DNA from: Candidatus Parvarchaeota archaeon
Lineage (GTDB): Archaea; Nanobdellota; Nanobdellia; JAFCGN01; DAOVEB01
Length of the DNA stretch: 33,999 nucleotides
Reading direction: 5' to 3'
NCBI GenBank assembly: GCA_030669205.1
Contig: DAOVEB010000003.1
Coordinates: 1-33,999, forward strand
The notes under the pieces are model-generated. The model had not been told where the DNA came from. It did not search any database and worked only from the letters and a program-made list of their open reading frames with translations. This document shows positions 1 through 33,999 of the stretch, one piece after another. Both the position numbers and the translations under genes were made by a program. Each line of letters opens with the position of its first letter. Position 1 is the stretch's first letter.

Positions 1-65
1 CAAACCTTCTTCAAATCCTGCCATGAGGAAGTTGATGTCATTTTACTAATTAAGGATTTCTATAA

Positions 66-269
66 TTATAGACCTTGTAGTGCTTCCATAGTTTTCAGGT
101 ACTCCTCTTCAGAGATTGTGTCGACAACCCTGTTCGCGTGAATGACAACATAGTCACCAGGCTTCACCTTGAGAAAACCCAGCTTGACCTTACGCTCCTC
201 TCCATTGACCTCGACTATTCCCCTTTTTCCGTCAACTGATTTCAGCACTGCGGGAAAGGCCAAGCACAT
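66..269 (-). CDS. hypC: HypC/HupF family hydrogenase maturation chaperone
   Basis: 67 aa, begins MCLAFPA with conserved Cys2, then 'VEVNGEERKVKLGFLKVKPGDYVVIHANRVVDTISEEEY', typical of HypC. Confidence 0.93.
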   Translation of the reverse strand: MCLAFPAVLKSVDGKRGIVEVNGEERKVKLGFLKVKPGDYVVIHANRVVDTISEEEYLKTMEALQGL

Positions 270-645
270 ACTCTACTGCAAGGTCAGCGTTCTTTTTAGC
301 CTTTTTGGTGAGTCCGTCTCCGAACCTGTGCGAATAGGTCTTTATCCCAATGACCTTTATCTCCCTCCCTGTGTACCTTGATATCAGGTCAACAGAGTAG
401 CTGTGTGTGGAGATATTGTTTCCCTTTGCACTCCCAATGATGAACGGTTTGTTGGCCTCGAACTGCGCAGCGTCTATGAAGTAAAGTTCACCCTCAGGCA
501 ACTTGCTCAGAACGGCCTCAGGTGTCGTGTGCGCGAACAGCACGCTGAAGCCCAGCTTCTCCAACCTCCTGCCGGCGTAGACGCCCACACCATCGTCCCC
601 TTTCAGCTCGTTGCCGACTGCTATGAATGAAACCACGACTTTCAC
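232..645 (-). CDS. hydrogenase maturation protease (HycI/HyaD-like)
   Basis: N-terminal 'FIAVGNELKGDDGVGVYAGRRLE' is the GN-DDG signature of Ni-hydrogenase maturation peptidases; GTG start at 645 preferred over the longer ORF to 705; overlaps hypC by 38 nt. Confidence 0.85.
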   Translation of the reverse strand: MKVVVSFIAVGNELKGDDGVGVYAGRRLEKLGFSVLFAHTTPEAVLSKLPEGELYFIDAAQFEANKPFIIGSAKGNNISTHSYSVDLISRYTGREIKVIGIKTYSHRFGDGLTKKAKKNADLAVEYVLGLSRSAEIS

Positions 646-650
646 AACCC

Positions 651-669
651 GATTAAAATATATAAGGAT
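651..669. promoter_or_regulatory. probable bidirectional archaeal TATA region
   Basis: 'gattaaaatatataaggat' lies about 25 nt upstream of ATG 691 (+ strand) and just upstream of the minus-strand protease start. Confidence 0.4.
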
Positions 670-690
670 ATAGTGTGTGTAATCGTGTCT

Positions 691-1515
691 ATGAGGTCGT
701 TTCAACTTGTCCTTGCAACAGCTGTAATCAGCGGCTTTTCAATCTACGTGAACAAGCTGCTTCTTGTAGGACAGGACCCACTTACCATGACCTTTGCCAA
801 GATGGCCGTTGCAGCACTGGTTCTGTTGGCTGTTGGTTCAGTCGGGAGGACCATGACTCCAAGCAGCCTTGGCAGGGATGAATGGCTGAAACTTGCGCTG
901 GTCGGACTCATCGGCGGCTGTATACCATTTCTCCTCTTCTTTTACGCACTGGCGATGACCTCGGCTGCGAGCGCATCATTCATTCACAAGACCATGTTCA
1001 TCTTTGCCTCCATCTTCTCATATACGTTCTTGCGCGAGAGATTTCCCAGGTTCAAGGTCGCTGGCATGGTGCTTGCCTTTGTCGGCGTTGCCCTGCTCCT
1101 TGGATTGTCCGGGATATCTTTCGGCTACTTTGATGCCATTATACTCGTAGCAACGCTCTTCTGGGCAGGCGAACAGGTGATGTCAAAGTATCTTCTGCGC
1201 ACAGTCCATCCGGATGTCCTTGCCTCTGCAAGGCTCGGCTTCGGCTCTATTTTCATCTTCATCTTTCTCGTCTTCCGCGGCTTTGGCCACGTCTCCGTGT
1301 TGCCTGTGCTGGTTTCATCCGCATTTCTGGTCGCATACGTACTGACATGGTACAGGGGGCTACAAGGATTGGACGTCTCGACAGCCACCACTGTCCTGCT
1401 CATCGGCTCTGTTGTAACCACATTCCTCCAACTCAACATCTCATTTTATGGCGTCATTGGCTCCATTCTGATACTCGCGGCTGCTCTGCCCATGTGGAAA
1501 GGGGTGGCAACTTGA
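691..1515 (+). CDS. EamA/DMT superfamily transporter
   Basis: Hydrophobic multi-TM protein with internal repeat architecture of EamA ('FSIYVNKLLL...DPLTMTFAKMAVAALVLL', 'ASFIHKTMFIFASIFSYTFLRERF'); ATG at 691 taken as start. Confidence 0.8.
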   Translation: MRSFQLVLATAVISGFSIYVNKLLLVGQDPLTMTFAKMAVAALVLLAVGSVGRTMTPSSLGRDEWLKLALVGLIGGCIPFLLFFYALAMTSAASASFIHKTMFIFASIFSYTFLRERFPRFKVAGMVLAFVGVALLLGLSGISFGYFDAIILVATLFWAGEQVMSKYLLRTVHPDVLASARLGFGSIFIFIFLVFRGFGHVSVLPVLVSSAFLVAYVLTWYRGLQGLDVSTATTVLLIGSVVTTFLQLNISFYGVIGSILILAAALPMWKGVAT

Positions 1516-2195
1516 ATGGCATCCAGCTAGCTTGCAGATATGCGTACCAAACAACCAAACTTGGCTACTGTGGTCCAAAAGAGCTCTCTGACATGATTTA
1601 CAGCTGCGCGAGAGACGGAGCATGTGAGGAGATTAGGGATTCTCTGATGCACTATGAGGCACTGCCCATATACCTGAAACTCATAGCCAAGACCCATGAC
1701 CTTGACCCGCTTGATTTGGAGGTAGTCGAGGCATTCTGGCTTGGCAACAAACTTTCATCCTCAATCGGCACAGACGCCATAAGAACCGCTTTCCAGCCTC
1801 TAATGGAGATTGGTTACTACAAGAAGCGCCTGAAACCAAAGTTCGACTCCTTTCCCATGGACTGCCACCCAACCCATTCCTTCCATGTCCTGCTCATCGG
1901 CTCGATAACTGGAGTACTGGGCAAAGACGTTGAGAACATCAACAGCTGCCTGGTCAGAAAAGGGACTGTGAAAAACGGGGTGGTTGAGATGGAGCACCTC
2001 AGGAAGGTGGACAACAGGCTGGTTCTCGGGAAGAGGGATGCCCTAGACATGAAGATGGACTTTGTTGAAGCCTCAACCGGGGACACGATTTCGTTTCACT
2101 GGGGTTACGCAGCGCAGAAACTTGACAGGAACAAGTCAAATGACCATGCAGTCGACCTAGAACATCACCTGGGGATGAGGAACCGTCTTATTTGA
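1512..2195 (+). CDS. uncharacterised protein, probable DUF6390 family
   Basis: TTG start overlaps the EamA stop by 4 nt (TTGA); 'LNGIQLACRYAYQTTKLGYCGPKE...VVEAFWLGNKL...THSFHVLLIG' resembles DUF6390 proteins found near hydrogenase loci (from memory). Confidence 0.6.
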   Translation: MNGIQLACRYAYQTTKLGYCGPKELSDMIYSCARDGACEEIRDSLMHYEALPIYLKLIAKTHDLDPLDLEVVEAFWLGNKLSSSIGTDAIRTAFQPLMEIGYYKKRLKPKFDSFPMDCHPTHSFHVLLIGSITGVLGKDVENINSCLVRKGTVKNGVVEMEHLRKVDNRLVLGKRDALDMKMDFVEASTGDTISFHWGYAAQKLDRNKSNDHAVDLEHHLGMRNRLI

Positions 2196-2973
2196 TGGAC
2201 TTCTTGAATTCATCTAATTTGTCCTTTAGTATGTCGAGTCCAACCTTCATTATTTCTGCTGGCTTCAGCTGGCCAAAGCTGTCGATGTGGAAGAGTATGT
2301 TGTTTCTGTCGGCTTCTACAGTTATCCCACCGGTTTTGCAGACATCAACGCAGGCCTCACACAGGGTGCAATCCATTACATTGTTCGGTTTGACAACCAG
2401 TTTGCCTTTTTTTATTGTAAGGACGTCAACCGGACAAGCTTCCGCACACTCTGTACAGTCGCTGCAGAGTTTTTGGTTTATGGCTATTATCGGCATGAAT
2501 CTGTGATGTGCAAAGCACGGTGACCACTTCGCGTGGTCCCTGCCCCTGCCCAGTATGGCAGTGGCGGTGAACTCCAGTTCTTGGCCTTTCCTGAGCTTTG
2601 TAATTGGTAAGGGATATACTGGAACAACTGCCCTGTCATTTGACTTCATCTCTGTTGCGAGCACAATCTTTGGCCCCTTTGCCTTCAGTGTAAGTGTCAC
2701 CTGACACCTTCTACAACCCTTGCCTTTGCATTTGCACTCGTCTCTGAAGTTGTAGGACTTCAGGTCCGTTTTCAGCGGCACGAGACCAAGCCTGTGTGCA
2801 ACCATCTCGTCGTACATGGCTGAGGAGTTCTTCACAAACTCGACATCCTCTATGGCCATTGTTGGAACGTCTGATATGCAAACCCTCCGAAGCGAGTTTA
2901 TAAGTCCGATTGGCTCACCAGTTATCTGGTAAACGGTTTCGTCCTTGTTCTTTGAAACCAGTTTTTTAATCAA
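2188..2973 (-). CDS. rpoD: DNA-directed RNA polymerase subunit D (Rpo3) with ferredoxin-like insert
   Basis: '[43 protein letters not shown]' Rpb3/RpoD signature; Zn-type CxCx4Cxx[13 protein letters not shown] and [11 protein letters not shown] FeS motifs; downstream of S11. Confidence 0.97.
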
Positions 2974-3377
2974 ACCCTTCTCCCCCTTCTGCCCCCCTTC
3001 TTCCGGCAGCCGTCGTGCGGAATCGGCGTGACATCCTCAATTGTTCCTATCTTCAAACCGGCTCTGGACAGCCCGCGTATCGCGGCCTGTGCGCCCGGTC
3101 CCGGGCTTTTGTTGCCGTTGTGCCCGCCCTTGGCACGCACACGTATATGAACAGCATTCACTCCCTTGTTCCTTGCCTCTTCAGCAACGCGCTTTGCAGC
3201 CATCATCGCTGCTGAGCGGGATGATTCAAGTCTTGACGCCCGGACGACCATACCACCAGATACTCTGGCTATGGTCTCTGAGCCTGTTATGTCTGTTATG
3301 TGGATAAACGTGTTGTTGTAACTGGAGAAGATATGTGCAATGCCCCATCTAAGTTTATCCCTTGCCATGTTTTGCAC
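2970..3377 (-). CDS. rps11: 30S ribosomal protein uS11
   Basis: '[34 protein letters not shown]...[43 protein letters not shown]'. Confidence 0.98.
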
Positions 3378-3885
3378 CCCTTGTAGCGTGTCCTGCCTTG
3401 GCCAACACCGAGTATGGATTAAACCTTAAATTCTTTTCCTCCTCTCTTGAAACAAGATGTGACGGGGAGGTTATAACCTTGTCACCCACCATGACATGTT
3501 TGTGGGTTATGAACTGTCTTGACTGGCTCACTGTGTTTGCCAGGCCTTTCTTGACCAGCATTGTCTGGAGACGCCTGTCCATTATGTCTTTAATTGTCAT
3601 CGTGAGGACATCGTCGACCTTCGCATCCTTGTCCAGAAGCCCGACGCGGAACGTCGCACCGAGAAGCTGCTCCTTCTCCCTCAGGTTCTGTTCAGAGCCG
3701 CCTGCAACAACCTTTCTGGCCTGTGACCTGTACTTCCTGAGAATATAACGCATCTTGTGTATCTCTCTCTTGTTTTTGATTCCATACTCCTTCTTTAGGG
3801 CAGCCTCTTCAACTATCCTGCTCTTCTGCCACGGGTGCCTAGGTCCCTCAAATTTGCTTCTTGTCTTCTTTGGGTCACCCATCAC
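3355..3885 (-). CDS. rps4: 30S ribosomal protein uS4
   Basis: '[19 protein letters not shown]...[42 protein letters not shown]' S4 domain. Confidence 0.98.
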
Positions 3886-4358
3886 TTACCACCCTTCTTT
3901 TTGGCTGGTGCCACTCCTTTCTTTCTCCTGACACCGACTGTTGTACCCTTCCTGCCAGTTGACTTTGTCCTCTGGCCCCGCACCTTCAGGCCGTAGGAAT
4001 GCCTGAATCCCTTGTATGATTTTATCTTTCTCATGCGCTTTACGTCAAATGACTGGACAAGTTCTATGTCCGATGATATCAGATGTTTCTGCTCTCCAGA
4101 GTCCCGGTCCTTTTGCCTGTTGAGCAGAAATGTCGGAATCCCATACTCTGTTGGTTTCCTCAGAGCATCGGAAATCTTGTCCATCTCCTCCTTGCTGAGA
4201 CCTCCAACAGGTCGCTTTGGGTCCAGTTCCAGCGCCTTTACAACAGCATGTGAATAGCTATGACTGACACCCTTGACCTTTCTCAGTGCAGAGAGCAACT
4301 TTACCTCTCCCGTTATGTCTGCGCCAGCTATCCTTACTATTTTCTTGAGCTCGGCCAT
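3882..4358 (-). CDS. rps13: 30S ribosomal protein uS13
   Basis: 'IVRIAGADITGEVKLLSALRKVKGVSHSYSHAV...YKGFRHSYGLKVRGQRTKSTGRKGTTVGVRRKK'. Confidence 0.98.
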   Translation of the reverse strand: MAELKKIVRIAGADITGEVKLLSALRKVKGVSHSYSHAVVKALELDPKRPVGGLSKEEMDKISDALRKPTEYGIPTFLLNRQKDRDSGEQKHLISSDIELVQSFDVKRMRKIKSYKGFRHSYGLKVRGQRTKSTGRKGTTVGVRRKKGVAPAKKKGGK

Positions 4359-4380
4359 GCTGATTATCTAATTCATATCT

Positions 4381-4390
4381 CTTTTAAACC
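4381..4390 (-). promoter_or_regulatory. TATA-box-like element upstream of S13
   Basis: GGTTTAAAAG on the minus strand, about 25-30 nt upstream of the S13 ATG. Confidence 0.5.
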
Positions 4391-4400
4391 TTTTCCTCAA

Positions 4401-4413
4401 ATATTTTTATAAA
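4401..4413 (+). promoter_or_regulatory. TATA-box-like element upstream of the 4430/4436 ORF
   Basis: 'atatttttataaa' about 25 nt upstream of ATG 4436. Confidence 0.45.
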
Positions 4414-4429
4414 TGGGTTAGTATTACCC

Positions 4430-4858
4430 GTGATTATGAGGCTCTTGCTGGAAGACCACCAGATAGAACTAATTTACCACAGGAACGTTTCGCACGAAAA
4501 CCTCCTCAACAAGGTGAAAGCTGGAAAATCACACGTGCCACGCGTCTGGAAGCTCTTGGTTGACAAACTGCCCTACGATATCTTTGGTGGTGAGATGGGT
4601 GTGGGCCAGAACTTTGAACTGCATGTTGGCGATGGTGTAAGTGAGCCACACTTCTTCATAAAGACCAGAAACATGGAGAGAACCGTTTTCTATGTCATAA
4701 ACCTGCTTGACCCGCCGGATAGCGAGGAGGCCGCGATGATGGAGGTGCTTCGAACAGCACACAGACTCAATAGATTCTACGACAGATATGAAGCCAAGTT
4801 TGAGGACGACTCAGCCGGGTTCGCGGTTGTCATATCCAAGAAAAAGGCCCTGTTTTGA
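4430..4858 (+). CDS. hypothetical protein
   Basis: 142 aa ORF with upstream TATA, divergent from S13; GTG at 4430 or ATG at 4436; no family recognised. Confidence 0.7.
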   Translation: MIMRLLLEDHQIELIYHRNVSHENLLNKVKAGKSHVPRVWKLLVDKLPYDIFGGEMGVGQNFELHVGDGVSEPHFFIKTRNMERTVFYVINLLDPPDSEEAAMMEVLRTAHRLNRFYDRYEAKFEDDSAGFAVVISKKKALF

Positions 4859-4904
4859 AGAAAAAGATATATTTCTGAACATCCAATGTATGTGACGGGA
4901 AGAG

Positions 4905-5144
4905 ATGACGGACATACTTGGCAGACTGAATGAAATTAGTGCTTACAGGAGGAGAGCGAATATCCGATCGGAACTTGAGCGTGAACTCTCTAGACGGTTC
5001 GAAAAGGAAGTCAGAGTGGTAGCAATGAGGAAATGCAGAGAATTTTACTTCGACTGCGAACTCAATCTTGAAATAGATGGCTGTTCTATCTACTGTACCC
5101 GTCTTGAAAAACTGGTTAAGAACTACTGTAAAAGAGTTTCATGA
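4905..5144 (+). CDS. hypothetical protein, small and Cys-containing
   Basis: 79 aa ORF, charged, no family recognised. Confidence 0.5.
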   Translation: MTDILGRLNEISAYRRRANIRSELERELSRRFEKEVRVVAMRKCREFYFDCELNLEIDGCSIYCTRLEKLVKNYCKRVS

Positions 5145-5280
5145 CCAACAGGGTTTCGCAGCGCCTGGATTATTACGACATGACCGTGTTCGCCTGTATG
5201 GACGCCTACTGGCCGCTTTTAGTATAACAGACAATTTGGTTAGATAATATTTATAAATACTACTTATAAGTAATTACATA

Positions 5281-5820
5281 ATGTCGGATATTCAAATCTT
5301 CGAAGAAGAGGACAAGATTTATTTAGCTAAACATAGGGAATACCCTTTATTTTTTATTGATTCATCTTCAATGTCTTATGTTTCCACCACAGAGAAAACA
5401 AAACAAAAACACATAAGAGAAGTTCTTGATGATGAGGATCTTCTTGAAGATATTGTTGATATAACGGGGATTGATAAATCAGGACTGACAACTTCTTTGA
5501 AAAACGAAGAGCCATTAATCTTGACAAAAAAAACTAATTGCCCCTATAGAAAACATGTCGGACCAAAAGTTTTCAAAGCTTGTGGAGGTTACGATCATAT
5601 CCTTTCCGCAACAACTGCTGCATGGGCTGTTGAAGGTTTTTTATTGGGCGTACCTTTAGCAGTTTTACCATCAATTTGGTTAGGCTATGCAGGAGACCCT
5701 TTTAGTTTCCTTGCAGGGATTCTTGCGGTTACACTCATTTTTTCTTTACAAGGAGCATACCAAGGAATGCAAAACAGATCTAAAAAGATGAATAATGAGC
5801 CGTTTTTTGATCTATTTTAA
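5281..5820 (+). CDS. hypothetical protein with C-terminal membrane segments
   Basis: 179 aa; acidic N-terminal half, then hydrophobic 'GFLLGVPLAVLPSIWLGYAGDPFSFLAGILAVTLIFSLQGAY'; TATA-like 'atatttataaatac' upstream. Confidence 0.65.
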   Translation: MSDIQIFEEEDKIYLAKHREYPLFFIDSSSMSYVSTTEKTKQKHIREVLDDEDLLEDIVDITGIDKSGLTTSLKNEEPLILTKKTNCPYRKHVGPKVFKACGGYDHILSATTAAWAVEGFLLGVPLAVLPSIWLGYAGDPFSFLAGILAVTLIFSLQGAYQGMQNRSKKMNNEPFFDLF

Positions 5821-5916
5821 TAGAGATAGTCATCTGCCGGGTGTTTAGACCTCTGCTCGTCAGGTATGTTGCACGCGAGAACCTGAAACTGTGGGGTTTA
5901 TCCGTTTAACTTTCAA

Positions 5917-6047
5917 CGCCGAGGACGAGATTCGAACTCGCGCCCGAAAAAATCGGACAGGCTCACTGGGTCTTTTTTTGGTAAAGCTTTCTTTCGCAAA
6001 GAAAGGTTTTTCCAGGCCTGCGCGTTAGACCACTCCGCCACCTCGGC
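5917..6047 (-). tRNA. tRNA-Ser (GGA anticodon) with canonical 37/38 intron
   Basis: Acceptor GCCGAGG/CCTCGGC with discriminator G; anticodon stem CAGGC/GCCTG with loop CTGGAA|A; long variable arm; T arm GCGAG-TTCGAAT-CTCGT; intron 5964-6009 (46 nt); mature length 85 nt. Confidence 0.95.
5964..6009 (-). other. tRNA-Ser intron (bulge-helix-bulge type)
   Basis: 4-bp helix CTGG/CCAG flanked by 3-nt bulges AAA and TGA, predicted cuts AA^A and TG^A; intron contains hairpin CTTTCTTT-GCG-AAAGAAAG. Confidence 0.85.
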
Positions 6048-6082
6048 ACAGAAGTGGAGAAACTCTATGGGGTTAAAAAAGT

Positions 6083-6535
6083 TTATGATTCGTCGGTTTT
6101 TATGGTGATGACATTGATGCCAGCCTGTTTGAGCAACTCGATGCCGTCTGTTGTGGAGTATGTTCCGGACATCACCACTTTCTTTACCCCTGAATTGATT
6201 ATCAGCTTGGAACATATCTGGCAGGGATAGCTGTTGGTGTAGAGCGTCGCCCCCTGGATGTTGCCGAATTCGAGCGCGCGCAGTATCGCGTTCTGCTCAG
6301 CGTGCACGGCCCTGCAGATTTCATGCCGTGTGCCGCTCTTTATCCTAAGCTCGTCGCGCAGGCACCCGATTTCGGTGCAGTGCTCCATGCCCGAAGGCGC
6401 GCCGTTGTAGCCCGTGCCGCGTATCTGGTTGTTCAGGGTCACGATTGCACCATACTGGTGACGCTTGCACGTTGAGCGCAGCTTGACTACCTCAACCATA
6501 CGCGCGAAGTATTCGTCCCATCCTATGCGGCTCAT
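6083..6535 (-). CDS. dCMP deaminase family (ComEB-like) zinc deaminase
   Basis: 'STCKRHQYGAIVTLNNQIRGTGYNGAPSGMEHC...CRAVHAEQNAILRA...LYTNSYPCQICSKLIINSGVKKVV': HAE and PCxxC zinc motifs; ATG at 6535 chosen. Confidence 0.95.
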   Translation of the reverse strand: MSRIGWDEYFARMVEVVKLRSTCKRHQYGAIVTLNNQIRGTGYNGAPSGMEHCTEIGCLRDELRIKSGTRHEICRAVHAEQNAILRALEFGNIQGATLYTNSYPCQICSKLIINSGVKKVVMSGTYSTTDGIELLKQAGINVITIKTDES

Positions 6536-6744
6536 CTCAATTCCTTCGGCAGCATTATGGGTATTCCATCCTCTATTGGGTAGACTTCCTTGCACTTCTT
6601 GCAGGTGAGCGTACCGTCAATCTTTTTATCCTTCCCACGCAGGTCCTTCAGCACCAAGTCCCCCTTGCACTCAGGACAGCACAGAATCTCCATCAGCCTC
6701 GGGTCGACCAATGGTTCCTTTTTCCTTGTTGTCTTCTTTGCCAT
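6532..6744 (-). CDS. Trm112-like zinc-binding protein
   Basis: 'MEILCCPECKGDLVL...LTCKKCKEVYPIEDGIPIMLPKE': two CxxC motifs and the Trm112/UPF0434 C-terminus. Confidence 0.9.
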   Translation of the reverse strand: MAKKTTRKKEPLVDPRLMEILCCPECKGDLVLKDLRGKDKKIDGTLTCKKCKEVYPIEDGIPIMLPKELR

Positions 6745-6749
6745 GCGGC

Positions 6750-7346
6750 TTAACTGTGTTTACTTCCTTTTATCTTTTTCGAGCAATACACCCAGAAACC
6801 ACCTGACCTGGCAACTACTTTACAGTTGCCGAATGCCTGCTTCATCCGCTCCATCAGCCTCTGCCCCGCTATCCTGTGGCGGGCGACCATGAAAAGCTTG
6901 CCATCCTGGTTGAGATGCTTAGGTGCCTGGTCCACAATCTGGAAACATACCTCCAGGCCTGCGCTGATTGGTGGATTCGAGGCGATCACGTCAAAGGAGC
7001 CGACCTTGCTGTAAAGGTCTGAGTTGGTCACCTTTGCAGTGACTCCTAGCTTCTTCGCATTCATGCGCGCCACCTTCAGAGCCCTCCTGTTCACGTCCGA
7101 CATTGTCACCTCTGCTCCAAGCTTTGCAGCAACCAGCCCGACAACCCCAATACCACACCCAAGGTCAAGGAATTTGCCACCAATGTCCATGTTTTTTATC
7201 AAAGCCAGGGTTCCCCTGTCGAGCTTCCTCCAAGAGAAGATTCCTGGCGCAGTATACAGTTCAAAGTCCATTCCGCGCAGATTGCCAACGCGGAGCAGGC
7301 CCAACCTGAACGGCGTTTCCTGTTTCTCAGAGAAGTAGTGGCTCAT
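6750..7346 (-). CDS. class I SAM methyltransferase (RsmC-like, MTS domain)
   Basis: 'FLDLGCGIGVVGLVAAKLGAEVTMSDVNRRALKVARMNAKKLG...FDVIASNPPIS': SAM-binding motif and NPP(I) motif. Confidence 0.92.
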   Translation of the reverse strand: MSHYFSEKQETPFRLGLLRVGNLRGMDFELYTAPGIFSWRKLDRGTLALIKNMDIGGKFLDLGCGIGVVGLVAAKLGAEVTMSDVNRRALKVARMNAKKLGVTAKVTNSDLYSKVGSFDVIASNPPISAGLEVCFQIVDQAPKHLNQDGKLFMVARHRIAGQRLMERMKQAFGNCKVVARSGGFWVYCSKKIKGSKHS

Positions 7347-7999
7347 TTTTCTATAAAAGGTATTATCATAATCAGTGAGCCTATGAGGACGCCGACTGAA
7401 CCAAGTGCAGGCACCCCATAAAGCGTGTGCAGGAAGACATCTACTATCTCTGCTGAGAGCAGCATGACCAGAAGGCCAGCTATGAAGAGAACCATCTGCT
7501 TTTTGAGTTTGCCCGAAAGCTTTTTGAAAAGTGTGACAAGGTTGTACGTTGCATAGACCACTGGAACCGCACCCATCCCGCCGAAGAGTAGGATGAACCC
7601 CACGTCGTACCTGCTTGAAAAGCCGTCTGCTGTGTATACGACCTCAGGGGTGAACGCCAGGATGAGTGGTATTGTTATGATGGGGACCAGCGATATGGCT
7701 ATGCCAAGGTCGCTGAGCTTTCCATAGGTCAGATTCACCGAAAAAAGGGAGATGGAAACTGCGGCACCTATAACGCAGAGCAGCACAGCTACAAGCAAAA
7801 ATCTTGCAGTTACGTCCATCCCAATTGGTAAGACAGTCATTACCAGTTCAAGCAGGTTCCACAGGCTCGCGAACATTATGCCGACTGTGAAGAACTGCTT
7901 TGTCCTGTCCCTAGCCCTTGAAATCATCAGAAAGAAGAGGGACGCGCTTGCAAGGGTCGCGAGAAGCCTTGTATAGAAGACCAGTACCGTCTCAAACAC
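7343..7999 (-). CDS. 7-TM membrane protein, possible HisKA_7TM-like sensor
   Basis: About seven hydrophobic helices over 218 aa; stop/start overlaps with both neighbours. Confidence 0.7.
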   Translation of the reverse strand: MFETVLVFYTRLLATLASASLFFLMISRARDRTKQFFTVGIMFASLWNLLELVMTVLPIGMDVTARFLLVAVLLCVIGAAVSISLFSVNLTYGKLSDLGIAISLVPIITIPLILAFTPEVVYTADGFSSRYDVGFILLFGGMGAVPVVYATYNLVTLFKKLSGKLKKQMVLFIAGLLVMLLSAEIVDVFLHTLYGVPALGSVGVLIGSLIMIIPFIEK

Positions 8000-8231
8000 C
8001 CGCCATAGCTATCACGGTTTTTCCACCCATATTTTGGGAGTTCAGTATCCCCAGGCGAACGAGGTCGAATATGCATCTTTCGACGTTCGTTTTTTTCAGG
8101 CCTAGACGCAACGAAATGCCGTTTACGTCGTCCATGACACCTGGATTTCTGCGGAAAAAGTGAAGTATCTCCATGTGGGTCAAGGTCACCTCTAATCCAG
8201 ATGACATTAGTTTTTTCACTGCGTCAACCAT
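7992..8231 (-). CDS. winged-helix/HTH small protein (copy 2)
   Basis: 'LTHMEILHFFRRNPGVMDDVNGISLRLGLKKTNVERCIFDLVRLGIL', wHTH-like and similar to the 9001-9345 product. Confidence 0.75.
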   Translation of the reverse strand: MVDAVKKLMSSGLEVTLTHMEILHFFRRNPGVMDDVNGISLRLGLKKTNVERCIFDLVRLGILNSQNMGGKTVIAMAGV

Positions 8232-8246
8232 TTTGGATACTCGGAC

Positions 8247-9029
8247 TTACTTGTTGAAAAATTTGTCCACTTCCTTGCGGACGGACTTGAACGCAGAGCC
8301 CCCCATAATGTTTTCATAGTCCTTGAATGGCAGTTCAACCTCCATACCCTTTGAAGTCACCTGTAACTCCCTTATCGACTTGTCATGGTTGCTACCCCTC
8401 AGTTTTATTATTGTAATTGACTTCTTGAGCTCTGACCCTATCTCAACATACCTCAGGAGTATTATTGAATCGACAAGGAAACCAAGTCCAAAGTTGGAGA
8501 TGGACAGTTCGCCACCTCTGAGTTCTGGCAGTTCGTGGGTGAAAAGCGCTGTTATTCCCTTTGCCTTGAAGTAGTTGATTAAAGAGTAAATCTCCTTACG
8601 TAGGTTTATGGGCTCGTTTATCAGTGATTTGAAGAGCGTTATGCTGTCTATTAAAACCCTCTTCACTTCCATCTCTTTGATTACTTCGTCAAGTCTGTTC
8701 TTGTAGATTCTCATCTGTTGCAGAACAAAAGGTGATGTGGCCATGACCTTTACCCTGTTCTTCTCCTCCAGGCCGCGCAAGTCCCATCCGAACTCCGATG
8801 CATCTCTGTATATCTGGTCTGGCAGCTCTTCAAATGTGACTATAAGACCATTTTCATTGTACTTAGTGGCTCCGTTGTAGATGAACTGGAGACCTAGTGT
8901 GGTCTTGCCAGTACCAGGGCTGCCGGCTACCAAAGTCACTGTTCCACGTATGAGCCCGCCATTCAGCATCTTGTCGAGCCCGACAATGCCGGTCTTGGTC
9001 CTACTTCTTGTCTTTTTTGGCAACCCCAA
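8247..9029 (-). CDS. single-domain KaiC-like ATPase (RecA superfamily)
   Basis: Walker A 'AGSPGTGKTTLGLQFIYNGA', catalytic 'VTFEELPDQIYRDASEFGWDL', Walker B 'VKRVLIDSITLF'. Confidence 0.93.
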   Translation of the reverse strand: MGLPKKTRSRTKTGIVGLDKMLNGGLIRGTVTLVAGSPGTGKTTLGLQFIYNGATKYNENGLIVTFEELPDQIYRDASEFGWDLRGLEEKNRVKVMATSPFVLQQMRIYKNRLDEVIKEMEVKRVLIDSITLFKSLINEPINLRKEIYSLINYFKAKGITALFTHELPELRGGELSISNFGLGFLVDSIILLRYVEIGSELKKSITIIKLRGSNHDKSIRELQVTSKGMEVELPFKDYENIMGGSAFKSVRKEVDKFFNK

Positions 9030-9345
9030 TCCCCTCCGCCCTTTCCACTATCTCCTCTTTTGCAAGCGACAAAACCCTTCTCTTCTGCAGTTTACGGTCG
9101 ATTTCCCTGTTGTATATATATATTTTCATACCACTCACACTCTGTTCCTTCAGAACCTTCAGTTTGACAAAGTAGCCCATAGCATCGTCGATGTCGGCAG
9201 ATGACCTTCCAATCCTGGACGCTATGCCTCCAACTGTATCCATAATAGAAGGGTTGTTCCTGAAAAAGTACAGCAACTCCAGATGTATCAAGTCCCTTTT
9301 CATGCCTGTTTTTGTGACCATAACTAAAGTAGATACATTCTCCAT
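9001..9345 (-). CDS. winged-helix/HTH small protein (copy 1)
   Basis: 'LIHLELLYFFRNNPSIMDTVGGIASRIGRSSADIDDAMGYFVKLKVL', aligns with the 7992-8231 product; alternative start at 9321. Confidence 0.75.
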   Translation of the reverse strand: MENVSTLVMVTKTGMKRDLIHLELLYFFRNNPSIMDTVGGIASRIGRSSADIDDAMGYFVKLKVLKEQSVSGMKIYIYNREIDRKLQKRRVLSLAKEEIVERAEGIGVAKKDKK

Positions 9346-9358
9346 TATTTATATTTTT

Positions 9359-10324
9359 TCACCACATTCTTTGATATGTACCTGGTTTCATGATTACCCG
9401 CTCGAGCGTTGTTGCGACCCCCTGGTTTGAGGTGGAAATTGCTTCGGCCTCCATTGCGGCCCTCCCGACCGCTATTAATTCATTTGCAGGGGACATGATT
9501 GCGACAGTTGAGTTTTTGGAAATATCGTCGTGGAGCTTGGAGACCCCAGGCACCTTCAGCGTCGCACCATGACATATTGAATCAACAGTGGGTTCGGTCA
9601 CCCAGATATGTGGTAGATGGGCAACAGCAGCTTCGATGGGATGCACTACCGAACCCAAAACACCCCTTTTTCCTGTTTCTTTCCATCTGCTGTGAACTTC
9701 CCTGAGCTGTTGGAGCGTTACAATATCTGTCTTCTCGCTGAAGGGACCTGCCTTTGTTCTCCTCAACTCCTGCATGTGTGCACCCACACCGAGTTTTTTG
9801 CCTATGTCGTCGCAGAGCCTGCGTATGTACGTGCCTGCTTCGCAGCCAACGAAGAACAGGACATCCCTGCCGTCGACTTCCAGAGGTTTTATGTAGTATA
9901 CCTCACGCACCCTTTCCTGACGCTTCACATGGGAGCGAAGTGGAGGGAGCTGTAGGTTTTTGCCTACAAATGACCGCATGGCTGTAAGCAGCTTCCTTTC
10001 GTCGACATCCCTGTGCAGATGCATCAGGCACACGTACTCCTTGCCAGCTTTCAGCAGGAACCCGAGCACCTTTGTAGCCTCGCTCAACGCGACAGGCAGC
10101 ACACCGGTGACCTTTGGGTCGAGCGTTCCGCTGTGTCCCGCCTTTTTGACGCCCAGAATCTCCTTCACATAGTTGACAGTGTGCGTTGACGTCGGGCCGG
10201 ACGGCTTGTCCAGGTTGACAATTCCGTACTGGAGAAGCTCTTCACCGTCCCTGACGTGATAGGTGTAATCTATTTCCTTCACTTCGACTATACGCGGTCT
10301 GCGCCGCTCAAAAGGCAGCTTCAT
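9359..10324 (-). CDS. cbf5: tRNA/rRNA pseudouridine synthase Cbf5 (TruB family, PUA domain)
   Basis: 'GIVNLDKPSGPTSTHTVNYVKEILGVKKAGHSGTLDPKVTGVLPVALSEATKVL' and C-terminal PUA-like region. Confidence 0.97.
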   Translation of the reverse strand: MKLPFERRRPRIVEVKEIDYTYHVRDGEELLQYGIVNLDKPSGPTSTHTVNYVKEILGVKKAGHSGTLDPKVTGVLPVALSEATKVLGFLLKAGKEYVCLMHLHRDVDERKLLTAMRSFVGKNLQLPPLRSHVKRQERVREVYYIKPLEVDGRDVLFFVGCEAGTYIRRLCDDIGKKLGVGAHMQELRRTKAGPFSEKTDIVTLQQLREVHSRWKETGKRGVLGSVVHPIEAAVAHLPHIWVTEPTVDSICHGATLKVPGVSKLHDDISKNSTVAIMSPANELIAVGRAAMEAEAISTSNQGVATTLERVIMKPGTYQRMW

Positions 10325-10400
10325 GCAGATGCATCTTCAGAACACAGTTAAAAATCTATTTCTTGATATAAACTTTTATCTTATAATCCCAGAACTATTC

Positions 10401-10937
10401 TCACTTGGCCTTTGTGCTCTTCTTGGCTGTCGTCTTCTTCACTTTCTTGGTAGCCGCTTTCTTTTTTACAATCTTCTTTGACTTCTTCACAGTCTTCTTT
10501 TTGGCAGCAACCTTCTTCGGTTTTGGCTTGGCAGGTTTCTTCACCTTCTTTGCTGGAGTCTTTTTCTTTGCTGGTGCTTTCTTCTTGATGACTTTCTTCT
10601 TTGGTTTCAGCTTCTCCTTTGGCACCTTCTCCCTTGCTTTCAAGACCCGCTTCTTCACAGGTTTCTCCTTTGGAGGCTTTGGCTTGGTTTTTGGTGTGAG
10701 TTTGAACCCTGCCTCTTCCATCGCCTTGCGCACGGTTTCAGTTGTGGCGCGCTTTGCCACCTTGAGAACCGTACCAACCGGTTTCAAATGCCTGACATTG
10801 CACCTGCGTCTGCGCACATCACCGTCGACTATTACGAAGGTCGCGTCCTTCTTTTCAACAACCACGCAGAACCTTCCGGCTTCCCTTCCGACCGTTTTTT
10901 TGCACACCCTGCCAACGTCAAACATTGTAATCCTCAA
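10401..10937 (-). CDS. rpl14e: 50S ribosomal protein eL14 (L14e) with long Lys/Ala-rich C-terminal tail
   Basis: 'FDVGRVCKKTVGREAGRFCVVVEKKDATFVIVDGDVRRRRCNVRHLKPVG' L14e core (about 80 aa) plus about 98 aa low-complexity K/A/P tail; adjacent to cbf5 and cmk. Confidence 0.93.
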   Translation of the reverse strand: MRITMFDVGRVCKKTVGREAGRFCVVVEKKDATFVIVDGDVRRRRCNVRHLKPVGTVLKVAKRATTETVRKAMEEAGFKLTPKTKPKPPKEKPVKKRVLKAREKVPKEKLKPKKKVIKKKAPAKKKTPAKKVKKPAKPKPKKVAAKKKTVKKSKKIVKKKAATKKVKKTTAKKSTKAK

Positions 10938-10963
10938 TTGGAACAGCGGTTTTTAAACCTTTT

Positions 10964-11524
10964 CTATCTATCCTTTTTGTTTTCCGTCCAGTACTTCACT
11001 ATCCTCTCAACCAGCTCGCACTCCTGTTTTATTGTCAGGTATGAGGTGTCAATGATGAAGTTGTAGGGCCGCATATCTTCCAAGTAATCTATACCGTACA
11101 GCTTCTTGTATCTCTTCTTGTTTGACTCATCCCGTTCCTTATTGGTTCTCAGTGCCTCTTTGAACTGTTGTTTGTCGCGGCCACCGACTCTGGACGCCGC
11201 TATACGCGAGTCTACCTTGATGAAGAACGCGATGTCATAGTTGTCGACGAAGAAAGCAGAGATACGTCCTTGGGTGATGCAGTTTCCTTTCTTGGCCTCA
11301 GCTGCCATACGTCCATCTAACCTCTCGTCAAAACTGAGATCAGCTTCTGTGAGTTTATGCCAGCGTTGGAACTGTTTAGGCTCGTTGGAGTCATATCCAC
11401 TCTCGTCTGCCATTGTTCGGAAGATATCACCTGCTGATATAAACCGAAGGTTGAACTTCTCAGCTATATGCTTCCCTATTGTCGTCTTCCCAGAGCCACT
11501 CGGGCCGTCTATCACAACTATCAT
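10964..11524 (-). CDS. cmk: cytidylate kinase-like (archaeal Cmk), copy 1
   Basis: 'MIVVIDGPSGSGKTTIGKHIAEKFNLRFISAGDIFRTMADESG' P-loop and SAGDIFR motif. Confidence 0.88.
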   Translation of the reverse strand: MIVVIDGPSGSGKTTIGKHIAEKFNLRFISAGDIFRTMADESGYDSNEPKQFQRWHKLTEADLSFDERLDGRMAAEAKKGNCITQGRISAFFVDNYDIAFFIKVDSRIAASRVGGRDKQQFKEALRTNKERDESNKKRYKKLYGIDYLEDMRPYNFIIDTSYLTIKQECELVERIVKYWTENKKDR

Positions 11525-12063
11525 TGTATCACTTGGATTATGGTGTCCACTATTTTCTCAGTGTCTCTCTGCAAGAGGTTGGCAGTGTTTATGACAAAGT
11601 CGTAGCGAGAGACATCATTAGGGTTCACATTGTACTCACGCCTCACCCTCCGAAGAAAGGAACGCTCGCGCTCGATTGTGATGCGCAGGCTGTCTTTGAT
11701 TTTTTCGCGTTTTGCAATGCGCTCTGCAGCTATCTTAAGCGGAACGTTCAGAAATATCTTCACATCCGCCTTGCTTACAAAGTGGCCTGCAAGCCAGCCT
11801 TCAATGACACAGTTCCCTTTCTTTGCCTCAGCGACTATCTTCATGTCAACCTCTTTGTCTATCCGCCTGCTGAGTTCTGCATTCTTTTCAAGTTCCCTGT
11901 GAAAACGCAGGAACTCCTCACCTTTCGGCTCAAAGCCGTGCTCTTTTGCGATTTTGCGAAACATCTCACCTGCTGAAATGTATCTCAGTCTGTACTTTTC
12001 CGCGATGTGCTCTGCAAGCGAGGACTTTCCAGAACCAGGACGGCCTGAAATAATTATGAGCAT
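11521..12063 (-). CDS. cmk: cytidylate kinase-like (archaeal Cmk), copy 2
   Basis: 'MLIIISGRPGSGKSSLAEHIAEKYRLRYISAGEMFRKIAKEHG'; ATG at 12063; 4-nt overlap with copy 1. Confidence 0.88.
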   Translation of the reverse strand: MLIIISGRPGSGKSSLAEHIAEKYRLRYISAGEMFRKIAKEHGFEPKGEEFLRFHRELEKNAELSRRIDKEVDMKIVAEAKKGNCVIEGWLAGHFVSKADVKIFLNVPLKIAAERIAKREKIKDSLRITIERERSFLRRVRREYNVNPNDVSRYDFVINTANLLQRDTEKIVDTIIQVIQ

Positions 12064-12145
12064 ATAGTTTATAGCCACTACACAAATAAAAATCTTGGCA
12101 GATGATGAGAAAAGTATAATAAGATTGGGAGCCAATTAAAAACCG

Positions 12146-13321
12146 ATGCCAGCACGCGTTATCATATTCACAGGCAAGGGTGGAACTGGAAAAACCACAA
12201 GTGCAGCTGCCACAGCACTGCTCTGCGCGAGGAAGGGTTATAAAACCTTGGTTATGTCGAGCGACCCCGCCCATTCACTCGCAGACTCATTTGACATGCC
12301 CATTGGCGGCGAGGTCAAGAAACTTATGGACAACCTTTGGGGCGTTGAGATAGACGCACACACAGAGATGCACAAAGAGTGGGGTACAGCCATTGCTTAT
12401 GCAAGACAGCTTCTCTCTGTTCAGTACGACGATGCTCTTGCTGGAGAGATTATGGCGATTCCTGGAATCGACGAAGTTTTCACGCTCCTGAAGATAAAAA
12501 AGTTCATCAACGACTATGACGTCATAATCCTTGACACAGCACCCACTGGTCACACACTCCGGATGCTCGCCCTGCCAGAGGCAGTAGGTGGTGCCGGCCA
12601 GAAGCTGATAGGTCTTGAGAAAAAGGTCACCAAGGTGCTGAAGCCATTTGAGGATATGGTTGGCGTCCCTCTTCCTGAATCAAGCACGTTCGATGAGACC
12701 GAAAAACTCTACGTCAGACTCATGGAGGCCAAAAACTTGCTTGCTGGCAAGAACACGACTGTACGCATTGTTCTCAACCCGGAAATCATGTGTATACGGG
12801 AAACCGAGCGCGCGATGACATTTATGAACCTCTTTGGCTTCCACGTTGACAGCGTGATTCTCAACAAAGTCCTCCCTAAGGAAGTAAAGGACCCTTACTT
12901 CGACAAGTGGAAAAAGCTGCAGAAGAAATACATGAAAGAGGTGGAACTGTCGTTCAAACCACTCTCAATAATGAGCATACCTCTTATGGAGACAGAAGTT
13001 GTAGGGACAAAACTGCTCGGAGACGTTGCGCGCGAGCTCTACGGGAAGAAGGACCCCACCACTATCTTCACCTCTGAGAAGCCGTTTGACATCGGCAAAA
13101 GAAAGGGCAAGTTCTACATCAGAATCAAGTTGCCGTTCACTAAAAAGGAGGATATAGACATCGAGGCCGCTGATGACAGGCTGATAATCAAGGTTGGTTG
13201 GTACAAGCGTGTGCTCACGCTACCGGCAGTCGTGGTGCGCCAGTCTGTGAAGAAGGCAGAGCTCAAGAACGGCTACCTCACTATAGTCTTTGAAGGGAAA
13301 AAGAAAGAAAAAAAGAAGTGA
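12146..13321 (+). CDS. ArsA/GET3 family ATPase with C-terminal HSP20-like domain
   Basis: 'GKGGTGKTTSAAATALLCARKGYKTLVMSSDPAHSLADSFD', 'DTAPTGHTLRMLALPEA'; C-term 'KFYIRIKLPFTKKEDIDIEAADDRLIIKVGWYKRVLTLPAVVVRQSVKKAELKNGYLTIVFE' (ArsA_HSP20-like). Confidence 0.94.
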   Translation: MPARVIIFTGKGGTGKTTSAAATALLCARKGYKTLVMSSDPAHSLADSFDMPIGGEVKKLMDNLWGVEIDAHTEMHKEWGTAIAYARQLLSVQYDDALAGEIMAIPGIDEVFTLLKIKKFINDYDVIILDTAPTGHTLRMLALPEAVGGAGQKLIGLEKKVTKVLKPFEDMVGVPLPESSTFDETEKLYVRLMEAKNLLAGKNTTVRIVLNPEIMCIRETERAMTFMNLFGFHVDSVILNKVLPKEVKDPYFDKWKKLQKKYMKEVELSFKPLSIMSIPLMETEVVGTKLLGDVARELYGKKDPTTIFTSEKPFDIGKRKGKFYIRIKLPFTKKEDIDIEAADDRLIIKVGWYKRVLTLPAVVVRQSVKKAELKNGYLTIVFEGKKKEKKK

Positions 13322-13384
13322 CTTCTGCGTTCACATCATCTTTATATAACTGTCAACGAATGTTCCTGAGTGTATGTTTCAAGT

Positions 13385-14335
13385 TCATCCCAATCCAAAC
13401 CTCTTTTTTATAAGAGTCACTGCATCTGAAAAACCAATCAACTTATCCACAGTGTCACCTTTCCCAGGTTTCCCACCTAACTTTTCATATACATCCTCAT
13501 CCACTATCCTAACTGCATCGGAGAAGTCACCAGTTGTCGACATGAAAATACCTTCTGTGCTGTCATAAAGTGGATAAGAGGCATATCTCGCTGGCACACC
13601 GTGTCCTGGATCCGCTTCTTCCCATCTCCTTGGACTTAAACAATAAATATCAACTGCTTTGGGGTTTGTCATTGACCAGCGGATGAACTCCTTGTGGAGC
13701 TTTCCCTCCACCCATGTCAATCCCTTGGGATACACATTCCTCCAGTCGCTTGGAACAATCGGTGTGATTTCTACCTTGTTCTGTATTTTCCCCTTTTTGA
13801 TAAGTAGGTCTTCTATCTCCTTTTTGACGCAAGATTCCAAGGTCCTGAGCTTTTTGACAACGCTTTTGGAGTCTAATCTCTGATAGCTCGAAATGAGCTC
13901 TTCTAGCTCCATTTGCTTTCCAGCAACTTCATCATCCAATGATGATATCCCATCCTTCATCTCTTGTATTTTCTTCTCTTGCTTTGTCTTGTATCTCGGC
14001 TCCTTTGGATTCATCCTGAAAAATGTTGTGACATGTGAGGGTTCGTCAAGCCATGCATTTGGACCCCTCATCACAACTAAACCAAAGTCGGGTTCAATCT
14101 CATATATTTCACCACTATTATAGCGGATACTTGGTCGACAGCGACAGTATTTGCACCATCTGTCGATTGATAATCCACCACCAAAAACATCTTTCACATC
14201 CGCTATCTTCCTCATTTTTTGGGTTTCGGGATTGAAGAAGCCGATAACTTCATACTTCAGACATTCACCAATCCTCCAATATTCCTTCTCCTTGAAGAAT
14301 CTGGAGACTCCTTCAGCAATCTCGTCCTTCACCAT
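13385..14335 (-). CDS. uncharacterised protein with central coiled coil and Cys cluster (orphan operon gene 3)
   Basis: 316 aa; 'DRWCKYCRCRP', predicted coiled coil 'QEKKIQEMKDGISSLDDEVAGKQMELEELISSYQRLD'; 3 nt from the upstream gene. Confidence 0.75.
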   Translation of the reverse strand: MVKDEIAEGVSRFFKEKEYWRIGECLKYEVIGFFNPETQKMRKIADVKDVFGGGLSIDRWCKYCRCRPSIRYNSGEIYEIEPDFGLVVMRGPNAWLDEPSHVTTFFRMNPKEPRYKTKQEKKIQEMKDGISSLDDEVAGKQMELEELISSYQRLDSKSVVKKLRTLESCVKKEIEDLLIKKGKIQNKVEITPIVPSDWRNVYPKGLTWVEGKLHKEFIRWSMTNPKAVDIYCLSPRRWEEADPGHGVPARYASYPLYDSTEGIFMSTTGDFSDAVRIVDEDVYEKLGGKPGKGDTVDKLIGFSDAVTLIKKRFGLG

Positions 14336-14338
14336 AGG

Positions 14339-14689
14339 TCATCCTCCTTTCAGACACTCCTTTGCAAGTTGCCTGCACCTTTCCATGGCCTCTGTATCAG
14401 AGACACTGCAAAGGACCTCCAGGTTCCTGAACCTCTGCTTTTTTACGAATCCGCGGCGGCCGATGATATAAGTCTCAGAGCGTACTAGATGATGTTTCGA
14501 TATCCTATCAAAGACGAAGTAAGTTTCTAGGTAACTTTGTCTGGCTTTGTAACCACATTCCACTTCCTCCACATGCGGTCTGACGAAGTCTTCAGGTGTT
14601 AGGTACACGGCTCTATGTTCTTCCTCCCAGGATAGTGTGGTACAGTTTGATATGTTGACACATATTTTCGGCTCCTTTTTCTTCCCCAT
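14339..14689 (-). CDS. uncharacterised 116 aa protein (orphan operon gene 2)
   Basis: Tightly spaced between the 305 aa and 316 aa ORFs; no family recognised. Confidence 0.7.
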   Translation of the reverse strand: MGKKKEPKICVNISNCTTLSWEEEHRAVYLTPEDFVRPHVEEVECGYKARQSYLETYFVFDRISKHHLVRSETYIIGRRGFVKKQRFRNLEVLCSVSDTEAMERCRQLAKECLKGG

Positions 14690-14690
14690 A

Positions 14691-15608
14691 CTACAACCTC
14701 TTCAGGGAGAACTCTATGTTGTCGACAGATACCTCTTCGTTTTCGTAGCCAACCCTTTTGTAGATTGATCTTCCGAATCCTTCATTGTCCTTGGACCACT
14801 CTTCGAAACATACATCACACACCTTCATTTGCTTGCTCCTGTCAAAGTTCCACAGATACCATTTTATATGAGGTGGCTTGAAGATGACTTTGTCATGGAT
14901 GTCTGGTATATTACTCTCTCCATTCTCAGCTTTCAATTTCACTAACTCCTCGAGATTGTGGAGATCCTTGAGGAAGGACTGTAGTTCTTTTTTAGTTTTT
15001 TTAACCTCATCAGAGAACTCTTCTGAATACCCCGACATCTCCTGCCTCACAAACTCGCGCTTCAGGCTGAACTTGAACTCGTAATCAGGTGCTTCAATCT
15101 CTGATATGAACACAAAGAACACGTCCGAAGAGCTTCCCCAGTCGTTGAGAACAGCAACCTTGCCTGATGGCACGCCACAATTGAAACATGAACATTCATA
15201 GTACCTTCCAAGTGGCACACCAATATAGTCAAGATGGAACCTCCTCGTACTGTCAGCATCCACAGATGTGAGATCAACGCCCTTAAGAAATGAGTTCACT
15301 TCTCCCAGGGTTGCCAGAATATCTGATGGTTTGTCGGTTTCAAAGTCATTGATGATTTTCTCCATCGCCTCTTTGTCCCACTTATCAAGTTTGGATTTTG
15401 ATTTGGAGAGCAAATCAAGCATCTTTTGTATTGGATGATATTCATAACTCTTGTAATAACTTATACCCTCATAATCACTACTGCTCTTAATTTTGTATTT
15501 TGAGGCGTTGAACAGCTTATGCCAATTGTGTACAGGATACCTGCCCCTGTTCAATTCCTCCTTGAAAAAAGCAAGATCATCCATCAAACAAGCAAGATTA
15601 TCCATCAA
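14691..15608 (-). CDS. uncharacterised protein with Zn-ribbon-like Cys pairs (orphan operon gene 1)
   Basis: 305 aa; 'YECSCFNCGVPSG...MKVCDVCFEEW' split Cys knuckles; start ambiguous (15608, 15605 or 15584). Confidence 0.75.
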   Translation of the reverse strand: MMDNLACLMDDLAFFKEELNRGRYPVHNWHKLFNASKYKIKSSSDYEGISYYKSYEYHPIQKMLDLLSKSKSKLDKWDKEAMEKIINDFETDKPSDILATLGEVNSFLKGVDLTSVDADSTRRFHLDYIGVPLGRYYECSCFNCGVPSGKVAVLNDWGSSSDVFFVFISEIEAPDYEFKFSLKREFVRQEMSGYSEEFSDEVKKTKKELQSFLKDLHNLEELVKLKAENGESNIPDIHDKVIFKPPHIKWYLWNFDRSKQMKVCDVCFEEWSKDNEGFGRSIYKRVGYENEEVSVDNIEFSLKRL

Positions 15609-15686
15609 ACCACCTCAAAAAATAATTGTTGACCATCCTTGGTTGGTGAGACATCCATATTTATAATAATTTTCTTAACAGTTAAT

Positions 15687-15697
15687 TTTATAAATAT
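15687..15697 (+). promoter_or_regulatory. TATA-box-like element upstream of the CARF-wHTH gene
   Basis: 'ttttataaatat' in the divergent intergenic region. Confidence 0.4.
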
Positions 15698-15743
15698 GAA
15701 ATATTTACAATTACTGGAAAGTGAAAAGAAACAGTTGTCTGCC

Positions 15744-16478
15744 ATGAAGATACTGCTCTCTCCGGTGGGGATATATGTGGGCCGCGTACTCAAAGGTATC
15801 TCAAAAACCAAGCCGGATAAGATATATCTTTTTGTTTCCAAGCGCGAGGAAGACAGCGACTATACTAAGGAGTGGAGCGTAGCGACCGAGATGTATGCAA
15901 AGGATATCATGAAGAGGATATCCTTATTCTACGGCAGGTCCGACATCAAGGTTGTTTCCGAAAAGCTTGGAAATTATTCGAGGATGCTCAAGATAATGAT
16001 AAATCTGGTCATAAAGCATAAGGACGCAGAGTTCCTTATAGACATCACCTCTGCGCGTCGCGGATTTGAGATGGCTGCAATAACGTTGGGTATGTTCTTC
16101 ACCAACGTTAGGTGTTTCTACATTCCGCCGAAGGAGCCCTTGATGCCATCTGACTACTCAAGGAAGGTCATAAAGGATGAGGGCGGCGAGCCGGAGACCA
16201 TAACTACACCTAAGGTTGACTTTTCCGAGCTACAGAAAAGACCACTGAAGGACATTTTGGTTGTACTCAGTTTGGACTTAAAGGGAAGGTCAGACAAATT
16301 TATTGCTCTTCTCAGAGCTCTTAAGTGGGATGAGACCAGGTCCAACGTCATAAGATTGAGTAAGATGATAAAGAAACTTGAGAACTATGGTTGTGTCCGC
16401 ACAAAGCGCTTCGGCAGGGAGAAGTCGGTTGAGCTCACACTACTGGGCGAGTCGCTTGCAGTGGCACTTGGTTCATGA
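15744..16478 (+). CDS. CARF-like Rossmann domain plus C-terminal wHTH (HFX_2341/DUF6293- or Csa3-like)
   Basis: 'KILLSPVGIYVGRVLKGI', 'KIYLFVSKR', 'AEFLIDITSARRGFEMAAITLGMFFTNVRCFYIP', then wHTH 'LKDILVVLSLDLKGRSDKFIALLRAL...IRLSKMIKKLENYGCVRTKRFGREKSVELTLLGESLA'; ATG 15744 favoured because the TATA (15687-15695) abuts the ATG at 15696. Confidence 0.75.
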   Translation: MKILLSPVGIYVGRVLKGISKTKPDKIYLFVSKREEDSDYTKEWSVATEMYAKDIMKRISLFYGRSDIKVVSEKLGNYSRMLKIMINLVIKHKDAEFLIDITSARRGFEMAAITLGMFFTNVRCFYIPPKEPLMPSDYSRKVIKDEGGEPETITTPKVDFSELQKRPLKDILVVLSLDLKGRSDKFIALLRALKWDETRSNVIRLSKMIKKLENYGCVRTKRFGREKSVELTLLGESLAVALGS

Positions 16479-16516
16479 CCGAAATTGTTATTACCTGAAG
16501 TTCTTTGCTGCTTGTT

Positions 16517-17512
16517 ATGGGACCCACATTTCGTCTCCATGCCTTTCTTGCCTCGCTGTTTCTAGTGGTTCTGTCCACTGGTTGCACGCAACCGCAGGGG
16601 TGGCAGATTCAGAACGGTCTTGGGATGAGATACGGCATATTCATAATGGATGCAGGTGGCACCAACGTGGAGCAGATATATGGAAGTGAGACAAAGATAA
16701 CCAATGCCCTTGCGTCACCTGACGGAGCAAAAATTGCCTTTTTTGAGTTAGCGGGCCAGACAGGCGACCTTCAGAACATAAGCACATCAGAGATAGCCCT
16801 GATAAACATCGATGGCACAGGTTATATGAAGCTCACAGACAACAACTGGATGGACTTCCAGCCCATATGGTCTTCTGACGGGAATGAGCTCTTGTTCGTG
16901 TCAACTGGGGGGATTCCCGCAGGCACAGACATCTATGTCATGGATCCGGATGGCAACGTCCTGAGGCAGCTAACAGACACGGTTGGCATATCAGAGGCAG
17001 ACCCGGACTGGAAGTGTGGGAAGGTCGCCTTCACCAGAAACGGCACAATCTGGATCATGGACGAGGACGGCTCCAACGAACAGCAACTGACAGATCCTCC
17101 TGGAAGAGGTATTGATGTGGGTGTGCAGTACCCCCTCGGCGACTATGACCCAAACCTTTCGCCGGACTGCTCAAAGGTCGCCTTCGAGAGGCTGGCCGGA
17201 ACAGGTATGGATGTCAATGGTGTGAACCTTGGTGACTATGACCTGTATGTGCTTGAACTGTCCACGGGCATAGAGCATGACATAAGCCAAAATCCAGCAG
17301 CTGACCTGTTGCCAGAGTGGTCACCTGACGGCACCAGACTGATTTTCCTTCATCTGAGCAATGTGGCCGCTGACCTATATGACATCTACATGGTCAACGC
17401 GGACGGTACAGGAAGGACAAAGGTCACTGGGGACGATCCAAATAACTTCGTTGAGGACAGCTGCACCTGGTTTGGCAACAGAATCCTCTTCACAGCAGAG
17501 TTTTATGAGTGA
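16517..17512 (+). CDS. TolB-like beta-propeller lipoprotein (PD40/WD40-like repeats)
   Basis: Signal peptide with lipobox 'FLVVLSTGC'; repeated 'PIWSSDGNELLFVS', 'DIYVMDPDGNVLRQLTD', 'IWIMDEDGSNEQQLTD', 'PEWSPDGTRLIFL'. Confidence 0.85.
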   Translation: MGPTFRLHAFLASLFLVVLSTGCTQPQGWQIQNGLGMRYGIFIMDAGGTNVEQIYGSETKITNALASPDGAKIAFFELAGQTGDLQNISTSEIALINIDGTGYMKLTDNNWMDFQPIWSSDGNELLFVSTGGIPAGTDIYVMDPDGNVLRQLTDTVGISEADPDWKCGKVAFTRNGTIWIMDEDGSNEQQLTDPPGRGIDVGVQYPLGDYDPNLSPDCSKVAFERLAGTGMDVNGVNLGDYDLYVLELSTGIEHDISQNPAADLLPEWSPDGTRLIFLHLSNVAADLYDIYMVNADGTGRTKVTGDDPNNFVEDSCTWFGNRILFTAEFYE

Positions 17513-17550
17513 TGCCAATATTTTTAAATCATTCATATTGTTTCTTTATA

Positions 17551-18129
17551 GTGATAACATACAATGAGGAACTTTCGGAGTTTGCAGGGAAGCAGGCGGG
17601 AAAGTGGAAGTCAAAAGGGAATTATTCAATCTACTCATTCGAGAACTTCAAGGACCTGTCGGAAAAAAACAACCTCCTCTTTGTAATGTCGGCTGTCAAC
17701 GGGTTTCCGCCAGCTTTTTTGGCAGTATTTGGCGATGAAAACGAGATCTATGTCCATCAGGATACTCTTGACTCTCTATCTGTTGATGGAGCAAGATGTC
17801 CGATTAAACATGAGATCGTCGAGAACTTTCTGAGGAAAGCCCTTGAGATGAGTCCGTATTCAAACAAGGAGGACAACGAGCTGGTACATCCAATAGTTGA
17901 TATGCTCTCCCACGATGAACAGTATGAAACTACCTTTTACAAAATGGCTTCATCCTCTAGTTCATATCTGACAGTTGCTGTCCTGAAAGGCGAGATAACT
18001 GTGAGATCATCTAATGGGAATATTTTTTCTTTCATAAAAGAGTCAGCAGAGAGATGCCGTGAAGACCTGTTCTGCAGATTTTCCACTGCCAGGACATTAT
18101 TGGATATTGTTAATGAAGAACACAAATGA
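17551..18129 (+). CDS. hypothetical protein
   Basis: GTG start at 17551 favoured, with TATA-like 'tttttaaatc' at about 17520; no family recognised. Confidence 0.6.
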   Translation: MITYNEELSEFAGKQAGKWKSKGNYSIYSFENFKDLSEKNNLLFVMSAVNGFPPAFLAVFGDENEIYVHQDTLDSLSVDGARCPIKHEIVENFLRKALEMSPYSNKEDNELVHPIVDMLSHDEQYETTFYKMASSSSSYLTVAVLKGEITVRSSNGNIFSFIKESAERCREDLFCRFSTARTLLDIVNEEHK

Positions 18130-18176
18130 AGTTCTCCACAGTAAACGTTAAGTAGGATATCAACTCATATAATGGT

Positions 18177-19679
18177 ATGAAAACAGAACTCAAGGTTGAG
18201 TTCCGCCTCAGCAACCCGCTGCCGAAAGGCGCAAGGAACGAGGTAATCGGCTTCCTTGAGGGCAGGGTATCCGCTGTTGACAGGGACGCGAAGGCAGCCG
18301 GCTTTGAGGTGGCGGGCTCGAAGATAACATTTTCCCTCTCATCAACTTTAATGGCACATGGCACAGTGCTCCGCGTGCGCAAGCCGCTGGCAGAATTTCT
18401 GGGCAAGAAGTACAAGACCGGCTTGAGGTCTACTGTTGTAAAGGGCTACAAGATAGTTCTTGAAACAGAGAAGCCGAAGGAAAGGTTCGTGCTCCCGTTC
18501 TGCAGGATAAACTATACCAAGGACGGGGTGAGGTTCCGGCTTGACGATATGGACGACCTGGCCCTGAACAGGAACTATCCAAACCGGATTGTGAAGCGGT
18601 TCAAGACAAAGGTCAACGCCCAGCGAATCAAGGGCAAGACCATGACGCAGCGAGTGATTCGCGAGAGCAGGAAAAGGCTAAGCAGGTACGCTCACAGGAG
18701 GGATATAACCAAGGACCTTATCAAGAGGGGATGGCTCCGCGAGTTCGCCCAGGGTGTCTGGACAGTCATGCCGCCGTTTGCAGCGCTCATCAAGGCCATA
18801 CAGAACCTCTGCATCGACACCATAGCAAAACCTCTTGGTTTCCAGGAGGTGATTGTGCCGAGGTTAATCCCGCTCGAGGTTCAGAGGAAGAAAGGACAGC
18901 TCAGCGGAATACCCAACGAGATATTCTGGGTCTGTCCGCCTGCCAGCAGGGACCCAAAAGAATTTGAGTGGTATAGGGACCTTGTTGAGATAACGGGCGA
19001 GACCCACCCTGACGAGCTGAAAAAGCATTTGAGGGAGCCCATGTTCTCACTGTCATACGCGCAGTGCGAGCCCCTCTACGACGTCTTCAGAGGTGAAATC
19101 GTCGACGCAGACGAGCTGCCGTACAAATTCTACGACGTCAATGGTCCGACCTGGAGATGGGAGGGTGGCGGACTCAAAGGCTACGAGCGGCTCAACGAGT
19201 TCCTCCGCATCGAACTTTTCTATATCGGCACAAAGGAGCAGTTGATTGGGATTCGCGACAGAATCCTAGCCAAATCAGAGGAAGTGATGGACAGTGTCTT
19301 TGACGTGCAATACAGGGTTGACGCGAACGTGCCTGTTTACCTTGAGCACGCAGGTCAGGCGGAGGAGGAAGCTGACTTTGTGAAGACCTATGACCTCACG
19401 GCAATCCTTCCGTTCAAAACAGTGAGCAGGGACGAGGCAGAGCTGGAAATAGCGAGTTACCACGTGCATACCGACTTCTATATGGACAGGTTCCACATCA
19501 AGGAGAGAAAGAACCGGGAAATCTGGACTGGCTGCGCCGGAATAGGTCCAAGCCGGTGGGCTTATGTCTTCCTGCTACGCTGGGGCTTTGACTACTCCAA
19601 GTGGCCAAAGGAAATCAGGAAGTACATTGGCAGCAAACTTCCGGACGTGCCAAGGATGGTAACATGGCCAAAGAAGTAA
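18177..19679 (+). CDS. serS: seryl-tRNA synthetase, methanogen-type (type 2, zinc-dependent)
   Basis: N-terminal domain not the canonical coiled coil; class II core 'QLSGIPNEIFWVCPPASRDPKEFEWYRDLVEITGETHP', 'LSYAQCEPLYDVF', 'EIWTGCAGIGPSRWAYVFLLRWGFDYSKWP' with Cys/Glu/Cys Zn-ligand arrangement. Confidence 0.93.
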   Translation: MKTELKVEFRLSNPLPKGARNEVIGFLEGRVSAVDRDAKAAGFEVAGSKITFSLSSTLMAHGTVLRVRKPLAEFLGKKYKTGLRSTVVKGYKIVLETEKPKERFVLPFCRINYTKDGVRFRLDDMDDLALNRNYPNRIVKRFKTKVNAQRIKGKTMTQRVIRESRKRLSRYAHRRDITKDLIKRGWLREFAQGVWTVMPPFAALIKAIQNLCIDTIAKPLGFQEVIVPRLIPLEVQRKKGQLSGIPNEIFWVCPPASRDPKEFEWYRDLVEITGETHPDELKKHLREPMFSLSYAQCEPLYDVFRGEIVDADELPYKFYDVNGPTWRWEGGGLKGYERLNEFLRIELFYIGTKEQLIGIRDRILAKSEEVMDSVFDVQYRVDANVPVYLEHAGQAEEEADFVKTYDLTAILPFKTVSRDEAELEIASYHVHTDFYMDRFHIKERKNREIWTGCAGIGPSRWAYVFLLRWGFDYSKWPKEIRKYIGSKLPDVPRMVTWPKK

Positions 19680-19686
19680 TCTTTAT

Positions 19687-20226
19687 ATGGTAGTAAATTC
19701 CCGTTACTGCTTGATGGCAGACAACAACAGTGGAAGATGCCTAACTCTTGAGGATATGTACCCGCACATCATCGGCTTTGTGGATGGTTTTAGTGCCCCA
19801 AGTCATGATGGGAAACTTTCAGAGATTCTGAGCCAAGAACTTTCACGACACTATAAAGGACTCCTATGTATGTGCAATCAGATGGACTATGAACACCATC
19901 ATAAACAATTTATGTCGGAGATAGAAAAGGTTTCAGTTGACATCGGTCCGGATGGATTTAGAGTTTACGTGAAAGTAAAGGATGAAGTAAAAAGTATAGA
20001 CCGTGCTGATGACTATGACGCTTTTTATGGCGTTATAAACAATACAATCCATGAAGGCGACTTTGAGCGTCTGTTGGCAAAAAACCCGCAGAAACTTGAA
20101 GAGCCACATACGTGGACCCATAAAAGAGGTACTGAACTAGTTCCTGAAAAGGTTCGGGACAGGCAGGGGAATCTGAGTTACAACATCTTCCTCGTTAGAG
20201 ATAGTAGACTCGTGAAGGCGAATTAG
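19687..20226 (+). CDS. hypothetical protein
   Basis: 179 aa ORF; alternative ATG at 19714; no family recognised. Confidence 0.55.
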   Translation: MVVNSRYCLMADNNSGRCLTLEDMYPHIIGFVDGFSAPSHDGKLSEILSQELSRHYKGLLCMCNQMDYEHHHKQFMSEIEKVSVDIGPDGFRVYVKVKDEVKSIDRADDYDAFYGVINNTIHEGDFERLLAKNPQKLEEPHTWTHKRGTELVPEKVRDRQGNLSYNIFLVRDSRLVKAN

Positions 20227-20326
20227 CCAGGGAGATGAATTCCCACACGATAATGTCAGATATTTCTATTCAGTAGGAAGTTTTCAGAACATAAAGTTAT
20301 AAATTCTACATACATTAACTGTCACC

Positions 20327-20551
20327 ATGGCAAAGAAAAAGGCTGAAAAGGAGCCAGAGGTTAACTTGGACAAATACTTCAAACTCCTTGAGGCCATTGG
20401 CAAGAGCGAGCCCGCTGGCCACGCCAAGGCGGCAACCAAGGAGGTGCTGCTCGCGATGAGAGGCGTTCTAGACGTCGCAATCAGTGCCATTGAGCTGGGT
20501 GAAAAACCAAAAAAGAAGAAGAGAACCAGGTTCAAGATAAAGATCAAGTGA
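20327..20551 (+). CDS. small hypothetical protein with basic N- and C-termini
   Basis: 74 aa, helical acidic/neutral core and 'KPKKKKRTRFKIKIK' tail; TATA-like 'agttataaatt' about 25-30 nt upstream. Confidence 0.65.
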   Translation: MAKKKAEKEPEVNLDKYFKLLEAIGKSEPAGHAKAATKEVLLAMRGVLDVAISAIELGEKPKKKKRTRFKIKIK

Positions 20552-20553
20552 AC

Positions 20554-21015
20554 TCAGATGATTCCACGCGCTTCCAGTTTATCAGCCGCGCGTCGCAGAA
20601 GTGTTGAGAACAGCATTGAACAGATTATGTAAGTCCATAGCCAACCCAGACCGTCCCCTATTCCGAGCGGAACCCAGTTGAGGAAGGCGGGTAAAGGTAT
20701 GAGAACACCCACACCGGCATAGGCGCCCCTCAAAACCGTAAAGACCAACAGAAATGGAATCATTGTTATCATCGTCGGCTTCATGGTGAGCTTCATCATG
20801 TCCATGTTTATGTCCAGCATCTTGCTCTGCTTGGCGTTATAAGCCTTTGAACCCGGCTTGATGTTTTTGAGTTCGTTCCTTATGTTCTTCATGCGGTTTT
20901 TCATCCCGGTTATCTTTTTCCTGTCGGTTGTGAACTCGTGTACCAGCTGGTAGATTATGGAGATGCTTAATGAAATCATTACAATCTCCACTATTGGCGA
21001 AAGGCCGAACATCAT
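20554..21015 (-). CDS. DUF106/EMC3-like (archaeal YidC/Oxa1 superfamily) membrane protein
   Basis: TM-coiled coil-TM layout 'ISLSISIIYQLVHEFTTDRKKITGMKNRMKNIRNELKNIKPGSKAYNAKQSKMLDINMDMMKLTMKPTMITMIPFLLVF', downstream of secY. Confidence 0.92.
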   Translation of the reverse strand: MMFGLSPIVEIVMISLSISIIYQLVHEFTTDRKKITGMKNRMKNIRNELKNIKPGSKAYNAKQSKMLDINMDMMKLTMKPTMITMIPFLLVFTVLRGAYAGVGVLIPLPAFLNWVPLGIGDGLGWLWTYIICSMLFSTLLRRAADKLEARGII

Positions 21016-22403
21016 GAACCACCGAAAAACTTTCTCATTCCCGGGCCCATATCCCCAACATACTGTCTGGATATCTGCTCGTAGAAGTTGTAGACTATCA
21101 TGACACTTAATAGTATTCCTGTTCCTCTTGAAAGGGCTCCAAAGAGGTCAGCCACCACTGCCAAAAGTCCAACAGAGAAGCCACCCATGATGGTGAGAGG
21201 CTTTATGTACCTGTTGAGTACACGCTCTAGAATGCGTTTGTCCCTGCGGAATCCTGGTATAGAGAGCCCGGACGACAGTATCTGGTCTGCCACGCTTTCA
21301 GCGCTCTGACCGCCTATCTCTATCCAAAGCACTGAGAAGATTACAGAGCCGACGAGCATGAAAGTGAGGTAAACAAGGATGGATATGACATAGTCGGGCA
21401 GGAAGCCGCGTATCACTATGTCCCTTATAGAGGGCGGATTCAGGTATTTTACGAGTCCAGAGACAGGAACCTCCCTATAGCCCCCTGCACCGACATTCTG
21501 CCTCTCATACGTTCCTAGCATTGGAAAACCGGCGTGGAACATCATAAGACCCCAAAACTGCATGCTCGCGAGCATTGCCGCGACCAGGATTACCGGCATG
21601 TTTGAAGTGTAGATGAAGTTCAGCGGCCACTTTATTCCAAAGCCGCGGACCCTGCCAAAGCTGAGGGGAATGTTAACCTTGATTGACTGCAGGTAGGTTG
21701 CCATGACAAAGACAATAACTGTTGCAGCAATCGCGACCATGGGCCACAGTATCTCAGATGGGAGACCCATGATTATCAAGGTCAGCACCTGAGGTATCAC
21801 GCCAACGGGCACACCTGCCGGTCCAAGCATTGGCGAAATGGAGTTTACTATTATCTGTCGCGAGACCCCTGCGACGATGAAAAGCGAGATGCCGGAGCCA
21901 ATACCCCACTTACTGACAACCTCATCCATGAACAGTATTAGCATTCCACCCATCACCAGCTGCAGAGCCATGACTGTCTGAATCGCGAGTCCTGGCACAG
22001 CTGGAGGCAGCGCGCCCGAGAGGACGTACATCACGTTCTCAGCAACTATGAAAACAATGGCAAAGAGCTTTTGTATCCCACCAAACTTGCGCTTTCCTTC
22101 AGTGGTTGTTGTATCAATCTTGATCACATCAGCCCCCACAAGGAGCTGGAGTATGATGCTGGCTGTGACTATTGGCCCTATGCCAAGGGTTATCACAGAA
22201 CCAAACTGCGCTGCAAGTAGAACTGACATCATCTCAAACTCTGTTTTGTAAGCCGGACTCAGTCCATACAGGGGAATCATTGACAGCACGAAGTATATAA
22301 TCAGGATGATTCCGGTCCAGTAGATTCTCTCGTTGAAATGGAGTTTCTTTTTTGGGGATGAGACTTCAGGCAGGCTGTTCAGGATAGAGTCAAGATTCAA
22401 CAC
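21012..22403 (-). CDS. secY: preprotein translocase subunit SecY
   Basis: 10-TM; 'IPLYG', 'LGIGPIVTASIILQLL', 'FMDEVVSKWGIGSGISLFIVAGVSRQII', after L15. Confidence 0.98.
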   Translation of the reverse strand: MLNLDSILNSLPEVSSPKKKLHFNERIYWTGIILIIYFVLSMIPLYGLSPAYKTEFEMMSVLLAAQFGSVITLGIGPIVTASIILQLLVGADVIKIDTTTTEGKRKFGGIQKLFAIVFIVAENVMYVLSGALPPAVPGLAIQTVMALQLVMGGMLILFMDEVVSKWGIGSGISLFIVAGVSRQIIVNSISPMLGPAGVPVGVIPQVLTLIIMGLPSEILWPMVAIAATVIVFVMATYLQSIKVNIPLSFGRVRGFGIKWPLNFIYTSNMPVILVAAMLASMQFWGLMMFHAGFPMLGTYERQNVGAGGYREVPVSGLVKYLNPPSIRDIVIRGFLPDYVISILVYLTFMLVGSVIFSVLWIEIGGQSAESVADQILSSGLSIPGFRRDKRILERVLNRYIKPLTIMGGFSVGLLAVVADLFGALSRGTGILLSVMIVYNFYEQISRQYVGDMGPGMRKFFGGS

Positions 22404-22743
22404 ACTTCCCTCCTGATTTTTCTATGGCTTCTCTCGCCTTCTTTGAGAACGCGGACGCCTTGACCGTGAGCTTCTTTTTCAGGATGCCTTTTCCCAACAC
22501 CTTGGTATCAGGCAACTCAGCGCTCTTATCATAGGAGTTGAGGTCGCTCAAGTTGACAGTTGCGTAAACGTTCGGAAGTTTTGAGATGAAACCTTTTTTA
22601 TCGAGGCGGGGCAACGGCTTGTGACTCCTGCGCTTGCCCGCTCCGGCACGGCCCCTGCCACCACGGTTTCCTGCACCTCTCCTTCGGAGACCCAGACGCC
22701 TGAAACTCTTTCTCCTCGACTTCTTTTCCCTCCTGACAACCAT
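22390..22743 (-). CDS. rpl15: 50S ribosomal protein uL15
   Basis: 'GAGNRGGRGRAGAGKRRSHK...LGKGILKKKLTVKASAFSKKAREAIEKSGG'. Confidence 0.95.
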   Translation of the reverse strand: MVVRREKKSRRKSFRRLGLRRRGAGNRGGRGRAGAGKRRSHKPLPRLDKKGFISKLPNVYATVNLSDLNSYDKSAELPDTKVLGKGILKKKLTVKASAFSKKAREAIEKSGGKCVES

Positions 22744-23079
22744 CTAAACCATCCTCATTATCAGTTTGTTTATCTCCTTTCCGCGGTAGCCAAGGGAGCC
22801 TCCCGACCCATAAGCCCTTTTGATTGACTTGAGTCCTCCTCTGGGCGGCTTAAGCCTCACAACACTGCCCTCCTTGGCCTTCAGGACGTCGAGCGTTTTC
22901 TTATCAACCTCACCAAAAGTCACGTAGTCCTTGCATCTCCGTACCATGGGAAGCCTCTCCTTGCTCAGAATAGCACAGTTGAACTTTGCCTTCAGGCCCA
23001 GCAGCTCTATTGTCTTCCTTGCCTTTGGCTCTGTTCCAATAGTTGACCTGAGCCTCACAACCGCGATGACATCGCTCAT
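22744..23079 (-). CDS. rpl30: 50S ribosomal protein uL30
   Basis: 'AVVRLRSTIGTEPKARKTIELLGL...FRPPRGG-like KPPRGGLKSIKRAYGSGGSLGYRGKEINKLIMRMV'; position between S5 and L15. Confidence 0.96.
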   Translation of the reverse strand: MSDVIAVVRLRSTIGTEPKARKTIELLGLKAKFNCAILSKERLPMVRRCKDYVTFGEVDKKTLDVLKAKEGSVVRLKPPRGGLKSIKRAYGSGGSLGYRGKEINKLIMRMV

Positions 23080-23747
23080 CTCTTATCACCCGTTTTCTTG
23101 GTCCTTGACAGGTTCTTGAGAGCTTCGAAACAGGCGTAAATCAAGTTTATCCTGGTGCGTGACTGGCCACTTACCCTTGACCACACATCCTTTATACCTG
23201 CAAATTCCAGGACTTTCTTGCACTCGTCGTGGATGCAGAGGCCAACCCCTTTGGGTGCGGGCAGTATTTCAACCCGGACCGAGCCACATCTGCCACTCAC
23301 CCGTAATGGAATGGAGTGGTTCTCACCGCAACCACACTCCCAGGAGCCGCAGTCTCTGACAACCTTAATCATGTTGAGTTTGGCGGAAATCAGGGCTTTT
23401 TCACGCGCAGGCACGGTTTCCCTTGAGGAACCAAGCCCGATTCCAACATAGCCATCGTGGTTGCCACAAACTGACATTGTGGTGAACTTGGGCTTGTTTC
23501 CCTCCGCTGTTTTCTTCTGAGTCTGCCTGAAAGCTCGGCGTTTGCCACCACCAAACTTCCCCTTGGCCTGCCCTATAAGCAGAAGGTCATGCTCCAAATC
23601 CGGAATCAAAACGTTGATTATTTCAGGCTCTGTTATCCTCTGACCTCTGTTGATTATCTGGTCCAGGTCAATTATCTTTCCGTCCTTGACCTGCCTGCCA
23701 AGGCCAGTCTTTGGGACCCAGTTATCAGTGTTGTTTTCCCTTCGCAT
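23076..23747 (-). CDS. rps5: 30S ribosomal protein uS5
   Basis: 'WVPKTGLGRQVKDGKI...YVGIGLGSSRETVPAREKALISAKLNMIKVVRDCGSWECGCGENHSIPLRVSGRCGSVRVEILPAPKGVGL'. Confidence 0.98.
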   Translation of the reverse strand: MRRENNTDNWVPKTGLGRQVKDGKIIDLDQIINRGQRITEPEIINVLIPDLEHDLLLIGQAKGKFGGGKRRAFRQTQKKTAEGNKPKFTTMSVCGNHDGYVGIGLGSSRETVPAREKALISAKLNMIKVVRDCGSWECGCGENHSIPLRVSGRCGSVRVEILPAPKGVGLCIHDECKKVLEFAGIKDVWSRVSGQSRTRINLIYACFEALKNLSRTKKTGDKR

Positions 23748-24303
23748 CTTCGTTCACCTTACCCTTTGCCTTCGCTTTCTTTGCGATGCTCTTAGCCGCC
23801 CTTTTCTTTTGTGGCTTGCCAGTTTTAATTCTTTCTGCGGCATCCTTCACTGCCTTCTCACTGGTACCCTTTGTGTGACCTCCAAAGAGTCTGTCCTCTG
23901 GCGGGAAAACATCATTATGGTTCATCTTCATGCCGCCGTCCAAAGCACCCTTCAACGCCGCGAAGGTCTTGGTGCCCTTGCGTGGGGTTATGAATCCTAT
24001 GTCCGGCACAACGTCCTTTTTCTTGGAACGTTTTGCACACAGCAACCCTGTCAGGTAGGCTGCTGGTATGTTCCCTGTGGGACCCTTATAGCCGAAGTCA
24101 GCAAGCTCGCCCGAATTGGCCTGTGCAACGGTCTTATCACCCTTGTTGTCGTAAAGGATGACCTGACACAGACAGTGTCTGTTTGACAGCCTTACAACCA
24201 TTCTGGGCTTGCCTGATTTCAGATAGGCTAACCTCTTCTTATAGTTAGTCCTCTTCTCCCTTCTTCTGCGGAACTTCACCACATATCTTGAGTTTATGGC
24301 CAT
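23725..24303 (-). CDS. rpl18: 50S ribosomal protein uL18
   Basis: 'YVVKFRRRREKRTNYKKRLAYLKSGKPRMVVRLSNRHCLCQVILYDNKGDKTVAQANSGELADFGYKGPTGNIPAAYLTGLL'. Confidence 0.97.
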   Translation of the reverse strand: MAINSRYVVKFRRRREKRTNYKKRLAYLKSGKPRMVVRLSNRHCLCQVILYDNKGDKTVAQANSGELADFGYKGPTGNIPAAYLTGLLCAKRSKKKDVVPDIGFITPRKGTKTFAALKGALDGGMKMNHNDVFPPEDRLFGGHTKGTSEKAVKDAAERIKTGKPQKKRAAKSIAKKAKAKGKVNEDAKGKQH

Positions 24304-24304
24304 T

Positions 24305-24748
24305 TCAAACCTCCTTCTTCCTTATGTGTAACTTCAGGTGAGCTACTGATCTGAAGAACCCACCCTTGACCCTTCTGTACAGTTTCCTGTAATCTGAGCT
24401 GCCAAGCACGTTCTTTTCCTTTATGAGCTTGAGAAACTTTCTCTGTGCCCTGATCCGGCTCATCCATCTCTTCTTCTTGGGATAGCGGGCGTTCCATGTG
24501 CCTTTTCTGTGCCCCGGACCTTTCTGCCTGCCTTTCCTTCTCTGGATAATCCGTTTGCGTATCCTCCCCCTACTGCTTCCCTTTTTGGGTTTCTTCTTTA
24601 TCGCGCCATCCCTTATGAGGCTACGGATGTCCTGGCGTGTGATTGCCTGCTTCACGTCCTCCACCCTTTCAGGGTCTATGTATACCTTACCTATGCCGAC
24701 GTCCAGCACCTCAGACGCGAGTCTTTTTTGAATTTTCAGATTCACCAT
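24305..24748 (-). CDS. rpl19e: 50S ribosomal protein eL19
   Basis: 'IQKRLASEVLDVGIGKVYIDPERVEDVKQAITRQDIRSLIRDGAIKKKPKKGSSRGR'. Confidence 0.97.
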   Translation of the reverse strand: MVNLKIQKRLASEVLDVGIGKVYIDPERVEDVKQAITRQDIRSLIRDGAIKKKPKKGSSRGRIRKRIIQRRKGRQKGPGHRKGTWNARYPKKKRWMSRIRAQRKFLKLIKEKNVLGSSDYRKLYRRVKGGFFRSVAHLKLHIRKKEV

Positions 24749-24750
24749 CC

Positions 24751-25257
24751 TTATCTCCCCCTCCCTGCTTTCCTCACAGTTGTCTTTTCAGGGGCTGGTT
24801 TCTTCGGAGCGGCTTTCTTCGAAATCTGCTTTGCCGGCTTCTTCGGGGCGGCCTTTTTCTCCAATCCCTTCTTCTTAGGCTCTGGTTTCTTCTTTTTCTT
24901 CGGCTTCTTCTCTTCGACCTTGAGCTTTTTCTCCACCTTTTGCCTGACCCTTTCAAGCTTTACGTTCAAAACTTTTATCTTCATCTTCTCTGCGAGTTCG
25001 AGCATCTTGAGCCTCTTCTTAAGCCCGACCCTGCTCGCTATCTGGACCATACCCGAGCTCTGTCTGAGTTCGTCGAGGTTGTGCACAACCTTTGTCTCCT
25101 TCCTCTCCGTCTTTGGAGTCCTGTATCCAAAACCAGGCATTCTTGGGGCATGCCTCTCCTTTCTCCTGGCCTTGGAATGGAAGCCCTTTGGCTTTCTCCA
25201 TCTATCTTTCAGCTTTTTTCTCTTCTTGTGCTCTCTCGGGAGGAATCTCTTTTTCAA
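24751..25257 (-). CDS. rpl32e: 50S ribosomal protein eL32 with C-terminal Lys/Pro/Ala tail
   Basis: 'FLPREHKKRKKLKDRWRKPKGFHSKAR...MPGFGYRTPKTERKETKVVHNLDELRQ'; about 58 aa low-complexity tail. Confidence 0.94.
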   Translation of the reverse strand: MKKRFLPREHKKRKKLKDRWRKPKGFHSKARRKERHAPRMPGFGYRTPKTERKETKVVHNLDELRQSSGMVQIASRVGLKKRLKMLELAEKMKIKVLNVKLERVRQKVEKKLKVEEKKPKKKKKPEPKKKGLEKKAAPKKPAKQISKKAAPKKPAPEKTTVRKAGRGR

Positions 25258-25778
25258 GCTTTACCACCTTTGCTGACTATGTATATGCCATCTTGGAATA
25301 CCCTGCGGTCGCGGCGCTTGACCCTGCAGACCTGTTCAATGTTAGCAGCTATCTGAGACACCTTTTCCTTGTCGATTCCTTGCAAGGTTATCTCACTGCC
25401 CTTTATGTCAACATCGACCCCTTGCAGGAGTCTGGTTGTGCGGGGCTTCTTTTCACCCATGAAGTTCTCTATGATGAGGGTTGAACCTTGTTTTTTCAGC
25501 GAGATTGGAAAGTGGATAAAACATATTTTCATCCTGTACTCAAAGCCCTCTGTTACCCCTTTCATCATGTTCTTTATGTGAGCTCCGAAGGTGTTTATCA
25601 TCCTTTTGTGGCTGCGCCTTTTCCCACCTTCAACAACAACCTTGTCGCCTTCGATGGATATCATGATTCCCGGATAGCTCAGCTTCTTTCTCAATTCGCC
25701 TTTAGGGCCCCCTACAACTACTTCCATCCCGTCAACCTTTATGGTTGTGCCCTCAACAAAGTTTATCTCTTCTTTCAT
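25254..25778 (-). CDS. rpl6: 50S ribosomal protein uL6
   Basis: 'IKVDGMEVVVGGPKGELRKKLSYPGIMISIEGDKVVVEGGKRRSHKRMINTFGAHIKNMMKGVTEGFEYRMKICFIHFPI'; ATG 25778 chosen. Confidence 0.97.
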   Translation of the reverse strand: MKEEINFVEGTTIKVDGMEVVVGGPKGELRKKLSYPGIMISIEGDKVVVEGGKRRSHKRMINTFGAHIKNMMKGVTEGFEYRMKICFIHFPISLKKQGSTLIIENFMGEKKPRTTRLLQGVDVDIKGSEITLQGIDKEKVSQIAANIEQVCRVKRRDRRVFQDGIYIVSKGGKA

Positions 25779-25779
25779 C

Positions 25780-26172
25780 TCAATACACATACGCCAGTAG
25801 TATTCCACCGAGACCGTCACGGGAGGCCTCTTTGTGGTTCATAACACCCTTTGGTGTTGAAACAATCAGCATACCAAACTCCCTTGCTGGCAGGTATCTC
25901 TTCTCAAACTTGATGTAGTCCCCCACCTTTGCAGGGAACCTTGGCCGAATCGAGCCGCACTTGTTTATGGAGCCCGAAAGCTCTATCTTGAGCATTCCGC
26001 CCTTGTTGTCGTCTATATACTCAAAGTTTCCAAGATACCCCGCGTCATGCATGAGACGGACTATTTCCCTGACCATCTTGGACACAGGCTTCACAACCAC
26101 ATCCGGCCTGCCAACTTTCTCTGCGTTCATTATCTGGCTCATCACATCCGAAAGCACATCATGTCTCATCAT
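25780..26172 (-). CDS. rps8: 30S ribosomal protein uS8
   Basis: 'DVLSDVMSQIMNAEKVGRPDVVVKPVSKMVREIVRLMHDAGYLGNFEYIDD...REFGMLIVSTPKGVMNHKEASRDGLGGILLAYVY'. Confidence 0.98.
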   Translation of the reverse strand: MMRHDVLSDVMSQIMNAEKVGRPDVVVKPVSKMVREIVRLMHDAGYLGNFEYIDDNKGGMLKIELSGSINKCGSIRPRFPAKVGDYIKFEKRYLPAREFGMLIVSTPKGVMNHKEASRDGLGGILLAYVY

Positions 26173-26412
26173 TTACACCTCGTGACCATATTTTTTGAAT
26201 CCAAGCCCCTTGGCTATCTCCCTGAAGCACTGCCTGCACACGCCAAGGGAGTACTTCCTTATATGGGCGCCGTAGCGTCCGCAGCGCCTGCAGCGTCTCG
26301 CGCCCCTGCCAAAGCTGTGCTCCTTCGGCTTGGAGAACTTCAGGAACCTATCTTTTTTCACCTTCTTGTGTTCTATCTGTTTGAGAACCTTTTTGTAACT
26401 GGCTGTTGTCAT
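26173..26412 (-). CDS. rps14: 30S ribosomal protein uS14 (zinc type)
   Basis: '[50 protein letters not shown]' CxxC...CxxC. Confidence 0.97.
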
Positions 26413-26915
26413 ACCACTTCAACCCCAAAGCTCTTTTTCATGAACTTGATTGCCTCGTCCTTCTTGATTTTGTGGTGTGTTCCAACACGAGATTTCATGA
26501 CGTGCCTTTTCTTTACCCTGTAGCCCCTACGCTCAAGGACAACCGCAACATCAAATCCTATTATGCCTATGGACGGGTCGTACTCCACTCCTGGGACTGT
26601 TATGTATTCCTCAACCCCAAAACTCAGGTTTCCATACCGGTCGAAGTTGGACGACTTGATACTGTTGTCAACACCCTCAAAGAGATTTTTAAGCAGGTCA
26701 ACGGCCTTCTTACCCCTGATAGTACACTTCACACCTATTTCGACCCCAGGGCGCAGGCCCCAAGTCGGAACTCTTCTCTTTGACCGTGTGGTGACGCATT
26801 TCATGCCTGAAACGCTCTCCAAAAGCCTCTTTGCCCTGTCCAACTTTGCCCCCGGTTCTCCCGCCCCAATGTTCAGAACAACCTTTGAAACCTGGATTTC
26901 TTTCATCTTATTCAT
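26409..26915 (-). CDS. rpl5: 50S ribosomal protein uL5
   Basis: '[71 protein letters not shown]'. Confidence 0.97.
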
Positions 26916-27612
26916 TTATTTTCACCACCGGCTTCTTTCCTCCAACAACAAAAGCAAACCTCTGGAGCGTCTCATAGGCTGCGCCTGCTGATTTGAGAAT
27001 CACCCTATCGGGATAAGGACCCTCAACCTCAACCATACCTTTGATTACTGCTGTCTCTCCAACGTGCTTTCCGCCGTTGACAAATACCAGCGCCCCCTCC
27101 TTGAAAGGCAGGTACTCCAATATCTTCTGGCTCGGCAACTCAATCAAAAGCGACGCCTCTGTGCTGTACTTCCTACCCTGGCTTTCGGACAGAAGTATAT
27201 TCCTTCCATCGTGCAGTGAGAGCTGAATCTTGCTCCCTTTCACCATCCTTTTGCCAGTTATCATGGCTATCTTCTTGTTGCTCTCGGCTGATGGTATCCT
27301 TATAAGGCTCAACTTACCCTTCCTATCAAGGACCATTCGGTAGTTTGTTTCTCCAACCCTCACAACATCCATGAAACCGACGGAGAAGCCTCCGTCCTTC
27401 CTCTTCACCCCATCAACCATAACAGTGCCAGAGTTCAGAAGTATCTTTGTCTCCCTTGATGTCTTGCTGATTTTGAGAAGGTCCCTGCAAAGGACTATGA
27501 GGGGTACGCTGTCCTCTCTGTTGTGTGGGCCAGGTCTGAAAGTGGCTATGAACTTTGCGTCCTTTCTCCTTATGTTCCATGAACGTGGAGCTGCAAGTCT
27601 CTTAAGGTGCAT
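26908..27612 (-). CDS. rps4e: 30S ribosomal protein eS4
   Basis: 'MHLKRLAAPRSWNIRRKDAKFIATFRPGPHNREDSVPLIVLCRDLLKISKTSRETKILLNSGTVMVDGVKRKDGGFSVGFMDVVRV'; ATG 27612 chosen. Confidence 0.97.
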   Translation of the reverse strand: MHLKRLAAPRSWNIRRKDAKFIATFRPGPHNREDSVPLIVLCRDLLKISKTSRETKILLNSGTVMVDGVKRKDGGFSVGFMDVVRVGETNYRMVLDRKGKLSLIRIPSAESNKKIAMITGKRMVKGSKIQLSLHDGRNILLSESQGRKYSTEASLLIELPSQKILEYLPFKEGALVFVNGGKHVGETAVIKGMVEVEGPYPDRVILKSAGAAYETLQRFAFVVGGKKPVVKINE

Positions 27613-27883
27613 CTTTTCCCACCTCTGCCTTTCTCTTAGGGTCTGACATGTCCGGTTTGACAATCAAAACATTCGATGGATAGATAGGATATCTGATTTC
27701 ACTGCCGTCCGTTTTTTTCATCTTTGCACAGTCAATGAGAAGTCTGCCACGGACAACGTCCTCAACCTTCCCTTCCTTGCCACGGAACTGGCCGCGCATA
27801 ATCTTTACTATATCTCCAGATCTCACCGTCATCGAACGTCTTTTATACCTCTTCATCAATGTCCTGCTCAAATGTGCTTTCAT
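27602..27883 (-). CDS. rpl24: 50S ribosomal protein uL24
   Basis: 'MKAHLSRTLMKRYKRRSMTVRSGDIVKIMRGQFRGKEGKVEDVVRGRLLIDCAKMKKTDGSEIRYPIYPSNVLIV'; ATG 27883. Confidence 0.95.
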   Translation of the reverse strand: MKAHLSRTLMKRYKRRSMTVRSGDIVKIMRGQFRGKEGKVEDVVRGRLLIDCAKMKKTDGSEIRYPIYPSNVLIVKPDMSDPKRKAEVGKDAP

Positions 27884-27884
27884 T

Positions 27885-28289
27885 TCAAACCACCACCGAC
27901 GCCACCTTGCCAACTGTGGGGAATCTCTCGATTACCTCACGTGCAACAGGTCCTTTGACCACAGTGCCCTTTGGTTCCCCTCCTTTGGCGTCTTTCAGCA
28001 GTATCGCTGCGTTGTCGTCAAAGCGTATCCGGGTTCCGTCGTGTCTCTTTATCTCCCCCCTCTGCCTTATAACAACTGCTGGCACCACCTTATGCTTGAT
28101 GTCCGGGTTGCCTTTCTTCACTGCAGCCATCACAATGTCTGCTATGCCCGCCTTTCCAATCCTCCTTTTGACACCTTTGTAGTTCTTTACGCTGATTATC
28201 TGGATTATCCTCGCACCGCTGTTGTCAGCCACCACCAATTTTGCGCCAACAGGCAGCGTTCTCCTTATGCGCGACTTTATACCTCTCAT
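27885..28289 (-). CDS. rpl14: 50S ribosomal protein uL14
   Basis: 'LPVGAKLVVADNSGARIIQIISVKNYKGVKRRIGKAGIADIVMAAVKKGNPDIKHKVVPAVVIRQRGEIKRHDGTRIRFDDNAAIL'. Confidence 0.98.
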   Translation of the reverse strand: MRGIKSRIRRTLPVGAKLVVADNSGARIIQIISVKNYKGVKRRIGKAGIADIVMAAVKKGNPDIKHKVVPAVVIRQRGEIKRHDGTRIRFDDNAAILLKDAKGGEPKGTVVKGPVAREVIERFPTVGKVASVVV

Positions 28290-28612
28290 TCCATCACCTT
28301 CAACACAACAAACTTCTTAGTTTTGGATATGGGTCTGCATTCCATAATTACCACGTTATCACCCTCCTTGGCGCCGATGCACGGCGGATTGTGCGCTGTC
28401 AGCTTTGTGGAACGCTTTTCGAAACGCTCGAACTTCGAGATTTGGATTATCCTTTCAAACGAAACCTTCACAGATTTTTCCATCTTGGCAGAGGTGACCA
28501 CACCCTTGAATATTCTGCCACGGACTGAAAGTGTTCCATGGAACGGGCAGTTCCTGTCACTGCATCCTCCCTTTGGTGCCTTGATTCCTTTTATACCCAC
28601 ATTTTCAGTCAT
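28286..28612 (-). CDS. rps17: 30S ribosomal protein uS17
   Basis: 'DRNCPFHGTLSVRGRIFKGVVTSAKMEKSVKVSFERIIQISKFERFEKRSTKLTAHNPPCIGAKEGDNVVIMECRPISKTKKFVVLKV'. Confidence 0.97.
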   Translation of the reverse strand: MTENVGIKGIKAPKGGCSDRNCPFHGTLSVRGRIFKGVVTSAKMEKSVKVSFERIIQISKFERFEKRSTKLTAHNPPCIGAKEGDNVVIMECRPISKTKKFVVLKVME

Positions 28613-28872
28613 CGCAACTTCACCTTTTTCAGCCTGTCTTCAGGCCTGAAGCATATCGAATCCCCACAAAGTTCGATTCTGCCGTCAACGTCCAAGACGA
28701 ACGTCTTTCCCTTTTTCAGTATGCGCTTATCGCCAGCTTTGGTTCTCATCAGGAAGGTATTCTTGGTCTCATCAATTATTATTCCCTCAGCAACCTTTCT
28801 TCCACTATCGCTGACCTTGGAGAAAAGCCCTATCATTTCGTGCTTTCCTATGTTTTTTCTTGTTATCACCAT
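28609..28872 (-). CDS. rnp1: ribonuclease P protein component 1 (Rpp29/Pop4)
   Basis: 'HEMIGLFSKVSDSGRKVAEGIIIDETKNTFLMRTKAGDKRILKKGKTFVLDVDGRIELCGDSICFRPEDRLKKV'; canonical position. Confidence 0.94.
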   Translation of the reverse strand: MVITRKNIGKHEMIGLFSKVSDSGRKVAEGIIIDETKNTFLMRTKAGDKRILKKGKTFVLDVDGRIELCGDSICFRPEDRLKKVKLR

Positions 28873-28873
28873 A

Positions 28874-29182
28874 TCATCTCACCTCTATCAGCTCAGGTGA
28901 AAAACCCATTTCCACAAGCATCTTCTTCACCTTCTCACTGTGGTCACCCTGGAGCTCTATCTGGCCCTTTTTGGAGGTTCCGCCACAGGCCAACTTTTGC
29001 TTCAGCTCCTTGCCAAGCTCTTTGAGGTCTATCTGCTTCTCGTCGATGCCTTCAATGATTGTCATTTTCTTTCCATACCTCCTACGCACAGTTCTGACCT
29101 GAATCTTCTGCTGCTCCTTAGCTATGGTCTCGCAGACGCATAGTTCACTTGGCAGTCCACAGATCTGACAAACGTCGCTCAT
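28874..29182 (-). CDS. translation initiation factor aIF1 (SUI1 family)
   Basis: '[43 protein letters not shown]...[35 protein letters not shown]'. Confidence 0.96.
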
Positions 29183-29391
29183 CTTTTCTTCCTTTGCCTC
29201 CGTTCAGTTAACAACCTGGCGATTGTCTTTCTTATTTCCCGGACCTGACCGGGATTGTCAGGTGGCACTTTTGAGGATATCTGCGTCCTAGCTTTCATCA
29301 GCTCCTTGCGGAGCTCAAGCTCCTTATCACCCATCTCTTTTTCACTCATCTTTTTTATCTCCGTCTTTCTTAGTACCGCCACCCTTTCCAC
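29179..29391 (-). CDS. rpl29: 50S ribosomal protein uL29
   Basis: '[61 protein letters not shown]'. Confidence 0.93.
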
Positions 29392-30106
29392 CTTCCACCT
29401 TTGACTTAACCTTTTTCGCGCCGACTTTCTTCTTCACAGCGTCAGTTTTCTTTTTAACTTCCTTTTTGACTCCGGTGTCGCCTTTCTCCTCAACAACCGG
29501 CTCAACGTCCTCCATTATCCTGACATCGTCAGGCATCCTCACGTCAGAACGAAGTATCTTGACAGTTATCCCAATCACGCCTGACTTCAACTTTATGTTA
29601 TGCTTTGCAATCTCGACCTTTGTGTCGGAGATATCCCCACACTTGGGCAAGGAGCCTGAGTAGAACCTCCATCTCCTGGAACGTTTGCCCGGGACCTTGC
29701 CTGCCATCAGTATCTCCGCCCCCTTAACACTGCCCCCTGACATGATTCTATGCAGGGACCTATAACCTATTGATTTAAATCTGGAGACGCCGAAGCGAGT
29801 CAGCTGAAATGCAATGCGCCCGGCTATTATGTTGGCGTTGATTTCAGGGTCCTCAACCTCCCTTACCTCTATTTGGGGTGACTGCATCTTGAACCTGTTC
29901 TTGAGAATGTCTGTGAGGTTTCTTATGTTTTCGCCTCCACGACCAACTACAAGGCCTGGCTTGCTTGTATGTATTATGACCTTCATGCCAAGGGGCGTCT
30001 TGGTTATCTCGCAGTGTGAATAGCCCTGCTTGTTGAGCCGGTCGCCTATATATTCCTTGACCTTGTAGTTCTTCACCTTCTTGTCTATGAACATCCTCTC
30101 AATCAT
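29342..30106 (-). CDS. rps3: 30S ribosomal protein uS3 with Lys-rich C-terminal extension
   Basis: KH domain 'GMKVIIHTSKPGLVVGRGGENIRNLTDIL'; 'RRWRFYSGSLPKCGD'; K-rich tail. Confidence 0.97.
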   Translation of the reverse strand: MIERMFIDKKVKNYKVKEYIGDRLNKQGYSHCEITKTPLGMKVIIHTSKPGLVVGRGGENIRNLTDILKNRFKMQSPQIEVREVEDPEINANIIAGRIAFQLTRFGVSRFKSIGYRSLHRIMSGGSVKGAEILMAGKVPGKRSRRWRFYSGSLPKCGDISDTKVEIAKHNIKLKSGVIGITVKILRSDVRMPDDVRIMEDVEPVVEEKGDTGVKKEVKKKTDAVKKKVGAKKVKSKVEGGKGGGTKKDGDKKDE

Positions 30107-30501
30107 CCTTCCACCTCAATGTAGACGTTCGTCATCCTCCCTATCCTTCTGGTTGACCTGCGCTCCTTGGAAATGGCCCGGCCGCAGACAAATGACACTA
30201 TCCTGGCTTTTTCAGGGTCAATGTTGTTCTGAGCCGCATTTGTAACCGCGTTCTCCAAGACCTTTATGACAGCCTTGCTGGCCTTCATGGGATACCTCCC
30301 AGCAGCAATGCCTTTCTTGTGCGCCATATCCTTGTTGTAGCGCCTGAAGGGTATTGCCCTCCTCTTGTCTATAACGTCATTTAACAGCTTTATTGCTCTA
30401 CCAATCTTCATCCCTTTCACGGTTTTGCCTATCTCCACCGCGTGCTTGAAGGAGATTGGAAGGTTCGTTCCTGCTGCCTTTGCTTTTTCCATCAACATCA
30501 C
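30103..30501 (-). CDS. rpl22: 50S ribosomal protein uL22
   Basis: 'LPISFKHAVEIGKTVKGMKIGRAIKLLNDVIDKRRAIPFRRYNKDMAHKKG...GRYPMKASKAVIKVLENAVTNA'. Confidence 0.97.
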   Translation of the reverse strand: MMLMEKAKAAGTNLPISFKHAVEIGKTVKGMKIGRAIKLLNDVIDKRRAIPFRRYNKDMAHKKGIAAGRYPMKASKAVIKVLENAVTNAAQNNIDPEKARIVSFVCGRAISKERRSTRRIGRMTNVYIEVEG

Positions 30502-30905
30502 TTTATCGGTACAAACTTGGATGAGCGTGAGGCACCCACACCTGGTGAGCCATGTTCGATTCTCTTCCTTGTCAGTGCGAACTCCCCAAGGAAATGACCG
30601 AGCATCTCTGGCTGCACCTCAAACTGCTTGAACTCCTTTCCATTGTGCACGGCCAACTTCAGCCCCACGAACAACGGGAGTATCACCATGTCCCTCTCAT
30701 GGGTCTTTATTGGCCTTGGCTCCCTACCGTCCGCCTTCGCCTTCGCAGCACTCTTCACCTTTTCAAGCAGCTTCTTCTGCATCGGCGTGAAACCTCTCTT
30801 TATGGACCTACGCACCCTTGCATTTACTAGCTCCGCGAACTCATTGGTTGACATTGCCTTGAGTTCCTCCAGCTTCCTGCCCATGAACAAAATCTCTCTT
30901 GCCAT
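30498..30905 (-). CDS. rps19: 30S ribosomal protein uS19
   Basis: 'RPIKTHERDMVILPLFVGLKLAVHNGKEFKQFEVQPEMLGHFLGEFALTRKRIEHGSPGVGASRSSKFVPIK'. Confidence 0.97.
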   Translation of the reverse strand: MAREILFMGRKLEELKAMSTNEFAELVNARVRRSIKRGFTPMQKKLLEKVKSAAKAKADGREPRPIKTHERDMVILPLFVGLKLAVHNGKEFKQFEVQPEMLGHFLGEFALTRKRIEHGSPGVGASRSSKFVPIK

Positions 30906-31615
30906 TATCTCCTCCTCAGCTTCTTTCTACCAGTCTTTCTGGCGGCTATGCTACCAACCTTCCTTCCAGGAGGGGCGGTTCTTGAGACTGTCTTTCTCTT
31001 TTTGTGTCTTCTCATTCCCCCTCCAAAAGGATGGTCAACAGGATTCATTGCCCCGCCTGCAACAATGGGCCATACCCTGGATTTGCTCCTGAGTATGTGG
31101 TGCTTCTTTCCAGCCTTCACAAGAGGCTTCTCTTTCCTCCCGCCGCCTGCGATGGTTCCTACCGTCGCCTTGCAATTTGGGTTGAATATCTTCATTGATT
31201 TTGATGGAAGCTGCAGTGTGACCCCGCGCTGGTCCTTTGACACAACGCGTGCGGTGCATCCAGAACCTCTCACCAATTTGCCGCCGTCTCCTGGCGAGAG
31301 TTCGATGTTGAATATCCTGGTTCCCTCGGGTATCTTGCTGAGCGGCAAGACATTACCCGGCATGATTGCGGCGTCTTCGCCTATGTGGATAGTATCACCT
31401 TCGGCAACGCCCAGCGGAGCGGGCAAAATGAATCTCTTGCCATCCAACTTTATCTCCATAAGCGGGGAGTTCCTACCCGGACCATGGTATATCGAATTTA
31501 TCCTCGCCTCGCCGCTCCCGCGGGGATAACTTATCTTCCCCTTCCACCTGTGGGTCGGAGACCTGTAAACAGGCTTTCCTTTCCCCCTTCTCTGCTGTTT
31601 GAGTCTTTTTGGCAT
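30905..31615 (-). CDS. rpl2: 50S ribosomal protein uL2
   Basis: 'HGPGRNSPLMEIKLDGKRFILPAPLGVAEGDTIHIGEDA...WPIVAGGAMNPVDHPFGGGMRRHKKRKTVSRTAPPGRKVGSIAARKTGRK'. Confidence 0.98.
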   Translation of the reverse strand: MPKRLKQQRRGKGKPVYRSPTHRWKGKISYPRGSGEARINSIYHGPGRNSPLMEIKLDGKRFILPAPLGVAEGDTIHIGEDAAIMPGNVLPLSKIPEGTRIFNIELSPGDGGKLVRGSGCTARVVSKDQRGVTLQLPSKSMKIFNPNCKATVGTIAGGGRKEKPLVKAGKKHHILRSKSRVWPIVAGGAMNPVDHPFGGGMRRHKKRKTVSRTAPPGRKVGSIAARKTGRKKLRRR

Positions 31616-31616
31616 A

Positions 31617-31865
31617 TTATATCATCCCCAGTTCAGTTGCCACGTCCAATGCACTATCTTTTTCCGACAGCTTGACATAGGCCTTTTTTATGTTTTTTGA
31701 GTTCGCGACCCTCACCTTGTCAACTTTCACCTTGAAAAGCTCTTCAACCGCCTTCTTTATCTGGTGTTTGTTGGCTTTGGGGTCAACTGCGAAGACTATC
31801 TCATTGGACGAGTCCATAAGCCTGACCGCCTTTTCCGTTGAGAGAGGATAGAGTATGACCTTCAT
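31617..31865 (-). CDS. rpl23: 50S ribosomal protein uL23
   Basis: 'LYPLSTEKAVRLMDSSNEIVFAVDPKANKHQIKKAVEELFKVKVDKVRVANSKNIKKAYVKL'. Confidence 0.97.
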   Translation of the reverse strand: MKVILYPLSTEKAVRLMDSSNEIVFAVDPKANKHQIKKAVEELFKVKVDKVRVANSKNIKKAYVKLSEKDSALDVATELGMI

Positions 31866-32662
31866 TTGAACAACCCTTCCAGTTCTTTCATCGCGTCCTC
31901 ACTCCAGATGCACAGTCTGCCAGGCTGGCAACCCGGCGCAAGTAGCTCCGCATTCAGGTCCTTGACCAGAGATACATCCGCACCAGGTATGTTCCTCGCT
32001 GACTTGAGGAGGTCGCACCTCCTGCTCACCACAAACAGCGGGCCCTTCCTCTTTCTGTAGGGTCTGCCGCGCATCTTACCCCTGCCAGGTCTCTTCTTCT
32101 TCTGGGACGCGCGCTCCAACTCATCACCCAGACCAATGGCTTCAACCATCTTCTGGACGTCCGCCGTTCTTTTGAGCAACTCTGCCTTGTTCTCCACCAC
32201 AACCGGAACCTTGACCTTCCCAACACTATGTCTCTTGCCCACAACTTCCCTGTCTGCTGTGGCGGCTATGGCACTTCTTATTGCAAGCAGCCGCTCCTTG
32301 CTGTTTATCTTCTCCTCCAGCACCTTGCTGACCTGTGGAGGGAATGCGACCCGTCCGCCCTTGGTTTGCGGCGCGAACGCGCCCACGTAGTGGAATCTCA
32401 TGCCACGCCTCCACATCACCTTTGTTGGAGTCCTTGACGTGCCCATGCCGTACGTTCCTCTGTACGCCCTACGTCTCTTTGAACGGTAAACAGACTTCCG
32501 CTTTCCCGCGTCTGGGTTTGTGCCCTTTGGCTGCCTATTTCTGGACTGGATTGAGAGAACCGCGCGCTTTATGATGTCAGGTCTGAACTCCTCTTTGAAG
32601 ACCGCGGGCAGTGTGATTTCCCTTTTTCTTTTGCCGTCAACACCAAACACGCTTGCCTTCAT
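31862..32662 (-). CDS. rpl4: 50S ribosomal protein uL4
   Basis: 'VFKEEFRPDIIKRAVLSIQSRNRQPKGTNPDAGKRKS...GRVAFPPQVSKVLEEKINSKERLLAIRSAIAAT'. Confidence 0.97.
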   Translation of the reverse strand: MKASVFGVDGKRKREITLPAVFKEEFRPDIIKRAVLSIQSRNRQPKGTNPDAGKRKSVYRSKRRRAYRGTYGMGTSRTPTKVMWRRGMRFHYVGAFAPQTKGGRVAFPPQVSKVLEEKINSKERLLAIRSAIAATADREVVGKRHSVGKVKVPVVVENKAELLKRTADVQKMVEAIGLGDELERASQKKKRPGRGKMRGRPYRKRKGPLFVVSRRCDLLKSARNIPGADVSLVKDLNAELLAPGCQPGRLCIWSEDAMKELEGLFK

Positions 32663-33639
32663 TGTTTCGAACTCCTTGAAATGTACGTGATTTCGCCTGG
32701 CTGCTTTGGAACCTTTCGGTCTGGCCTCACAGCCTTCCTGAACAGAACCAGGCGCTTCTGCGGCCCAGGAACAGAACCTTTAATCATGATGTAATTCTTC
32801 ACCTTACCATAGTGCGGGAAGTCGCCGGCAGGTGTCACATCTTCCCCGTCTTCACCCATTGCGAGCACCCATCTGTTGTAATCAACCCTCTGGTGGAAGC
32901 CCATCTGACCCCTGTTTGGCGTCTGCCTCACAGTCACCGCAGGGTGCCAGGGACCCATGGAACCCACCTTTCTTCTGGACTTCTCAGCCTTGTGATGCAG
33001 GAGTTTGACGCCAAAACGCTTTACCACGCCTTGGAAACCCCTGCCCTTTGTTATGGCAATTACATCAATTTGCTCCCCAGGCTTGAAGACGCTCTCTACC
33101 TTTATCTCCTTGCCCAGATGCTCCTTTGCGAACGCCTCCTTCTCCTGCAATGAACCGCCAAGAGGGACCTCAAAGACCTCCGGCCTCCGTTTGAATGGCG
33201 GCTGTGTATAGCATAGAATGGTTATGTCGTGGTACTCGCCCATCTGCTTCTCTTTCTTCTTCTGCCCCTTCTTCTCCTTTTTCTTCACCTTGACCCTCCT
33301 TTCAAGGTCTTTGTCAAGGTTGTCAGCCCACCTCTCGCCAACCGACACTTTGCCGTCGGTTGTATCAGCATAGTAACGGACACCTCCAACCTTGAGAGGT
33401 GGTATCTCCAAAACAGTAACCGGAACAGATATCTTCTCGCCCTTTGTACGGGAATATTTGCGGTTGTCAACCATCATTATATGGGTCATTCCAGCTTTGT
33501 AGCCGGCAAACAGTCCTGGCCTCGCCTCATCAGATTTCACAGTCCTGACCCTAGGTACAGGTCTTCTGGCCCTCTTCCTCGGCCAGTACGCCATAGACCC
33601 CTTTCTGGGGCTCGAACGACTGCCTACTTGGTGTCCCAT
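32659..33639 (-). CDS. rpl3: 50S ribosomal protein uL3
   Basis: 'RKGSMAYWPRKRARRPVPRV...FAGYKAGMTHIMMVDN...VIAITKGRGFQGVVKRFGVKLLHHKAEKSRRKVGSMGPWHPAVTVRQTPNRGQMGFHQRVDYNRWVLAMG'. Confidence 0.98.
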   Translation of the reverse strand: MGHQVGSRSSPRKGSMAYWPRKRARRPVPRVRTVKSDEARPGLFAGYKAGMTHIMMVDNRKYSRTKGEKISVPVTVLEIPPLKVGGVRYYADTTDGKVSVGERWADNLDKDLERRVKVKKKEKKGQKKKEKQMGEYHDITILCYTQPPFKRRPEVFEVPLGGSLQEKEAFAKEHLGKEIKVESVFKPGEQIDVIAITKGRGFQGVVKRFGVKLLHHKAEKSRRKVGSMGPWHPAVTVRQTPNRGQMGFHQRVDYNRWVLAMGEDGEDVTPAGDFPHYGKVKNYIMIKGSVPGPQKRLVLFRKAVRPDRKVPKQPGEITYISRSSKQ

Positions 33640-33663
33640 TGTATCATCCTATCCCTTAATTTT

Positions 33664-33674
33664 CTTTTTAAACC
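33664..33674 (-). promoter_or_regulatory. TATA-box/BRE-like promoter of the L3 operon
   Basis: Minus-strand 'AGGTTTAAAAAG' 25-35 nt upstream of the L3 ATG. Confidence 0.5.
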
Positions 33675-33929
33675 TATCTACCCAGAACACGTACCAACTG
33701 CGAAACCTTCAGAAACAATTCCAACGGGCTCATTTTTAAGTGTTGCGGATTTTCTGGAGTCTTTTTTAGCCTGACAATCAATGAAAGAATGAATGTAATT
33801 TACTACCTACATTTCCTACTTGTCAGCTTTTATATCTCCTCGAAAGTAGTATAACATAACATAATATATATCCAAACGGTATTTTACAGCCTCAATTTAT
33901 TTTTAAGGTTCCGGGAGCTAGTAATCTAC

Positions 33930-33999
33930 ATGGTTTCAGTTGAGGACTTGGTCGAATCCCCGACCCACACATCTGAGAGTTATTTCCCCCACAGATTGC
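33930..33999 (+). CDS. start of a truncated ORF running off the window
   Basis: ATG at 33930 open to the window end (MVSVEDLVESPTHTSESYFPHRL...), TATA-like 'tttatttttaagg' about 25-30 nt upstream. Confidence 0.35.
   Translation, partial: MVSVEDLVESPTHTSESYFPHRL

Follow-up and report, generated by a model that had tools for sequence, protein, structure and literature searches.

A divergent CARF-winged-helix protein encoded opposite an orphan operon of three genes in a nanoarchaeal genome

Introduction

The best-known role of CARF domains is that of sensors in type III CRISPR defence. In Csa3 (TIGR01884 / PF22662; e.g. Saccharolobus solfataricus Csa3a), a CARF domain is joined to a MarR-like winged helix (wHTH), and the S. 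solfataricus protein holds cA4 through motif 1 (hydrophobic-G-F-N/D-x-polar-F) and motif 2 (small-small-G-hydrophobic-R) (PMC8844856). A second archaeal CARF-wHTH protein, MM_0565 of Methanosarcina mazei, is encoded at a CRISPR-Cas I-B locus and has a role beyond CRISPR; it is dimeric and binds its own AT-rich promoter, with a preference for AT-rich sites (PMC7465815), and no divergent orphan operon has been described for it. The HFX_2341/DUF6293 family (PF19810 + PF22665) is a further relative, with the same domain order as the protein described here. Outside CRISPR, a precedent for a CARF ligand comes from RtcR, a bacterial, sigma-54-dependent protein that senses 5' tRNA halves with a cyclic phosphate (PMC7790460).

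Here we describe a CARF-wHTH gene from a small archaeon of the Nanoarchaeota (genome assembly 911 kb, 87.6% complete) that is transcribed away from three orphan genes. The locus lies in a stretch of 33,999 nucleotides, which was analysed as a whole and is hereafter called the window. A sequence-only reading had proposed the four genes as a candidate signalling or defence module.

Results

The regulator gene and the orphan operon are real genes

The four open reading frames were confirmed at the positions collected in Table 1, with the regulator gene on the plus strand and the three orphan genes, P0002, P0003 and P0004, opposite it on the minus strand. P0003 begins at 14689, just past the end of P0002 at 14691, and P0004 at 14335, just past the end of P0003 at 14339. 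The locus is flanked by arsA (12146-13321) on one side and by a TolB-like propeller gene (16505-17512) on the other, and translation genes surround it. The tight packing, the divergent orientation and both flanks agree with the sequence-only reading in coordinates and gaps. With a codon-usage score derived from ribosomal and other core genes of the window, we found that all four frames scored 2.8-6.8 standard deviations above base-shuffled copies; since the three minus-strand genes also carry strong Shine-Dalgarno (SD) sites, these are real genes and not chance open reading frames. The SD site of P0004 (GGAGGATGA) overlaps the end of P0003, as in a translated operon. The first operon gene had been read as encoding 305 aa; the gene stands, but its start is most likely the ATG at 15605, which follows the SD site by 5 nt, and not the TTG at 15608. 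The regulator start at 15744 is backed by alignment to its orthologue, and is further favoured because the regulator's TATA box would overlap the next upstream ATG (15696).

Table 1. Features of the regulator gene, the facing operon and the gap between them (window coordinates; z, codon-usage score in standard deviations above shuffled copies)
Feature	Position	Strand	Basis
CARF-wHTH regulator, 244 aa	15744..16478	+	Pfam, PADLOC, AlphaFold2 model and PDB fold search; codon-usage z 6.1
Orphan gene 1, P0002, 304 aa	14691..15605	-	SD GAGGTGG 5 nt upstream; codon-usage z 6.8
Orphan gene 2, P0003, 116 aa	14339..14689	-	SD GAGGTTG; codon-usage z 2.8
Orphan gene 3, P0004, 316 aa	13385..14335	-	SD GGAGGATGA; codon-usage z 4.4
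TATA box TTATAAAT, orphan operon	15659..15666	-	motif count; ATG begins 54 nt on
TATA box TTATAAAT, regulator gene	15688..15695	+	motif count; ATG begins 49 nt downstream
Inverted repeat CATATTTATAA / TTATAAATATG	15656..15698		11/11 bp around a spacer of 21 nt; divergent promoters in mirror image
Candidate operator TTAACAGTTAA between the TATA boxes	15675..15685		sole window match, 0.60 expected at <=1 mismatch, for a motif picked after being seen

The operon proteins match no known family

P0002 carries two sets of cysteine pairs (CxCxxC and CxxC) with a likely coiled coil between them, and P0004 combines a WCKYCRC cysteine cluster with a likely central coiled coil. A single-sequence fold of P0003 gave a model without confidence (pLDDT 34). 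Searches of Pfam, NCBIfam, PHROGs, PADLOC and PDB sequences gave no significant match for any of the three proteins, no relative was found in 270-285 genomes of the class, in IMG/VR or in phages, and P0002 and P0004 had no relative among plasmids. The earlier description of the three as proteins that could not be placed in a family is therefore borne out across the databases searched. A weak match to P0004 in another genome (G109) proved to be a coiled-coil stretch within a 777-aa frame and was not taken as a relative. P0002 and P0004, similar in size, cysteines and coiled coil, were also considered as possible paralogues; their BLASTP match (E 0.009) covers the coiled coil only, and paralogy was rejected.

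The regulator combines a CARF domain with a predicted winged helix

The regulator is divided into a CARF domain (residues ~1-131), a linker (~132-160) and a C-terminal winged-helix region (~165-243). Its CARF domain scores above the cut-off of the Pfam model HFX_2341_N (PF19810; 31.7 bits, cut-off 30) and matches PADLOC CARF3 profiles (E 2.8e-11). We then compared a two-sequence AlphaFold2 model (mean pLDDT 81.2) with the PDB: all 43 matches at E <=0.001 were CARF proteins, as were all of the best 50 fold matches listed (among them Csm6, Card1, Cam1, Can2, Cad1 and ring nucleases; E 5e-7 to 3e-3). A viral structure library gave partial, scattered matches only. Following the CARF domain, the model places helices at 166-177, 186-192 and 199-215, strands at 218-223 and 226-231, and a last helix at 233-243. 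This H-H-H-E-E-H order is predicted to form a winged helix, and fits the wHTH of Csa3 as described (PMC8844856). Profile matches, fold matches and the winged-helix order together establish the CARF-wHTH identity of the product at the level of sequence and model, in line with the earlier proposal of a CARF-like Rossmann sensor with a C-terminal wHTH.

The protein is a divergent newcomer to an already known type of regulator. It can be placed only as a remote member of the HFX_2341/DUF6293 family, as its winged helix stays below the cut-off of DUF6293_C (PF22665; 19.2 bits, cut-off 27). It shares with Csa3 the CARF and MarR-like wHTH layout and an expected dimer; however, it matched neither Csa3 model (PF22662 or TIGR01884), even at E 5.

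Residues that contact cA4 in Csa3 are mostly replaced

At the position of motif 1 the regulator reads VGIYVGR and its orthologue VGVYKNR, such that only the hydrophobic residue and the glycine are kept from Csa3 (GF(N/D)xxF in Csa3, GIYVGRV in the regulator). At motif 2 (TSARR and TSSRK, respectively) the basic residue is kept and the glycine and hydrophobic residue are replaced. The altered motifs G(I/V)Y..R and DITS(A/S)R(R/K) are shared by both proteins, while most other nanoarchaeal CARF-wHTH proteins found keep GWD-/GYE-type and STG-type motifs. By sequence comparison, the cA4-contact residues of Csa3 are mostly replaced in the regulator. Searches of the regulator's own genome for Cas1 and for the Cas10 palm found neither, and in contrast to Csa3 the gene has no CRISPR-Cas genes nearby, none lying within the window. 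As neither was found, the ligand is unlikely to be cA4 made by a type III system, although ~12% of the genome is absent from the assembly.

Mirrored TATA boxes lie in the intergenic region

The divergent genes are separated by 138 bp (15606-15743). This gap contains a TATA box, TTATAAAT, for each direction, a motif with six copies in the window where 0.54 would be expected (none of 100 shuffles reached six). The two boxes form the inverted repeat CATATTTATAA/TTATAAATATG, and when the gap was shuffled by dinucleotides, 9 of 1000 copies had a perfect inverted repeat of such length. Between the boxes lies TTAACAGTTAA, a candidate operator that we consider suggestive only. We infer that the two promoters are too close for independent use by the transcription machinery, so that a protein bound between them should affect both.

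The sole close orthologue faces a different orphan operon

Among 285 genomes of the class, a close orthologue was found only in Nanoarchaeota DPANNHV_H2.bin.89 (G017; 49% identity, E 1e-70), and a scan of one genome per species returned the same sole hit. This protein, P0005 (JAAOXS010000021.1; L008:7794-8504, L013:8001-8711), is 48-49% identical over its full length and scores 33.0 bits against PF19810 (cut-off 30). Like the regulator, it stands head to head with an orphan operon, the pair P0007 (180 aa as listed) and P0008 (206 aa), at a distance of 94 bp; the gene after this pair is presumably nreA. The facing genes differ, as P0007 and P0008 have no recognisable sequence kinship to P0002-P0004. 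A resemblance between P0002 and P0007 seen by eye (NWxKL...DYxGIxY) was rejected, since local alignment was no better than shuffled (p 0.30). Kinship between P0004 and P0008 (p 0.026, in a helical stretch) was not accepted, and a match to P0008 in G241 was treated as chance, since it falls within an unlike frame of 580 aa. The 94-bp gap holds TTGTTAA three times (shuffle p 0.001); this half-site was looked for in the 138-bp gap and was absent, and an operator common to both gaps is not supported.

A conserved module of the four genes is not supported: we found the operon in no other genome searched, and the sole close orthologue faces different genes. Co-occurrence of the regulator and the three genes was likewise not found in 270-285 class genomes, a weak test given that the operon genes lack relatives. 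In the two nearest genomes, no other genes of the window were found beside serS. More distant CARF-wHTH genes of the phylum lie beside radical SAM genes (G006), or beside transketolase together with a protein of no recognised type (G245); a further 'CARF' match (G276) sits among clustered glycosyltransferase genes and appears to be a chance match. In genomes from two nanoarchaeal families, G216 (L009:5989-9137) and G201 (L025:69-3450), CARF-wHTH genes adjoin those for thymidylate synthase, dihydrofolate reductase and dTMP kinase (thyA/DHFR/tmk). Both match PF19810 and Csa3_N above cut-off, the G201 gene being a fragment, and it is possible that they encode a CARF regulator of dTMP synthesis outside CRISPR.

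Discussion

With confidence a little above even, we favour a one-component, ligand-sensing CARF-wHTH regulator that controls its own gene together with the divergent orphan operon. A CARF-wHTH dimer would bind the AT-rich stretch between the mirrored TATA boxes, perhaps at TTAACAGTTAA, and would control both transcription units together. Given a site that overlaps or abuts the BREs expected for both promoters, in the simplest case it would repress them until a nucleotide-type ligand bound the CARF dimer. The three orphan proteins, with their cysteine clusters and coiled coils, may act together. Support comes from a CARF domain recognised by both profile and fold, a winged helix in the model, mirrored TATA boxes of a motif clearly enriched in the window, and a head-to-head layout with an orphan operon that is repeated at the sole close orthologue. 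By analogy, MM_0565 offers the nearest tested precedent. Against it, the arrangement is found in two genomes only and with different facing genes, the TTGTTAA half-site of the orthologue's gap is missing here, the mirrored repeat may be just two TATA boxes placed back to back, the cA4 motifs are mostly replaced, and a Cas10-type source of cyclic oligoadenylate was not found in the genome. The earlier suggestion that the protein regulates the operon is plausible from the gene arrangement and the mirrored promoter.

Alternatively, the regulator may act elsewhere, as a global or metabolic regulator, and merely adjoin orphan genes that are unrelated recent gains. We regard this as possible but doubtful. 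MM_0565 and the thyA-linked nanoarchaeal relatives suggest such a role, CARF-wHTH genes elsewhere in the phylum have quite different neighbours, and so does the orthologue. The operon is also lower in G+C than most of the window (0.416-0.462 against ~0.48-0.50) and has no relatives, and other orphan genes interrupt the window's conserved genes too. Yet the two promoters, back to back and with only 21 nt between their TATA boxes, could hardly be regulated independently, and the regulator gene is itself slightly low in G+C (0.463) and comes close to the operon in rarity, so that all four genes may have arrived together. Far less probable is a CARF domain that senses RNA ends or another stress-made oligonucleotide and controls an RNA- or translation-related operon: the RtcR precedent, the translation genes around the locus and a pocket unlike that of Csa3 would fit, but the operon proteins have no sequence link to RNA enzymes, and RtcR is a bacterial protein dependent on sigma-54.

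A defence module, in which the CARF domain would sense a cyclic nucleotide made on infection and switch on three effector proteins, is improbable. Most CARF domains sense cyclic oligoadenylate in type III CRISPR signalling (PMC12669027), and archaeal defence systems and mobile elements are known to come from fast-evolving clusters of orphan genes ('dark matter islands'; PMC4158269). However, neither Cas1 nor a Cas10 palm was detected in the genome, the cA4-contact residues are mostly replaced, PADLOC defence profiles gave no significant match for P0002-P0004, and no recurrence beside defence genes was seen. The sole SMODS/CD-NTase-type match in the genome fell below cut-off and reads as a tRNA CCA-adding enzyme. 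The sequence-only proposal of a defence module consequently finds no backing in the genome or in the defence-gene libraries. Also rather unlikely is a CRISPR-independent CARF-wHTH switch, in an ultrasmall archaeon, that responds to a nucleotide other than cA4 and governs a cassette of orphan stress or defence proteins with rapid turnover, the switch staying the same while its cargo differs between lineages. A divergent CARF-wHTH protein that is paired with changing orphan operons, in a nanoarchaeon where neither Cas1 nor Cas10 was detected, would be a sign of CARF signalling outside CRISPR; the weight of this is modest, as it comes at present from one locus and one orthologue.

Other features of the window

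Further family-less genes of low G+C (0.36-0.43) interrupt conserved gene order at 5281-5820, 17509-18129 and 19687-20226 (+). Genes for two archaeal (d)CMP kinases lie in tandem and overlap (10964-11524 and 11521-12048, -), both above the TIGR02173 cut-off (118 and 124.5 bits; cut-off 102). The serine--tRNA ligase at 18177-19679 (+), also present in two genomes of the order, is best matched by the rare methanogen-type models NF002120 and TIGR00415 (below their cut-offs), and matches the common type weakly. A 131-nt tRNA at 5917-6047 (-), called by Rfam and not by ARAGORN, has a long variable arm, and its anticodon region is interrupted by an intron-like insert. Lastly, a gene for a DUF6390 protein (1347-2195, +; 103 bits) lies between an EamA-like transporter frame and the gene for RNA polymerase subunit D.
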